Below the pieces are notes generated by a model, which saw nothing but the letters and a program-made list of their open reading frames with translations, searched no databases and was not told where the DNA came from. A stretch of 64,000 bases of DNA from Paracoccaceae bacterium. Lineage in GTDB: Bacteria; Pseudomonadota; Alphaproteobacteria; Rhodobacterales; Rhodobacteraceae. The translations under genes were made by a program, and so were the position numbers. The stretch is from assembly GCA_028285485.1 (NCBI GenBank), contig JANQPC010000100.1, forward strand, positions 62,001 through 126,000. Reading direction: 5' to 3'. This document shows positions 1 through 64,000 of the stretch, one piece after another. How positions within the stretch are numbered: the first letter of the stretch is position 1; each line of letters begins with the position of its first letter.

Positions 1-1669
1 ACCGCTCAAAGGCGGGATCGGCATTGCCCCAATCGATCCATCCAATGGGGTTATCCTGGCAATAGGCGTTGTTGTTGCCCATCTGCGAATTGCCCAGTTC
101 ATCACCCGCCAGGATCATCGGCGTGCCCTGGCTGAGCAAGAGCGTGGCCATCATGTTGCGTTTGCGCCGGGCACGGGCAGCGGTAATGGCGGCATCTTCC
201 GTTGGGCCTTCGACGCCGAGATTGGCCGAGAAATTTTCGCCATGCCCATCGCGCCCGCCCTCGCCATTGGCCTCGTTATGGCGCGTGGCGTAGGAAACAA
301 CATCTTCCAGCGTGAACCCGTCATGCGCAGTAAGCAGGTTGACCGATGAGGTCGCCGGACGGCCCGAATGATCGAATTGCAGGGCAGAGCCGGTGATCCG
401 GCTCGCCAGATCCGGCGCGCGGCCCGGATCGCCCCGCCAGAACCGGCGCACCCCATCGCGAAACTTGTCATTCCAGCTGCAAAACGGCGCCGAAAACGCG
501 CCGAGCTGATAGCCGCCCGGCCCGATATCCCAGGGCTCGGCAATGAGCTTCACGGTGGATAGCACCGGATCCTGCCGGATCGCCTGAAACGCCGCCGCAT
601 CGCGGTTAAAGCCGTGAGGCGTGCGGCCAAGCGATACGGCAAGATCGAAGCGGAAACCGTCAACACCCATCACCTCAACCCAATATCGCAGCGAATCCAG
701 CACCATACGCATCACCATCGGATGCTCGGTGCGCAGCGTGTTCCCGGTGCCGGTATCGTTAACGTAGTATCTGGGGTCGCCCTCCAGCCGGTAGTAGCTG
801 AGGTTATCGAGCCCCCGGAAAGCCAGGGTTGGCCCGGTCTCGTTCCCTTCGCCGGAGTGGTTGTAGACAACATCGAGGATCACCTCGATGCCTGCGCCGT
901 GGAACCGATCCACCATCCGGCGGAACTCACCAATTTCGGTGCCGGCCATATAGCGCGGCTCAGGCGCGAAGAAGCCAAGGGACTGGTAGCCCCAGTAGTT
1001 CGTGAGACCTTTATCGATCAGGAACCGATCGTTGAGAAAGGAATGCACGGGAAGAAGCTCAAGCGTGGTCACGCCAAGCTTCGTCAGGTGGTCAAGGATC
1101 GGGTCGCTGGCGAGGGCCGCGTAGCTGCCGGGCTTTTCAATGCCGGGATGCTGCATCGTCAGCCCGCGCACATGCGCCTCGTAAACGATGGTATCCTTGA
1201 TCGGTGTACCGGGCCGCCGCGGTTCGGGGAACTTGAGCGGCGCTTCGACGATGCAGCGCGGCATCATCGGCGCGCTGTCACGCGGATCGAAGGAAAGATC
1301 GCCCGCCGCCGCGCCCACGGTGTAGCCCATTAGCGCATCGTTCCAGATCGGATGCCCGGTGATCCGGCGGGCATAGGGATCAAGCAGAAGTTTGTTGGGG
1401 TTGAACCGGTGCCCGTGATCGGGGCGGTACGGGCCATACGCGCGGTAGCCGTAACGCTGCCCCGGGGCGACCCCCGCAATATGGCCGTGCCAGACATCGC
1501 CTTCGCGCTCGGGCAGATCGATCCGCGTCTCCAACCCTTCGGCATCGAAAAGGCACAGGGTCATCCGCGTTGCATGGGCTGAGAACACGGCAAAATTTAC
1601 CCCGCCCTCATCCGGGGTGGCCCCGAGAGGCGCGGGCCGGCCGGCGGTAACGGCATAATGCGCGGTCAT
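1..1669 (-). CDS. glgX: Glycogen debranching enzyme GlgX (3' part lies outside the window)
   Basis: Isoamylase-type GH13 enzyme that hydrolyses alpha-1,6 branches of phosphorylase-trimmed glycogen. The frame opens at ATG 1669 and runs uninterrupted to base 1 (about 556 codons), so the C-terminus is missing. A CBM48-like N-terminus is followed by the GH13 barrel: VDGFRFDLA carries the nucleophile Asp near residue 341, IAEPWD the acid/base Glu near 376, and LTAHDGF the third carboxylate near 445. The start overlaps the glgA stop by 4 bp (ATGA, 1666-1669), so glgX is the distal gene of the glg operon and is probably translationally coupled. The family assignment is secure; only the 3' end is unknown. 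Confidence 0.95.
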   Translation of the reverse strand, partial: MTAHYAVTAGRPAPLGATPDEGGVNFAVFSAHATRMTLCLFDAEGLETRIDLPEREGDVWHGHIAGVAPGQRYGYRAYGPYRPDHGHRFNPNKLLLDPYARRITGHPIWNDALMGYTVGAAAGDLSFDPRDSAPMMPRCIVEAPLKFPEPRRPGTPIKDTIVYEAHVRGLTMQHPGIEKPGSYAALASDPILDHLTKLGVTTLELLPVHSFLNDRFLIDKGLTNYWGYQSLGFFAPEPRYMAGTEIGEFRRMVDRFHGAGIEVILDVVYNHSGEGNETGPTLAFRGLDNLSYYRLEGDPRYYVNDTGTGNTLRTEHPMVMRMVLDSLRYWVEVMGVDGFRFDLAVSLGRTPHGFNRDAAAFQAIRQDPVLSTVKLIAEPWDIGPGGYQLGAFSAPFCSWNDKFRDGVRRFWRGDPGRAPDLASRITGSALQFDHSGRPATSSVNLLTAHDGFTLEDVVSYATRHNEANGEGGRDGHGENFSANLGVEGPTEDAAITAARARRKRNMMATLLLSQGTPMILAGDELGNSQMGNNNAYCQDNPIGWIDWGNADPAFER

Positions 1670-3093
1670 GGCGCTGGCGCGATGCTGGCGTAAAGGGCGG
1701 CGTATTCGGCGGCAGAGCGTTCCCACCCCACTGGCATCTTCATGCCGTTGCGCTGCATGAGGCGCCAGGCATCCCCCTCCTTGTAAAGATCGGTGGCGCG
1801 CATCAGGGCGCGCGCCAGCGCATCGGCGGTGGCCGGATGCACGTGAAAGCCCGTTGCCACACCGGTGCGGAGGGCCATCGGCGTGGCATCGATCACCGTA
1901 TCGATCAGCCCGCCCGTATAGGCCACGATCGGCACCGTGCCGTAGCGCAGCCCGTAAAGCTGGGTCAGCCCGCAGGGTTCAAACCGCGACGGCACGATGA
2001 TCGCATCGGCCCCGGCAATCATCAGATGCGACAGCGCCTCGTCATACCCGATCCGCACGGCAACCGAGGGGTGCCCGTTATCGGCGGCCCGAAACCGGCC
2101 CTCCAGCGTGGGATCGCCGGAGCCCAGAAGCGCAAGCTGGCCGCCGCGATCAACGAGGGCAGGCAGCGCATCGAGCAACAGATCGAGGCCCTTCTGATCG
2201 GACAGGCGAGAGACAACCACGCAAAGGGGCCCGTCGGCCTCGCCAAGCCCGAACTCCTTGCGAAGCGCCGCCTTGGCACGGCGCTTGCCGGGCGGGCTTT
2301 TGTACGCCGGAACATTGGGATCGCCCGCAGGGTTCCACACGTCCGTATCGATCCCGTTCAGGATGCCCGAAAGATCCTCGGCGCGCTGGCGCAGCACACC
2401 GTCAAGCCCCATCCCAAATTCCGGCGTCATCAATTCCCGCGCGTAGGAGGGGCTTACGGTTGTGAGCTTGGTGGCAAAGTTCAGCCCCGCCTTCAGCGCG
2501 CTGATCCCGCCCCAATACTCAAACCCAGATTCCGTGAAATCGGCACGGTCGAGGCCCAGTTGATCCAACTGGGCCGCCGGGGCCAGCCCGTGAAACGCGA
2601 TATTGTGGATCGTCATCACCGAGGGCACACGCGTGCCGTCCCGGTGCATGTAGTAGGGCGTGAGGCCGGCCTGCCAATCGTGGACATGCACCACGTCTGG
2701 CGCCCATTTTCCGGCGCCCTCCGCCGCGATCCGGGCGCCCGCGAGGCTGAGGACGGCAAACCTTTGGGGGTTGTCGGGCCAATCCCGCCCGCCGCTATCG
2801 CTGTAGGGCCCGCCATCGCGCTTGAAAAGATGGGGGGCGTCCAGAACGAAAAGCTTCAGCCCGCCCGCACTTGCCTGCAGCACCTTGGCGGGGCCGCCGA
2901 AGAGGCTTTCGAAAGTGAGGGCCGCCTTGGTTTTGCCCAGCGCGTCCATCACCACGGAGTAGCCCGGCAGCAGCGTGCGCATCTCCCACCCCTCGGCGAC
3001 CAGCGCGCCGGGAAGCGCGCCCGCCACATCGGCCAGGCCGCCCGTTTTCACAAGCGGCACACATTCCGAGGTGACGGAAAGCGCGTGCCTCAT
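1666..3093 (-). CDS. glgA: Glycogen synthase (ADP-glucose type) GlgA
   Basis: GT5 enzyme extending alpha-1,4 glucan chains from ADP-glucose. The 475-aa length is normal. The [13 protein letters not shown] motif at residues 16-28 binds the ADP-glucose phosphates, and the C-terminal Rossmann half has [14 protein letters not shown], with the conserved Glu near residue 372. The ATG overlaps the glgC stop by 4 bp (3090-3093) and its own stop overlaps glgX, placing it inside a tightly coupled glg operon. It works directly on the product of the neighbouring GlgC. Confidence 0.96.
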
Positions 3094-4355
3094 AATGCAG
3101 CGGCCCGCCGATCAAGCATTTCCTGGGTGATAAGGGTCACGCCGCTATCGGTCACGCGGAACCACTTGCGATCTTCATCGGGGTCTTCACCCACCACAAG
3201 GCCCTCCGGGATCTGGGCACCGCGATCGACAACGGTTTTCGTAAGCCGCGCGGATCGGGCCACATTCACGTAAGGCAAAAGCACGGCGTGATCGAGCACG
3301 GCGTAGCTATTGGTATGCACCTGGGTGAAGAGAAGCGAGTTGCGCACTTCAGTCCCCGAGATGATGCAGCCGCCCGCGACCATGGAAGAAACTGCGCTGC
3401 CGCGGCGATCCTCCTCGTCATGGATAAACTTGGCGGGCGGCACGCCTTCCGAATAGGTCCAGATCGGCCAGGTGCGATCCCAAAGATCAAGCTCGGGGGT
3501 AAAATCGGTCAGATCGATATTGGCCTGCCAGAAGGCATCGACAGTGCCCACATCGCGCCAATAGGCCGCCGTATCCTCATCGGCCCGAACGCAGCTTACG
3601 TCAAAGCGGTGGGCCATCGCCTTTCCGTGTTTGACGATGTTGGGAATGATATCCTTGCCGAAATCGTGGCTAGAGTTTTCATCCGCCGCATCGGCCACGA
3701 GAATATCGCGCAGAAACGCCCAATCGAATACGTAGATGCCCATCGAGGCCAGCGCCTTGTCGGGCGCGTCCGGCATGCCCGGCGGATCGGCGGGCTTTTC
3801 GAGAAACTTCGTGATCCGGCCCGTGGCATCCACATCCATCACGCCAAAGGCCGTGGCCTCTTCGCGCGGCACGGTGAGGCAGCCCACGGTTACATCCGCG
3901 CCGCTTTCCACATGCTCGCGCAGCATGATCTCGTAATCCATCTTGTAGATGTGATCGCCCGCGAGGATCACCACGAAATCGGCCTCGTAACTATCCAGAA
4001 TATCGATGTTTTGGGTCACGGCATCGGCGGTCCCGCGATACCACATGGTTTCGCTCAGCCGCTGCGAGGCGGGCAGGATATCGAGATATTCGTTGCGCTC
4101 GGCCCGGAAGAAGGACCAGCCGCGCTGGCAATGGCGGATCAGGCTGTGCGCCTTGTACTGGGTGGCAATCGCCATCTTGCGGATGCCGGAATTGAGCGCG
4201 TTCGAAAGCGCGAAATCCACGATCCGGGTTTTGCCGCCGAAATAAACCGCGGGTTTCGCGCGCCGGTCTGTCAACTCCTTGAGGCGCGATCCGCGACCGC
4301 CTGCCAGAACAAAGGCCATGGCGCGGCTTGAAAGGCGTGTGAGTCGTTGTGTCAT
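3090..4355 (-). CDS. glgC: Glucose-1-phosphate adenylyltransferase GlgC
   Basis: Makes ADP-glucose from glucose-1-phosphate and ATP, the committed step of glycogen synthesis. The 421-aa protein has the nucleotidyltransferase signature [11 protein letters not shown] at about residues 15-25, followed by [13 protein letters not shown], and a C-terminal left-handed beta-helix region ([11 protein letters not shown] and neighbouring repeats). The ATG at 4355 is preceded by a purine-rich GGGGAGGGA ribosome site. It sits 24 bp after glgB and overlaps glgA. Bacterial GlgC enzymes are usually allosteric (fructose-6-P or fructose-1,6-bisP type), but the effector cannot be read from the sequence. Confidence 0.96.
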
Positions 4356-4379
4356 GTCATCCCTCCCCTGGATGGCCCC

Positions 4380-6593
<2,214 letters not shown>

Positions 6594-6630
6594 TACATCC
6601 GAAGCTAACAAGCTTCAGCCAAGACGCAAA

Positions 6631-9027
6631 CTACTCCGCCGCGCGATCCACCATGGCCGAGGCGATATCGGCGTTCCAGACATCGTTGAGATAGCCCCGG
6701 ATCGTGCGGTCTGACGAGAACCAGCCGCTGCGCGCGGTGTTCCGCGCGGCCATTGCAGCCCAGCCTTTTGCATCGGCAAAGGCGCGATCCACCTCCCGCT
6801 GCGCGCGCCAGTAATCGGCGAAATCCGAGGAGACCACGAAATAATCGTGGCCCGAGATGTTGTCCGCCACCCCGGCGAACAGGCCCGGCTGATCGGGCGT
6901 GAACGTGCCGTCGCGCAGCGTGTCTATTGCGCGCGCCAGCCGCTTATCCGCCGCGATGGCCTTGGCGGCGTGGTTGGCGACGGTCCGGCGCTTGATCACC
7001 TCATCGGCCGTCATCCCGAAGAGGAAGAAGTTCTCCGCGCCCACCCGTTCGCGGATTTCCACATTGGCGCCATCGAGCGTTCCGATCGTGAGCGCGCCGT
7101 TCAGCGCGAACTTCATATTCCCGGTGCCGGACGCTTCCTTGCCCGCCGTGGATATCTGCTCGGAAAGATCCGCCGCGGGGATCAGGCGTTCGGCCAGCGT
7201 GACATTGTAGTTCGGCGCGAAGATCACCTTCAGGTACGGCGAGGTCACCGGATCGGCGTTGATCTTTGTGGCCACCGAATTGATCAGGTGAATGATTTCC
7301 TTTGCGAACACGTAGCCCGGTGCCGCCTTGCCAGCGAAGATCTTCACGCGCGGGGGCCAGCCCGCATCCGGATCATCCCGGATTTCCTGCCAGAGCGCGA
7401 TGGCCTCGAGGATATTGAGATGCTGGCGCTTGTATTCGTGCATCCGCTTGATTTGAACATCGAAGATCGCGCGCGGGTCGGCGGAAAAGCCGAACTCCGT
7501 GGAAAGCCAGTTCGAGAGTTCGGATTTATTGGCTGCCTTGATATCGGCATAGCGTTCGAGAAAGCCCGCATCCTTCACCGCCGGATCAAGCTCTGCCAGC
7601 CGTTCGGCATCGCCAATCCAATCGGGCCCGATCGTTTCCGTGATCAGCTTGGCCAGGCGCGGATTGCAGCCCAGCACCCAGCGCCGCGGGGTGACCCCAT
7701 TGGTTTGGTTCACGATACGGTCCGGGTGCAGTGCGTGAAGCTCGTTAAACACCGTTTTCTTCATCAGCTCAGTGTGCAGCGCGGAGACGCCGTTCACCTT
7801 ATGCGCCATGATGAAAGAGAGCTCGCCCATGTTGATCTGGCCATTTTCGCAGATCGCCACAGCGCGGCTGGGATACTGCTTGGCATGGCTGCCATCGATC
7901 ATCTCGATCAGCTGAACGTGGCGCGGCAGAAGCCCGCGCATCAGATCCTCCGGCCAGCGCTCCAGCGCCTCGGGCAGAAGCGTGTGGTTGGTGTAGCTCA
8001 GGCAGTAGCGCGCTGTGTCGACCGCATCCTCGAAAGCCATCCCCCGCTCATCAAGAAGAATGCGTACAAGCTCGGGCCCGGCAATTGCAGGGTGGGTATC
8101 GTTGAGCTGGATCGCGACCTTTGTCGGCAACTCCCGCAGATCGTGATAGGCGCTCTCGAAGCGGCGCACGATGTCATGCAACGAGGCCGCGGTGAAGAAG
8201 TATTCCTGCTTGAGGCGCAGCGCCTTGCCTTCGGGCGTGGTGTCATCGGGGTAGAGCACCCGGCTGATCGTGCGCGCCAGCGCCTCCGGCGCCGCCGCCG
8301 CCGCGTAATCACCCCGGTTAAAGCGATCGAGATCAAAAAGCTGGGTGGGTTGCGAGGCCCAGAGGCGCAGGGTGTTCGCCCAATGCCCTTTCCAGCCCAC
8401 AATCGGTGTATCGTGGCCTTCCGCCACCACCGTTTCCGAAGGCCGCCAGACGCCGCGCACGCCTTTGACATGCACGTGCCCGCCGAACCCGATTTCAAAC
8501 GCCGCTTCGGGGCGAATGAACTCCCACGGGTTCACCTGGCGCAGCCAATCCTCGGGTTCCTCAACCTGGCGGCCGCCTTCAAAGCGCTGGCGGAAGAGGC
8601 CGTGCTCATACCGGATGCCGTAGCCATAGGCGGGCACGCCAAGCGTGGCGAGGCTTTCCATGAAGCAGGCCGCAAGGCGGCCGAGGCCGCCATTGCCCAG
8701 CGCGGCATCGGGTTCGTTGCCGACAATGGCCTTCAGATCGATCCCCAGATCATGCAGCGCGTCATGGGCCACATCCATCAGCCGCAGGTTGGAAATTGCA
8801 TCTTCCAACAGGCGGCCGACGAGAAACTCCATCGACAGGTAGTAGACGCGCTTTTCATGCCCGTCATAGGTGGCCTTGGTGGAGGCGACCCAGCGATCAA
8901 CGATCTGGTCGCGCACGGCCATGGTCAGCGCCAGCCGCCAGTCATACGTATTGGCGTGCTGCTCATCCTTGCCGATGGCGTATTTGAGGTGGCGCAGAAC
9001 GCTGGTGCGAAACTCTGCTGGCGTCAT
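6631..9027 (-). CDS. glgP: Glycogen phosphorylase GlgP
   Basis: GT35 enzyme that releases glucose-1-phosphate from glycogen chain ends using inorganic phosphate and pyridoxal phosphate. The length of 798 aa is normal. N-terminal RVYYLSMEFLVGR and the PLP-site EASGTGNMKFALNG (Schiff-base Lys near residue 638) are both intact. It is the first glg gene of this cluster, transcribed toward glgB. The gap to glpK (9028-9096) contains a GC-only hairpin around 9045-9067 without a T run, so read-through from glpK is possible. Having both synthesis and breakdown genes in one unit suggests glycogen cycling. Confidence 0.96.
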   Translation of the reverse strand: MTPAEFRTSVLRHLKYAIGKDEQHANTYDWRLALTMAVRDQIVDRWVASTKATYDGHEKRVYYLSMEFLVGRLLEDAISNLRLMDVAHDALHDLGIDLKAIVGNEPDAALGNGGLGRLAACFMESLATLGVPAYGYGIRYEHGLFRQRFEGGRQVEEPEDWLRQVNPWEFIRPEAAFEIGFGGHVHVKGVRGVWRPSETVVAEGHDTPIVGWKGHWANTLRLWASQPTQLFDLDRFNRGDYAAAAAPEALARTISRVLYPDDTTPEGKALRLKQEYFFTAASLHDIVRRFESAYHDLRELPTKVAIQLNDTHPAIAGPELVRILLDERGMAFEDAVDTARYCLSYTNHTLLPEALERWPEDLMRGLLPRHVQLIEMIDGSHAKQYPSRAVAICENGQINMGELSFIMAHKVNGVSALHTELMKKTVFNELHALHPDRIVNQTNGVTPRRWVLGCNPRLAKLITETIGPDWIGDAERLAELDPAVKDAGFLERYADIKAANKSELSNWLSTEFGFSADPRAIFDVQIKRMHEYKRQHLNILEAIALWQEIRDDPDAGWPPRVKIFAGKAAPGYVFAKEIIHLINSVATKINADPVTSPYLKVIFAPNYNVTLAERLIPAADLSEQISTAGKEASGTGNMKFALNGALTIGTLDGANVEIRERVGAENFFLFGMTADEVIKRRTVANHAAKAIAADKRLARAIDTLRDGTFTPDQPGLFAGVADNISGHDYFVVSSDFADYWRAQREVDRAFADAKGWAAMAARNTARSGWFSSDRTIRGYLNDVWNADIASAMVDRAAE

Positions 9028-9096
9028 GTATCCGTATCCGATTGGCCCCGGCCCCCAAGGCCGGCGGGGTTGGCTTACGCCGAAGGCGCGCGCTTG

Positions 9097-10584
9097 TCAC
9101 ACCGCAAGTGTGGCATGAACCGCTTTTGTCCAACGATCCACCTTCAATGCCCTTAATTCGGGCGCCATTTGTGGCGTGAACTGGCGCTCCCGCGCCCAGG
9201 TTTGCGCGAATCCCTGCTGATCGGGGTAGACGCCCGCGCGCATTCCGGCGAGCCAGGCCGCGCCCAGCGCGGTTGTTTCAAGCACTTCGGGGCGGTCGAC
9301 CGGGGCGCCCAGAATGTCGGCCAGAAATTGCATTGTCCAATCGCTCGCCGTCATCCCGCCATCCACGCGCAACACGTTATCGCCGGTGCCGCCCGGCATA
9401 TCGGCCTTCATCGCCTCCAGCAGATCGCGGGTTTGAAAGCCCACGCTTTCAAGCGCTGCCCGCGCCAGCTCCGCGGGCCCCGAATTGCGCGTGAGCCCGT
9501 AAACGGCGCCCCGGCATTCGGCATTCCAATAGGGGGCGCCAAGCCCGGTGAAGGCCGGCACAAGCACCACATCCTGCTGCGGGTCGGCGGCTTCGGCAAG
9601 CGCCTGGGTTTCGCCCGCCTCGCGGATAATCTTCAGCCCGTCGCGCAGCCATTGCACAACCGCGCCCGCGATGAAGATCGAGCCCTCGAGCGCGTAGGTG
9701 CGCGTGCCGTCAAGCTGATAGGCGATGGTGGTCAGCAGGCGGTTTGAGGAGGCAACGGGGGTCTCCCCGGTATTGAGCAGCGCAAAGCAGCCCGTACCGT
9801 AGGTGGATTTCAGCATCCCCGGCGCGAAACAGGCCTGGCCCAGCGTGGCGGCCTGCTGATCGCCCGCGATCCCGAGGATCGGGATCTCGCGGCCGAAAAG
9901 ATCGGCGCGGGTCACCCCGAAATCGGCGGCGCAATCCCGCACTTCGGGAAGCATGGCGAGCGGGACGTTAAGCAGGCGGCAGACGTCCTCATCCCAGTGC
10001 CCCTCGCGGATGTTGAACAGCAGTGTGCGGGCGGCATTGGTGGCGTCGGTGACATGCGCCTTGCCGCCCGTCATACGCCAGACAAGGTAGCTGTCGACCG
10101 TGCCGAACAGCAGCTCGCCCTTCGCGGCGCGCTCGCGGGCGCCCTCAACGTGATCGAGGATGTAGGCAAGCTTGGTGCCCGAAAAATAGGGATCGAGCAG
10201 AAGCCCCGTACGCTCGGTTACCATCGGTTCATGGCCCGCGGCGCGCATCTCCGCGCAAAGCGGCGCGGTGCGTCGATCCTGCCACACAATGGCGTTATGC
10301 ACCGGTTTGCCGGTGTCACGTTCCCACACCAGTGTGGTTTCGCGCTGGTTGGTAATGCCGATGGCCGCAATCTCTCGCGCATCGATCGAGGCGCGTTCGA
10401 TCACCTCGCGGCATGTTCCGGCGGTGGTGGACCACAGGTCGGCCGGATCATGCTCCACCCACCCCGAATCGGGGAAGTGCTGCGGAAACTCCTCCTGCGC
10501 CACGGCCGCGATCTTCATCGCCTCGTCAAAGAGGATCGCGCGGCTCGATGTCGTGCCCTGATCGATCGCCAGAATATAGGTCAT
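9097..10584 (-). CDS. glpK: Glycerol kinase GlpK
   Basis: FGGY-family kinase converting glycerol to sn-glycerol-3-phosphate. 495 aa starting [20 protein letters not shown], the ATPase phosphate-1 motif of the family, with the C-terminal [10 protein letters not shown] region intact. I used ATG 10584 because a strong ribosome site (CAGGGAGGACAG) lies just upstream. The frame is open farther upstream, but that sequence does not look like kinase. No glpF, glpD or glpR is nearby; instead it leads into the glycogen genes. Its ribosome site is an exact complement of a motif in the candidate small RNA upstream (see 10783-10922). Confidence 0.96.
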
Positions 10585-10782
10585 CCACTGTCCTCCCTGC
10601 CGGCGGGCCCGGCGCCTTATTTGTCTCCCCAAGCCCCAGGTATCGCGCCCGAAGCGACCAAGCGCAACGGGGCGGTGGGCCTGTGCGGCGGCGCAACACT
10701 GTGCCGATCCTGCAACGGCGCGGGGCGAGCCGACAGGTCGCATGCACCAAATTGCGAAAGCTGTGATAGATGTTCTGTGTTG
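10585..10782. other. Intergenic region upstream of glpK
   Basis: Gene-free DNA between glpK (minus) and the candidate small RNA (plus). It must hold the glpK promoter and, if the RNA is real, the RNA promoter. No convincing sigma-70 pair is visible on either strand. A TTGCGA at 10752-10757 is a possible plus-strand -35, but no good -10 follows at 16-18 bp. The open frame extending glpK upstream through this region shows no recognisable domain. Confidence 0.5.
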
Positions 10783-10922
10783 GTGTTGGTGCTCTGGTTT
10801 CGGGCGCTCCCTGCGATACCCCGAATGCTAGAATTCACGCACCCACGTGTTTCCATGGCCGTTGGCCATGCATATGGTTCCTCCCTGACTGGACAGGCCG
10901 CACTTCGGTGCGGCTTTTTTTT
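10783..10922 (+). ncRNA. Candidate trans-acting small RNA with two CTCCCTG anti-SD motifs
   Basis: Seen directly: an outer stem pairs 10783-10792 with 10839-10848 (one mismatch, two G-U). Inside it, TTCGGG 10799-10804 pairs with CCCGAA 10820-10825, exposing CTCCCTG (10807-10813) in the loop. A second hairpin, CATGGCC-GTT-GGCCATG, spans 10854-10870. An unpaired linker carries CTCCCTG again at 10881-10887. A Rho-independent terminator closes the unit at 10897-10922. No plus-strand gene precedes the terminator. The layout recalls alphaproteobacterial AbcR and CcsR RNAs, which expose CUCCC motifs to block ribosome sites. The 5' end is unknown and no promoter was found. A cis-regulatory or remnant origin is possible. 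Confidence 0.55.
10897..10922 (+). terminator. Rho-independent terminator
   Basis: Perfect 7-bp stem GCCGCAC/GTGCGGC (10897-10903 and 10908-10914) with a stable TTCG tetraloop, followed by eight T residues (10915-10922). The T run is only on the plus-strand side, so it ends a plus-strand transcript. The T run touches the stop codon of the minus-strand SRAP gene. Confidence 0.88.
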
Positions 10923-11583
10923 ATCCCGCGAGCGGTTCGATCAGAGCGGCGCCGCTGGCGCGGTTCGAATTCACCGCCGGATCCACCCGGTGGAAGGCAA
11001 AGGCCGCCTCCACGGCCGCGCGCATCAGGGGCGCCGCCCCTTTGCCCGCCTCACCCAGCCAAAGGGGCCAATCAGCGGGATCGATCGACACGGGCATGCG
11101 GTGATGGATGGCCGACATTGTCTGGTTGGCCTTTGTGGTGACAATGGCGCAGGTGGTCAGTCGCTCGTCCCCTCGGCCCCAAACCTGCCAGACGCCCGCA
11201 AAGGCGATCGGTGCGCCATCGGCGCGGTGAATATACCAGGGCAACCGGTTGCCCTCGGTATCCTTTGTCCATTCAAAAAAACCGGTGGCGGGGATCAGGC
11301 AGCGCCGTTCGCGGCAGGCGGCGCGGAAGGCCGGTTTTTCGGCGATGGTTTCGGCGCGGGCGTTGATCAGAAGCGGGCCATCGTTTGGCGCCTTGTACCA
11401 ATGGGGGATAAATCCCCAGCGCATCGCCACAAGGCGGCGCGACTCGCCCGGCACGATCACATGAACGGTGTTGGTGGGGCAGACGTTGTAATTCGGCACG
11501 TGCGGCAGATCGTTCGCCGGCGCCGCCTCGAACAGCTGCGCCATGGCATCGGGCGGGAGGGTGATTGCGAACCGGCCGCACAT
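10921..11583 (-). CDS. SOS response-associated peptidase (SRAP, YedK/HMCES family)
   Basis: SRAP-domain protein of 220 aa, the usual length. YedK/HMCES proteins form a protective thiazolidine crosslink with abasic sites in single-stranded DNA through Cys2. That Cys is present (MCGRFA), as are the active-site Glu104 in GFFEW and His160-His161 in AIHHRMPV. It follows the 5'-nucleotidase on the same strand after 38 bp, with a GC hairpin between them (11594-11613). No LexA box is recognised upstream and no clear ribosome site precedes ATG 11583. Confidence 0.93.
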   Translation of the reverse strand: MCGRFAITLPPDAMAQLFEAAPANDLPHVPNYNVCPTNTVHVIVPGESRRLVAMRWGFIPHWYKAPNDGPLLINARAETIAEKPAFRAACRERRCLIPATGFFEWTKDTEGNRLPWYIHRADGAPIAFAGVWQVWGRGDERLTTCAIVTTKANQTMSAIHHRMPVSIDPADWPLWLGEAGKGAAPLMRAAVEAAFAFHRVDPAVNSNRASGAALIEPLAG

Positions 11584-11593
11584 CGGGGGGATA

Positions 11594-11613
11594 GCGGGCG
11601 CCGAAGCGCCCGC
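11594..11613 (-). terminator. Hairpin between 5'-nucleotidase and SRAP genes
   Basis: Perfect 8-bp inverted repeat, GCGGGCGC on both strands around a 4-nt loop (TTCG on the minus strand). No T run follows on the minus strand, so it may be an attenuator, a Rho-dependent pause structure or simply an RNA-stabilising stem rather than a full terminator. Confidence 0.4.
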
Positions 11614-11621
11614 CTTTCGCG

Positions 11622-13223
11622 TTACTGCTGGGTGATGCGCCCATCGGTATAGGGCTGATAGCTGCCGCCCTCGGCCGCCATGAAATCGGCCACCACAACC
11701 TCGAGCCCCGGCCCGAAATCGTAAGCGTTCATGCCCTCTTCGAACATCGCGTAGCCGTCGCCGCCGTTGCGCATGTAGTTGTTGGTGACAACGCCGTAGG
11801 TGGCGGCAGGGTCAATCGGCGCGAAACCGTCGCCATCGGCCACCATCACCTCCACGATCCGGCTGCCTGGCGCCCCAGCGGTGCTCCAGGTGTATTTCAT
11901 GCCGGAGACTTGCGGGAAGCGGCCCGCGCCCTCTTCCACCTGGCTAACCCCGTTTTCCAGCGCGTCGATGATCTGCTGGCCGGTGGCCTCGAACGTGGCC
12001 AGCGTGTTCTGGAACGGCAGAACCGTGAGGATCTCGCCCATCGTAACCTCGCCCTCATCGATCGAGGCGCGCAGGCCGCCGCCGTTCTGGATTGCGATCC
12101 TGATGCCCTGATCCTTCACACGATCCAGCATCGCGTCGGCCACGAGGTTGCCCATCTGGCATTCAACGGCGCGGCAGCTCTCACGCTCGCCATCGATCGG
12201 CGCGGCGGAACTGGCCACGACCGTGTTCTTCAGCTCTTCGATCGGGCCGGCCAGCTCAGCCACCCGCGCCACGATATCCGCATCCTCTTCGACCGAGGCG
12301 TCAAGCACGATTGTATCGCCCGCGGCATAAACAAGCGCGCCCGCGTCATCGAAGGTCAGCTCAAGATGGCCAACATATTTCGAGTATGCGTAGGCCTGAA
12401 CAACCGGCACCAGCGTGCCGTCTTCCTGGCTGACCCAAGTGGGATAGGCCCCGGCGCGATCGGGATCTGAGGCACTGAGATAGGTGTGTGAATGGCCGCC
12501 CACGATGGCATCGATGCCAGGCACCGCTTCGGCAATCGCCACATCCTTGGGCAGGCCCACATGGTTAAGCGCGATGATCTTCGTCACGCCCTCTGCGGTA
12601 AGCGCTTCCACATCCGCCGACAGCGCATCGATCTCATCCTGGAAGATCACCGCATCGCCGGGCGAGGAGGTTTCAACCGTATCGGTGGCGAGCGCGGAGA
12701 TGATGCCGATCTTTTCGCCGCCCACTTCAAGCACCACGTGGTTTTCCACGAGCCCGTTCAGAAGGTTCGATTGCGAAAGATCAAGGTTGCCGGAGATCAC
12801 CGGGAATTCGACCGCATTGACAAATTCGGCAAGCTTTTCAGGCCCGTCATCGAACTCGTGGTTGCCCACCGCCATCGCATCGAAGCCGATGGCGTTCATG
12901 AACTCTGCTTCCACCGCGCCCTTATAGGTGGTGTACATCATCGAGCCCTGGAACTGATCGCCCGCATCGAGCACGATCACATTCTCGCCCGCCGCCGTCA
13001 GCGCATCGCGCAATTCGTTGATCTTGGTGGCCACGCGCGCAACGCCGCCGAAGCACTTGCCCTCGGTATTGTCTTCCGCAGAGCAGGTGGAATCGAAGCG
13101 GTTGATCGGTTCGATCCGGCTATGCAGATCGTTGATATGCAGAACGTGCAGCGTGTACTCTGCCGAAGCCGCGCCGGCGGTAACGGCAAGCGCGGCAGCC
13201 GTGGTCATCAGGCGTGCGAGCAT
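11622..13223 (-). CDS. Secreted 5'-nucleotidase / UDP-sugar hydrolase family protein (UshA-like)
   Basis: Metallophosphoesterase of 533 aa predicted to release phosphate and nucleosides from extracellular nucleotides. A signal peptide (MLARLMTTAAALAVTAGAASA) precedes the catalytic domain. Metal ligands seen are HINDLHSR, LDAGDQFQG, VGNHEFDDG, LNHVG and VGGHSHTYL. The C-terminal 5_nucleotid_C substrate domain includes AIQNGGGLRASI and YGVVTNNYMRNGGDGY. ATG 13223 is chosen because GGGGAG lies at the right distance and the signal peptide begins there. Release of nucleosides would feed the salvage genes elsewhere in the window. No convincing PhoB box is seen upstream. Confidence 0.93.
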   Translation of the reverse strand: MLARLMTTAAALAVTAGAASAEYTLHVLHINDLHSRIEPINRFDSTCSAEDNTEGKCFGGVARVATKINELRDALTAAGENVIVLDAGDQFQGSMMYTTYKGAVEAEFMNAIGFDAMAVGNHEFDDGPEKLAEFVNAVEFPVISGNLDLSQSNLLNGLVENHVVLEVGGEKIGIISALATDTVETSSPGDAVIFQDEIDALSADVEALTAEGVTKIIALNHVGLPKDVAIAEAVPGIDAIVGGHSHTYLSASDPDRAGAYPTWVSQEDGTLVPVVQAYAYSKYVGHLELTFDDAGALVYAAGDTIVLDASVEEDADIVARVAELAGPIEELKNTVVASSAAPIDGERESCRAVECQMGNLVADAMLDRVKDQGIRIAIQNGGGLRASIDEGEVTMGEILTVLPFQNTLATFEATGQQIIDALENGVSQVEEGAGRFPQVSGMKYTWSTAGAPGSRIVEVMVADGDGFAPIDPAATYGVVTNNYMRNGGDGYAMFEEGMNAYDFGPGLEVVVADFMAAEGGSYQPYTDGRITQQ

Positions 13224-13406
13224 GGTTGGTGGTCTCCCCAAGATGGTTCGTGACGGTTTGGTAACTGATTTATGACGCCCACCGTGCCGGAGCGGCGCGG
13301 GAGTGTCAAAGCCCCCGGCGCACAGGTTTTGCCGAGCAATGTAACGGCCATTTGAAAGCGGGCGCGGGGCTTGACGCTGGGCGCGGGCCGCGCCATGCGC
13401 GGGGCC

Positions 13407-13733
13407 ATGCAAATCTACAAGATCCTGCGCCCCGGCGAGTGGCGCGCCTTGATGGAAGCGGGCGCGACCGAGGGCGCGCCCATCGATCTCGCCGATGGCT
13501 ATATCCACTTCTCCACCGCCGGACAGGTCGCCGAGACGGCGGCCAAGCATTTTGCGGGCGAGACCGACCTACTCCTGGCCGCGGTGAGGAGCGATCCGCT
13601 TGGCGATGCGCTGAAATGGGAGCCCTCGCGGGGCGGCGCGCTGTTCCCGCATCTCTACCGCCCGCTGCGGCTTGCCGATCTTAGCTGGGTGCGGCCCATG
13701 CGGTTCGATACGCTGCCCGACGGGGTGGAATGA
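13407..13733 (+). CDS. DUF952 family protein
   Basis: Small cytosolic protein of 108 aa matching the DUF952 pattern: an N-terminal YKILRPGEW followed by [19 protein letters not shown]. The family function is not established. It shares a 4-bp ATGA overlap with pyrD, so the two are probably co-translated. ATG 13407 gives the typical N-terminus; an in-frame ATG at 13395 would add four residues. It is divergent from the 5'-nucleotidase gene across a 183-bp gap. Confidence 0.88.
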
Positions 13734-14788
13734 CCCTCGCCGAACGCATCGCGCTGCCGCTCCTACGGCAGGTGGATCCGGAGCGCGCGCATGCGCTGGC
13801 GCTGAAAGGGCTCAGGCTGGGCCTTGCCCCGCTTCCTGGGCCGGTCACGAGCGACCGCCTGCGCGTTGAATTGGCGGGGCTCGCCCTGCCAAACCCGGTG
13901 GGCCTTGCCGCAGGGTTTGACAAGAATGCCGAGGCGACTGCGCCGCTCATGCGCGCGGGCTTTGGCTTTCTCGAAGTGGGCGCCGCAACGCCCCGCCCCC
14001 AGCCTGGCAACCCCAGGCCCCGGCTGTTTCGCCTGGCCGAAGATCGCGCCGCGATCAACCGCTTCGGGTTCAACAACGAAGGTGCCACAGCCATTGCGGC
14101 GCGGTTGGCGGCGCGGCCCGCCGGCATTCCCGTTGGCCTGAACCTCGGTGCCAACAAGGACAGCGCGGATCGCGCCGCGGATTTCGCCAATGTGCTGGCA
14201 ACTTGCGGGGCGCATGTGGAATTTGCCACCGTCAACGTCTCTTCCCCCAATACCGAACGGCTGCGCGATCTTCAGGGCCGCGCAGCGCTTTCGGCGCTGC
14301 TTGATGGCGTGCTTTCGGCCAATACATCGCTTGCACGGCCCGTTCCCATCTTCCTCAAGATCGCCCCGGATTTGGGGGATCGCGAGCTTGGCGATATTGC
14401 GGAACTGGCGATGGAAAAGGCGCTTGCAGGCATCATCGCCACGAACACCACGCTATCGCGCGAGGGCCTCCAAAGCCACCATGCGGGCGAGGCGGGCGGG
14501 CTTTCCGGCGCGCCGCTCTTCGAACGATCCACGCGCGTGCTGGCAAGGCTATCGGCGATGACCGGGGGCGAGGTGCCGCTGATTGGCGTGGGCGGCGTGG
14601 GTTCCGCAGAACAGGCGTTTGCGAAGATCGCCGCGGGGGCCTCGGCGGTGCAGCTCTATACCGCGATGGTGTATGAGGGCCTTTCACTGGCGGCAGAGAT
14701 TGCGCGGGGCCTTGATGCGTTGCTTAAAGCGCGCGGCTTTTCATCTGCGCAGGAGGCGGTGGGAACCGAGCGGGATCGCTGGGCCTAG
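13730..14788 (+). CDS. pyrD: Dihydroorotate dehydrogenase (quinone), class 2
   Basis: Oxidises dihydroorotate to orotate and passes electrons to quinone in pyrimidine biosynthesis. 352 aa with the class 2 N-terminal membrane-association helices ([20 protein letters not shown]). FMN and substrate motifs include [21 protein letters not shown], the catalytic Ser loop TVNVSSPNT, and [12 protein letters not shown] near the C-terminus. It overlaps the DUF952 gene upstream. Its stop TAG overlaps the opposite-strand MATE stop within a single CTAG (14785-14788). Confidence 0.96.
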
Positions 14789-16110
14789 CCATCGGCGGCC
14801 CGTTCCAGCGCCGGGTAGCGCAGGCCAAGGGTGATGCCCCGCGCGATGAATGAGATCAGCAGCGCAACCCACAGCCCGTGATTTCCCAGGCTCGGAACCA
14901 GCGCCAACGCGGCCACGCAATAGATCGCAAAGGAGACGAGCATCATGTTGCGCATATCCGCCGTGCGCGTGGCACCAATGAAGATGCCGTCAAACATCCA
15001 GGCGGCCACGCCCGCGAGCGGCGCGATCACCATGTATATCAGGTAGATGCGAGCCTCGGCGCGCACTTCTTCTGCCGTTGTCATGATGTCGATCGCCCAG
15101 GGGCCGAATAGAGCGAACAGGAGCGATAGCGTGACCACCGTTGCCAGCGCCCAGACGCCCGACAGAACGGAACTGCGGCGCAATTCCGCCCGACGCCGCC
15201 CGCCCATGGCCTGGCCCACAAGCGTTTCGGCGGCAAAAGCGAACCCGTCCATCGCATAGGCGGTCACCATCAGGAATTGCAGCAGGATCTGGTTGGCTGC
15301 GAGCGGGACATCCCCGAAATCGGAGCCAACGAACATGAAGGAAACGAAGATTGCTTCGAGCAGCACCGAACGCACGAGAATATCGCCGTTCACCGCCGCC
15401 AGGCGCTTCAGCTTCGCACCATCGAACACACGCGCCCAAGCACGCCAGTGGGGCCGCGCGAAGGCGCCGCGGCACAACCAGAGGCCCAGCGCGAAGCCCG
15501 ACCACTCCGCGAGGAAGGTGGCAAAGGCCACGCCTTCTACGCCCCAGCCGAGGCCCAGAACGAAGTAGAAGTTCAGCGCAATATTGAGGCCGTTCATCCA
15601 GAGCTGAGTGGCCAGAACCGCGCGGGTGCGCTCGGCCGCAATCAACCAGCCGGTCACCGCATAAACACCTATGGCGGCGGGGGACGACCAGATGCGGATC
15701 GCCATGTAATCCCGCGCCAGCGTCTCGACTTCTTCTGATGCGGGCGCGACGGCGAAGGCGCCCCAGAAAATAGGGATCTGCAAGAGGATCAGCGCCGCGC
15801 CGCCCGCGATCCCGATAAGAAGCGCGCGGGTCAGAACCGCATCCACTTCCGCTTGGTCACCGGCGCCGCGGGCCTGGCTTGCGAAGCCAACGGTGCCCAT
15901 GCGCAGAAAGCCGAACATCCAGTAGACGGCGGAGAGGATGATCGCGCCGATGCCCACGGCCCCGATCGGCGCCGCCTGCCCCATCTGGCCGATCACCCCG
16001 GTATCGACAACGCCGAGGATGGGCACCGTCGCGTTCGACAGCACGATTGGGTAGGCGATGTTGAAAACGCGGGCGTAGGTGAGCCGGGTGTCTGCCTGTG
16101 CCTCAGCCAT
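14785..16110 (-). CDS. MATE family efflux transporter
   Basis: Integral membrane protein of 441 aa with twelve predicted hydrophobic segments and the MATE/DinF start ([26 protein letters not shown]). MATE proteins export cationic drugs or metabolites using a Na+ or H+ gradient; the substrate here cannot be read. Its start overlaps the upstream thioesterase by 8 bp, making it the last gene of a three-gene minus-strand operon. It converges on pyrD with shared stop-codon bases. Confidence 0.93.
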
Positions 16111-16612
16111 CCGAGGCGGGCATCAGAAAATGCCCGGTGGCCTGTGCGATCAGCCGATCGCGATTGTCCTGCCACGCCTCGACATGCACGCTGGCATAGC
16201 GGCGCCCGGACCGGATTACGCGCGCCCGCGCATAGGCATCGCGCGGCAGGCCCGAACGCAGATAATCCACTGTAAAGCCAATGGTTTTCGGCATCCGCGG
16301 CATCGTATCGGGCGTGAGCGTTTCGGCATCGATGCGCCCGCTTTCAATCTCATCCCAGAGGATCGACCAGCTGAGCTCCATGATTGCCGAAACCTCAAGA
16401 AACGCCGCCGTGACGCCCCCGTGGATCGCCGGTAACATCGGGTTACCGATCAGCTTGTCATCATAGTTGAGCACGGCGGTCAGCTCATCGCCGTGCCGTT
16501 CGAAGGAAATGCCCAGATACTGGTTGTAGGGCACGCCTTCGACGAGGGCCTTCAGCGCCGCATCCCGGCGCTGCTTGACCACCTGAACGGGTTCGGGCTT
16601 CGGCCGGCTCAT
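16103..16612 (-). CDS. PaaI family thioesterase (first paralogue)
   Basis: Hot-dog fold acyl-CoA thioesterase-like protein of 169 aa. The family motif GNPMLPAIHGGVTAAFLE (HGG region) is followed by FTVDYLRSGLPRDAYARARV. It overlaps the next thioesterase gene by 4 bp (ATGA, 16609-16612) and the MATE gene by 8 bp. The acyl substrate is unknown. It lies beside an acyl-CoA degradation cluster on the other strand, consistent with a role in recycling CoA. Confidence 0.9.
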   Translation of the reverse strand: MSRPKPEPVQVVKQRRDAALKALVEGVPYNQYLGISFERHGDELTAVLNYDDKLIGNPMLPAIHGGVTAAFLEVSAIMELSWSILWDEIESGRIDAETLTPDTMPRMPKTIGFTVDYLRSGLPRDAYARARVIRSGRRYASVHVEAWQDNRDRLIAQATGHFLMPASDG

Positions 16613-17046
16613 GCGCTTTCGCCCCGCGGCTGTTCTACGGTGAAAGAGCCGGTGGCGGTGGCCACCGGGCGCGCCTCATCCTCATCCATCGCCACAGCGC
16701 GCACGAAAGCAACCGAACGGGTGATGTGATGGCAGGTTGCGCGGGCCCGGATCGTCTGCCCGGGCGTGGCGGCGCGCATGTAATCGATCCGCAGATCGAT
16801 CGTGGCGGTTCCGGCGGGCGATTTGGGGTGAGACATGACCGCAGCACCTCCGCAGGTATCCATCAATGCCGAAACCGCCCCCCCGTGGATTACCCCCGTT
16901 ACCGGATCGCCCACAAAGCGCGTATCATAGGGCATCGAGATCTCGGCGATCCCGTTGCCGATCTCTGTCAATGTCATTCCAAGCGCCTTGCAATGGGGGA
17001 TCGCCTCGATGAATTGGCGGGCGATCTGGGCTTTGCGGTCTTCCAT
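16609..17046 (-). CDS. PaaI family thioesterase (second paralogue)
   Basis: Hot-dog thioesterase of 145 aa with the motif GDPVTGVIHGGAVSALMDTCGG and a typical C-terminal VAFVRAVAMDEDEARPVATATGS. ATG 17046 is selected because GGAGGC stands at ribosome-site distance; the open frame upstream has no family similarity. It is the first gene of the thioesterase-thioesterase-MATE operon and is divergent from a MerR gene across 125 bp, so the MerR could control both sides. It is clearly paralogous to the adjacent thioesterase. Confidence 0.9.
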   Translation of the reverse strand: MEDRKAQIARQFIEAIPHCKALGMTLTEIGNGIAEISMPYDTRFVGDPVTGVIHGGAVSALMDTCGGAAVMSHPKSPAGTATIDLRIDYMRAATPGQTIRARATCHHITRSVAFVRAVAMDEDEARPVATATGSFTVEQPRGESA

Positions 17047-17171
17047 GGCGGCGCCTCCGGCTGTGGCTTTGGCGTTTTCGCTTTGCCGCGACCTGCCCGC
17101 AAGCGCAATTTGAAGACCGGCCCGTTGCCCCGGGGCCCCGCCCTGCATAGTCTGGGGGTAGGGAGAGACTG

Positions 17172-17564
17172 ATGGATAACACCCGGCTGTCTTTCAAGGA
17201 GATGTGCGCCCGCTTCGATGTAACGCCGCGCACGCTGCGCTATTACGAATATATCGAGCTTCTGAAACCCGAGCGCGTGGGGCGCTCGCGCTTCTACGGC
17301 CCCCGCGAAACCGCGCGGATGACGTTGATCCTGCGGGGCCGCCGCTTTGGCTTCAGCCTTGAGGAAATCCGCCAGTGGCTTGAGCTTTACGAACAGGAAG
17401 GCTCAGAAGCCCAGAGGCAGGCATGGCAGGAACTGGCCGATCGCCAGATCGCCGCGCTAACCGAAGAAAGCGAGAAGCTGGGGCAGGCCATTGAAGAGTT
17501 GCGGGCCTTGCGGGATGCCCCGTTCAAGGAAAGCCGGCCCGCCGCCAAACCGCCGAAAAAGTGA
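17172..17564 (+). CDS. MerR family transcriptional regulator (tandem copy 1)
   Basis: 130-aa regulator with an N-terminal MerR winged-helix DNA-binding domain (FKEMCARFDVTPRTLRYYEYIELLKPERVG) and a C-terminal coiled-coil dimerisation helix. No Cys cluster for metal or Fe-S binding is present. This subtype, with LILRGRRFGFSLEEIRQWLELYE, is the kind that controls acyl-CoA degradation genes in proteobacteria (for example LiuR). Position at the head of the beta-oxidation cluster supports that role. The Lys/Pro-rich tail is short. Confidence 0.92.
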   Translation: MDNTRLSFKEMCARFDVTPRTLRYYEYIELLKPERVGRSRFYGPRETARMTLILRGRRFGFSLEEIRQWLELYEQEGSEAQRQAWQELADRQIAALTEESEKLGQAIEELRALRDAPFKESRPAAKPPKK

Positions 17565-17575
17565 CGCAACGTCGC

Positions 17576-17591
17576 TTTACGTAAACGTCAA
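17576..17591. promoter_or_regulatory. Palindromic operator candidate for the MerR regulators
   Basis: A perfect 10-bp palindrome TTTACGTAAA (17576-17585) extends to TTTACGTAAACGTCAA, flanked upstream by GACGCAACGTCG. It lies in the 91-bp gap between the two MerR genes, upstream of the second MerR and the acyl-CoA dehydrogenase. ACGT-centred palindromes of this kind are reported for MerR regulators of branched-chain and fatty acid catabolism; the match here is from memory, not a search. Confidence 0.6.
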
Positions 17592-17655
17592 CTTCTTATT
17601 TATCGGCGCGCCCGGATATGCATGCTGAAGCCATTGCAACAGCCGATGACCCAGC

Positions 17656-18072
17656 ATGCCGAGCGATCCAGTAACCGATGACATGTTGACGATCCGCGAG
17701 ATGTGCGAGGCGTTCGATGTAACCCCCCGCACCCTGCGGTTCTACGAAGCCAAAGAGCTTCTCTTCCCCGTGCGGGAGGGCCAGAAGCGCCTCTTCACCC
17801 GGCGCGATCGGGCCCGGCTGAAGCTTATCCTGCGCGGCAAGCGCTTTGGCTTCAGCCTTGAGGATATTCGCCAGCTTCTGAATCTCTACGATGCCGGGGA
17901 TCAGCAGCTGACCCAGCTGACCCGCACCTATGAACTGGCCCAGGACAGGCTTGCGGACATGGAGCGCCAGCGCGAAGAGCTCGACGAAGCGATCGCCGAT
18001 CTCAAGGAACAGCTCAGATGGGGGGCCGACATGATCGCTTCCCTGCAAACCCAGAAAGACGCGGCCGAGTAA
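17656..18072 (+). CDS. MerR family transcriptional regulator (tandem copy 2)
   Basis: 138-aa paralogue of the preceding regulator: MLTIREMCEAFDVTPRTLRFYEAKELLFP, then LILRGKRFGFSLEDIRQLLNLYD and a C-terminal coiled coil rich in Glu, Asp and Gln. ATG 17656 gives MPSDPVTDD before the domain; ATG 17683 is an alternative. It is 33 bp upstream of the long acyl-CoA dehydrogenase and probably co-transcribed with it. The operator at 17576-17591 lies just upstream, suggesting autoregulation of this gene and the cluster. Confidence 0.92.
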   Translation: MPSDPVTDDMLTIREMCEAFDVTPRTLRFYEAKELLFPVREGQKRLFTRRDRARLKLILRGKRFGFSLEDIRQLLNLYDAGDQQLTQLTRTYELAQDRLADMERQREELDEAIADLKEQLRWGADMIASLQTQKDAAE

Positions 18073-18105
18073 CCGCAGCCCCCGTGCAATTGGAGAGATG
18101 TGCCG

Positions 18106-19884
18106 ATGCCGAGCTACACTGCCCCCACCAAGGACACACAGTTTCTGCTGCAAGAGGTGCTGAAGGTCACCGAACAAGACATTCCCGGCTACGAAGACCT
18201 TGATGCGGAGTTCACTGCGGCGGTTCTGGAAGAGGCCGGCAAGTTGGCTGGCGCGGTTCTGGCCCCAACGAACGTGGTGGGCGACAAGCAGGGCTGCACG
18301 CTGGAAAACGGCGTGGTGCGCACACCCGAAGGCTTCAAGGCGGCCTATGACGAGCTGCGCGCGGGCGGGTGGTGCGCGCTCGATGCCGATCCCGAATATG
18401 GCGGCCAGGGCATGCCGGCGCTTCTGAACCTCGCCACGGGCGAATACTTCTCATCGGCCAACATGGCCTTCCAGATGTATTTCGGGCTGACCCATGGCGC
18501 GATCTCGGCCATCGCCGCCCATGGCAGCGATGCGCAGAAGGCAACCTACCTGCCGCAGATGATCGAAGGCAGCTGGTCGGGCACCATGAACCTTACCGAG
18601 CCGCATTGCGGCACCGATCTGGGCTTGATCCGCACTAAGGCAGAGCCGCAAACCGATGGCAGCTACAAGATCACCGGGCAGAAGATCTGGATCTCGGCCG
18701 GTGAGCACGACATGACCGACAATATCGTGCATCTCGTGCTGGCGAAAATCCCCGGCGGCCCGGACGGCATCAAGGGCATCAGCCTCTTCATCGTGCCGAA
18801 GTTCCTCGTGGATGAAGACGGCGCGTTGGGCGAGCGCAATGCGCTTTCCTGCGGCGGGCTCGAAGAAAAGATGGGGATCCACGGCAACGCCACCTGCGTG
18901 ATGAACTACGATGGCGCCACAGGCTATCTCATCGGCGAGATGCACAAGGGCATGCGCGCGATGTTCACCATGATGAACGAGGCACGGCTGCTCGTAGGCA
19001 TGCAAGGCTACGCACAGGCCTCCGTCGCCTATCAAAACGCACTTGGCTTTGCGCAGGACCGTCTTCAGGGCCGCGACGTGACGGGCGCGAAAAACCCTGA
19101 CGGCGCGGCAGACCCGATCATCGTGCACCCCGATGTGCGGCGTAACCTGCTGGATCAGAAGAGCTTCGTGGAAGGCGCGCGCGCCTTCGCGCTCTGGGGC
19201 GCCGAACTGATCGACCGCTCGCACCGGGGCGGCGATGCGGAGGCCGAGGCGCTGATCTCGCTTCTCACCCCCGTCATCAAGGGCTTCCTCACCGACAAGG
19301 GATTTGACGCAACCGTGCTGGCCCAGCAAACGCTTGGCGGTTCGGGCTTTACCCAGGAATGGGGCCTTGAACAGTTCGTGCGCGATGCCCGGATCGCGAT
19401 GATCTACGAGGGCACGAACGGCATCCAGTCGCTCGATCTCGTGGGCCGGAAGCTGGGGCTGAATGGCGGCAAGACGATCATGGGCTTTTTCGACATGATC
19501 AAATCCTTCCTCAAGGAAAACGAGGGCAATGCCGCGATCAAGAGCGATTTCCTCGATCCGCTGAAGGCCGCCTCGAAGGATCTGCAGGCGGCGGCGATGT
19601 ATTTCATGGCCGAAGGAATGAAAAACCCCAATAATGCGCTCTCAGGCTCTTACGATTTCATGCATCTCTTCGGGCATGTGTGCCTGGGCTACATGTGGGC
19701 GCGCCAGGCGATCGCGGCGCAGGCGGCGCTCGACGCGGGCGCCTCGGATCGCGATTTCTACGAGGCCAAGCTTGCCACCGGGCGCTACTACATGAAACGC
19801 CAGCTTCCTGCGACGGCGCTGCACCTTGCACGCATCCAATCGGGCGCCGAACCGGTGATGACCCTCGAAGCCGCGAATTTCTAA
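18106..19884 (+). CDS. Acyl-CoA dehydrogenase with extended C-terminal domain
   Basis: FAD-dependent acyl-CoA alpha,beta-desaturase of about 592 aa, longer than the roughly 380-aa classical enzymes because of an extra C-terminal domain. Motifs are [13 protein letters not shown] and [15 protein letters not shown] (FAD/substrate region) and [24 protein letters not shown] with [13 protein letters not shown]. Roseobacter DmdC (3-methylmercaptopropionyl-CoA dehydrogenase) belongs to this long group, so either general beta-oxidation or DMSP-related use is possible; I cannot decide. ATG 18106 follows GGAGAG at good spacing; GTG 18100 is the alternative. Confidence 0.92.
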
Positions 19885-19898
19885 GGCAGGGCGCGGGC

Positions 19899-20384
19899 AT
19901 GTTGCGAGCCATTCTTTCGCTGGCCCTGGCGTTGGCGGTCGCGCCCACGTTGGCGGCCGCCCAGAAAAGCTACACGGCGCAGGAAATCGCCAACCTGGCC
20001 GGGCGGGTTTACAATCGCGAAGTGCGTCGAGAGGTGGTTCAAGGCCCCACGATGACCCGCAGAGACGTGGGCCCGGACGGCATCGGTTATGTCATCTGGG
20101 GGTATCAAGAGGGCGATGCAGAAGTGTTTCGGCTTGTTGCTCTGTTGGGCACAGACCGGATCGACGTCAACGCCATCGGGTTCGAGGGGTTCGACGGCAG
20201 CCCGCAGTTTTCGATCCCGCGGGGCGCCGGGAACATTCAGATCAGTTTCAACCGGTCGGTTTATGACCATGGCGCGCGCAACGGCCTTACCGTGAACCTC
20301 GTCGGGCAGGAAACGCGCACTTTCACCGTGCCCAAAGAGTACTTTCAAGGCCACCGGGCGTGGTGGCGCGCTACATACGAATAG
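19899..20384 (+). CDS. Secreted protein of unknown function
   Basis: 161-aa protein with a clear Sec signal peptide (MLRAILSLALALAVAPTLAAAQ), so probably periplasmic after cleavage. The mature part has mixed beta content and ends with a conserved-looking Trp/Tyr stretch (FQGHRAWWRATYE). I recognise no domain. It begins 14 bp after the long acyl-CoA dehydrogenase gene and precedes the small RHH-like gene, so it is embedded in the acyl-CoA operon, but its link to the pathway is unclear. Confidence 0.8.
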   Translation: MLRAILSLALALAVAPTLAAAQKSYTAQEIANLAGRVYNREVRREVVQGPTMTRRDVGPDGIGYVIWGYQEGDAEVFRLVALLGTDRIDVNAIGFEGFDGSPQFSIPRGAGNIQISFNRSVYDHGARNGLTVNLVGQETRTFTVPKEYFQGHRAWWRATYE

Positions 20385-20403
20385 GTTCGGACAACACGAT
20401 CAG

Positions 20404-20616
20404 ATGCCCAAGCGCTTCCGCCTTACCCGCCGCTTCCCCTGCGCGATGACCGAAGATGGCTATCGCCGCCTGAAGCGCTTTTCGCAGGAAGCCGGGCTTG
20501 ATGAGGGCGAAGCGCTCTCGTTCCTCTTCGAGAATTTTGACAGCGTGATGGATGAGGACAGTCTCACCCACCGCCTGCGGCTTTTCAATGCAGAGCTCGA
20601 GGCGCGCAAAAAGTGA
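20404..20616 (+). CDS. Small ribbon-helix-helix-like protein, function unknown
   Basis: 70-aa basic/acidic protein. The predicted layout is a short N-terminal strand ([12 protein letters not shown]), a helix ([16 protein letters not shown]), a turn and a second helix ([13 protein letters not shown]), which resembles the ribbon-helix-helix fold. No specific family is recognised. The start ATG 20404 is 19 bp after the secreted-protein gene, and the stop is 19 bp before the next acyl-CoA dehydrogenase, indicating operon membership. Confidence 0.75.
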
Positions 20617-20635
20617 TGTCACGGAAGGGAGGCCG

Positions 20636-21778
<1,143 letters not shown>

Positions 21779-21804
21779 TGGGCCAGGAGAAACGCCTCCG
21801 GCGG

Positions 21805-22007
21805 GAGTATTTGGGCCAAAATGAAGAGGCAGGCCCTGAAGTGTTTGGTCGGGCACCCAGGGCCGCCGCGCTTCCGTCAGGCGGCCGGGGCGCTTTCACC
21901 TTGGGCGGCCATCGGCTCTCCAGCCTATACCGCGCCGACAAGACTGCCAGATCGTGGTTAACGAAGGGTTTCGCGCCCCGCGCCCGTTCATCTTGGCAAA
22001 AATACTC
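21805..22007. repeat. Inverted pair of a 21-nt intergenic motif
   Basis: GAGTATTTGGGCCAAAATGAA at 21805-21825 recurs inverted at 21987-22007 (GAGTATTTTTGCCAAGATGAA on the minus strand), with 18 of 21 bases equal. Each copy has a GC-rich CCTCCGGCGGGA or CCGCCGGGAG-like block on its outer side. I recall similar CCTCCGGCGGG-plus-ATATTT-plus-AAATGAAG motifs scattered between genes in Rhodobacteraceae. The two copies bracket about 160 bp without a gene. Confidence 0.6.
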
Positions 22008-22037
22008 AATCGCGGCGCTGCCGCCGGGAGACACGAT

Positions 22038-22676
22038 ATGACGATCAAGCTCTACTGCTTCGGCGAAAGCGGCAATTCCTACAAGGCCGCGCTCACGCTT
22101 CAGATGGCCGGGGCGGCGTGGGAGCCCGTCTATGTGGATTTCTTTGGCGGCGAGGCGCGCGGAGACGCCTATCGCACGAAGGTGAACCCGATGGGCGAAG
22201 TGCCTGCGATGGTGGATGGCGACCTGACGCTCACCCAATCGGGCGTGATCCAGCAATATGCGATTGATCAGACCGGCAGCGCGCTCGGGGGCCAGGCGGC
22301 AGACAAATACGAAGTGCTCCGCTGGGTGCTTTGGGACAATCACAAGCTGTCCAGCCAGGCCGGCGTCACACGGTTCCTGCTGAATTTCCTGCCCGAGGAG
22401 AAACGCCCCGAGGGCGCGATCGCGTTCCTTCAGGGCCGGCTCAAGGCCGCTTATGGCGTGCTAGACGCCCATCTCGCGGGACGCGACTGGATCGCGGGCG
22501 AGGCTCCGACCGTCGCCGATCTTTCCTGCTGCGGATACCTCTACTACCCCGAACCTTTCGGTTTTGATCGCGCGGACTGGCCCAACATCGATGCCTGGCT
22601 GGACCGCCTCGCCGCCCAGCCCGGATGGGCCCATCCCTATGACCTGATGCCTGGCCACCCTTCGGACCGGGCGTGA
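22038..22676 (+). CDS. Glutathione S-transferase family protein
   Basis: 212-aa two-domain GST: an N-terminal thioredoxin-like domain (YCFGESGNSYKAALTLQMAG; NPMGEVPAMVDGDLTLTQSGVI, where the ES/QS step contacts glutathione) and a C-terminal helical domain with WIAGEAPTVADLSCCGYLYYPE. A Ser near position 11 is the probable glutathione-activating residue. It starts after the inverted repeat pair and ends 15 bp before the thiolase, so the two are co-transcribed. The substrate is unknown. Confidence 0.9.
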   Translation: MTIKLYCFGESGNSYKAALTLQMAGAAWEPVYVDFFGGEARGDAYRTKVNPMGEVPAMVDGDLTLTQSGVIQQYAIDQTGSALGGQAADKYEVLRWVLWDNHKLSSQAGVTRFLLNFLPEEKRPEGAIAFLQGRLKAAYGVLDAHLAGRDWIAGEAPTVADLSCCGYLYYPEPFGFDRADWPNIDAWLDRLAAQPGWAHPYDLMPGHPSDRA

Positions 22677-22691
22677 GAAAGGACCCCCACC

Positions 22692-23903
22692 ATGACAGAT
22701 GCCTATATCTATGACGCCGTGCGCACGCCCCGGGGCAAGGGCCGCAAGGATGGCAGCCTGCATGAGGTAAGCGCCGCGCGCCTCTCGGCCGGTGTGCTGA
22801 ACGCCGTGAAGGCCCGCAACAACATCAACGGCGGCGGGATCGAGGATGTGATCTGGGGCAACGTTACCCAGATCGGCGAACAGGGTGCCTGCCTTGCCCG
22901 CACCGCCGTGCTGGCGAGCGAGCTTGATGAAACCGTGCCCGGCGTGTCGATCAACCGGTTTTGCGCCAGCGGGCTTGAAGCGGTGAACATGGCGGCCAAC
23001 CAGGTGCGGGGTGGCGCGGGCGCGGCCTATATTGCCGGCGGGGTGGAGATGATGAGCCGTGTGCCCATGGGCTCTGACGGCGGCGCCATCGCCGCGGACC
23101 CCGAGATCGCGATGAAAAGCTACTTTGTGCCGCAAGGCATCTCAGCCGATATCATCGCAACGGAATATGGCTTTAGTCGCGACGACGCCGATGCGCTGGC
23201 GGTGGAAAGCCAGGCCCGGGCCAAGGCGGCCTGGGAGGATAACCGCTTTGCAAACTCGATTGTGCCTGTCACCGATGTGAACGGGCTGCCGATCCTTGAT
23301 CATGATGAATACATGCGGCCAGGCACGGATATGCAGGCGCTGGGCGCGCTCAACCCTTCGTTCCAGCAGATCGGCGAGGTCATGCCGGGCTTCGACAAGG
23401 TTGCCCTGATGAAATACCCGCATCTGGAGCGGATCAACCATATCCATCACGCCGGAAACTCTTCTGGCATCGTGGACGGGGCCGCGGCGGTGCTGATCGG
23501 CACCGAAGAGTTCGGCAAGGCGCAGGGCCTCACCCCCCGCGCGCGGATCAAGGCAACCGCCAAGATCGGAACCGACCCGACGATCATGCTGACCGGCCCT
23601 GTGCCCGTGACCGAGAAGATCCTCGCAGAAAGCGGGATGGAGATCGGTGACATCGATCTTTTCGAAGTTAACGAGGCCTTCGCCGCCGTGGTGATGCGCT
23701 TCATGCAGGCCTTCGATGTTGATCCCGGCGTGGTGAACGTTAACGGCGGCTCGATCGCCATGGGCCATCCCCTGGGCGCCACCGGCGCGATGATCCTGGG
23801 CACGTTGCTCGATGAGCTTGAGCGCAGCGGCAAGGCCACCGGGCTCGCCACGCTCTGCATCGGGTCCGGCATGGGCGCGGCAACGATTATTGAGCGGGTG
23901 TGA
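22692..23903 (+). CDS. Acetyl-CoA C-acyltransferase (thiolase, FadA type)
   Basis: 403-aa thiolase that cleaves 3-ketoacyl-CoA to acetyl-CoA and a shortened acyl-CoA. All catalytic residues are present: nucleophile Cys91 in NRFCASGLEA, His359 in MGHPLGATGA and Cys389 in CIGSGMGAA. AAAGGA precedes the ATG. It partners with the FadB-type protein 600 bp downstream to complete the last three steps of beta-oxidation. Biosynthetic thiolase activity (acetoacetyl-CoA formation) cannot be excluded from sequence alone. Confidence 0.95.
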   Translation: MTDAYIYDAVRTPRGKGRKDGSLHEVSAARLSAGVLNAVKARNNINGGGIEDVIWGNVTQIGEQGACLARTAVLASELDETVPGVSINRFCASGLEAVNMAANQVRGGAGAAYIAGGVEMMSRVPMGSDGGAIAADPEIAMKSYFVPQGISADIIATEYGFSRDDADALAVESQARAKAAWEDNRFANSIVPVTDVNGLPILDHDEYMRPGTDMQALGALNPSFQQIGEVMPGFDKVALMKYPHLERINHIHHAGNSSGIVDGAAAVLIGTEEFGKAQGLTPRARIKATAKIGTDPTIMLTGPVPVTEKILAESGMEIGDIDLFEVNEAFAAVVMRFMQAFDVDPGVVNVNGGSIAMGHPLGATGAMILGTLLDELERSGKATGLATLCIGSGMGAATIIERV

Positions 23904-24032
23904 TGCCGGTGGCACCGCACAGATTGGCAGATCTTGAACTGGCCCCGATTGTATGTTTGCGTGCGGAGCGGCCTCCGTTTTCCCGCTTTGCGCGAGCGCG
24001 GAGTGCGGGGTGCGGTGTAAAGGGGCCTTCGG

Positions 24033-24461
24033 ATTCGCGAGAAAGTACGCGCCTTCTTCGAGGAACAGGGGGCGCTTTTCACACAAGGAAAGCTTGCCGC
24101 ATTGGCGGATTACTGCGTGCAGCCCCTTGCCGTATTCACGCCAGACTCGCTTCTGCTGGAATCGACGGTGGAAGATACGATCCGGTCGAACAGCATGATA
24201 CGATCCGCGGCCTGGGCGAGGGGGGCGGTTCGCGCCCGCTGCGAGATCCTGGAAATCACCGGCGATCTGACGCAACGCTTCCCGGTGCGGCTAATCTGGC
24301 ACTACGAGGCGGAGAACGGGGAAGACGTCGCCTCCAGCGAACTGATCTACTACTGCGGCTCCCGGCCGGACGGGGCGCTGGTGATCGAACTGCCGGAGAT
24401 CGTGCGGCTTGGGTTCCCAGAAGTGATCACCTTCCTGCTTGCCCCCGATACCGAGCACTGA
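24033..24461 (+). CDS. Hypothetical NTF2-like protein, probable ATT start
   Basis: The frame is open from 24021 to stop 24461 and encodes a compact protein (IREKVRAFFEEQGALFTQGKL near the N-terminus, LTQRFPVRLIWHYEA in the middle, ELPEIVRLGFPEVITFLLAP at the end) resembling SnoaL/NTF2-like folds. No ATG or GTG is available before the conserved-looking N-terminus. ATT at 24033 sits 7 nt after AAGGGG, a well-placed ribosome site, giving 142 aa. TTG at 24102 would give 119 aa but remove the first helix. A 5'-damaged gene is the other explanation. It lies between thiolase and FadB genes. Confidence 0.6.
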   Translation: MREKVRAFFEEQGALFTQGKLAALADYCVQPLAVFTPDSLLLESTVEDTIRSNSMIRSAAWARGAVRARCEILEITGDLTQRFPVRLIWHYEAENGEDVASSELIYYCGSRPDGALVIELPEIVRLGFPEVITFLLAPDTEH

Positions 24462-24506
24462 CGCCACGCGCGTCATCCTGCAACCCAATCAAAAAAGAGG
24501 CCCGAT

Positions 24507-26705
24507 ATGGCTGAGTTCACCTCTGCGCTTGGCGCTGACGGCGTGGCCGTCATCACCTGGGATCTGCCCGAAAAATCCATGAACGTCATGACGATGCAGG
24601 GGTGGGATGAGCTTGAGGCGCTGATCGACGCAGCACTTGCAGACGAGGCCGTGAAAGGCATCGTGCTGACCTCTGGCAAAGACAGTTTTGCCGGCGGCAT
24701 GGATCTCAACGTGATCGCGAAGATGAAGGACATGGCCGGCGACAATTCCGCCAAGGGCCTGTTCGACGGGATCATGCGCATTCACGGAATCCTGCGGAAG
24801 ATCGAGCGCGCGGGAATGGACCACAAAACGTTGAAGGGCGGCAAACCGATTGCCGCGGCGCTCACAGGCACGGCGCTGGGCATCGGCTTCGAGATTCCGC
24901 TGGCCTGCCACAGGATCTTCGCCTCCGATAACGCCAGGGCGCGGATCGGGCTGCCGGAAATCCTCGTGGGCATCTTCCCGGGAGCCGGGGGCACAACGCG
25001 GCTCGTGCGCAAGATGGGCGCGATGGCCGCCTCGCCCCACCTTCTGGAAGGCAAAACCTATGAACCGAAAAAGGCGCTGTCGAACGGGTTGATCGATGAG
25101 GTTGTGCCGGGCGACGCGTTGCTGGCGCGGGCAAAAGCGTGGGTGCTTGAGGCCAGCGATGCGGATCTGGTGAAGCCCTGGGATGCCAAGGGCTACAAGA
25201 TGCCCGGCGGCACGCCCTATCACCCGTCGGGCTTCATGACGTTCGTGGGCGCCGCCGCGATGGTGCATGGCAGAACGCAAGGGGTGTATCCCGCGGCCAA
25301 AGCCCTGCTTTCGGCGGCCTACGAAGGCGCGCTCGTGCCCTTTGACACCGCGCTGAAGATCGAGGCGCGCTGGTTCACCAACGTGCTGATGCATCCCTCT
25401 TCGGCAGCGATGATCCGCGCGCTTTTCCAGAACAAGCAGGCGCTGGAAAAGGGCGCCAACCGGCCCGCGGCAGAGGATCAGAGCGTGCGCAAGCTGGGCG
25501 TGATGGGGGCCGGGATGATGGGTGCGGGCATCGCCTATGTGGCGGCCAATGCAGGCATCGACGTGGTGCTGATCGATCAGGCGCAGGAGGCGGCTGACAA
25601 GGGCAAGGCCTACTCCGAAGGGCTGCTTGACAAGGGCATGCAGCGCAAAAAGGTGACGGCAGAGAAGAAAGAGGCGGTGCTGGGCCGGATCCTGGCCACC
25701 ACAGACTATGCCGCGCTTGAGGGCTGCGATCTGGTGGTTGAAGCCGTGTTCGAAGATCCCGGCGTCAAGGCGGAAGTTACAAAGAAGGTCGAGGCCGCGG
25801 TGGGCGCAGACTGTATCTTTGCCACCAACACCTCCACCCTCCCGATCAGCGATCTTGCTAAGGCCAGCACGCGGCCCGGGCAATTCATCGGCATTCATTT
25901 CTTCTCGCCGGTCGACAAGATGATGCTGGTGGAGATCATCCGCGGGGCGGAAACGGGCGATCGCGCGGTGGCCAAGGCGCTCGATTTCGTGCGCCAGATT
26001 CGGAAAACGCCGATCGTGGTGAACGATGCGCGGTTCTTCTACGCCAACCGCTGCATCATTCCCTATATCAACGAAGGCATCCGCATGGTGGGCGAGGGCG
26101 TCGCGCCGGCGCTTGTGGAAAACGCGGCGCGGCTTCTGGGCATGCCGGTGGGCCCGCTGCAACTTGTGGATGAAACCTCCATCGATCTTGGCGTCAAGAT
26201 CGCCAAGGCCACGCGCGCAGCTATGGGCGATGCCTATCCCGATGGCACGGTGGACGATGTGCTGTTCTGGATGGCCGATGAGGGCCGCCTTGGCCGCAAG
26301 GCCAATGCCGGGTTCTATGCCTATGACGAGAAGGGCAAGCGTACCGCGCTTTGGCCGGGCCTGGGCGAGAAGTTTGCGCCTGCCGAGGTGCAGCCAGAGC
26401 TTTCCGAGGTTCAACACCGCCTTCTAATGGCGCAGGTGCTCGAAGCCGTGCGCGCCCTTGAGGAGGGCGTGTTGATGGATATTCGCGAGGGCGATGTCGG
26501 CGCTATCCTCGGATGGGGGTTTGCCCCGTGGTCCGGCGGCCCATTCTCCTGGCTCGACATGATCGGGGCGGGACGCGCCCTGGAGATCTGCGAGGGGCTG
26601 AGCGAACGCCACGGCGCGCGGTTCACGCCGCCTGCGCTGCTCGCCGAAATGGCGGCGCAAGGCGCAGGTTTCTATGGCCGCTTCGGCGCGGCTGCGGCAG
26701 CCTAG
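24507..26705 (+). CDS. Bifunctional enoyl-CoA hydratase / 3-hydroxyacyl-CoA dehydrogenase (FadB/FadJ type)
   Basis: 732-aa trifunctional-alpha-type protein. The N-terminal crotonase domain keeps both catalytic Glu residues (GIGFEIPLAC and IGLPEILVGIFPGAGG). The NAD-binding domain begins at LGVMGAGMMGAGIAYVAANAG, followed by the dehydrogenase signature FIGIHFFSPVDKMMLVEII and C-terminal HCDH domains. It catalyses hydration and oxidation in beta-oxidation, feeding the FadA-type thiolase upstream. It begins 45 bp after the NTF2-like gene and converges on the minus-strand Hint gene. Confidence 0.95.
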   Translation: MAEFTSALGADGVAVITWDLPEKSMNVMTMQGWDELEALIDAALADEAVKGIVLTSGKDSFAGGMDLNVIAKMKDMAGDNSAKGLFDGIMRIHGILRKIERAGMDHKTLKGGKPIAAALTGTALGIGFEIPLACHRIFASDNARARIGLPEILVGIFPGAGGTTRLVRKMGAMAASPHLLEGKTYEPKKALSNGLIDEVVPGDALLARAKAWVLEASDADLVKPWDAKGYKMPGGTPYHPSGFMTFVGAAAMVHGRTQGVYPAAKALLSAAYEGALVPFDTALKIEARWFTNVLMHPSSAAMIRALFQNKQALEKGANRPAAEDQSVRKLGVMGAGMMGAGIAYVAANAGIDVVLIDQAQEAADKGKAYSEGLLDKGMQRKKVTAEKKEAVLGRILATTDYAALEGCDLVVEAVFEDPGVKAEVTKKVEAAVGADCIFATNTSTLPISDLAKASTRPGQFIGIHFFSPVDKMMLVEIIRGAETGDRAVAKALDFVRQIRKTPIVVNDARFFYANRCIIPYINEGIRMVGEGVAPALVENAARLLGMPVGPLQLVDETSIDLGVKIAKATRAAMGDAYPDGTVDDVLFWMADEGRLGRKANAGFYAYDEKGKRTALWPGLGEKFAPAEVQPELSEVQHRLLMAQVLEAVRALEEGVLMDIREGDVGAILGWGFAPWSGGPFSWLDMIGAGRALEICEGLSERHGARFTPPALLAEMAAQGAGFYGRFGAAAAA

Positions 26706-26804
26706 AGCGATATGTGAAGGAACTGCATCACTTCCCGCCGCCTTAGATCAAATATTTCAAAACGTTAAGTGATACGTGATGTTTCAGGCATCTCGTCAAA
26801 CGCT
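26706..26804. other. AT-rich convergent gap with interleaved inverted repeats
   Basis: The 99-bp gap between the converging fadB-type and Hint genes is much more AT-rich than its surroundings. ATCACTT (26725-26731) pairs with AAGTGAT further on, and GCCGCCT (26738-26744) pairs with AGGCGGC at 26807-26813 inside the Hint stop region. No T run follows either stem. It may act as a weak bidirectional terminator or be a dispersed repeat. Confidence 0.35.
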
Positions 26805-27398
26805 TTAGGCGGCAGGCAGCGGGAAGGCAACGGCGCGCGGGTTTGCCAGCGGCCGCACGAGCGCGCCAGCGGCCCCGGAACCTGCCGCGGGCATCCCGCC
26901 GGTATCGCCGTTGCCATCGGGGCACAGGAATTCAAGGGCGCCCGCCGCGCACAATGTGGCGGCGCCCTCGAAAACAGGCCGCAGGAAGGTGATCCCATCC
27001 ACCGGCAGCGCACGCATGACGGCCCCCTGGCCTGCGAGATCGGCGGCCATCAGCAGAGCACCCTCGAAGCGAAGCGGCTGGTTCGGCAACATGAACAGAT
27101 CGTCGGGGTTTCCCAGCGCGAGCCGGGGCGCAAAGATCAGGCCGTCGGGGAAGACCTCGGCGATATCGGCACCGTAGCTGCGCCGCATCATCCGGCGCAC
27201 CGGCTGCATGGCGCCATCGGCATCGCGCAGGCACAGGCCCTCGCGCACCGCTTCGATCGGGCGCGGCCCGCGATCGGTGTGAACCATCGTACCCGCCATC
27301 AGCCCCGCCCAGGGCGGGCGCTGCGGCGCAGGGCTCAAATGCATTGAGGCCACCACCCGCTCGCAGGCAGTGAACACACGTTGCGATAGCTCACGCAT
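26805..27398 (-). CDS. Hint (Hedgehog/intein) domain protein, copy A
   Basis: 197-aa protein with a Hint_2-type core: WAGLMAGTMVHTDRGPRPIEAV at about residues 30-51 and a later MLPNQPLRFEGALLMAADL segment. The first residue of the Hint fold, normally the Cys nucleophile for self-cleavage, is replaced (Gly32-Leu-Met-Ala-Gly-Thr), so splicing chemistry is unlikely. No signal peptide is seen. ATG 27398 is chosen for its upstream GGAG. Function is unknown; such proteins are common and often found singly in Rhodobacteraceae. A related protein is encoded at 52634-53275. Confidence 0.8.
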   Translation of the reverse strand: MRELSQRVFTACERVVASMHLSPAPQRPPWAGLMAGTMVHTDRGPRPIEAVREGLCLRDADGAMQPVRRMMRRSYGADIAEVFPDGLIFAPRLALGNPDDLFMLPNQPLRFEGALLMAADLAGQGAVMRALPVDGITFLRPVFEGAATLCAAGALEFLCPDGNGDTGGMPAAGSGAAGALVRPLANPRAVAFPLPAA

Positions 27399-27558
27399 AG
27401 ATCTGGCTCCGAAACGGCCCCACCCGCGCATCGATCTCAAAAGGTGGAGAAGGGCTGTGTTTTGGCGCCACTTTGGCGTGAATGCGGCATTGTCCCCGAT
27501 TTGGGAACAGTCTTTGCCAGCCAAGAAGATCTCATATCTCTCAGTATCTTACGCAACG

Positions 27559-28206
27559 TCAGAAGGTGTAGCCGAACCGCGCGATATCTCCGGCCCAGAG
27601 CCTGCCCACCTGCGCGGCCTCCGCATCGCTATAGCAGGTGCGATAATCGCTCGGGCGGCCAGAGGCGTTGACATGCGGCACGGGCGCAAGCGCGAAGCCC
27701 AAGTGCGCTTCGAGCGGGGCAAGATCTTCGGCAAGATGTTCGAGCCGGATGTAGCTTTGCACGCGCACGCGCCCCGCCGCATCGGTGACGTAATGATCGT
27801 AGCCATCGCCCAGAAAGCGCGCCTGCGTATCGGGATGGGCCAGAAAGCCGGAGAAATCCTTGCTGCGCGCCAGCCAGACGGCGGGATGGGCAAAGCTCTG
27901 CTCCCGCAACCAGTGATAATAGCTGACCACCCGATCCCAGGGGTTCCGCACCAGCGTGAAGATAAAGAAGGCATCGAGTTCGTCGGGGCTGACGACGCCA
28001 TCAATATCGGCAAGGCGGGAATGCTTCCAAAGCCGCCCGGCGGCGTTGAGCTTCTCCAACCGGCGGCTGCGGCGCCGCGCCTTTGGCGTATCGCCAATCA
28101 GGATATCGTCGCGCATTGCCCGGGCTTCGAGCGCAAGCGAAAGAGAAGTGCCGCCGGTTTTCGGGATGTGAACGAAGATGTAGCGGCGGCCGCGCGAGAT
28201 GATCAT
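27559..28206 (-). CDS. Sulfotransferase family protein
   Basis: 215-aa PAPS-dependent sulfotransferase-like protein. The 5'-phosphosulfate loop is RYIFVHIPKTGGTSLSLAL near the N-terminus, and the 3'-phosphate-binding motif is TLVRNPWDRVVSYYHWL. These are the signatures of the sulfotransferase family 2 (carbohydrate type). The acceptor is unknown. Its ATG overlaps the stop of the upstream DMT permease by 4 bp (28203-28206), so the two form an operon. Confidence 0.88.
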   Translation of the reverse strand: MIISRGRRYIFVHIPKTGGTSLSLALEARAMRDDILIGDTPKARRRSRRLEKLNAAGRLWKHSRLADIDGVVSPDELDAFFIFTLVRNPWDRVVSYYHWLREQSFAHPAVWLARSKDFSGFLAHPDTQARFLGDGYDHYVTDAAGRVRVQSYIRLEHLAEDLAPLEAHLGFALAPVPHVNASGRPSDYRTCYSDAEAAQVGRLWAGDIARFGYTF

Positions 28207-29120
28207 GGCGCCGTCTCCTTCCGCCGCGCGCGTTCCCGCACAGCGATCAGCGTGCCCGAGCCGATGATCAGCGCAATCCCGGCCAGCGCCCAGCCATCGA
28301 TCACTTCGCCGCGCAGCAAAAACGCCCAGGCAGCGGCGAAGATGAGAAGCGTGTACTCGAAGACTGAGACGAAGGACGCCTCGGCAAGCTGATAGCCCCG
28401 GATCACAAGCAAGACGGAGGCGATTGAGCCCACGGCCTGAACGAATGTCCACCACAGGAACGCAGGCGTGGGCGCCGCCCAACCCCGCAAGAGAAAGCTC
28501 TGCGCACCTTCGGCTGCGGGCCAAAGGGCCATCGCGGCAAGGCCCGCAAGGCCCATGACCCACAACACGAGAAAGAAGCCCGCAAGCAAGGCAAATGGCG
28601 GCTCTTCTGCGCACCAGTGCCGGGTCAGTACCCCGCCAACCGCATAGAAGAACCCCGCCAGTACCGGCATCAGGATGATCCAGGAGATCCCGCCTGCATC
28701 GGGGCGCAGCACCAGCAGCACCCCGGCAAACCCCACGCAGGCGGCGCCGGCGCGAAGCGCGCCCACCCGTTCGCCCAGCACCGCAACCGAAATCAGCAGA
28801 ACGAAGAGCGGTGCGGTAAAGAGCCCCGCGGCGGCTTCGGCAACGCTCAAAAACCCCAGCGCGCCGAAGTAGAACAGCATCGCGAGCCCGACCACCCCGC
28901 TTCGCAGCGCTACCGGCACCAGCCGTTTGGGGCGCAGCGAGCCAAGGCCAAGATGCGCCAGCGCCAAAATCATCGGCAGCGCCATGGCCGAGCGAAGCGC
29001 ATGGAATTGCCATAGCCCGCCATCCTGGGCGATCAGCACAACGAAGTTGTCGATCAGTCCAATCAGCAGCATCGCCGCGAGGATCGCGGTGGCCGCGGCA
29101 AGGGGGCGCGCACCAGTCAT
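28203..29120 (-). CDS. DMT superfamily (EamA-type) transporter
   Basis: 305-aa membrane protein with about ten hydrophobic segments arranged as two EamA repeats (MLFYFGALGFLSVAEAAAGLFTAP in the first, SFVSVFEYTLLIFAAAWAFLLRGE in the second). EamA proteins export or exchange small metabolites; the substrate cannot be predicted. ATG 29120 follows AAGG; a GTG further upstream (29156) would add 12 basic residues. It is divergent from the M48-like gene by 122 bp. Confidence 0.9.
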   Translation of the reverse strand: MTGARPLAAATAILAAMLLIGLIDNFVVLIAQDGGLWQFHALRSAMALPMILALAHLGLGSLRPKRLVPVALRSGVVGLAMLFYFGALGFLSVAEAAAGLFTAPLFVLLISVAVLGERVGALRAGAACVGFAGVLLVLRPDAGGISWIILMPVLAGFFYAVGGVLTRHWCAEEPPFALLAGFFLVLWVMGLAGLAAMALWPAAEGAQSFLLRGWAAPTPAFLWWTFVQAVGSIASVLLVIRGYQLAEASFVSVFEYTLLIFAAAWAFLLRGEVIDGWALAGIALIIGSGTLIAVRERARRKETAP

Positions 29121-29242
29121 CCTACGCCTTCTGCGCGAAGGCGCGCCCGGTGTCACGCACCCTTGCGCGCGATTGTGGGGTGCGCCGGCTTTGTCTATGG
29201 TTGCCTAAAATTGACGGCGCTTGGGGGCGCAGAGCAGATCGG

Positions 29243-30259
29243 ATGACGGCGCTGAAGGAATTCCAGCGGCTTGAGGCGGCAGCGCTCTGGTATGCCGAAC
29301 CCGCCGCGCAGCGCCTTGATGTGATCGTCACCCTTGGCACGGCCACCCTTACGATTGTGGATCATCGCGATGTGGCGGTGGCGCATTGGTCGCTGCCCGC
29401 CGTTGAACGGCTGAACCCCGGCCGCCGCCCCGCCGCCTTCACGGCGAACCTTGAAAGCGGCGAGCGCGTGGAAATCGAAGACGATACCATGGTGCGCGCC
29501 ATCGAGAAGGTGCGCCGCGCGGTGATGCGCACCCAGCCGCATCCGGGCCGCCTGCGCCGGCGGATCACCTGGGGGGCGGTGGTGGCCTGCCTGGCGCTTG
29601 CGGTTTTCTGGCTGCCCGAGGCGCTGATCCGATATACCGCCGCGATCGTGCCGGAACCTGCGCGCACAACTCTGGGCCACGATCTGATGGAACAGGTCAC
29701 CCGCGTTTCGGGCCACCCCTGCGGCGCGCCAGAGGGCCTTGCCGCGCTTGAGGCGCTTGCATCCGCCCTGGCCCCGCACGCCTTGCCGGAGGTTCACGTT
29801 CTGCCCGGCGGGGTGGCGGGATCGGCGCATCTGCCAGGGGGTGTTTTGCTGCTGGGGCGGGCCGTGGTGGAGGATCATGAGAGCCCGCAGGTGGTGGCGG
29901 GCTACATGCTTACCGAAAGCGAGCGGGCGGCGCAGACCGATCCGCTTCTCGATCTGTTGCACCACGCGGGCCTGCGCGCGGCACTTGCGCTTTTCACCAC
30001 CGGCGCCCTGCCCGAGGGCACTTTGGCGGATTACGCCGAGCATGTGCTCACAACCCCAGGCCCCGCGCCGGAAACCGAACCGCTTCTGCGCCGGTTCCTT
30101 GCTGCGCAGGTGCCCGCAACGCCTTTCGCCTATGCCGTGGATGTTTCCGGCGAAAGCACGCTGGCGATTATCGAGGCCGATCCGGTTTCCCCAACCTTCG
30201 CAAAACCCCTGCTCTCTGACGGGCAGTGGGTGTCGCTTCAAGGTATCTGCGGGGCCTGA
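29243..30259 (+). CDS. Membrane-anchored, catalytically dead M48-like protein
   Basis: 338-aa protein with an N-terminal beta-rich cytosolic part, one transmembrane segment (about residues 107-126, WGAVVACLALAVFWLP) and a C-terminal region that follows the M48 peptidase plan: VHVLPGGVAGSAHLPGGVLLLGRAVVEDHESPQVVAG. Where M48 has HEIGH, this has TESER (224-228), so both zinc-binding His are lost while the Glu remains. By analogy it may be a scaffold or regulatory pseudopeptidase. It ends 3 bp from the converging upp stop. The M48 relation is my alignment by eye. Confidence 0.75.
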   Translation: MTALKEFQRLEAAALWYAEPAAQRLDVIVTLGTATLTIVDHRDVAVAHWSLPAVERLNPGRRPAAFTANLESGERVEIEDDTMVRAIEKVRRAVMRTQPHPGRLRRRITWGAVVACLALAVFWLPEALIRYTAAIVPEPARTTLGHDLMEQVTRVSGHPCGAPEGLAALEALASALAPHALPEVHVLPGGVAGSAHLPGGVLLLGRAVVEDHESPQVVAGYMLTESERAAQTDPLLDLLHHAGLRAALALFTTGALPEGTLADYAEHVLTTPGPAPETEPLLRRFLAAQVPATPFAYAVDVSGESTLAIIEADPVSPTFAKPLLSDGQWVSLQGICGA

Positions 30260-30262
30260 GCG

Positions 30263-30895
30263 TTACTTCGTGCCAAACATGCGATCGCCCGCATCGCCGA
30301 GGCCGGGCACGATATAGCCTTTCTCATTTAGCCCCTCATCAAGCGCCGCGGTCACAATCGGCACATCGGGATGCGCCTCTTTCATCCGCGCCACGCCTTC
30401 GGGCGCCGCGAGAAGGCAGAGGAAGCGAATATCGGTCGCCCCCGCCTTTTTCAGCAGATCGATTGCGGCGGCAGAGGAATTCCCGGTGGCAAGCATCGGA
30501 TCCACGGCGATCGTCAACCGATCGCTAAGCTCTGTGGGCACCTTGAAGTAGTACTGCACCGGCTGCAGCGTTTCTTCATCCCGGTACAGCCCCACGAAGC
30601 CAACGCGCGCGGAAGGGATCAGCTCCAGCATCCCGTCCAGCAGCCCGTTACCTGCACGCAGTATCGAAACGAGCGCCAGTTTGCGGCCCTCAAGGCAGGG
30701 GCTGTCCATCTCGGTCAGCGGCGTTTCGATGCGCCGCGTTGTCATCGGCAGCTCGCGGGTAACCTCATAGGCCAGAAGCTGGCTGATCTCGCGCAGAAGC
30801 TGGCGGAAGACGGCGGTGGGCGTTTCCAGATCGCGCATGAGGGTGAGCTTGTGCTGCACCAGCGGGTGGGAAACGACGGTGAGGTGATCGGTCAT
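30263..30895 (-). CDS. upp: Uracil phosphoribosyltransferase
   Basis: 210-aa enzyme converting uracil and PRPP to UMP. It has the PRPP motif [21 protein letters not shown] and C-terminal [18 protein letters not shown], the uracil-binding signature. It is the last gene of the cdd-deoA-deoB-add-upp operon, its ATG overlapping the add stop by 4 bp. It captures uracil released by thymidine/uridine phosphorolysis or deamination upstream. Confidence 0.97.
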
Positions 30896-31878
30896 GCAGG
30901 CTCCAGGGCTTTCTTGATGCGCGCGCGGGTGTCTTCGCAGCAGAACGCGGCATCGGCGGCGGTGGCGTTGAGGGCGGCGAAATCGGGTTCTTCCCAGCCG
31001 AAGGCATCGGCAAGGCGGTCAAACTCATGGGCCATGGTGGTATGAAAGAAGGGCGGATCGTCGGTGGAGACGGTGACGCGCACGCCCGCATCTCGGAGCG
31101 CGGCGATCGGATGGTCGCGCCACGCAGGGAAAACGCCAAGCGCGATGTTCGATCCCGGGCAGACTTCGAGCACCGTGCCCGTTTCTGCCAGATGCGCCAT
31201 CAGGCGCGGGTCTTGCGCAGCATGCACCCCGTGGCCGATACGCTCCACCCGCAGGTGATCGAGCGCGCGGCGCACTTCCTCCGGCCCGCACCACTCGCCC
31301 GCATGGGCGGTCAGGCGCAGCTCAGCTTCGCGGGCCATATCAAAGCTCCAGGCATAGTCCTTGAGCGCGCCCACGCTTTCATCCCCGGCAATCCCGAAGC
31401 CAACGATCCACTCCCCCGCCGTTTCGGCTGCGCAGAGAGCCGTTTCGCGCGCCTTCTCCGGCCCGAAATGGCGGATGCAGGTAATGATGCCGCGGAGCAG
31501 GATGCCGCTATCGCGTTCCGCCTCTGCCGCCGCCTCGCGGATTGCGGCGAGGTATTCGCGCCACGCGGCTACATCCCGCCCGCCGCAGAAATCCGGTGAG
31601 AGGAACGTTTCCGAATAGATCACACCCGAGGCAGCGCTTTCCTCAAGCACTGCGCGGGTGAGGCGATAGTAATCCTCCGGCGAGGCAAGCACCGAGGTTG
31701 CCGCTTCGTAGACACGGATGAATTCCCAAAACCCAGAATAGGCGTAGTGGCCCTCGGCATCGAAGATGCGGCTGAGATCAACGCCCTTTTCGGCGGCAAG
31801 CCCGCGGATAAAGGCGGGCGGCGCCGCGCCTTCTAGGTGGAGGTGCAGCTCCACCTTCGGCATCGCGGCCAGGCTCAC
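30892..31878 (-). CDS. add: Adenosine deaminase
   Basis: Converts adenosine and deoxyadenosine to inosine and deoxyinosine. 328 aa with metal site [15 protein letters not shown], the LTAHAGEW Glu/His region, ERIGHGVHA and [12 protein letters not shown] chose GTG 31878 because it overlaps the deoB stop as GTGA and gives the usual [13 protein letters not shown]-terminus; ATG 31863 is the alternative. The zinc ligands and catalytic Glu are in place. It sits between phosphopentomutase and upp. Confidence 0.95.
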
Positions 31879-33083
31879 AACACGTTCCGCCCTGACCCGC
31901 GGGCCGGAACGCCCAGATGCGCCGCAAGCGTTGCCCCCACATCGGCGAAGGCGATCTGCCCGATGTCGCGCACCCCGGCCCCGGCGGCCACCACGGGTAC
32001 GCGTTCGCGAGTATGATCGGTTCCGGCCCAGGTGGGATCGTTGCCATGATCGGCCGTGAAAAGCATCAGATCGCCGTCGCGCAGATGGGCCAGAAGGCGG
32101 GGCACCTGCGCATCGAACCACTCCAGCGCCCGGGCGTAGCCGGCGATATCGCGGCGATGGCCAAAGAGGCTATCGAACTCCACGAAATTGGCGAAGGTCA
32201 GCCCGCCATCCGGCCCGGTTTCCGCAAATCCCACCAGCGCTTCCATCAGATCGCGATCCGGCCCCTTCACCACCGCATCGATACCGCGCATCGAAAAGAT
32301 ATCGCCAATCTTGCCGACGGCCTGAACGGGGCGGCCCGCGTCCTGCACCCAGTTGCAAAGCGTCGGCGCCGGCGGATCAATCGCATAATCGTGGCGATTG
32401 GCCGTGCGTTCAAAGGCGCCGGGCGCGCCTATGAAGGGCCGCGCGATCACACGGCCGATCTTCATGGCATGAAGCGTGGGGGCGAGCGCTTCGCACAGCG
32501 CCAGCAGGCGGTCGAGCCCGAAATGATCTTCATGGGCCGCGATCTGGAACACGCTATCGACGGAGGTGTAGCAGATGGGCCAGCCGGTCTCGATATGGCG
32601 CGCGCCCTCCGCCTCGATCACAACGGTGCCCGAAGCGTGGCGGTTGCCGAGAATGCCCTCGGTGCCCGCGATGCGGCAAACCTCGGCGGTGAGGTCTTCG
32701 GGGAAGGCAGGCTCGGTTTTCGGGAAATAGTGCCAGTCCCACGGCACCGGCACGCCCGCGAGTTCCCAATGCCCCGAAGGCGTATCCTTTCCGCGCGAGA
32801 TCTCGGTGGCCGCGCCCCAAAGGCCCCGGGGCGTGGCATCCAGGCCCGGCGCCTCTGTTCCGGAAGCCAGCCGCACCGCCGCTCCAAGCCCGAGCGCATC
32901 AAGATGCGGCATCTTCAGCGGCCCGCTTCGGCCCTCTTCCGCCTGCCCCGCCGCGCAGGCTTCGGCGATATGGGCGAGCGTGTTGGCGCCCGTATCGGGC
33001 ACATCGCCATTGAAATACTGATCGGCATCGGGCGCGCCGCCGCAGCCAACAGAATCCATCACGATCAGAAACGCCCGGCTCAC
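31875..33083 (-). CDS. deoB: Phosphopentomutase
   Basis: Interconverts (deoxy)ribose-1-phosphate and (deoxy)ribose-5-phosphate, moving nucleoside sugars into central metabolism. 402 aa of alkaline phosphatase fold: N-terminal FLIVMDSVGCGGAPDA and TGANTLAHIAEA (metal and phospho-acceptor Thr), and LMLFTADHGNDPTW near the C-terminus. It starts with GTG 33083, overlapping the deoA stop in GTGA, and ends by overlapping add. It uses the product of the neighbouring thymidine phosphorylase. Confidence 0.96.
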   Translation of the reverse strand: MSRAFLIVMDSVGCGGAPDADQYFNGDVPDTGANTLAHIAEACAAGQAEEGRSGPLKMPHLDALGLGAAVRLASGTEAPGLDATPRGLWGAATEISRGKDTPSGHWELAGVPVPWDWHYFPKTEPAFPEDLTAEVCRIAGTEGILGNRHASGTVVIEAEGARHIETGWPICYTSVDSVFQIAAHEDHFGLDRLLALCEALAPTLHAMKIGRVIARPFIGAPGAFERTANRHDYAIDPPAPTLCNWVQDAGRPVQAVGKIGDIFSMRGIDAVVKGPDRDLMEALVGFAETGPDGGLTFANFVEFDSLFGHRRDIAGYARALEWFDAQVPRLLAHLRDGDLMLFTADHGNDPTWAGTDHTRERVPVVAAGAGVRDIGQIAFADVGATLAAHLGVPARGSGRNVL

Positions 33084-34384
33084 GGCGCCACTCGCCCGTG
33101 AATGAGGGCGGGTTCCGCGGCCTCTGCGCCAAGGGTGATTGCCGCCAGCGCGGCGGCTTCCGCCACATCTGCGGCGGCCTCATCGGCGGCATGTACGCGC
33201 AAAAGCGGATCGCCTGCCTCAACGCGCGCGCCGATCCGCTGCACATTGTCAAACCCAACCGAGGGGTCAATCGGATCGCCCCCTTTCATGCGCCCGCCAC
33301 CTAGGCGCACCACGGCCATCCCAAGCGCGCGGCCATCGATGGCGGCGATCACGCCCTCGCGCGGCGCGGCGATATCGCGGATCACCGGCGCGGTGGCGAG
33401 ATGCCCGGGCGCATCCATCAGATCGCCAGGCCCGCCCTGTGCCGCAACCATGCGCTGGAACCGCTCTGCCGCGCGGCCATCGGCCAGGATCGCGCGGGCT
33501 GTTTCCGCCCCCTCCTCCGCGCTGCCCGCCAGCCCAGCAAGGGCCAAGACGCTTCCACAAAGCGCAACCGTCACATCGGCCAGGGCTGCATAGCCCGGGG
33601 CGCCTTTCAGCGCCTGGATCACGGCAGCAACCTCGAGCGCATTGCCAAGCGCCGGGGCCAGGGGCTGGTTCATATCCGTCAAAAGCGCCTCGGTGCGGCA
33701 GCCCGCACCATTCGCGGTGGAAACAAGCGATTGGGCCAGCGCGCCAGCCGCCTCCGCCGTTTCCATAAACGCACCCGAACCAAGCTTGACATCCAGCACC
33801 AAGACCTCAAGCCCCGCCGCGAGCTTCTTGGAAAGGATCGACGCGGTGATAAGATCGATGCTTTCGACCGTAGAGGTCACATCGCGCACTGCATAAAGCC
33901 GCCGGTCAGCGGGGGCGAGATCGCCGCTGGCGGCCACGATCGCGCAGCCGGTCTCGCCCACAATGCGGCGAAAGCCCTCCTCCCCCTGCTCCACATCCAA
34001 GCCCGGGATCGCTTCCAGCTTATCGAGCGTGCCGCCGGTATGCCCCAGCCCCCGGCCCGAGATCATCGGCACATAGGCGCCCGCTTCCGCGAGGATCGGC
34101 GCCAAGAGGAGCGAGGTGCAATCGCCCAGCCCGCCAGTGGAATGCTTGTCCACCACCGGGCCCGGAAGATCCCAGGCCAGCACATCGCCGCTGTCACGCA
34201 TGGCGAGTGTGAGGGCAACGCGTTCCTCCGCCCTGATCCCGTTGAGGCAGGTGGCCATGGCAAAGGCGCCCGCCTGCGCATCGCTCACCGCGCCCGAGGC
34301 GAGGCCGCTGGCGAACCATTGCAGCTCCGCCTCGGAAAGCGGCGCGCGTTCCCGCACCTTGTAGAGGATGCCGCGCGCGTCCAA
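33080..34384 (-). CDS. deoA: Thymidine phosphorylase
   Basis: Phosphorolyses thymidine to thymine and deoxyribose-1-phosphate. About 434 aa with VDKHSTGGLGDCTSLLLAPILA (phosphate/glycosyl site) and LDVKLGSGAFM. The only start giving the family N-terminus (DARGILYKVRE) is TTG 34384, 4 bp after the cdd stop and behind a G-rich stretch. The frame is open upstream, but that sequence is cdd antiparallel reading in another frame. It overlaps deoB at the 3' end. Confidence 0.94.
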   Translation of the reverse strand: MDARGILYKVRERAPLSEAELQWFASGLASGAVSDAQAGAFAMATCLNGIRAEERVALTLAMRDSGDVLAWDLPGPVVDKHSTGGLGDCTSLLLAPILAEAGAYVPMISGRGLGHTGGTLDKLEAIPGLDVEQGEEGFRRIVGETGCAIVAASGDLAPADRRLYAVRDVTSTVESIDLITASILSKKLAAGLEVLVLDVKLGSGAFMETAEAAGALAQSLVSTANGAGCRTEALLTDMNQPLAPALGNALEVAAVIQALKGAPGYAALADVTVALCGSVLALAGLAGSAEEGAETARAILADGRAAERFQRMVAAQGGPGDLMDAPGHLATAPVIRDIAAPREGVIAAIDGRALGMAVVRLGGGRMKGGDPIDPSVGFDNVQRIGARVEAGDPLLRVHAADEAAADVAEAAALAAITLGAEAAEPALIHGRVAP

Positions 34385-34388
34385 CCCG

Positions 34389-34781
34389 CTAGCCCCCCGC
34401 CATGTGGCTACTGCCGAAGGCGCCCGGCAAAAGCTCTGCAACGGTGGTAACAAGCGTCGCCCCGCCCGTGGTGGCGAGCGTGACAGGCACATCGCCCGCC
34501 GCAAATTCCGCCAGCTTCTGGCGGCACCCGCCGCACGGGGGCACCGGCGTGGGGCTGTCTGCAATCACCGCGACTTCCTCGATTTCAAGGTCTCCGGCGG
34601 CCACCATCGCCGCGATGGCCCCTGCTTCCGCGCAGGTGCCTTCAGGGAAGGCCACGTTCTCAACATTGCAGCCCAGGTAGATTTTGCCGGAAGTTGCGCG
34701 GATTGCCGCGCCGACTTTGAAGTTGGAATAAGGCGCGTGGGCGTTTTCACGCACGGCCCGCGCATCGTCGAGTAGTGCCAT
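34389..34781 (-). CDS. cdd: Cytidine deaminase
   Basis: Deaminates cytidine and deoxycytidine to uridine and deoxyuridine. 130 aa, homotetrameric short type, with zinc motif NVAFPEGTCAEAGAI (Cys and catalytic Glu) and PPCGGCRQKLAEF (two zinc Cys). ATG 34781 follows AAAGGAC. It is the first gene of the nucleoside salvage operon, 53 bp downstream of hisG. An imperfect GC stem in that gap (about 34810-34832) lacks a T run, so partial read-through from the his operon is possible. Confidence 0.96.
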   Translation of the reverse strand: MALLDDARAVRENAHAPYSNFKVGAAIRATSGKIYLGCNVENVAFPEGTCAEAGAIAAMVAAGDLEIEEVAVIADSPTPVPPCGGCRQKLAEFAAGDVPVTLATTGGATLVTTVAELLPGAFGSSHMAGG

Positions 34782-34834
34782 TGGGTCAGTCCTTTCCCCC
34801 AATGTGCGCCCGGTGGAAGAGCCGGCGCAAGGGG

Positions 34835-35530
34835 CTATTCGTCAAGCTCAAGCCGGGCAAGCAGGGCCGCAAGGCTCTGCCGCTCGGCATCGGCCCACCC
34901 TGCGGTACGGGATTTAAAGAGCGTGGCCTGGCTGCGCAGCACCACGCCATCGGCGAGGGGCTTGAGGTGATTGGCACGCAGCGTATCACCAGTAGAGGTG
35001 ATATCGGCAATCGCCTCGGCGGTGAGGTTCCGCACCGTGCCTTCGGTGGCGCCCTGGCTATCGACAAGCCGGTAATCGGCCACGCCCTCGGCGCGCAGAA
35101 ACTCCCGCACCAGCCGGTGATACTTCGTGGCGATGCGCAGGCGGTGGCCATGGGTTTGGCGGAAGGCGGCGGCAGCGGCATCGAGATCATGCACCGTATC
35201 CACATCCGCCCAGAACATCGGCACGGCAATCACGAGATCGGCCTCGCCAAAGCCAAGGGGTGCGATCTCACACACCCGCGCTTCCCAGTTCGGCACCTTG
35301 TCGCGCACCACATCCTGGCCGGTAACGCCCAGATGAATACGCCCCGCCGCCAGTTCGCGCGGGATCTCTCCGGCGGAAAGAAGAACGGGCGCGATCCCGG
35401 CCAGATCGCTTTCGGCGCGGTATTCTCGGCCCGATCCCGCAAGCCGCATCGGAACGCCACGGGCCGTGAACCACTCAAAGGTCTTGTCCATCAACCGCCC
35501 TTTGGACGGCAGGCCGATCTTCAGCGTCAT
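34835..35530 (-). CDS. hisG: ATP phosphoribosyltransferase, short form (HisG)
   Basis: First enzyme of histidine biosynthesis, joining ATP and PRPP. At 231 aa it is the short form that lacks the C-terminal regulatory domain and needs HisZ. Motifs are KIGLPSKGRLMDKT at the start and the PRPP loop around LVDSQGATEGTVRNL. ATG 35530 overlaps the hisZ stop by 4 bp. The HisZ gene directly upstream confirms the hetero-octameric short-form system. Confidence 0.95.
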   Translation of the reverse strand: MTLKIGLPSKGRLMDKTFEWFTARGVPMRLAGSGREYRAESDLAGIAPVLLSAGEIPRELAAGRIHLGVTGQDVVRDKVPNWEARVCEIAPLGFGEADLVIAVPMFWADVDTVHDLDAAAAAFRQTHGHRLRIATKYHRLVREFLRAEGVADYRLVDSQGATEGTVRNLTAEAIADITSTGDTLRANHLKPLADGVVLRSQATLFKSRTAGWADAERQSLAALLARLELDE

Positions 35531-36576
35531 GGCGCAAGTCCCAGTTCCACAAGAAGGCCGGGGCGGATCACCCCGCCAACCGCGGGCGCCTCGCCGCCAA
35601 GCGCGCGGGTCAGCGCATCGTAGCGCCCGCCGGAGGCGACGGCGGGCAGATCCGGCCGGCCCGGGGCGATGAAACCGAAGACGAAGCCATCATAGTATTC
35701 CATCGATGTGCGCCCGTAGCTTGCCTCGAACGGCAGCGCCTCGGCATCGATGTTCCGGGCCGCCAGCGCATCGAGCCGCGCCGCCATGCGGGTGACGGCG
35801 GGTTGGATCGCCGGCATATCCACCGCAAGGTCGCGAAGCTGAGACAGCGCATTGGCCGAGGTTTCGCGGAGCGACAGCAGGGCATCCATCATCTCGGCCT
35901 CGGATTTTGAAAGCGGGGGCGCCGCCCGCTCCTCTTCCAGCCGGGTAAGCCGCGCCGCCACTTCTTCGCGGGATCGCAAGCCGATCTCGGGCGCATCGGA
36001 TGGCGAAGGCGCGGCGGGCGGGAGCTGTTTTGAGAAGCGATCCAGCAACGCGCGGAACCTGCGCGGGCGCCAGAGGTGGCGAAGAAGGGCCGCGCGGCGG
36101 GCCTCTGTTACCCCCAGCCCGCCAATGGCCGCCGTCAAAAGACTGATATCGCCCGTGGCAACATCGAGCGCCGCGGGCGCCAGCATCACATGAAATCGCG
36201 CAAAAAGATCAGCATCGGCGCTGACCGCATCAGGGGCGCCGATCAACTCGTAGCCAACCTGAATGTACTCGGCAGGCCGCTCCACCCCATCGGGCGGCTG
36301 GCGGAACACGGTGCCCGAATAGGTGTATGCGCAGGGGCCGCCGAGCCCCGCCAGATGATGCCGCGCCACCGGCACGGTGAAATCGGGCCGGAGCATCATT
36401 TCGCCACGCAGCGGATCCTGCGTAACAAAGGCGCGGCCGCGAATGTCTTCCCCGTAAAGATCAAGCAGAATGTCGGCAGGTTGCAGAATATCCGTTTCCA
36501 CCCGCGCCGCGCCTGCGGCCTCGAAGGCCGCGCCAAGCCGCGCGGCTTCGCCCAGAACGGCGGCAGAAGCCGTCAT
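35527..36576 (-). CDS. hisZ: ATP phosphoribosyltransferase regulatory subunit HisZ
   Basis: 349-aa HisRS-like paralogue without aminoacylation function, required for activity and histidine feedback of short HisG. Class II motif remnants include [27 protein letters not shown] and [18 protein letters not shown] 36576 overlaps the hisS stop by 4 bp. It is more divergent from standard HisRS than the true HisS upstream, as expected for the regulatory role. Confidence 0.94.
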
Positions 36577-38063
36577 CGGCCCTGGCCGAGAAGGCGCTTC
36601 ACTTCGGCCACAACATCGGCGCGCGGGGCCTCGAATTGCGCGGGCTGCGCCTTCCATTCCTCGTGGCTCGCGCTCTCGGCGATCTTGGCGCCAAGCACGA
36701 GATCCTTGATCTGCACCACCCCGCGCGCCTTCTCATCTTCGCCTTCGATGATGGCGACGGGGCTCTGCCGCTTATCGGCATATTTGAGCTGGTTGCCGAA
36801 ATTCTTTGGGTTACCGAGGTAGACCTCGGCGCGGATACCGGCGCCCCGAAGCTCGGCCGCCAGCGCCTGATACTCCGCCATCCGATCCCGATCCATCACG
36901 GTCACCACAACGGGGCCCTCTGCCGCGCCGCCGATCCGGCCCTTGGCGCGCAGTGCGGCCAGAAGGCGATCCACGCCGATGGAGATACCGGTGGCTGGCA
37001 CTTCCTGCCCGGTAAAGCGCTTGACCAGATCGTCATAGCGCCCGCCGCCCGCCACCGATCCGAACTGCCGCGGGCGGCCCTTCTCATCGCTGATTTCGAA
37101 GGTGAGTTCGGCTTCATAGACGGGGCCGGTGTAGTAGCCGAGGCCGCGAACGACCGAGGGGTCAATCACGATGCGGTCTTCGCCGAGGCCCTGTGCGCCC
37201 AAAAGCTCGGCAATGGCGCTGAGTTCGCTCACGCTGTTTTGGCCGTTTTCCGAGCCCGAAACGAGCGTTTCCAGCGCCTTGAGCGTTGCCGCACCGTCTG
37301 TCCTCTTTGCCTCGGTAAAGGCCATGATGATCCCGGCCTGCTCATCGCCCAGCTTCGCACCCTCGGTGTAGTCACCGCTCTCATCCTTGCGGCCGGGGCC
37401 GAGGAGCGCGCGCACGCCCTCCGGCCCCAGGCGATCGAGCTTGTCGATGGCGCGCAGCACGATGCCGCGCTCGGTGGCAAAACGGTCCGGATCGGTGGGA
37501 TCGAGGATGCCAGCCACCTCCATCACCCCATTCAGAACCTTGCGGTTGTTCACCCGCACCACGTAATCGCCGCGCGGGATGCCCACGGCCTCAAGCGCCT
37601 CGGCCAGCATCGCGCAGATTTCGGCATCCGCCGCCATGCTGGCAGAGCCGACCGTATCGGCATCGCATTGATAGAATTGCCGAAAACGGCCCGGCCCGGG
37701 CTTTTCGTTGCGCCAGACAGGGCCCATGGCGTAGCGGCGATAGGGCGTGGGCAGATCGTTGCGAAACTGGGCGTAAACGCGGGCCAGAGGCGCGGTCAGA
37801 TCATAGCGCAGCGCCAGCCAGGTTTCGTCTTCCTCCCAGGCGAACACCCCCTCGTTGGGCCGGTCCACATCCGGAAGGAACTTGCCGAGCGCCTCAACCG
37901 TTTCCACCCCGGAGCTTTCAAGCGGATCGAAGCCGTAGCGGCGGTAGACCTCCGCGATCGTTTCCAGCATCGCCTGGCGTTCGGTAACCTCGGCCCCGAA
38001 GTAATCCCGAAATCCCTTCGGCGGCTCCGCCTTGGGGCGGGGGGTTTTCTTCGGTTTGGCCAT
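36573..38063 (-). CDS. hisS: Histidyl-tRNA synthetase
   Basis: 496-aa class II synthetase charging tRNA-His. Motif 1 region [10 protein letters not shown], motif 2 with [29 protein letters not shown], the histidine-binding loop [11 protein letters not shown], and motif 3 [15 protein letters not shown] are all present. The N-terminus begins with a Lys/Pro-rich leader ([15 protein letters not shown]). It is the first gene of hisS-hisZ-hisG and is divergent from slyX across 88 bp. Confidence 0.96.
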
Positions 38064-38151
38064 CGATTGGGCGCCTTATCTGGGATCGCGGCGCGGTCTA
38101 GCCCAGCCCTTCGCCATGGGCAAGCCGCGCGCCCTTCCCTATAAGCTGCCC

Positions 38152-38358
38152 ATGGCCAGTGATGTGACAGCGCTCGAAGAACGCATCGCCCATCTCACCC
38201 GGATGGTGGACGATCTCTCCGATGTCGTCGCCCGCCAGGATGGCGAGATTGCGGACCTGCAACGGCGCGTGGCGATGCTGTTGGAACGCGAGGCGGGGCG
38301 CGAGGCCGCCGAAGGGGCGGCGGTGGTACTGGGCGATGAGCGCCCGCCGCATTACTAG
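38152..38358 (+). CDS. SlyX family protein
   Basis: 68-aa coiled-coil protein (ALEERIAHLTRMVDDLSDVVARQDGEIADLQRRVAMLLE) ending in the family's PPHY. SlyX function is unknown. ATG 38152 gives the typical start; an in-frame ATG at 38116 would add 12 residues. Its TAG stop overlaps the dnaE stop on the other strand in one CTAG (38355-38358). Confidence 0.88.
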   Translation: MASDVTALEERIAHLTRMVDDLSDVVARQDGEIADLQRRVAMLLEREAGREAAEGAAVVLGDERPPHY

Positions 38359-41300
38359 GCGTCTTCCACCATCACCACGCCCGGAAGCGAGCGCAGCGCG
38401 CCCTTGATCTGCGGGTTGACCGGAAAATCATCCCCCAGAGTCACATCCACCTCTCCGGGAAGATCCGGCGCCATCAGGCAAAGCTGGATCGGGCCGCGAC
38501 CGGCAAGCCCGCTTTCGCCCTTCGTACGCTCCAGAAGCGAGGCGACGGTTGGCACCGCGGTATCGTCATCAACAAAGATCCGCAGGCCCATCTGGCCCGC
38601 ATCGGCCACGATCGTATCGATCGGTGCCGCCGCGCGGGCGAGAAGCTTGAGCTGCTCGGCCTCCATCGTGACATCCACCGTCAGAACAACGTTGGTGCCC
38701 GGCTCCAGATGCTCGCGCGCAGCCTCCAGCGTATCGGAGAAAACGGTTACCTCGTAAAAACCGGTGGGATCGGAAAGCTGCACGAAGGCAAAGCGGTTGC
38801 CGCGCGCCGATTTACGCTCCTGCCGCCCTGAAACCGCGCCCGCTATCTTGCCCACGAAGGCGCCCTCGCGGCCTGCCTTCTCGGTAATCTCCGCCAGCGT
38901 CATCACGTTCTTGCGCTTAAGCGGCCCGATGTAATCATCCAGCGGATGGCCGGAGAGGTAGAAGCCAACGCCCACATGCTCTTCCGTCAATCGCTCGTTC
39001 GGCAGCCAGTCATCCACCGGCGAAAGCCGCGGTTCGGGCAGATCGTCGCCGGCCTCGCCGAAAAGCGAGACCTGCGCGGAGCCACGCTGTTCGTGGATCG
39101 CGGCGGAATAGGCGGTGAGCGCATCGAGCGACTGGAACACCCGGCGGCGGTTGCGATCGAGTTCGTCAAACGCGCCGGCGCGGGCCAGCATCTCCAGCGG
39201 CCGTTTGCCGATCCGCTTGAGATCCACGCGGCGCGCGAAATCGAAGAGTGTGACGAACGGCTTTTCGCCCCGCGCCTCGGTAACAAGCCGCATCGCCTCG
39301 ATGCCTACGTTCTTCAGCGCGCCGAGGGCATAGACCAACTTGCCATCGGCCACGCTGAACGTGGCCTCGGAGCGGTTGACGCAAGGCGGAACGATCTCAA
39401 TCTCAAGCCCCCGGCGCACCTCTTCGGCATAGGTGGCAAGCTTGTCGGTAAGATGCAGATCGCAGTTCATGACACCCGCCATGAACTCCACCGGATGGTT
39501 CGCCTTCAGCCACGCGGTTTGGTAGCTGACCACCGCATAGGCGGCGGCGTGGGATTTGTTGAAGCCGTAATTGGCGAACTTCTCCAGAAGGTCGAACACC
39601 TCCTTGGCCTTCGCCGCCTCCACCCCGTTGGCCTTTGCGCCATCCACGAATTTCGGGCGTTCGGCATCCATCGCTTCCTTGATCTTCTTGCCCATGGCGC
39701 GGCGCAGAAGATCGGCGCCGCCAAGCGTATAGCCCGCCATCACCTGGGCGATTTCCATCACCTGTTCCTGGTAAACGATGATGCCTTGGGTTTCCTCAAG
39801 GATGTGGTCGATCAGCGGGTGAATGGATTCGCGTTCCCTGAGCCCGTTCTTCACCTCGCAATACTTCGGGATGTTCTCCATCGGCCCCGGCCGATAAAGG
39901 GCCACGAGCGCCACGATATCTTCGATGCAGGTGGGTTTCATGCGCCGGAGCGCATCCATCATGCCCGAACTTTCCACCTGAAACACCGCCACCGTCTGCG
40001 CACGCGCGTAAAGCTCATAGGATTTGGCGTCATCGAGCGGGATCGCGTTGATATCGATCTCAACGCCTCGCGCGGCGAGCAGATCGAGGGCGTTCTGGAT
40101 CACGGTGAGCGTTTTGAGCCCGAGGAAATCGAACTTCACCAGCCCCGCCTGTTCCACCCATTTCATATTGAACTGGGTGGCGGGCATGTCAGATCTCGGG
40201 TCGCGGTAAAGCGGTACAAGCTCATCAAGTGGCCTATCCCCGATCACAACGCCCGCCGCGTGGGTCGAAGCGTTCCGAAGCAGACCCTCAAGCTTCATCC
40301 CGTATTGCAGAAGCCGGTCGACAACCTCTTCGCTGCGCGCCTCGGCGCGAAGCCGTTCCTCCTGCGCCAGCGCCTGTTCGATGGAAACCGGCTTCACCCC
40401 CTCAACCGGGATCATCTTTGAAAGCCGATCCACCTGCCCATAGGGCATCTGCAGTACCCGGCCCACATCGCGCACGGCGGCTTTTGAGAGCAGCGCGCCG
40501 AAAGTGATGATCTGGCCCACCCGATCGCGGCCATACTTGCCCTGTACATAGGCGATCACCTCCTCACGCCGATCCATGCAGAAATCGATATCGAAATCGG
40601 GCATGGACACGCGTTCGGGGTTTAGAAAGCGCTCGAAAAGCAGCGAATAGCGCAGCGGATCAAGATCGGTGATCGTTAGCGCATAGGCCACCAGGCTGCC
40701 CGCGCCCGATCCGCGGCCCGGGCCCACGGGAATGTTCTCGCGCTTCGCCCATTTGATGAAATCGGCAACAATCAGGAAGTAGCCGGGGAAACCCATCTGT
40801 TCGATGATCCCGAGCTCAAATTCGAGCCGCTCTTCGTATTCGGAAACCTCTGCGGCGTGGGGGATAACGGCGAGCCGCTCCTTCAGCCCCTCGCGGGCCT
40901 GACGCCGGAGTTCCTCCACCTCATCGTCCGCAAACCGGGGCAGGATCGGATCCTGACGCGGCACCGCATAGGCGCAGCGGCGCGCGATCTCCACGGTGTT
41001 TTCAATCGCCTCGGGCAGGTCGGCAAACAGCGCGGCCATCTCGGCCGGCGATTTGAAGTAGTGCTGCGGGGTCAGGCGGCGGCGCGGTTCCTGCTGATCC
41101 ACATAGGCGCCTTCCGCGATACAGATCAGCGCATCGTGCGCCTCATAGATATCGGCGGTGGGAAAGTAGACGTCATTGGTGGCCACGAGAGGCAGATCAT
41201 GGGCATAGGCCAGTTCCACATGCCCACGCTCTGACGCGCGTTCAGCCGCCGCCAGCGCGCCATCCTCGCCCGGGTGGCGCTGAAGCTCCACATAGAGCCT

Positions 41301-41807
41301 GCCCGGAAAGGCGCTGGCGAGATCTTGTAGAAGCGCTTCCGCCGGGCCCGCCTTGCCCGCGGCAAGAAGCTTCCCGATCGGCCCCATCGGGCCGCCCGTG
41401 AGGCAGATCACGCCCTCGGCGTGCCGCGCAAGTTCATCGAGGGTGATCTGCGGCTGGGGCTTCTCGGCATCGAGATAAAGATCGGAGTTGAGCTTCATCA
41501 GGTTGCCATAGCCCTCCTCGCTTTGCGCCAGGAGCACGAGGGGCGCGGGCGCGGGCGGGCGCCCTCCGGGCGCGGCTTTCTCATAGGCCAGATCCACCTG
41601 GCAGCCGACGATAGGCTGAACGCCCTCGCCCACCGCAGCGACGGAAAATTCCAGAGCGGCGAACATGTTGTTGGTGTCGGTCAGCGCCACCGCGGGCATA
41701 TTCATCTTCCGGCACAGGCCCGGCAGCTTTTTCAATCGAAGCGCCCCTTCGAGAAGCGAGTATTCGGAATGGACGCGGAGGTGAATGAATCGGGGATCGC
41801 TGCTCAT
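38355..41807 (-). CDS. dnaE: DNA polymerase III alpha subunit
   Basis: Replicative C-family polymerase of about 1150 aa. An N-terminal PHP domain (FIHLRVHSEYSLLEGALRL) is followed by the polymerase core with PDFDIDFCMDRREEV (catalytic Asp pair near residues 400-406) and YGFNKSHAAAYAVVSYQTAW, then helix-hairpin-helix, and an OB fold toward the C-terminus (GKIAGAVSGRQERKSARG). ATG 41807 is chosen; ATG 41817-41819 would add four residues. It is the DnaE1 type by length and by the intact PHP-core-OB layout. Confidence 0.97.
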   Translation of the reverse strand: MSSDPRFIHLRVHSEYSLLEGALRLKKLPGLCRKMNMPAVALTDTNNMFAALEFSVAAVGEGVQPIVGCQVDLAYEKAAPGGRPPAPAPLVLLAQSEEGYGNLMKLNSDLYLDAEKPQPQITLDELARHAEGVICLTGGPMGPIGKLLAAGKAGPAEALLQDLASAFPGRLYVELQRHPGEDGALAAAERASERGHVELAYAHDLPLVATNDVYFPTADIYEAHDALICIAEGAYVDQQEPRRRLTPQHYFKSPAEMAALFADLPEAIENTVEIARRCAYAVPRQDPILPRFADDEVEELRRQAREGLKERLAVIPHAAEVSEYEERLEFELGIIEQMGFPGYFLIVADFIKWAKRENIPVGPGRGSGAGSLVAYALTITDLDPLRYSLLFERFLNPERVSMPDFDIDFCMDRREEVIAYVQGKYGRDRVGQIITFGALLSKAAVRDVGRVLQMPYGQVDRLSKMIPVEGVKPVSIEQALAQEERLRAEARSEEVVDRLLQYGMKLEGLLRNASTHAAGVVIGDRPLDELVPLYRDPRSDMPATQFNMKWVEQAGLVKFDFLGLKTLTVIQNALDLLAARGVEIDINAIPLDDAKSYELYARAQTVAVFQVESSGMMDALRRMKPTCIEDIVALVALYRPGPMENIPKYCEVKNGLRERESIHPLIDHILEETQGIIVYQEQVMEIAQVMAGYTLGGADLLRRAMGKKIKEAMDAERPKFVDGAKANGVEAAKAKEVFDLLEKFANYGFNKSHAAAYAVVSYQTAWLKANHPVEFMAGVMNCDLHLTDKLATYAEEVRRGLEIEIVPPCVNRSEATFSVADGKLVYALGALKNVGIEAMRLVTEARGEKPFVTLFDFARRVDLKRIGKRPLEMLARAGAFDELDRNRRRVFQSLDALTAYSAAIHEQRGSAQVSLFGEAGDDLPEPRLSPVDDWLPNERLTEEHVGVGFYLSGHPLDDYIGPLKRKNVMTLAEITEKAGREGAFVGKIAGAVSGRQERKSARGNRFAFVQLSDPTGFYEVTVFSDTLEAAREHLEPGTNVVLTVDVTMEAEQLKLLARAAAPIDTIVADAGQMGLRIFVDDDTAVPTVASLLERTKGESGLAGRGPIQLCLMAPDLPGEVDVTLGDDFPVNPQIKGALRSLPGVVMVEDA

Positions 41808-41902
41808 GGGGTGGACCATAGGAGCGCGGCACAGGGCCCGAAAGCCGAATGTCGCAGCCCCGCGGGCTATCGGCGGGGCCCCGCATCGTGAATGATGGCG
41901 TC

Positions 41903-42838
41903 ATGCTGCGCCTTCTGTTCTGCCTGTGTGTTCTGGCCGCCCCCGCCCACGCCTTCCCGGTATCCCGCTGCATGAACCTCTCGAACCATCTCGAGGTGGG
42001 CCGCGACGGCAATTGGCACTACGGCTACCGCCCCGAACACATCGCGCGGATCGCGGCGGCGGGGTTCGATACGCTGCGCGTGCCCGCGCGGGTTTCGGAT
42101 TACTTTTCGGATGGCGCGATTGCGCCGGGCTTCGCGGCCGAGCTGCGCGCCGTGATCGAAACGGCGCAGGCCGAGGGGCTCTTCGTGATCCTCGATCTGC
42201 ACCACTACGACGCGCTTATGGAAGACCCCGAAGGCGAAGGCGCCCGCTTCGTAGCACTCTGGGCCGCGCTTGCGGCGAAGTTTGACGACATACCCGAAGG
42301 GCTTGCGTTCGAGCTTCTGAACGAACCGGTTGGGGAGCTTACGACGGACCGTGCCCTGCCCCTCTACGCCCGCGCACTGGCAGAGATCCGGGCACTGCAG
42401 CCAGATCGCTGGGTGATCTTCGGAGGCGCCGATTGGAATGCGGTGTCGGAACTCGCGGGGCTGCCCGATCCGGGCGATCCGCGCGTGATCCACACGTTTC
42501 ACTATTACAGGCCTGATGCCTTTACCCATCAGGGCGCCACCTGGCGGGAGAACGCGCCGCCCTCCCCCGCCTATTGGGGCAGCCCCGAAGATCTTGCGCA
42601 GCTTGAGGCAGCTTTTGACAGCGCCGCAGCCCACCACACGCCCACGTTTCTGGGCGAGTTCGGCGTGATCCAGAATGCTCCGGCCGAGGATCGCCAAAGA
42701 TGGCTGCGCGCCGTGCGGGAGGCGGCGGAAGCGCGCGGCATTCCATGGTGCCACTGGGGGTTTGGCGCCGGGTTCGGCGCTTTCGATCCGCAAACCGATA
42801 CGTGGGACGCCGCGGTTCTTGAGGCCCTCTTCGAGTGA
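41903..42838 (+). CDS. Secreted GH5-type glycoside hydrolase
   Basis: 311 aa with a Sec signal peptide ([17 protein letters not shown]) and a cellulase-like (beta/alpha)8 domain. Key GH5 motifs are [10 protein letters not shown] with acid/base Glu141, [11 protein letters not shown], and TFLGEFGV with nucleophile Glu252. It probably cleaves a beta-1,4 or related glucan outside the cytoplasm; the exact substrate is unknown. Two Cys in the mature part (position 23 and WCHW near the end) could form a disulfide. It stands alone between dnaE and the xdh operon. Confidence 0.9.
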
Positions 42839-43050
42839 TGCGCGCCTACAGTTGCCCATTTTTCGGGCACTTGCCTGTTTTTCAACGACACCCTGAAAGA
42901 CCTTCGGTGCCTCCGCCGGGACGCGCCCTTGCACGCACACCGATTCAAGGCTTTTCTTCTGGGCAGGGAGCGCACGGGCTTTACGCCGCATCGGGCCAGT
43001 GCATCTGCGGGTTCTACCGCCGAAAAGAAAGCGGTCTTGATACAGCTCCG

Positions 43051-44424
43051 ATGCCTGAAATCTCGTTTCTTCTCAACGGAGAGGCCGTTCGGATCGCGGA
43101 TGCGGGCGCCACGGTCACGCTGCTTGACTGGCTACGCGAAGATCGCGGGCTTACCGGCACGAAAGAGGGCTGCAACGAGGGCGATTGCGGGGCCTGCACG
43201 GTGATGGTGACCGATGCGGATGGCGCGCGCGCGCTGAACGCGTGCATCCTCTTCCTGCCGCAGCTTCACGGCAAGGCGGTGCGCACCGTGGAGGGCGTGG
43301 CGAGCCCTGACGGTGCGCTGCATCCGGTGCAATCCGCGATGGTGGAACATCACGGCTCGCAATGCGGGTTCTGCACGCCCGGCTTCATCGTTTCGATGGC
43401 AACCGCGCATCTGAACGGGCGCCGGGATCATGACGATCAGCTTGCCGGCAATCTCTGCCGCTGCACAGGGTACGCCCCGATCATCCGCGCGGCAGAGGCT
43501 GCCGCGAGCGCACCGGTGCCCGACTGGATGCGCGATGTGCCGCCGGAAGCGGAGGCCTCTTCGGACGAGGCGTGTTTTCTGCCCGCAACCGCCGATGCGC
43601 TCGCGGCATGGTATGCCGATCACCCCGATGGAACCTTGATTGCGGGGGCGACGGATGTGGGGCTTTGGGTCACCAAGGGGCTTGCGGAGCTTTCGCCCGT
43701 GGCCTTCCTCGGCGGCATATCCGAACTGAAAGAGATCACCGTGAGCGAGGGTGAGATCCGGATCGGCGCGGGGGCCACCATGGCAGCCCTGATGCCCGTT
43801 CTCGCCGAACATCATCCTTCCTACGCCGAGCTTGCGCGGCGCTACGGGTCGGAGCAGGTGCGCCAGGCTGCCACGATTGGCGGCAATATCGCCAACGGCT
43901 CACCCATTGGCGATAACCCCCCGGCCCTGATCGCGCTTGGCGCCATGCTGCACCTTCGCAAAGGCGCCACCCGCCGCGCCCTGCCGATGGAGGCGTTCTT
44001 CCTTGAGTATGGAAAGCAGGATCGGGCGCTGGGCGAGTTTGTGGAAGCGATCTCGATCCCGCGCCAGCCCGACCGGCTGAAATGCTACAAGCTGTCGAAG
44101 CGGTTCGATCAGGATATCTCGGCGGTCTGCGGCTGTTTTTCGATCACCGTTGAGGGCGGCCAGGTGACAGGCGCGCGTGTTGCCTTTGGCGGCATGGCGG
44201 GCATCCCGAAGCGCGCAACTGCTGTCGAAAACGCCCTGATCGGCGCGGCGTGGACGGAAGAGACGGTGCGCGCGGCTCAGGCGCAGTTCGCGGAGGATTT
44301 CCAACCTCTGACCGACATGCGCGCCTCGGCAGCCTATCGCCTTGAAAGCGCGCAGAACATGCTTCTGCGCTACTTCCTCGAAGATCAGGGTACGGCGGCA
44401 CATGTGCTGGAGGTGGCACCATGA
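43051..44424 (+). CDS. xdhA: Xanthine dehydrogenase small subunit XdhA (2Fe-2S and FAD)
   Basis: 457-aa subunit carrying the electron-transfer cofactors. The plant-type 2Fe-2S cluster uses Cys41, 46, 49 and 65. The second cluster uses CGFC (105-108) and CRC (136-138). The FAD domain has [15 protein letters not shown] and [20 protein letters not shown], followed by the CO dehydrogenase flavoprotein C-terminal domain. ATG 43051 lacks an obvious ribosome site. It overlaps xdhB by 4 bp. The 212 bp upstream presumably hold the operon promoter; no riboswitch is recognised. Confidence 0.96.
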
Positions 44425-46766
44425 GCGTGGCCAAGCCCCTTCCTCACGATGCCGCGCCGCTCCACGTGACGGGCCAGGCGCGTTATGTTGACGACATCCC
44501 CGTACCGGCGGGCGCGCTGCATCTGGCCTTCGGTGTATCGCCGGCGGCGCGCGGTGAGATTACGAAGCTTGATCTCCAAGCCGTACGGAACGCCCCGGGC
44601 GTTGCCCTGGTGCTCAGGGCAGAAGATCTGCCGCACCCCGCGGATACCTCGCCCTCGGCACATGACGAGCCGCTTCTGACCTCCGGTGCCGTGCACTACG
44701 CCGGCCAGGCGATCTTCCTGGTGGCGGCGACAAGCCATCTGGCCGCGCGCAAGGCCGTGGCCCAGGCGGTGATCGAGATCGAAGAACATCCCGCCATCAT
44801 CACAATCGATGAGGCGCTTGCGGCGGGCAGCCGGTTCGAAGAGGGCCCCCGCATCTACCGGAAGGGCGATGCGGCAACGGCGATCTCAAATGCCGCGCAT
44901 GTCATCGAAGGCACGATGGAGATCGGCGGGCAGGAACACTTCTACCTTGAAGGCCAGGCTGCGCTCGCCCTGCCGCAGGAGGGGGGCGATATGATCGTTC
45001 ACTCCTCCTCGCAGCACCCCACCGAGATCCAGCACAAGGTGGCCGATGCTCTTGGCCTTCCGATGAACGCGGTGCGCGTGGAAGTACGCCGGATGGGCGG
45101 CGGCTTCGGCGGCAAGGAAAGCCAGGGCAACGCGCTTGCCATGGCCTGCGCAATCGTGGCCGCGCAAACCGGGCGGCCGGCAAAGATGCGCTATGACCGG
45201 GATGATGACATGATCATTACCGGCAAGCGCCACGATTTTCGTATCAGCTACCGGGTGGGCGTAGATGCCGAGGGGCGCATTGAAGGCATTGAATTCCTTC
45301 AATATTGCCGCTGCGGATGGAGCCAGGATCTTTCCCTGCCGGTGGCCGACCGGGCGATGCTGCATGCCGACAACGCCTATCACCTCCCGAACGCCCGGGT
45401 GGAAAGCCACCGGCTGAAAACCAACACCCAATCGGCCACCGCCTTCCGCGGGTTCGGCGGGCCGCAGGGCATGGTGGGGATCGAGCGGGTGATGGACCAC
45501 ATCGCCCATAAACTGGGCCGCGATCCGCTGGAGGTGCGCCGCGCTAACTACTACCGCGCGGAGGCCCCTGCGGGCCCCGGCACCGGGCGGCGCTTTGGCG
45601 GGGCGCATTCGCCAAAGGCCGAAGAAATCGGTCCGCAAACAACGCATTACCACATGCAGGTGGAGGATTTCATTCTCCACGCGTTGACGGAGCGCCTGCT
45701 CGAAACCTCCGATTACCACGCCCGCCGCAGCAGCATCGCGGCCTGGAATGCCGAGAACCCCGTTCTGAAGAAGGGTATCGCCTTCAGCCCGGTGAAATTC
45801 GGGATCAGCTTCACGCTGACACACCTCAACCAGGCGGGCGCGCTGGTGCATGTGTATCAGGACGGATCGGTGCATATGAACCACGGCGGCACCGAGATGG
45901 GCCAGGGCCTGTTTCAAAAGGTGGCGCAAGTGGCGGCCGACCGCTTTGGCATCCCGCCCGCGCAGGTGAAGATCACCGCCACGGATACCGCCAAGGTGCC
46001 CAATACCTCGGCCACCGCGGCCTCATCCGGCTCGGATCTGAACGGGATGGCGGTGAAGGCGGCCTGCGATACGATCCGCGACAGGCTTGCGGAGTTCATC
46101 GCCGAAAAGCATCAGGCCGCGCCTACCTCCGTGCGGTTCGCGGCAGGCCAGGTGCATGTGGGTGGCGAGAGCTATCCCTTTGAGGCGGTTGTGAAAGATG
46201 CCTACATGAACCGCGTGAGCCTCTCCGCCACCGGCTTTTACAAGACGCCCAAGATTGTGTGGGACAGGATCAAGGGCACGGGCCGGCCATTCTTCTACTT
46301 CGCCTATGGCGCGGCGGTGACCGAGGTGGTGATCGATACGCTCACGGGCGAAAACCGCATCCTGCGTGCCGACATCCTGCATGATTGCGGGGCCTCGCTG
46401 AACCCCGCCCTTGATATCGGGCAGATCGAAGGCGGCTACGTGCAGGGCGCAGGCTGGCTCACAACCGAAGAATTGGTCTGGGATGCCAAGGGGCGGCTTA
46501 GCACCCATGCGCCCTCAACCTACAAGATACCGGCATGTTCGGACCGGCCCGATATCTTCAACGTGGCGCTTTGGGAGGGCGAGAACCGCGAAGAAACGAT
46601 CTATCGCTCAAAAGCCGTGGGCGAGCCGCCTTTGATGCTTGGCATCTCGGCCCTGCTGGCGCTTTCGGATGCCGCCAGCGCCTGCGGGCCGGCCTACCCC
46701 GATCTTCATGCGCCCGCGACCGCCGAGCAGGTGCTGGCGGCCGTAGAGCGGGCGCGCGGCGCATGA
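44421..46766 (+). CDS. xdhB: Xanthine dehydrogenase molybdopterin-binding subunit XdhB
   Basis: 781-aa subunit oxidising hypoxanthine to xanthine and urate at a molybdenum cofactor. It shows the [11 protein letters not shown] Moco loop, [22 protein letters not shown] and the catalytic Glu near residue 735 in [11 protein letters not shown]. It begins by overlapping xdhA (ATGA) and ends by overlapping xdhC. Length and motifs match the Rhodobacter-type heterotetramer. Confidence 0.96.
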
Positions 46767-47710
46767 GCTTTGATCGGGATAGGCTTGCCGCGCTGATCGC
46801 AGCGCAGGGACCCGTGGCGCGGGTGGTGGTGGCCTCGGTGGCCGGATCGGCCCCGCGTGAAGAAGGCGCGGCCATGGCCGTTTGGGCCGATGGGCAAGAT
46901 GGCACCATTGGCGGCGGGGCGTTGGAATTTTCGGCGGCAGAGCGCGCCCGCGCGGCGCTCGAAACCGGGGCGGACCGGTTCGACCGTGTGCCCCTCGGCC
47001 CGGCGGTCGCGCAATGTTGCGGCGGCAGCGTGGGGCTTCTTACCGAGATCTGGGGCGAAGAGCGGCTGGCCGCGCATCTGGGCGACGTGTTCGCGCGCCC
47101 CCTGCCCGGAAGGACAGGAGAGATGCCGCTCGCAGTGCGGCGGATCCTGCAGGCCGGGCGGGGCCAGGGCCTGCGCCCCAAGCCGGGCGTAACCGAGGGC
47201 TGGATGATCGAGCCGCTTTTGCGCCCCGAACGAGTGCTTTGGATCTACGGCGCAGGCCATGTGGGCCGCGCGCTCGTATCCGTGCTCGCGCCCCTGCCGG
47301 ATGTGGCGATCACCTGGGTGGATACGGCGCCTGGGCGCTTCCCGGCAGAAGTGCCCGGCAATGTAAGCCCTCTGGTGGCCCAGAACCCCGCCGATGCCGT
47401 GCGCCACGCCCCGCCCACCGCGGAACACTTCGTGCTGACCTTCTCCCATGCCTTCGATCTCGAAATCTGCCACCGCCTTCTGGCCCGCGGTTTTCACCGC
47501 GCCGGGCTGATCGGATCTGCCACGAAATGGGCCCGGTTCCACAAGCGCCTCACCGCGCTTGGCCACACGCCCGAACAGATCGCGCGGATCACTTGCCCAA
47601 TCGGCGATCCCTCTCTGGGCAAGCACCCCCAGGCGCTGGCCCTGGGCGTCGCAGCCGAGTTTGTTCGCGCCGGGCTTAGCCAGGGCGCCCGCGCCGAGGG
47701 CACAGGATGA
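46763..47710 (+). CDS. xdhC: Xanthine dehydrogenase accessory factor XdhC
   Basis: 315-aa chaperone that binds molybdenum cofactor, promotes its sulfuration and inserts it into XdhB. N-terminal VVASVAGSAPREEGAAMAV and GTIGGGALEF with the CCGGS motif are the Moco-binding XdhC part. The C-terminal Rossmann domain starts at RVLWIYGAGHVGRAL. It overlaps both the xdhB stop and the ABC ATPase start (ATGA), tying enzyme maturation to the importer. Confidence 0.95.
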   Translation: MSFDRDRLAALIAAQGPVARVVVASVAGSAPREEGAAMAVWADGQDGTIGGGALEFSAAERARAALETGADRFDRVPLGPAVAQCCGGSVGLLTEIWGEERLAAHLGDVFARPLPGRTGEMPLAVRRILQAGRGQGLRPKPGVTEGWMIEPLLRPERVLWIYGAGHVGRALVSVLAPLPDVAITWVDTAPGRFPAEVPGNVSPLVAQNPADAVRHAPPTAEHFVLTFSHAFDLEICHRLLARGFHRAGLIGSATKWARFHKRLTALGHTPEQIARITCPIGDPSLGKHPQALALGVAAEFVRAGLSQGARAEGTG

Positions 47711-49230
47711 CCGCACCGCTCCTTTCCATCGAAAACGTCACCAAAGCCTATCCGGGCGTTGTCGCCAATAGCGATGTTTCGTTTGAGATTACACCCGGCG
47801 AAGTCCATGCGCTTCTCGGCGAAAACGGCGCGGGCAAATCCACCCTTGTGAAGATGATCTACGGGCTGGTTCGCCCCGATAGCGGCGCCATGCGCCTGAA
47901 CGGCGGCCCCTTCGCGCCGCCCACGCCCAACGCCGCGCGGCAGGCGGGCATCGCGATGGTATTCCAGCACTTTTCGCTGTTTGAGGCGCTGGATGTGGCC
48001 GAGAACGTGGCGCTTGGGATGGAAAATCCGCCCCGCCCGCGCGATCTGGCGCGCCGGATCCGCGAGGTAAGCGAAACCTATGGCCTGCCGCTCGACCCTG
48101 CGCGCCGGGTGGGGGATCTGAGCGCAGGCGAACGGCAGCGCGTGGAAATCATCCGCTGCCTTCTGCAAGACCCAAAACTTCTGATCATGGATGAGCCCAC
48201 AAGCGTGCTCACCCCCCAAGAGGTGGATATCCTCTTTCAGACTCTGCGCAAGCTTTCGGCGGAAGGCACAGCGATCCTTTACATTTCGCACAAACTCGAA
48301 GAAATCCGCGCGCTCTGCGATGCCGCGACGATCCTGCGGCGGGGCGAAGTGGTGGCCACCTGCGATCCGCGCGAGAAAAGCGCGCGCGAACTGGCCGAAC
48401 TGATGGTGGGCGCCACGCTGGCTGTGCCCAACCGGGGCGGGGCGGTGCCCGGCGACGTTCGGCTTGAGGTCTCCGGCCTGACGGTTGCCCCGGCAAACCG
48501 CTTTGGCACCGGGCTGCGCGACGTGGCGTTCGAGGTGCGGCGCGGCGAGGTCTTCGGCGTGGGCGGCGTGGCCGGGAACGGGCAGGAAGACCTGCTTGCC
48601 GCGCTTTCCGGCGAAATCACTGCGGCGCCCGAAGCGATCCGGCTTGACGGGGTGGCCGTTGGTCATCTCGGGCCCAACAAGCGGCGGAGCCTCGGCATTC
48701 TTGCAGCCCCGGAAGAGCGGCTCGGCCATGCGGCCGCGCCCGATATGAGCCTGATCGAAAACGCGCTTCTCACCGGCGAGATCCGCGAAGGGCTGGGCCG
48801 GCGCGGGTTTCTCAATTGGCCCGCCGCCCGGCGCTTTGCCGACAGGATCATCGAAGGCTTTGACGTGCGCACACCCGGCCCCGCCCATGCCGCAAGATCG
48901 CTTTCGGGCGGGAACCTGCAGAAGTTCGTCATCGGGCGCGAGATCCTGCAACGGCCGGATGTTCTGATCGTCAATCAGCCCACCTGGGGCGTGGATGCCG
49001 CTGCCGCCGCCGCGATCCGCCAGGCGCTTTTGAACCTCGCCATCGAGGGGGCCGCGATTGTGGTGATCAGCCAGGATCTCGATGAAATCCTGGAAATCTC
49101 CGATCGCTTCGCGGCGCTGAATGAGGGCCGTCTGACCCCGCCGCGCCCGACCCAGGGGCTTACCATGGAAGAGATCGGCCTGATGATGGGCGGCGCACAT
49201 GATATGGAGGTGGCCCATGTCGCGGAGTAA
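47707..49230 (+). CDS. ABC transporter ATP-binding protein, nucleoside/purine (BMP) type
   Basis: 507-aa tandem ATPase. The first half has a normal Walker A (GENGAGKST), the LSAGERQRVEI signature and LLIMDEPTS Walker B. The second half has a relaxed Walker A (GVAGNGQEDLLAAL), LSGGNLQKF and NQPTWGVD in place of DEPT, normal for the YufO/RbsA-like family. It starts by overlapping xdhC and ends 6 bp before the first permease, so it is part of the xdh operon. Confidence 0.94.
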   Translation: MTAPLLSIENVTKAYPGVVANSDVSFEITPGEVHALLGENGAGKSTLVKMIYGLVRPDSGAMRLNGGPFAPPTPNAARQAGIAMVFQHFSLFEALDVAENVALGMENPPRPRDLARRIREVSETYGLPLDPARRVGDLSAGERQRVEIIRCLLQDPKLLIMDEPTSVLTPQEVDILFQTLRKLSAEGTAILYISHKLEEIRALCDAATILRRGEVVATCDPREKSARELAELMVGATLAVPNRGGAVPGDVRLEVSGLTVAPANRFGTGLRDVAFEVRRGEVFGVGGVAGNGQEDLLAALSGEITAAPEAIRLDGVAVGHLGPNKRRSLGILAAPEERLGHAAAPDMSLIENALLTGEIREGLGRRGFLNWPAARRFADRIIEGFDVRTPGPAHAARSLSGGNLQKFVIGREILQRPDVLIVNQPTWGVDAAAAAAIRQALLNLAIEGAAIVVISQDLDEILEISDRFAALNEGRLTPPRPTQGLTMEEIGLMMGGAHDMEVAHVAE

Positions 49231-49236
49231 CGCGGG

Positions 49237-50322
49237 ATGATCCGGCTGGAAAAACGCCCCGAGCCCTCGCAGGCATGGACCTATGTAACACCGCTTCTCG
49301 CGGTTTTGGCCACGATGATTGCAGGCGGGATGCTTTTCGCGATCCTCGGAAAAGATCCCTTCGTGGCCATCCGCACGATTTTCTGGGATCCGCTCTTCAA
49401 CGAACAGTTCGCCGCCTTCTCGCGCCCGCAGCTTCTGGTGAAGGCCGGGCCGCTGATCCTGATCGCCATCGGCCTGAGCCTGGGCTTCCGGGCGGGGATC
49501 TGGAACATCGGGGCCGAGGGGCAATACATCATCGGCGCGCTCTGCGGGGCGGGTGTGGCCCTGGCGTTCTACCCGCTGGAGGCGGTATTCATTTTCCCGC
49601 TGATGATCCTGGCAGGCGCGCTTGGCGGCTGGGCCTGGGCGATGATCCCGGGCCTTCTTAAGACCCAGTTCAACACCAATGAGATCCTCGTCTCGCTCCT
49701 TCTTGTTTACGTGGCCGAGCAACTGATGGCCTCGATGGCGCTGGGGCTATTGCGCAACCCCGACGGCGGCGGGTTTCCGGGAAGCCGGAACCTGGGCGAC
49801 TATCCCGCGGCCTCGAATGAAGAGCTGATTGCGGGAACCGGCATGCATTGGGGCGTGGTGGCCGCGTTCATCGCGGTAATCTTCGCCTACATCCTGCTCA
49901 ACCGCCACCGCATGGGCTACAACATCCGCCTAGCCGGGCAAGCGCCGCGCGCGGCGCGGTTTGCGGGCGTGAACGCCACGCGGCTTGTGCTGTTCTGCCT
50001 TGGGCTCTCGGGCGCACTGGCGGGGCTTGCGGGGCTTTTCGAGGTGGCAGGCCCTGCAGGCCAGATCACCATCGATTTCAACGTGGGCTACGGGTTTACA
50101 GCAATCATCGTCGCCTTCCTGGGGCGGCTGCACCCGGTGGGCATCCTCTTCGCCGGGCTCCTGATGGCGCTGACCTATATCGGCGGCGAACTGGCGCAAT
50201 TCATGCTGGGCCTGCCTGCCGCGGCGATCCAGGCCTTCCAGGGGATGCTTCTGTTCTTCCTGCTCGCGGGGGATGTTCTAACGAATTACCGGATCCGGAT
50301 CGGCCGGGCGGAGGTGGCGTAA
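49237..50322 (+). CDS. ABC transporter permease 1 (BMP-type importer)
   Basis: 361-aa membrane protein of the BPD_transp_2 family with about nine to ten transmembrane helices, and the typical RAGIWNIGAEGQYIIGALCG near residue 90 and NTNEILVSLLLVYVAEQL in the coupling region. It pairs with the next permease as a heterodimer. Its TAA overlaps the next ATG by one base (TAATG, 50320-50324). Confidence 0.94.
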   Translation: MIRLEKRPEPSQAWTYVTPLLAVLATMIAGGMLFAILGKDPFVAIRTIFWDPLFNEQFAAFSRPQLLVKAGPLILIAIGLSLGFRAGIWNIGAEGQYIIGALCGAGVALAFYPLEAVFIFPLMILAGALGGWAWAMIPGLLKTQFNTNEILVSLLLVYVAEQLMASMALGLLRNPDGGGFPGSRNLGDYPAASNEELIAGTGMHWGVVAAFIAVIFAYILLNRHRMGYNIRLAGQAPRAARFAGVNATRLVLFCLGLSGALAGLAGLFEVAGPAGQITIDFNVGYGFTAIIVAFLGRLHPVGILFAGLLMALTYIGGELAQFMLGLPAAAIQAFQGMLLFFLLAGDVLTNYRIRIGRAEVA

Positions 50323-51254
50323 TGGATCTCTCTTCGATCGATCCGATCCTGCTGATCGCCGCGCTGATCGTGGCGGCCACGCCTATTCTGCTGGCCGCGA
50401 TTGGCGAATTGGTGGTGGAAAAGGCGGGTGTTCTGAATCTCGGCGTTGAGGGGATGATGATCACCGGCGCAATCTGCGGCTTCGCCGTTGCGGTGGAAAC
50501 GCAGAACCCCGCGCTTGGGTTTATCGGCGCGGCCCTCGGCGGCGCGGCCCTGTCGCTGATCTTCGGGTTTCTCACGCAATACCTCTTGTCAAACCAGGTG
50601 GCGACGGGCCTTGCGCTTACGCTCTTCGGCCTTGGGATCTCGGCCCTGATCGGGCAGGCCTATATCGGGGTGAAGCCGCCGATCACCGCCGATCTCGATA
50701 TTCCGCTTCTGAGCGATGTTCCGGTGATCGGCCCGATCCTCTTCCAGCATAATCTGATGGTCTACCTCTCGCTCGGGATCGTGGCGGGCGTCTGGTACCT
50801 GCTGAAATACACCCGTGTCGGCCTTGTGCTGCGCGCGGTGGGGGAAAACCACGATGCCGCCCATGCGCTGGGCTACAAGGTTGTGCGGATCCGGATGCTC
50901 GCCATCGCCTTCGGGGGCGCCTGCGCGGGGCTTGGCGGCGCCTATCTCAGCCTCATCCGGGTGCCGCAATGGACAGAGGGGATGACGGCGGGTGCGGGTT
51001 GGATCGCCCTTGCCATCGTGGTCTTCGCCTCGTGGAAGCCGTGGCGCGTTTTGCTGGGCGCCTATCTTTTCGGCGGCATCACGGTGTTGCAGCTAAACCT
51101 GCAGGCGGCGGGCCTGAAGATCCCCGTCGAATACTTGTCGATGAGCCCGTATCTGATAACGATCCTGGTGCTTGTCATTATGTCGGCTGATCGAAGCCGG
51201 GCGGCGCTGAATGCCCCCGCAGCGCTTGGCCGGCCGTTTCACGCCTCAAGTTGA
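50322..51254 (+). CDS. ABC transporter permease 2 (BMP-type importer)
   Basis: 310-aa BPD_transp_2 permease with about eight hydrophobic segments. The family sequence ELVVEKAGVLNLGVEGMMITGAI lies near the N-terminus and the EAA-like RAVGENHDAAHALGY in the coupling loop. ATG 50322 overlaps the stop of permease 1. It is 52 bp upstream of the binding-protein gene. Confidence 0.94.
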   Translation: MDLSSIDPILLIAALIVAATPILLAAIGELVVEKAGVLNLGVEGMMITGAICGFAVAVETQNPALGFIGAALGGAALSLIFGFLTQYLLSNQVATGLALTLFGLGISALIGQAYIGVKPPITADLDIPLLSDVPVIGPILFQHNLMVYLSLGIVAGVWYLLKYTRVGLVLRAVGENHDAAHALGYKVVRIRMLAIAFGGACAGLGGAYLSLIRVPQWTEGMTAGAGWIALAIVVFASWKPWRVLLGAYLFGGITVLQLNLQAAGLKIPVEYLSMSPYLITILVLVIMSADRSRAALNAPAALGRPFHASS

Positions 51255-51306
51255 GGCCAATCGAACGCGGGCCGGGAAGCGGGCCGCAGAACCTGGGGAG
51301 ACACTC

Positions 51307-52377
51307 ATGAATATCAAAACCCTCCTGGCGGGCGCCACGCTCGCGTTTGGGATCGGGGCTGCCGCCCATGCGGATGATCCGCTGAAGGTGGGCTTCGTCT
51401 ATGTGGGGCCGGTGGGCGATTACGGCTGGTCCTACGAACACAACGAAGGCCGTCTGGCCGTGGAAGAGGCGTTTGGCGACAAGGTGGAAACCACCTTCGT
51501 GGAAAGCGTGCCGGAAGGCGCGGATGCCGAGAGGGTGATGACCCAGATGGCGCTTTCGGGCCACGACCTGATCTTCACCACCTCGTTTGGGTATATGGAC
51601 AGCACCATCGCGGTGGCCGAGAAATTCCCGGACGTGAAGTTCGAGCATGCCACCGGCTATAAACGCGCCGATAACGTTTCCACCTATTCGGCCCGGTTTT
51701 ATGAAGGCCGCGCCGTGATCGGCCATATCGCGGGCAAGATGACGGAATCGAACGTGGTGGGCTACATCGCCTCGTTCCCGATCCCCGAAGTGATCCGCGG
51801 CATCAACTCCGCCTACCTGCACGCCAAGAAGGTGAACCCCGATGTCGAGTTCCGTATTGTCTGGGTTTACACATGGTTCGATCCGGCCAAGGAGGCTGAT
51901 GCGGCGCAGGCGCTGATCGATCAGGGCGCCGACATTCTGATGCAGCACACCGATTCCACGGCCCCGATGACGATTGCCGAGGAAAAGGGCATCCTCGCCT
52001 TCGGCCAGGCGTCTGACATGATCAATTTCGGCCCCAACTCGCAGCTCACCTCGATTATTGATAACTGGGCGCCCTACTACGTTGCGCGCACCCAGGCTGT
52101 GATGGATGGCACCTGGGAAAGCGCGGATACCTGGGATGGTATCGAGCCCGGCATGGTGGCCTTCGCGGCGATGTCCGACAAGATCCCGGCCGACGTGCGG
52201 GCCGAGGCAGAGCAGATGATCGAAGACATCAAGTCCGGCGCCTACCACCCGTTCACCGGGCCGCTCAACAAGCAGGATGGCTCCGCCTGGCTTGGCGAAG
52301 GTGAAGTGGCCGATGACGGCACGCTGGCTGGCATGAACTTCTACATCGAAGGGCTTGCGGGCGACATTCCGAGCTAA
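51307..52377 (+). CDS. BMP family ABC transporter substrate-binding protein
   Basis: 356-aa periplasmic receptor. The signal peptide (MNIKTLLAGATLAFGIGAAAHA) lacks a lipobox Cys, so it is probably a soluble protein. The BMP/PnrA fold starts with LKVGFVYVGPVGDYGWSY, the nucleobase-contacting region typical of the family. Because it is coupled to xdhABC it most likely binds a purine base or nucleoside, but the ligand is inferred from context. A strong terminator follows the gene. Confidence 0.94.
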   Translation: MNIKTLLAGATLAFGIGAAAHADDPLKVGFVYVGPVGDYGWSYEHNEGRLAVEEAFGDKVETTFVESVPEGADAERVMTQMALSGHDLIFTTSFGYMDSTIAVAEKFPDVKFEHATGYKRADNVSTYSARFYEGRAVIGHIAGKMTESNVVGYIASFPIPEVIRGINSAYLHAKKVNPDVEFRIVWVYTWFDPAKEADAAQALIDQGADILMQHTDSTAPMTIAEEKGILAFGQASDMINFGPNSQLTSIIDNWAPYYVARTQAVMDGTWESADTWDGIEPGMVAFAAMSDKIPADVRAEAEQMIEDIKSGAYHPFTGPLNKQDGSAWLGEGEVADDGTLAGMNFYIEGLAGDIPS

Positions 52378-52397
52378 GCTACCCCGCTCTGCAGCTG

Positions 52398-52431
52398 AAG
52401 CCCGCGCCCGCCCGGCGCGGGCTTCTTTTTT
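52398..52431 (+). terminator. Rho-independent terminator of the xdh-importer operon
   Basis: Perfect 11-bp stem, AAGCCCGCGCC (52398-52408) with GGCGCGGGCTT (52414-52424), 5-nt loop, then C and six T (52426-52431). It lies 20 bp after the binding-protein stop and ends the plus-strand operon. Confidence 0.92.
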
Positions 52432-52579
52432 GGGGCGCACCGAGGGTTACACCATTGCCTATGCCGGCGCGGCGGGCATCGAGGCCGGCTAACACGAAAA
52501 GCGGCGTGCCAACGGCGCCCTTTGGCTTGCCAGGCGGCACGCGGAGTTTACCGCCCCGCCGCCAGCCCGCGCACATGAT

Positions 52580-52607
52580 TGGGCCCGCGCCTTTCAGCGC
52601 GGGCCCA
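52580..52607 (-). terminator. Strong GC hairpin downstream of Hint copy B
   Basis: Perfect 11-bp inverted repeat TGGGCCCGCGC / GCGCGGGCCCA around a 6-nt loop, 27 bp past the stop of the minus-strand Hint gene. There is no T run on either strand, so intrinsic termination is doubtful; a 3'-stabilising stem or repeat unit is possible. Confidence 0.45.
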
Positions 52608-52633
52608 CAGAGTGCGGAGTGGAGTGGAATGGA

Positions 52634-53275
52634 TCAGACGAATTCGGGCCGGTAATCCGGGGCCTCGGGCAGGCGGTAGCGGGCGGCGGCGGGGAAGGCC
52701 GCATCTTTCCGGCCGAGTTCGGGGAAAAGCGCCACAAGGCTATCGGCTGTGGGGGCATCCAGATGCGCGAGGCTGGCCTGGGTGGGCCGGTAGCTTTCCA
52801 CCGGCAGGCCATCGGCCGCGAAGACCTGATGCGCATCGAAAACGATGTTGTAATAGGTCACCTCGCCCGCGATCTTTTCAACATAGGCATCGTCGCTGGC
52901 CTCGGCGATGCTGTGGGCGGGGATGAGAGAGGATTCAGTGTCCGGCACATCCGCAAGGCGGTAGCCCGGCACGAGAATGCGGTGCCCACCGGCCAACGAA
53001 AGCTCGCGCTGGGGCATCATCGGCCCGATGGCCCGCGGTTTCAGCCTCACGGGCGCCAGGGCGGGGTCGGCGGCGATCTCGGCTTCCGTCACCGTCCGCG
53101 TCCAGACCATGCGCACGGGCTGAAGCCCGTTATCTCGGGTCACGATCAGATCGCCCTTGCGGATGTTCTCCATCCGCCGCGGGCCGCAGGGCGTGCGGAG
53201 CGAAGCCTTGGCCGTCAGCCCCTGGGAAGGAAGGCAATCAGGCCGGGGCTCGCGGATCTTCGTCAATGCGTTCAT
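52634..53275 (-). CDS. Hint (Hedgehog/intein) domain protein, copy B
   Basis: 213-aa protein with a Hint_2-type core: TPCGPRRMENIRKGDLIVTRDN, QPVRMVWTRTV and the C-terminal block YNIVFDAHQVFAADGLPVES. The expected Cys-Phe-x-x-Gly-Thr start is Gly19-Leu-Thr-Ala-Lys-Ala, so self-cleavage is unlikely. It has no signal peptide. It is monocistronic, flanked by two GC hairpins and a 359-bp gene-free region upstream. It is related to, but clearly divergent from, the copy at 26805-27398. Confidence 0.82.
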   Translation of the reverse strand: MNALTKIREPRPDCLPSQGLTAKASLRTPCGPRRMENIRKGDLIVTRDNGLQPVRMVWTRTVTEAEIAADPALAPVRLKPRAIGPMMPQRELSLAGGHRILVPGYRLADVPDTESSLIPAHSIAEASDDAYVEKIAGEVTYYNIVFDAHQVFAADGLPVESYRPTQASLAHLDAPTADSLVALFPELGRKDAAFPAAARYRLPEAPDYRPEFV

Positions 53276-53634
53276 GGCTCACTGTCCGAAAAACTGTTTC
53301 GTGACGCAGCTTTGGCGGGGAATGTGGCACGATTGGGGTAAACGAGTGGTCGCAGTCAGGCGCCCTATGGGGGTGGCGAAAGCCTGCCGATATCGGCGGA
53401 AATCCCCATCTGATTTCAATAAGTTAGAAAGGATGATGCGGGGTTTGACGCGCCTGGCTAGGTAAAATCGTCATTAAGCTAAACCGCGGCGCGAGGCGCC
53501 TTGGCACGGCGCGCGCCAAGTTCTGGGCCGAATCGCCCCTCAAACGGGCAACACTTGCCCTCCACTGCGCTGTTTGTCCGCCCAACCCCTTCAGATTACG
53601 TCAATTTTGCGGCGGCACGCCGCAAAACGGGCGC
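53276..53634. other. Gene-free region between Hint copy B and the flavoprotein gene
   Basis: 359 bp with no convincing frame. It must carry the promoter of the Hint gene (minus). No clear sigma-70 pair was found; TTGAAA on the minus strand (53414-53419) lacks a good -10. The segment 53405-53470 is AT-richer than its surroundings. At 53605-53627 lies the perfect hairpin annotated separately. Confidence 0.5.
53605..53627 (-). terminator. Perfect 10-bp hairpin past the flavoprotein stop
   Basis: TTTTGCGGCG (53605-53614) and CGCCGCAAAA (53618-53627) form a perfect stem with a 3-nt loop, 7 bp beyond the stop of the minus-strand flavoprotein gene. T residues are on the 5' arm on both strands, so it is not a canonical U-tract terminator but is well placed to end the minus-strand transcript. 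Confidence 0.5.
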
Positions 53635-56133
53635 CTAGCCATCGGCGCGAATGCGGGCATTGGCCCCGTCATACGGGCAATCTTCCGTCACCGTCGCAGG
53701 CCAGAGCCGATCGAACATCTTCACCTGAAGCGCCGTGCCCGGGGCTGCGGCCTCTGGGGCCACGTACCCCATGCCGATCGATTGGCCGAAATGCACGGAA
53801 TAGCCGCCTGACGTGAGCCGCCCCACACGCTGATCGCCCATGTACAGCGCCTCGCGGCCCCAGGGATCGGCGTCTTCGGGGCCATCCACCAAAACGGTCA
53901 CGCATTTCACTCGCAACCCGGTTTCCACCATGCGCGCTTTGCCGTGGAACTCTTTGCCAAGGTCCACAAACCGGTCGAGCCCGCCTTCCAGCGGCGTGGC
54001 ATCGCGGCCAAGCTCTGTCCCAAACGCGCGGTAGGATTTCTCCTGCCGCAACCAGTTCTGCGCCCGGGCGCCCACCGGCTTGATGCCATGCGCTTCACCG
54101 GCCTCCATCAGCCTGTCCCACAGGTAATTCTGCATCTCCATGGGGTGATGCAGCTCCCATCCAAGCTCACCGGTATAGGCCACCCGCACCGCCATCACCG
54201 GGCACATCCCAAGCTCGATCTCGCGCATCGACAGCCACGGGAACCGCTTGTTGCTGAGCGCTGTCGCCGGATCGGCATCGCGGATCAGTTCGGCCAGCAC
54301 GTCGCGCGACTTCGGCCCTGCAATGGCGAAGACGCCGTATTGCGAGGTCACGTCTTCCGCGTTGATCCGGCAGAACTCTTCTTCTTTGTCGGCAATCGCC
54401 TTGTAGAGGTAATCCTCGTCATAGGCATGCAGCCCGCCGGCCGAGACAAGGTAGTAGCGATCCTCACCCTCGCGCACGATGGTGTATTCCGTCCGCGTCG
54501 TGCCGTGATCTGACAGGGCGTAGGTCAGGTTGATGCGCCCGACCTTCGGCAGTTTGTTGGTGGTAAACCAATCGAGGAACGCCGTTGCGCCCGGCCCGCT
54601 CAGCCGGTGCTTGGCAAAGGCGGTGGCGTCAATCAGGCCCACGCCCTCGCGGATCGCCTTCGCCTCCTCCACCGCATATTGCCACCAGCCGCCGCGCCGG
54701 AAACTGCGCGCGTCATGGTCAAAACTGTCAGGCGCGCCTGTTGGCCCGTAGTAGTTGGGCCGTTCCCAACCGTTCACCTGCCCGAACTGCGCGCCGAGCG
54801 CCTTCTGCCGGTCATAGGCGGGCGCCGTGCGGAGGGGGCGGCAGGCTTCGCGCTCTTCATCGGGGTGATGCAGGATGTAGACGTGGCTATAGCACTCTTC
54901 ATTCTTCCGCATCGCATATTCGGTGGTCATCCAGGGCCCGTAGCGCTTGGGATCGAGGGACCCCATATCGATCTCGGCCTCTCCCTCGACCATGAGCTGC
55001 GCCAGGTAGTGCCCCGTGCCCCCGGCGGCGGTGATGCCGAAGCTAAAGCCCTCGGCCAGCCACATGTTGCGCAGCCCCGGTGCGGGGCCGAGCAGCGGAT
55101 TGCCATCGGGCGTGTAGCAGATCGGGCCGTTGTAATCGTCTTTCAGCCCCACGGTTTCCGAAGACGGAATCCGGTGGATCATGCTCATGTATTCTTCTTC
55201 GATCCGCTCCAGATCGAGGGGGAAGAGATCGGCCCGGAAGCTTTCGGGAACCGCGTATTCAAAACGCGCCGGCGCCCCGTACTCGTATGGCCCGAGGATC
55301 CAGCCGCCGCGTTCTTCGCGCACATACCATTTGGCATCGGCATCGCGCAGAACGGGATGTTCGGGGTTTGACTTGCGCCATTCCTGCAGGGCGGGATCAG
55401 GTTCCGTCACGATATACTGGTGCTCAACGGGGATCGCAGGGATCTTAATCCCCAGAAGTTGCGCGGTGCGTTGGGAATGGTTGCCGGTGGCCGTGACCAC
55501 GTGTTCGGCATGCACCGTCACCTGCTCATCCGAAGGCACCAGGTTGCCACCCTTTTCAACCATCTTGGTGCAGAGCACATCCCAGTGATCGCCCGTCCAG
55601 GTGTATCCGTCCACCTGCCACTTCCGCTCGATCGTCACGCCCCGCTGCCGCGCACCCTTGGCCATCGCCTGGGTCACATCCGCCGGGTTTATGTAGCCGT
55701 CTGTCGGGTGGTAGATCGCGCCCTTCAGATCCTCGGTGCGCACCAGCGGATAGCGCTCCTTGATTTGCGCGGGTGTCAGCCACTCATAGGGCACTCCGCA
55801 GGTCTCGGCGGTGGAGGCATAGAGCATATACTCATCCATCCGGGCATCCGTCTGTGCCATGCGCAGGTTGCCCACCACGTAGAAGCCCGGGTTCAGCCCC
55901 GTCTCTTCCTCCAGCGTCTTGTAATACTTGATCGAGTAGTCGTGGATGTGGGTCGTGGCGTAGGACATGTTGAAATAGGGCAGCAGCCCTGCCGCATGCC
56001 AGGTGGAGCCGCTGGTCAGTTCATCACGCTCCAGAAGCATCACCTCGCCCCACCCGGCCTTGGCCAGATGGTAGGCGATAGACGTGCCAACGGCCCCGCC
56101 GCCGACAACGAGGGCTTTCACATGGGTCTTCAT
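53635..56133 (-). CDS. Dimethylglycine/sarcosine dehydrogenase-type FAD oxidoreductase with GcvT domain
   Basis: 832-aa two-part enzyme. The N-terminal DAO domain starts with ALVVGGGAVGTSIAYHLAKAG and has the covalent-FAD-type SGSTWHAAGLLPYFN (His in the STWHAAG motif). The C-terminal half is an aminomethyltransferase (GcvT) domain that transfers the one-carbon unit to tetrahydrofolate, with VAYTGELGWELHHPMEM. Such enzymes demethylate dimethylglycine, sarcosine or related N-methyl compounds. ATG 56133 follows AGAGG. No other betaine genes are adjacent, so the substrate is uncertain. Confidence 0.92.
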   Translation of the reverse strand: MKTHVKALVVGGGAVGTSIAYHLAKAGWGEVMLLERDELTSGSTWHAAGLLPYFNMSYATTHIHDYSIKYYKTLEEETGLNPGFYVVGNLRMAQTDARMDEYMLYASTAETCGVPYEWLTPAQIKERYPLVRTEDLKGAIYHPTDGYINPADVTQAMAKGARQRGVTIERKWQVDGYTWTGDHWDVLCTKMVEKGGNLVPSDEQVTVHAEHVVTATGNHSQRTAQLLGIKIPAIPVEHQYIVTEPDPALQEWRKSNPEHPVLRDADAKWYVREERGGWILGPYEYGAPARFEYAVPESFRADLFPLDLERIEEEYMSMIHRIPSSETVGLKDDYNGPICYTPDGNPLLGPAPGLRNMWLAEGFSFGITAAGGTGHYLAQLMVEGEAEIDMGSLDPKRYGPWMTTEYAMRKNEECYSHVYILHHPDEEREACRPLRTAPAYDRQKALGAQFGQVNGWERPNYYGPTGAPDSFDHDARSFRRGGWWQYAVEEAKAIREGVGLIDATAFAKHRLSGPGATAFLDWFTTNKLPKVGRINLTYALSDHGTTRTEYTIVREGEDRYYLVSAGGLHAYDEDYLYKAIADKEEEFCRINAEDVTSQYGVFAIAGPKSRDVLAELIRDADPATALSNKRFPWLSMREIELGMCPVMAVRVAYTGELGWELHHPMEMQNYLWDRLMEAGEAHGIKPVGARAQNWLRQEKSYRAFGTELGRDATPLEGGLDRFVDLGKEFHGKARMVETGLRVKCVTVLVDGPEDADPWGREALYMGDQRVGRLTSGGYSVHFGQSIGMGYVAPEAAAPGTALQVKMFDRLWPATVTEDCPYDGANARIRADG

Positions 56134-56381
56134 CGCGGGGCCTCTGCATCTTCTCCGTTCTCGAAACGCTAGCAGAGCCGGGCGCGGGCCGTGACAACCT
56201 TCCGACGAAACAGCCGGAAAAAGCGACGCACCCCTCTGGCAACACTGCCTGTTTCGGGCGCGCAACCGTTTCCACCAGCGCCGCCGGGGCGCCTGACCCA
56301 TTGGCGCGTGGCCGATCCTGCGCTATCCCGCCCGCGAGGCATCTCAAGCGCGAATGCGCCCGGTTCGGCAGGATCACAGCC

Positions 56382-57230
56382 ATGCACAGCTACTCGCTCG
56401 CCACATACGTTCTGCAGGAACGGCATATGCCGATCCTGCGCGATTGGCTGGCGTTTCTGCACCACCCGCCCGAGGCGCTCATTGTCCATATCGCCGACGA
56501 TCCCGCCATCGCGGCGGCGCTCGAAGCGCTCTGCCGCGAGGTGGGGATCGCACTAAAGATCGTGCGCGCGGTCACGGTGGCCGATGTGGCGCGCGGCGAA
56601 GCGGGGCTGATGGCCGAGCAATTCGCGGCAGCCAGCTCGGAATTTATGGTAGTAATGCGGCTTGATACCTTTGTCTTCCGCGACGGCGATCCCGATTGGT
56701 TGCAGCCCGTATTCGAGGCGCTCGCCGAGGATCGCTACGTGTTCTTCACCGCTGCCCAGAACCGCTTTCGGGGCGACAGGGCGCTGGACGGCACGCCGTT
56801 TCTCACCACCCGGCATGTGAGCAACAATCTGGCCATCTACCGGCGCGAGAAGTGGCTCAGCATGCAGGCCCACGCCAAGGAGCATCAGCTTTTCGATCCC
56901 GCGCGGAAGCTTTTTGCGGAACGTTCGGTGATCATGTTCTGCTTCGATCAAAAGGTGCACGGCATTCGCCGCCTTTCGGGCCCAAACTGGCGCGCGCTGC
57001 ACACAAACGCCTGGGATGACAGGATGTTCGACGTGCGCCAGAACGCCATCGATGGCGTGGGGCTCGGCCCCTATCTCGCACCTTTCGAGGAAGATAAGTG
57101 GCATCCGTGGGAGCGGTACTATGGCCACCCGCGCCCAGGCCTCGCAGCGCTTCCGGCATTCTGGCTTCAGGAGATGCGGGGCTACCTGCGGCGCGGCGGC
57201 CCCCGCAAGTTCCCGATGCCGCTGGAGTGA
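56382..57230 (+). CDS. Hypothetical protein, glycosyltransferase-like
   Basis: 282-aa cytosolic protein I do not recognise. The N-terminal half reads like a GT-A nucleotide-diphospho-sugar fold: YVLQERHMPILRDWLAFLHH, then a run of small domain strands to VVMRLDTFVFRDGDPDWLQ, which sits where a DxD-type motif would be. The C-terminal part is Trp- and Arg-rich (DKWHPWERYYGHPRPGLAALP). No signal peptide or membrane helix. It ends 3 bp before the converging dehydrogenase stop. Glycosyltransferase activity is a guess. Confidence 0.7.
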   Translation: MHSYSLATYVLQERHMPILRDWLAFLHHPPEALIVHIADDPAIAAALEALCREVGIALKIVRAVTVADVARGEAGLMAEQFAAASSEFMVVMRLDTFVFRDGDPDWLQPVFEALAEDRYVFFTAAQNRFRGDRALDGTPFLTTRHVSNNLAIYRREKWLSMQAHAKEHQLFDPARKLFAERSVIMFCFDQKVHGIRRLSGPNWRALHTNAWDDRMFDVRQNAIDGVGLGPYLAPFEEDKWHPWERYYGHPRPGLAALPAFWLQEMRGYLRRGGPRKFPMPLE

Positions 57231-57233
57231 TGC

Positions 57234-58220
57234 CTAAAGCATTGCCGGAACAACAAGATCGGGCGGGCGGTGGCCATCATCGAAGGTTTTGATGTTGATG
57301 ATGACCTTTTCGCCCATCTCGAGCCGCCCCTCCTCGGTTGCCGAACCCATATGTGGCAGCAGCACCACGTTGGGAAGTTCGGCGAGCCGCGGATTAATCT
57401 CGCGGCGCCGTTCGAACACATCAAGCCCGGCGCCCGCTATCTCGCCCGCCCGCAGCATCCGGGTCAGCGCGTTTTCATCGATCACCTCTCCGCGCGACGT
57501 GTTCACGATCACCGCCGTGGGTTTCATCAGCTTGAGCCGCCGTGCATTGATCAGATGGAAGGTGGAGGGCGTGTGCGGGCAGTTGATCGAAAGAACGTCA
57601 ACCCGGCTGACCATCTGATCGAGGCTCTCCCAATAGGTGGCTTCAAGCGCCTCTTCGATCTCCGGCCGCAAGCGCTTTCGGTTGTGATAATGCACCTGCA
57701 TTCCGAAGGCCGTGGCCCGGCGCGCCACCGCCTGCCCGATCCGGCCCATGCCGAGGATGCCAAGCCGCCGCCCGCCAATCCGCTGGCCCAGAAAGGCAGT
57801 GGGCGCCCACCCATCCCATTCGGCCCGCTGCATCACGCCAAGGCCCTGCGGGATCTGGCGGGTGACTGCAAGCATCAGCGCCATTGTCATATCGGCGGTA
57901 TCGTCGGTCACCACGCCCGGGGTGTTGGAGACGTGAATGCCCCGCTGGCGCGCCGTGTGCACATCGATGTGATCCACACCCGCCCCGTAATTCGCGATAA
58001 GCTTCAGCCTGTCTCCGGCCTGGGCCAGAAGGCTCGCATCGATCGGATCTGTCAGCGTGGGCACCAGAACATCGGCGCTGCGCATGGCCGCCGCAAGCTC
58101 CTCCCGCCCCATTGGATCGTCGCTCTCACGCAGGGAAACATCGAAGAGTTCGGTCATCCTGGTTTCGACCGCTTCGGGAAGCCGTCGCGTCACCACAACA
58201 CGCAACCGATCAGACCCCAT
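57234..58220 (-). CDS. D-2-hydroxyacid dehydrogenase (glyoxylate/hydroxypyruvate reductase type)
   Basis: 328-aa NAD(P)-dependent enzyme. The Rossmann motif is RRLGILGMGRIGQAVARRA. Catalytic residues are Arg in VNTSRGEVIDENAL, Glu in the following region and His in PHMGSATEEGR. It resembles D-glycerate dehydrogenase/GyaR enzymes. ATG 58220 is used; the open frame upstream is not similar to the family. It is monocistronic and convergent with the hypothetical gene. Confidence 0.92.
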   Translation of the reverse strand: MGSDRLRVVVTRRLPEAVETRMTELFDVSLRESDDPMGREELAAAMRSADVLVPTLTDPIDASLLAQAGDRLKLIANYGAGVDHIDVHTARQRGIHVSNTPGVVTDDTADMTMALMLAVTRQIPQGLGVMQRAEWDGWAPTAFLGQRIGGRRLGILGMGRIGQAVARRATAFGMQVHYHNRKRLRPEIEEALEATYWESLDQMVSRVDVLSINCPHTPSTFHLINARRLKLMKPTAVIVNTSRGEVIDENALTRMLRAGEIAGAGLDVFERRREINPRLAELPNVVLLPHMGSATEEGRLEMGEKVIINIKTFDDGHRPPDLVVPAML

Positions 58221-58346
58221 GCGCAATGCCTCCCGTCTTCCCTTTCGGCGCCGTCGGTGGCAAAGTGACAAGGAACGAAAGCAGTAGCAACCCGGCTTCG
58301 CGCCGGGCGAAAAACGAAAACGAAGACAACAGGCTTGATCCGAGGG

Positions 58347-58856
58347 ATGGTGAGATCTTGCGCGCTCGTAAGGGTGGCCGCGGCAACGCTTCTGGCGGCG
58401 GTGGCAACGGCTGGCGTGGCTGAAGAGCTTCGGGGGCCGGTGACGAACCTGCCAATGCCCCGATTTGTCTCGCTGAAGGCGGCGGAAGGCAACGCGCGGC
58501 GGGGCCCTTCGCTTTCGCACCGTATCGATTGGGTGTTCAAACACCGTGCCATGCCGCTGGAGGTTACCGGCGAATACGGCCACTGGCGGCGGGTGCGTGA
58601 TCGCGATGGGGCGGGCGGCTGGATGCACTATTCGCTTCTCTCCGGCGCCCGCACCGTGATCGTGGCCGAAGATATGACGACGCTGCGCATGAAGCCCGAA
58701 ATTGGCGCGGCGGTTGTGGCCCATGCCGAGGCGGGCGTTGTGGCGCGGTTGGGCGATTGCACCCTTGATTGGTGCCGCATCAGCGCGGATGGCCGCCGTG
58801 GCTGGGCTCCGAAGGCGGCGCTTTGGGGCGTGGAGCCAGGCGAAATCCGCGATTAA
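58347..58856 (+). CDS. Secreted SH3-like domain protein
   Basis: 169-aa protein with a signal peptide (MVRSCALVRVAAATLLAAVATAGVAEE) followed by two SH3b-like repeats: RFVSLKAAEGNARRGPSL with WRRVRDRDGAGGWMHYSLL, and a second one with WCRISADGRRGWAPKAALWG. Such modules bind cell-wall peptides or proteins. ATG 58347 or the upstream TTG 58335 may be used. The stop overlaps the converging soxR stop by 4 bp. Confidence 0.87.
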   Translation: MVRSCALVRVAAATLLAAVATAGVAEELRGPVTNLPMPRFVSLKAAEGNARRGPSLSHRIDWVFKHRAMPLEVTGEYGHWRRVRDRDGAGGWMHYSLLSGARTVIVAEDMTTLRMKPEIGAAVVAHAEAGVVARLGDCTLDWCRISADGRRGWAPKAALWGVEPGEIRD

Positions 58857-59305
58857 CCGCCGGGCCGTTCGCCCATGAGATAGCGCGCGCCGGGGCCGTT
58901 TGTGCCGGCTTTATCCTTGGGATTGTACAGCGCGCATCGCTTCAGCGAGAGGCAGCCGCAGCCGATACAGCCATCAAGGCTGTCGCGCATCTTCTCCAGC
59001 GTTGCGATCCGCGCATCGATCTCGTCGCGCAGCCCCTCGCCGATCCCGCGCCAATCGGCTTCCGTAGGCGTGCGGTGATCGGGCAGGCCCGCCAGAACCT
59101 CGCCGATCCGGGAGAGTGAGAATCCGAATTGCTGCAGAATGCGGATGAACGAAACCCGGCGGATATCAGATCGACGGAAACGCCGGCTTCCGCCGCGGGT
59201 GCGGGCCGCATGCAAGAGCCCGCGCTCTTCGTAAAAGCGCAGCGCCGAGGCCGCGAGGCCCGTGCGCCGGCCGAGTGTTGTGATCGTGATTTCCGGATCA
59301 ACCAT
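58853..59305 (-). CDS. soxR: Redox-sensitive transcriptional activator SoxR
   Basis: 150-aa MerR-family regulator. An N-terminal winged helix (LGRRTGLAASALRFYEERGLL) is followed by a dimerisation helix and the 2Fe-2S loop Cys113-x2-Cys116-x-Cys118-x5-Cys124, exactly the SoxR spacing. It is activated by redox-cycling compounds that oxidise the cluster. It is divergent from the VOC gene; the sox box at 59344-59361 lies between them. No soxS is present, as usual outside enterics. Confidence 0.96.
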   Translation of the reverse strand: MVDPEITITTLGRRTGLAASALRFYEERGLLHAARTRGGSRRFRRSDIRRVSFIRILQQFGFSLSRIGEVLAGLPDHRTPTEADWRGIGEGLRDEIDARIATLEKMRDSLDGCIGCGCLSLKRCALYNPKDKAGTNGPGARYLMGERPGG

Positions 59306-59339
59306 TTTCAACCGTTTGTTTGAGAACGATATTTTTCCC

Positions 59340-59370
59340 TTTACCTCAAGTACACTTGAACTTTTAGCGT
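59340..59370 (+). promoter_or_regulatory. SoxR-dependent promoter with sox box
   Basis: TTTACC (59340-59345) is followed by a 19-bp spacer and TAGCGT (59365-59370). The long spacer is typical of MerR-type promoters. The spacer contains the 18-bp dyad CCTCAAGT-AC-ACTTGAAC (59344-59361), close to the Escherichia coli soxS operator CCTCAAGTTAACTTGAGG. It faces the VOC gene, whose start is 28 bp downstream. Confidence 0.88.
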
Positions 59371-59398
59371 GCAAGCCATCTAAATGGAAGGATCCGAT

Positions 59399-59782
59399 AT
59401 GGCCACCGCAAAACTCGAACATCTCAACATCACTGTCAGAGACCCCGATGCCACCGCCGCCTGGATGGGGCGCCTTTTTGGCTGGCACGTGCGCTGGGAA
59501 GGCGCGGCCATGCAAACGGGGCGCACCGTGCATGTGGGCGATGATGAAAGCTACATCGCGCTTTTCAGCCCCGCCGAGGATGTGGCCCCCGGATCCTCAA
59601 GCTATGCCACGCTGGGCGGCTTCAACCATCTTGCGGTGACGGTGGATGACCTTGATGCCATGGAGGAACGCGTGAAGGCGGAGGGGTTTGAGACCAAAAA
59701 CCATGCCGATTACGAACCCGGGCGGCGCTTCTACTTTCACGATCAAGACGGGATTGAAGTGGAGGTTGTCTCTTACGCCTGA
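59399..59782 (+). CDS. VOC/glyoxalase family protein, probable SoxR target
   Basis: 127-aa vicinal-oxygen-chelate protein with paired beta-alpha-beta-beta-beta modules: LEHLNITVRDPDATAAWMGRLFGW and GFNHLAVTVDDLDAMEERVKAEG ending in FYFHDQDGIEVEVVSY. His and Glu residues at both module edges could bind a metal. ATG 59399 is preceded by GGAAGGA; ATG 59384 would overlap that site. SoxR control suggests detoxification of redox-active or quinone-like compounds. It overlaps the converging phosphatase gene by 10 bp. Confidence 0.92.
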   Translation: MATAKLEHLNITVRDPDATAAWMGRLFGWHVRWEGAAMQTGRTVHVGDDESYIALFSPAEDVAPGSSSYATLGGFNHLAVTVDDLDAMEERVKAEGFETKNHADYEPGRRFYFHDQDGIEVEVVSYA

Positions 59783-60618
59783 GGCGCGAGCTCGGCCCAA
59801 AGATCGGCAAGCTCGTGCCAGAGCCGATCCGAGGCCGCCGTCAGCAGCATGCCCTGGTGAAGCGTTGGGGCATAAGCCCGGCCATCCAGCAGCCGGGCCA
59901 CGCCACCGGCCTCACGCACCGCCAGCACGCCCGCCGCATGATCCCACGGCATCAGAGCGCCGTTCAAACCGAAGGCTACATGGCCCTGAGCCTGGTGGCG
60001 GTATTCGTGGCAGGAGCAGCGCAGGCTCTGGGTGCGTTGGAAGCGCGGCAGGGTTTCCGCGATCAGCGCTTGGTGGGGCTTTGAAAAAAGGTTGAGGCCC
60101 ACAAAGCCGAATGCATCGCCGGCGCGGCCCGGGTCATCGGGCATCGAAAGCTGCACCAGCGCGCGGGCAGGCCCCGCGAACCATGCGCCGCCGCCCGCCC
60201 GCGCGATGACCCAATCATCGCCTGTGGGATCGTAGAGAAGGCCAAAGATCGTCTCTCCATCCCTCAAAACCGCAAGGATCACGCCGTAGACGGCCAGGCC
60301 ATGGGCAAAGTTCCACGTCCCGTCAATCGGATCGATCACCACGGTCAGTCCGGGCGCCCCGGCGCCCTCAAGGATTGTGGGATCTTCCGAGACCGCCTCT
60401 TCACCGATCACCCGTGCACCGGGCAGGATCTCACCGACCGCCGCTGTGAGCGCCACTTCGGCGGCGGTATCGGCCACGGTGACCAGATCATCAGGCGCCG
60501 ATTTCGCCCCCACCTGCCCCGCGCCCAGGGCCCGGAACCGGGGCGTGATCTCCGCCGCCGCCACACGGCGCACCGCTTCGATAAGCGCCGCCTCTTCGGC
60601 AGCGTCTAGCAGGCTCAC
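59773..60618 (-). CDS. Inositol monophosphatase family protein
   Basis: 281-aa Mg2+-dependent sugar or nucleotide phosphatase. Motifs are GEEAVSEDP, the DPIDGTWNFAHGL metal site and WDHAAGVLAVREAGG. Homologues act on inositol phosphates, fructose-1,6-bisphosphate, histidinol phosphate or PAP; the substrate is not readable. It starts with GTG 60618, overlapping the peptidase stop as GTGA, so it is the second gene of a two-gene operon. Confidence 0.93.
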   Translation of the reverse strand: MSLLDAAEEAALIEAVRRVAAAEITPRFRALGAGQVGAKSAPDDLVTVADTAAEVALTAAVGEILPGARVIGEEAVSEDPTILEGAGAPGLTVVIDPIDGTWNFAHGLAVYGVILAVLRDGETIFGLLYDPTGDDWVIARAGGGAWFAGPARALVQLSMPDDPGRAGDAFGFVGLNLFSKPHQALIAETLPRFQRTQSLRCSCHEYRHQAQGHVAFGLNGALMPWDHAAGVLAVREAGGVARLLDGRAYAPTLHQGMLLTAASDRLWHELADLWAELAPQA

Positions 60619-62636
60619 GCAGCCAGCCCCCGGCCCTTCAGAAGCGCCTCCACACTGGGCAGCGCGCCGCGGAAGGCGAAATAGAGCGCATCGGCCTCTT
60701 CCGTGCCCCCCTTGGAAAGCACATGCGTTTCAAGCCGTTCGGCGATCTCGGCATCAAAGGCATCGCCAGCCTCTTCGAATGCCGCGAAGGCATCGGCATC
60801 CATCACTTCCGACCACATGTAGCTGTAGTATCCGCTGGAATAGCCGTCGCCCGAAAAGACATGAGCGAAATGCGGGGTGGCGTGGCGCATGGAAATCGCG
60901 CGCGGCATGCCGATCTCTTCAAGCACCTCCGCCTGCCGCTGCATCGGATCCGCAGGCGCCGGGCCATCGTGGAATGCCAGATCAACAAGCGCAGAAGCCA
61001 CGTATTCCACTGTCTGAAAACCCATGTCATAGGTCGTGGCCGCCAACACGCGTTCCCGCAGCGGCTCCGGCATCGGTTCGCCTGTCTCGGCATGAATGGC
61101 GAATTCGGAAAGCACTTCGGGCACTTCCAGCCAGTGTTCGTAGAGCTGGCTGGGCAGTTCCACGAAATCGCGGGCCACCGATGTGCCGGAGACGGATTCG
61201 TAGGTCACATCCGAAAGCATCTGGTGCAGCGCATGACCGAACTCATGAAAGAGCGTGTGGGCATCGTCGTAAGACAGAAGCGCGGGCTGCCCTTCGGCAG
61301 GTTTGGCGAAATTGCACACGTTCAGCACAACGGGGCGCACCTCGCCCCCAAGCCGCCGCTGCGCGCGGGGGGCCGAACACCAGGCGCCGGAGCGTTTGGA
61401 GGGGCGGGCGAAGTAATCGCCGACGAATACCGCCACATGGGCGCCATCCCGCGTTACCTCCCAGGCCCGAGCGTCGGGGTGATGAAGCGGCACCTCTACC
61501 GGCGCGAAGGACAGGCCGAACAGGCGGCTGGCACAGGCGAACGCCGCGTCAATCATCCGGTCGAGCTGGAAGTAGGGCTTCAGTTCTGCTTCATCGAGAT
61601 CATGCTCCGCCTTGCGGCGGCGCTCTGCGTAGTAGTGCCAATCCCAGGGTTCGAGCGGGCCGGCATGGCCATCGGCGTGCAACATCTCCTCCAGCCGCGC
61701 GGCATCGCGTTCGGCTGCAGCCCGCGCGGGCGCCCAAACCCGCATCAGAAGGTCGCGCACGTTCTCGGGCGTCTTCGCCATCTCCGTTTCAAGCTTGTAG
61801 GCGGCAAAGCTTTCATAGCCCAGAAGCCCGGCCCGCTCTTCACGCAGTTTGAGGATCTCGGCAGCGATGGCGCGATTGTCGGTTTCCCCGCCATTGGCGC
61901 CCCGCGCTGTCCAGGCTCGGTAGGCTTTCTCACGCAGGTCGCGGCGCGGGGAAAACTGCAGAAACGGCACGACGAGCGAGCGTGAAAGCGTAACAACCGG
62001 GCCCTCCGCCCCGCGCTCGGCCCCCGCACCATGCGCCGCTGCCATGAGAAAGTCCGGCAAGCCCTCCAGCCCGGCGGAATCAAGCGGCATGGCCCAGGCC
62101 TTTTCATCCGCCAGAAGGTTCTGCGTGAACTCCGTGCCCAGCACCGCCAGCCGCTCTTTCACCGCCGTCAGCCGATCCCGCGCCGCGCCTTCAAGCCGGG
62201 CACCTGCACGCACGAAGCCGCGCCGGGCAAGCATCAGAACGCGCGTCTGTTCCTCTGAAAGGCCCAGAGTTTCGCGGGCCTGCCACAGCGCCTCGATCCG
62301 CGCAAAGAGCGCGGCGTTCATCGTGATCTCAGAGCCGTAGGCGGAAAGCTTGGGCGAGAATTCCCGCATCAAGGCATTGCGGGCGTCATTCGTGTCTGTC
62401 CCCGCCAGCGTGTAGAAGGTGGAAAGCACGCGGCCCAGCGTTTCATCGGCCAGTTCAAGCGCCTCGATCGTATTGGCAAAGCTGGGCGGCTCATCGCGTT
62501 CGGCAATCGCGGCAATCGTGGCGCGCGCCTCGGCCAGCGCGGCATCCACCGCGGGGGCGAAATCATCGTCAACAATCGCGCCGAAGGGCGCAATTTCAAA
62601 CGGCGTGGTCCAATCGGCGAGAAGAGGGTTGGGCAT
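60615..62636 (-). CDS. M3 family oligopeptidase
   Basis: 673-aa zinc metallopeptidase of the thimet/oligopeptidase A or dipeptidyl carboxypeptidase group. The HEFGH motif (near residue 465) lies in HTLFHEFGHALHQML, with a downstream Glu ligand. It begins MPNPLLADW, the typical start of OpdA/Dcp-like enzymes. No signal peptide, so cytosolic. It degrades short peptides. It overlaps the phosphatase gene downstream. Confidence 0.94.
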   Translation of the reverse strand: MPNPLLADWTTPFEIAPFGAIVDDDFAPAVDAALAEARATIAAIAERDEPPSFANTIEALELADETLGRVLSTFYTLAGTDTNDARNALMREFSPKLSAYGSEITMNAALFARIEALWQARETLGLSEEQTRVLMLARRGFVRAGARLEGAARDRLTAVKERLAVLGTEFTQNLLADEKAWAMPLDSAGLEGLPDFLMAAAHGAGAERGAEGPVVTLSRSLVVPFLQFSPRRDLREKAYRAWTARGANGGETDNRAIAAEILKLREERAGLLGYESFAAYKLETEMAKTPENVRDLLMRVWAPARAAAERDAARLEEMLHADGHAGPLEPWDWHYYAERRRKAEHDLDEAELKPYFQLDRMIDAAFACASRLFGLSFAPVEVPLHHPDARAWEVTRDGAHVAVFVGDYFARPSKRSGAWCSAPRAQRRLGGEVRPVVLNVCNFAKPAEGQPALLSYDDAHTLFHEFGHALHQMLSDVTYESVSGTSVARDFVELPSQLYEHWLEVPEVLSEFAIHAETGEPMPEPLRERVLAATTYDMGFQTVEYVASALVDLAFHDGPAPADPMQRQAEVLEEIGMPRAISMRHATPHFAHVFSGDGYSSGYYSYMWSEVMDADAFAAFEEAGDAFDAEIAERLETHVLSKGGTEEADALYFAFRGALPSVEALLKGRGLAA

Positions 62637-62693
62637 GGCGGGCTCCAGATAGGTTCCCCCACACCTAGAGCCCCGCGCCCGCCCCTACCAGAG

Positions 62694-63125
62694 CTACTCG
62701 ACGATGATGGTGATCACGCTTGAAACAATCGGCGGATCATGGGGCACATGGCCCGCATCTCCCAGCACAAGCTGCAGCGTGTGCTCGCCCGGAGGCAGAT
62801 CCAGCATAACCTCGGTCTGCCCACCGCCGAAATGGCGGTGGTTCTCGTCATTGGGGATCGCAAGTTCAAGCTCTTCTGCGCCGAACTCACCTTCTCCGAA
62901 CGGCGCGCGGTTGATGAAAAGATGGTGGTGGCCGGTGCCCTCCCGCTCCACTTCCGCGGGGGCCACGCCCATGCCGCTCAGCCCAAAGTTAATCCGCACC
63001 GGGCTTTGCACCGTCGCGCCATCTTCCAGCCCCACGAAGTAGACCGCCGCACCTTCCGGCGCAGGCGTGCCCTGGGCGAACGCGGCCCCGGCGGCAAAAA
63101 TGCAGGCAAAAGCGAGTTTTTTCAT
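62694..63125 (-). CDS. DUF4399 domain secreted protein
   Basis: 143 aa with a signal peptide (MKKLAFACIFAAGAAFAQ). The mature domain has VYFVGLEDGATVQSPVRINFGL, a GTGHHHLFIN motif and HRHFGGGQTEVMLDLPPGEHTLQLVLGD, the DUF4399 pattern. Rich in His, it may bind metal. ATG 63125 is chosen because GGAGGAA is at the right spacing. Function unknown; probably co-transcribed with the upstream MoeB-like gene 28 bp away. Confidence 0.9.
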   Translation of the reverse strand: MKKLAFACIFAAGAAFAQGTPAPEGAAVYFVGLEDGATVQSPVRINFGLSGMGVAPAEVEREGTGHHHLFINRAPFGEGEFGAEELELAIPNDENHRHFGGGQTEVMLDLPPGEHTLQLVLGDAGHVPHDPPIVSSVITIIVE

Positions 63126-63153
63126 AACATTTCCTCCCATATGGGAAGAAAAC

Positions 63154-64000
63154 CTAGCTCTGAGCGGCGTTATCGCCAGTTCCGGCGGCCTGCCCGCAAA
63201 CGGGGCAGTCGGCGCGGCGGGAGAGGGCGAAGGTACGGGCTTCGCTCAGAAACGCGTCGTAAATCAGCATCCGGCCCCGCAGCCCCTCCCCGGTTCCAAC
63301 GATCTCCTTGATCGCCTCAACCGCCATCATCGTGCCCACGACCCCCGGCAGCGGGCCGAGCACCCCGCCTTCAGCGCAGGAGGGCGCAAGGCCCGGTGCG
63401 TTCGGCTCTGGAAACACGCATCTGTAACAGGGCGTGCCATCGGCCGGCGCGAAGGTTGAAACCTGCCCCTCCCACTGCGAAAGCGCACCCGAAATCAGGG
63501 GCCGCCCCACAGCACAACACGCCGCGTTCACCGCATAGCGGGTCTCGGTATCGTCGCAGCCATCAAGCACCAGATCGTATTCGGCGATCAGGCTCTCGGC
63601 GATCTCAGGCGTCAGCCTGCGGTTATAGGGGCGCACGGTCAGGAAGGGGTTCTGCGCCTCAAGCGCCATCTTGGCGGAGAAGACCTTGGGCAACCCGATC
63701 CGCGCATCGGTGTGAATGACCTGCCGTTGCAGGTTGTCGTTTGACACCACATCGTCGTCGATCACGCCAAGCGTGCCCACCCCCGCGGCGCCAAGGTAGA
63801 GCAGCGCGGGCGATCCAAGCCCCCCGGCCCCGACAACCAGAACCTTGGCCTCTTTCAGCCGCTTCTGGCCCTGCCCGCCGATTTCGCGCAGCACGATGTG
63901 GCGCGCGTTGCGTTCGGTTTCCACCGAAACGCTGGCGGCCTGCGCCTGCGGCCTGTTTTCCTCCCGCACCCGGCCGCGAAGTTGCTTAAGCCCCTGGCTG
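63154..64000 (-). CDS. MoeB/ThiF-like adenylyltransferase, 5' part outside the window
   Basis: E1-like enzyme that adenylates a sulfur carrier C-terminus (molybdopterin or thiamine synthesis). The frame runs off the right edge: codons before GTG 63969 continue in frame to 64000 (SQGLKQLRGR), matching Rhodobacterales MoeB proteins with an N-terminal membrane segment. The core shows VLVVGAGGLGSPALLYL, the DDDVVSNDNLQRQ region, DGCDDTETRY, CYRC and CPVC zinc ligands. No rhodanese domain. A link to the Mo-enzyme Xdh is possible. Confidence 0.9.
   Translation of the reverse strand, partial: SQGLKQLRGRVREENRPQAQAASVSVETERNARHIVLREIGGQGQKRLKEAKVLVVGAGGLGSPALLYLGAAGVGTLGVIDDDVVSNDNLQRQVIHTDARIGLPKVFSAKMALEAQNPFLTVRPYNRRLTPEIAESLIAEYDLVLDGCDDTETRYAVNAACCAVGRPLISGALSQWEGQVSTFAPADGTPCYRCVFPEPNAPGLAPSCAEGGVLGPLPGVVGTMMAVEAIKEIVGTGEGLRGRMLIYDAFLSEARTFALSRRADCPVCGQAAGTGDNAAQS

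Follow-up and report, generated by a model that had tools for sequence, protein, structure and literature searches.

The 140-nt plus-strand segment at 10783-10922 of the window (the whole 64,000-nucleotide stretch of Rhodobacteraceae DNA analysed here) very probably encodes a genuine small RNA (sRNA), which belongs to an RNA family that had not been described before and is absent from Rfam. The sequence-only reading of this DNA had proposed a new plus-strand sRNA with exposed anti-Shine-Dalgarno (anti-SD) motifs and its own terminator; covariation, box conservation and synteny now bear out such an RNA, with one of these motifs, and show it to be conserved in relatives. Every element that it had listed is present at the position given, and its observation is confirmed, mostly beyond chance. 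As it had also noted, no plus-strand gene precedes the RNA: glpK and an SRAP gene, the two neighbours, both lie on the minus strand, and the plus-strand terminator therefore has no protein gene to end. At the gathering score, Rfam gave no match within the window, no DNA similarity of the locus to plasmids was found, and when the locus was compared with 60 relatives by BLAST, matches were confined to the box and terminator at its 3' end. The features of the locus from glpK to the SRAP gene are as follows:

9097-10584 (10584 down to 9097), minus strand: glpK, divergent neighbour in this genome (Pfam FGGY_N and FGGY_C)
10582-10599, minus strand: glpK ribosome-binding site CAGGGAGGACAGTGG-ATG (CAGGGAGGACAGTGGATG), a 9-nt perfect complement of UCCUCCCUG
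10849-10922, plus strand: conserved sRNA core made up of GUUUC, 5' hairpin, linker, anti-SD box and terminator (covariance model R1, 79.6 bits)
10854-10870, plus strand: 5' hairpin CATGGCC-GTT-GGCCATG, whose sequence varies and whose pairing is kept in relatives
10880-10894, plus strand: single-stranded box CCUCCCUGACUGGAC, predicted anti-SD seed, from the invariance of CCTCCCTGACTGGA in model matches
10895-10922, plus strand: intrinsic terminator with a 9-pair stem (10895-10916) and eight Ts (10915-10922), from terminator scan, fold and covariation
10924-11583 (11583 down to 10921), minus strand: SRAP gene (YedK, SOS-response-associated peptidase), convergent neighbour (Pfam PF02586, 4.9e-69)

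The conserved core and its distribution

The full 140 nt folds at -55.9 kcal/mol (z -3.4), and the fold of the core has a mean z of -2.7 over 28 loci. Scanning the region for terminators gave 5 terminator-like sites where 0.7 would be expected. Both the strong plus-strand intrinsic terminator and the second, perfect hairpin at 10854-10870 that had been described from the sequence stand up to comparison with relatives. In the relatives' alignment, the terminator stem is 98.5% paired with covariation, and all 5 modelled pairs of the 5' hairpin are changed on both sides, with 75% of cells paired. When both stems are taken together, 12 of the 14 pairs show changes on both sides, and every measure of covariation exceeds all 500 shuffles (0/500 as high), with slid controls far lower. 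These figures come from an alignment fitted to the structure, and the seed alignment made with MAFFT leads to the same verdict.

The box of the window copy reads CCTCCCTGACTGGAC. The second CTCCCTG (10881-10887), which had been reported in an unpaired linker, is indeed there and exposed, and it forms part of a longer conserved box, CCTCCCTGACTGGA[C/T]. Among model matches that had not been picked by the exact box, CCTCCCTGACTGGA is invariant and a C/T change affects the last base only. Since the members that the model found and the exact pattern missed (L148, L153 and L158-L161) keep CCTCCCTGACTGGA, with only the next base altered, the invariance of the box is not a mere search artefact. An exposed C-rich seed and an intrinsic terminator with a U tail, the hallmarks of the anti-SD class of trans-acting sRNAs, are both present, and this RNA is predicted to block the translation of target mRNAs, probably with Hfq bound, as a member of that class.

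A covariance model built from 16 sequences yielded scores of 52-85 bits in 25 of 395 Rhodobacteraceae genomes (about 6% of those sampled). Below a gap, from 43 bits downwards, come copies that are degraded or resemble SorX/SorY, and in 240 alphaproteobacterial genomes from beyond the Rhodobacteraceae nothing scored above 40.5 bits. The exact sequence CCTCCCTGACTGGAC occurs in 21 of the 395 genomes, the reversed pattern giving one match. Named carriers include Psychromarinibacter sediminicola, Candidatus Rhodobacter lobularis and a Maritimibacter MAG. Covariance searching of related genomes, which had been suggested for the DNA upstream of glpK, recovered the stems of the 3' half and the second CTCCCTG, not the outer stem or the first CTCCCTG, and the conserved neighbour proved to be SRAP instead of glpK. 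Indeed, the SRAP gene lies downstream and convergent, as in the window, in 14 of the 25 genomes (G383 being counted through its matching contig L075), mostly 1-700 nt off and up to 1.7 kb away; glpK is found about 2-3 kb from the RNA in two relatives and is not adjacent in most. Two further SRAP-adjacent copies (L165 and L099) have degraded boxes, which indicates that the element can be lost or drift. Together, these results define a well-bounded RNA family new to Rfam, in a bacterial family with few understood sRNAs.

Could the conserved letters serve something other than a plus-strand RNA? On the minus strand, AGGGAGG is followed by ATG in many copies, so that the box might serve a small protein as its ribosome-binding site (GTCAGGGAGG...ATG); we rejected this open reading frame, to which we give next to no credence, because the frames run from 4 to 43 codons with unrelated sequences and because the U-tract and covarying terminator lie on the plus strand in every copy. 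That the segment is a terminator remnant or a chance C-rich sequence without function would fit its non-conserved 5' half, but is very improbable in view of the covariation, the invariant box and the conserved neighbourhood.

The 5' part and the start of the transcript

Upstream of the core, three further features were distinguished:

10698-10777, plus strand: block ACTGTGCCGATC-TGCAACG ... TTGCGAAA-CTGTGATA, from local alignments with L142, L144 and L143; likely promoter region
10783-10848, plus strand: 5' stem with the first CTCCCTG (10807-10813), z -3.6 here and no structure there in relatives
10829-10834, plus strand: TAGAAT, a candidate alternative -10 element judged from its sequence and from a position resembling the -10 of other members

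The outer stem (10783-10792 with 10839-10848) and the inner hairpin displaying CTCCCTG, both part of the earlier description, are present and stable in this genome; what they lack is a counterpart in the nearest relatives, where the stretch matching the first CTCCCTG and the outer stem is unstructured. Over 28 loci, the 66 nt upstream of the core average a z of -0.4, against -2.7 for the core, and the window copy is the outlier at -3.8. The first motif and the outer stem are thus peculiar to this genome, and a conserved 5' stem was rejected. An architecture of two CTCCCTG motifs therefore does not hold as the defining feature, only the second being conserved. As a separate observation, L158 also carries a second CTCCCTG just before its 5' hairpin, upstream of position 1579 on the minus strand, as in the window.

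The block at 10698-10777 is common to the three nearest relatives despite different upstream genes. It contains CTGTGATA, a possible -10 element at 10767-10772, from which transcription could start near 10779 and yield an RNA of about 144 nt. A start near 10841 directed by TAGAAT, which is not conserved in the nearest relatives, would give an RNA of about 82 nt. Depending on which of these two lengths applies, transcription may take in the first motif and outer stem or leave them out. It is on these elements that a different view of the molecule would be built, in which the functional RNA is the whole 140 nt and both CTCCCTG motifs are redundant, as in AbcR or NfeR1. We consider this unlikely, although it deserves more weight than the other alternatives discussed here: the unusual stability of the 5' stem and the conserved upstream block with its possible -10 element speak for it, whereas the nearest relatives have unstructured leaders devoid of the 5' stem and first motif, and the conserved core begins only at 10849.

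Kinship with SorX and SorY, and comparison with other anti-SD RNAs

In a relaxed Rfam search, the best matches of the window RNA were SorX (RF02784; 29.8 bits, E 2e-5) and SorY (RF02651; 28.9 bits), both short of the curated cut-offs (46.6 and 111 bits, respectively). They come out best because of a shared CCUCCCUG-(n)-UGGAC stretch between hairpin and terminator. Like the window RNA, SorX and SorY of Rhodobacter sphaeroides, a member of the same bacterial family, consist of a 5' hairpin, a single-stranded CCUCCCUG-(n)-UGGAC box and a strong terminator. The window RNA differs from them in having AC for U before UGGA, in its SRAP neighbour and in coexisting with SorX-type copies in the same genome. 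SorY has a promoter to itself, and SorX arises by cleavage of the 3' UTR that follows an OmpR-type gene (PMC6238624); unlike the 3'-UTR-derived SorX, the window RNA has no preceding plus-strand gene.

A loose box pattern was found in 143 of 149 Rhodobacteraceae genomes, with CCTCCCTGTTGGAC in most of the matches listed. SorX and SorY are thus part of a larger set whose members share a single, near-universal box. Three loose-pattern copies lie elsewhere in the window's genome, namely a SorX (L035, 76.7 bits), a SorX/SorY-like copy and a copy under the cut-off; the SorX-type copies of this genome reach only 26-33 bits with the covariance model of the new family. The resemblance of the box, the missed Rfam cut-offs and the SorX-type copies elsewhere in the genome lead us to regard the window RNA as a new paralogue of the SorX/SorY kind. 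Were it instead a diverged SorX or SorY orthologue with a function in singlet-oxygen resistance, the same type of box, the same layout and the Rfam scores would be accounted for. We judge this improbable, since both scores lie under their cut-offs, since a clear SorX copy and a second SorX/SorY-like copy already exist in the same genome, and since the window RNA has its own box (ACTGGA for TTGGAC), its own SRAP neighbour and a gap in model scores that sets it apart.

Copies that share the seed lie under different promoters, which makes it testable whether sibling anti-SD RNAs differ mainly in timing. Two side observations concern other members of the set. In the window's genome, contig C91 (L038:1470-1545, genome G000) carries a CCTCCCTGTTGGAC hairpin-box-terminator unit that scores 36.5 bits with SorX (below cut-off) and 32.6 bits with the new model, and is possibly a further undescribed sibling outside the new family. 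Pairs of CCTCCCTGTTGGAC 140-223 nt apart (G172:C3:795436/795576, G022:C183:9555/9778 and G021:C398:4999/5173) suggest tandem SorX/SorY-type sRNA genes.

The CcsR RNAs, which the sequence-only reading had also named, may resemble the window RNA as C-rich sRNAs of the anti-SD type. CcsR1-4 of Rhodobacter sphaeroides are processed as a group from the ccaF1 3' UTR (PMC8625941), whereas the window RNA is a single gene with no plus-strand gene upstream. AbcR1 and AbcR2 of rhizobia use anti-SD motifs to silence the mRNAs of livK and other substrate-binding proteins, and together with NfeR1 they carry their anti-SD seeds (e.g. CUCCUCCC) in unpaired regions (PMC8844928). The window RNA has no sequence or Rfam match to these RNAs and possesses one conserved anti-SD box against their two or three; AbcR (alpha-r15) was not among the Rfam matches listed, even at E up to 5. 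The sequence-only reading was thus right to recognise neither AbcR nor CcsR, given the missing AbcR match, the single conserved box and the lack of a CcsR-type tandem origin. The AbcR/CcsR-like architecture that it saw holds as far as an anti-SD motif with a terminator is concerned; the box CCTCCCTGACTGGA[C/T] links the RNA to SorX/SorY instead.

Predicted targets, mechanism and control

The reading that we favour, and hold to be probable, is that the segment encodes a trans-acting sRNA of an undescribed SorX/SorY-related family that silences uptake mRNAs via CAGGGAGG sites. The RNA would be transcribed from its own promoter and end at the intrinsic terminator, at 10922. Its 5' hairpin and terminator would protect the molecule and keep the box UUCCUCCCUGACUGGAC single-stranded, and Hfq would probably bind the U tail. 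The seed CCUCCCUG in the box is predicted to pair with CAGGGAGG-type Shine-Dalgarno sequences; with the Shine-Dalgarno sequence covered by the box, the ribosome would be unable to start and the mRNA would be silenced or degraded. Like AbcR, the RNA probably acts mainly on substrate-binding proteins and further subunits of ABC and TRAP uptake systems.

The complement of the seed, CAGGGAGG, is a strong Shine-Dalgarno sequence and stands near the ATG of 22 genes in the window's genome (genes of at least 60 codons), including seven substrate-binding proteins, one TRAP DctQ subunit and one glpK. What counts against the target reading is that an anti-SD sequence rich in C, whatever its origin, pairs with numerous ribosome-binding sites. 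Transport genes make up 8 of the 22 genes with CAGGGAGG against 3 of 20 with the control AAGGGAGG (p = 0.11, not significant), an excess that is suggestive only. Among the relatives, two genomes have GTCAGGGAGG ahead of a LivK-type gene, and in G164 the longer site stands before a DctP gene, with a 16-nt match. As for glpK, its ribosome-binding site matches UCCUCCCUG perfectly over 9 nt and only about 22 genes have such a site, as a specific regulator of this adjacent gene, not a broad one, would lead one to expect. Such a dedicated role is nevertheless quite improbable: glpK does not adjoin the RNA in most relatives, and as a conserved target it is not supported, with CAGGGAGG in just 1 of 23 other glpK genes examined.

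The broad uptake regulator that we favour may be controlled differently in different clades. In about 12 of the 28 members, the promoter has GCC-N8-GCC followed by TA exactly 12 nt on. PMC9731502 cites N-GCC-N8-GCC as the consensus for ChvI of S. meliloti; the CenR site TGA-N8-TGA (PMC9275681), also considered, is a different motif from GCC-N8-GCC. The envelope-stress regulator ChvI probably activates the RNA in about half of the relatives, whereas this genome and its nearest relatives would use a different promoter: the DNA preceding the window copy yielded no ChvI-type site (best score -7.4, null p 0.84), and the closest relatives are also without one. In the subgroup L149, L150, L152, L153 and L158, a palindromic element of the GGCACAAATTTGCC type, GGC(G/A)CA-AT-TTGCC, replaces the ChvI-like site about 105 nt upstream of the core, which indicates that different clades have come to regulate the RNA differently.

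Caulobacter crescentus ChvR, an 84-nt sRNA activated by ChvI, is similarly short, has a promoter of its own and is predicted to form three hairpins (PMC6237742); its ChvI control is paralleled by the ChvI-type site in roughly half of the new family. It differs in having one known target (chvT), in being Hfq-independent and in lying beside recF, and the window copy has no ChvI-type site. Tentatively, the family might be an envelope-stress sRNA of the Rhodobacteraceae, AbcR-like and induced by ChvI across many genera so that nutrient uptake is shut down. It would then be a functional counterpart of ChvR with a separate origin in the SorX/SorY stock, and the clade of the window would have rewired it to another regulator; we regard this as less likely than not.

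The promoter motif in relatives also predicts a ChvI regulon in Rhodobacteraceae. In 14 genomes, the pattern GCCNYANNNTYGCCNYAWT gave 33 matches against 0 for the reversed control. Its other matches (L168-L197) precede a D-Ala-D-Ala carboxypeptidase gene, an OmpA-family gene and a repeatedly found small membrane protein gene, and these loci before envelope genes are candidates for that regulon. In three genera (L193, L173 and L175), a small conserved membrane protein with no Pfam match, about 100-120 aa long, is encoded downstream of a ChvI-like motif.
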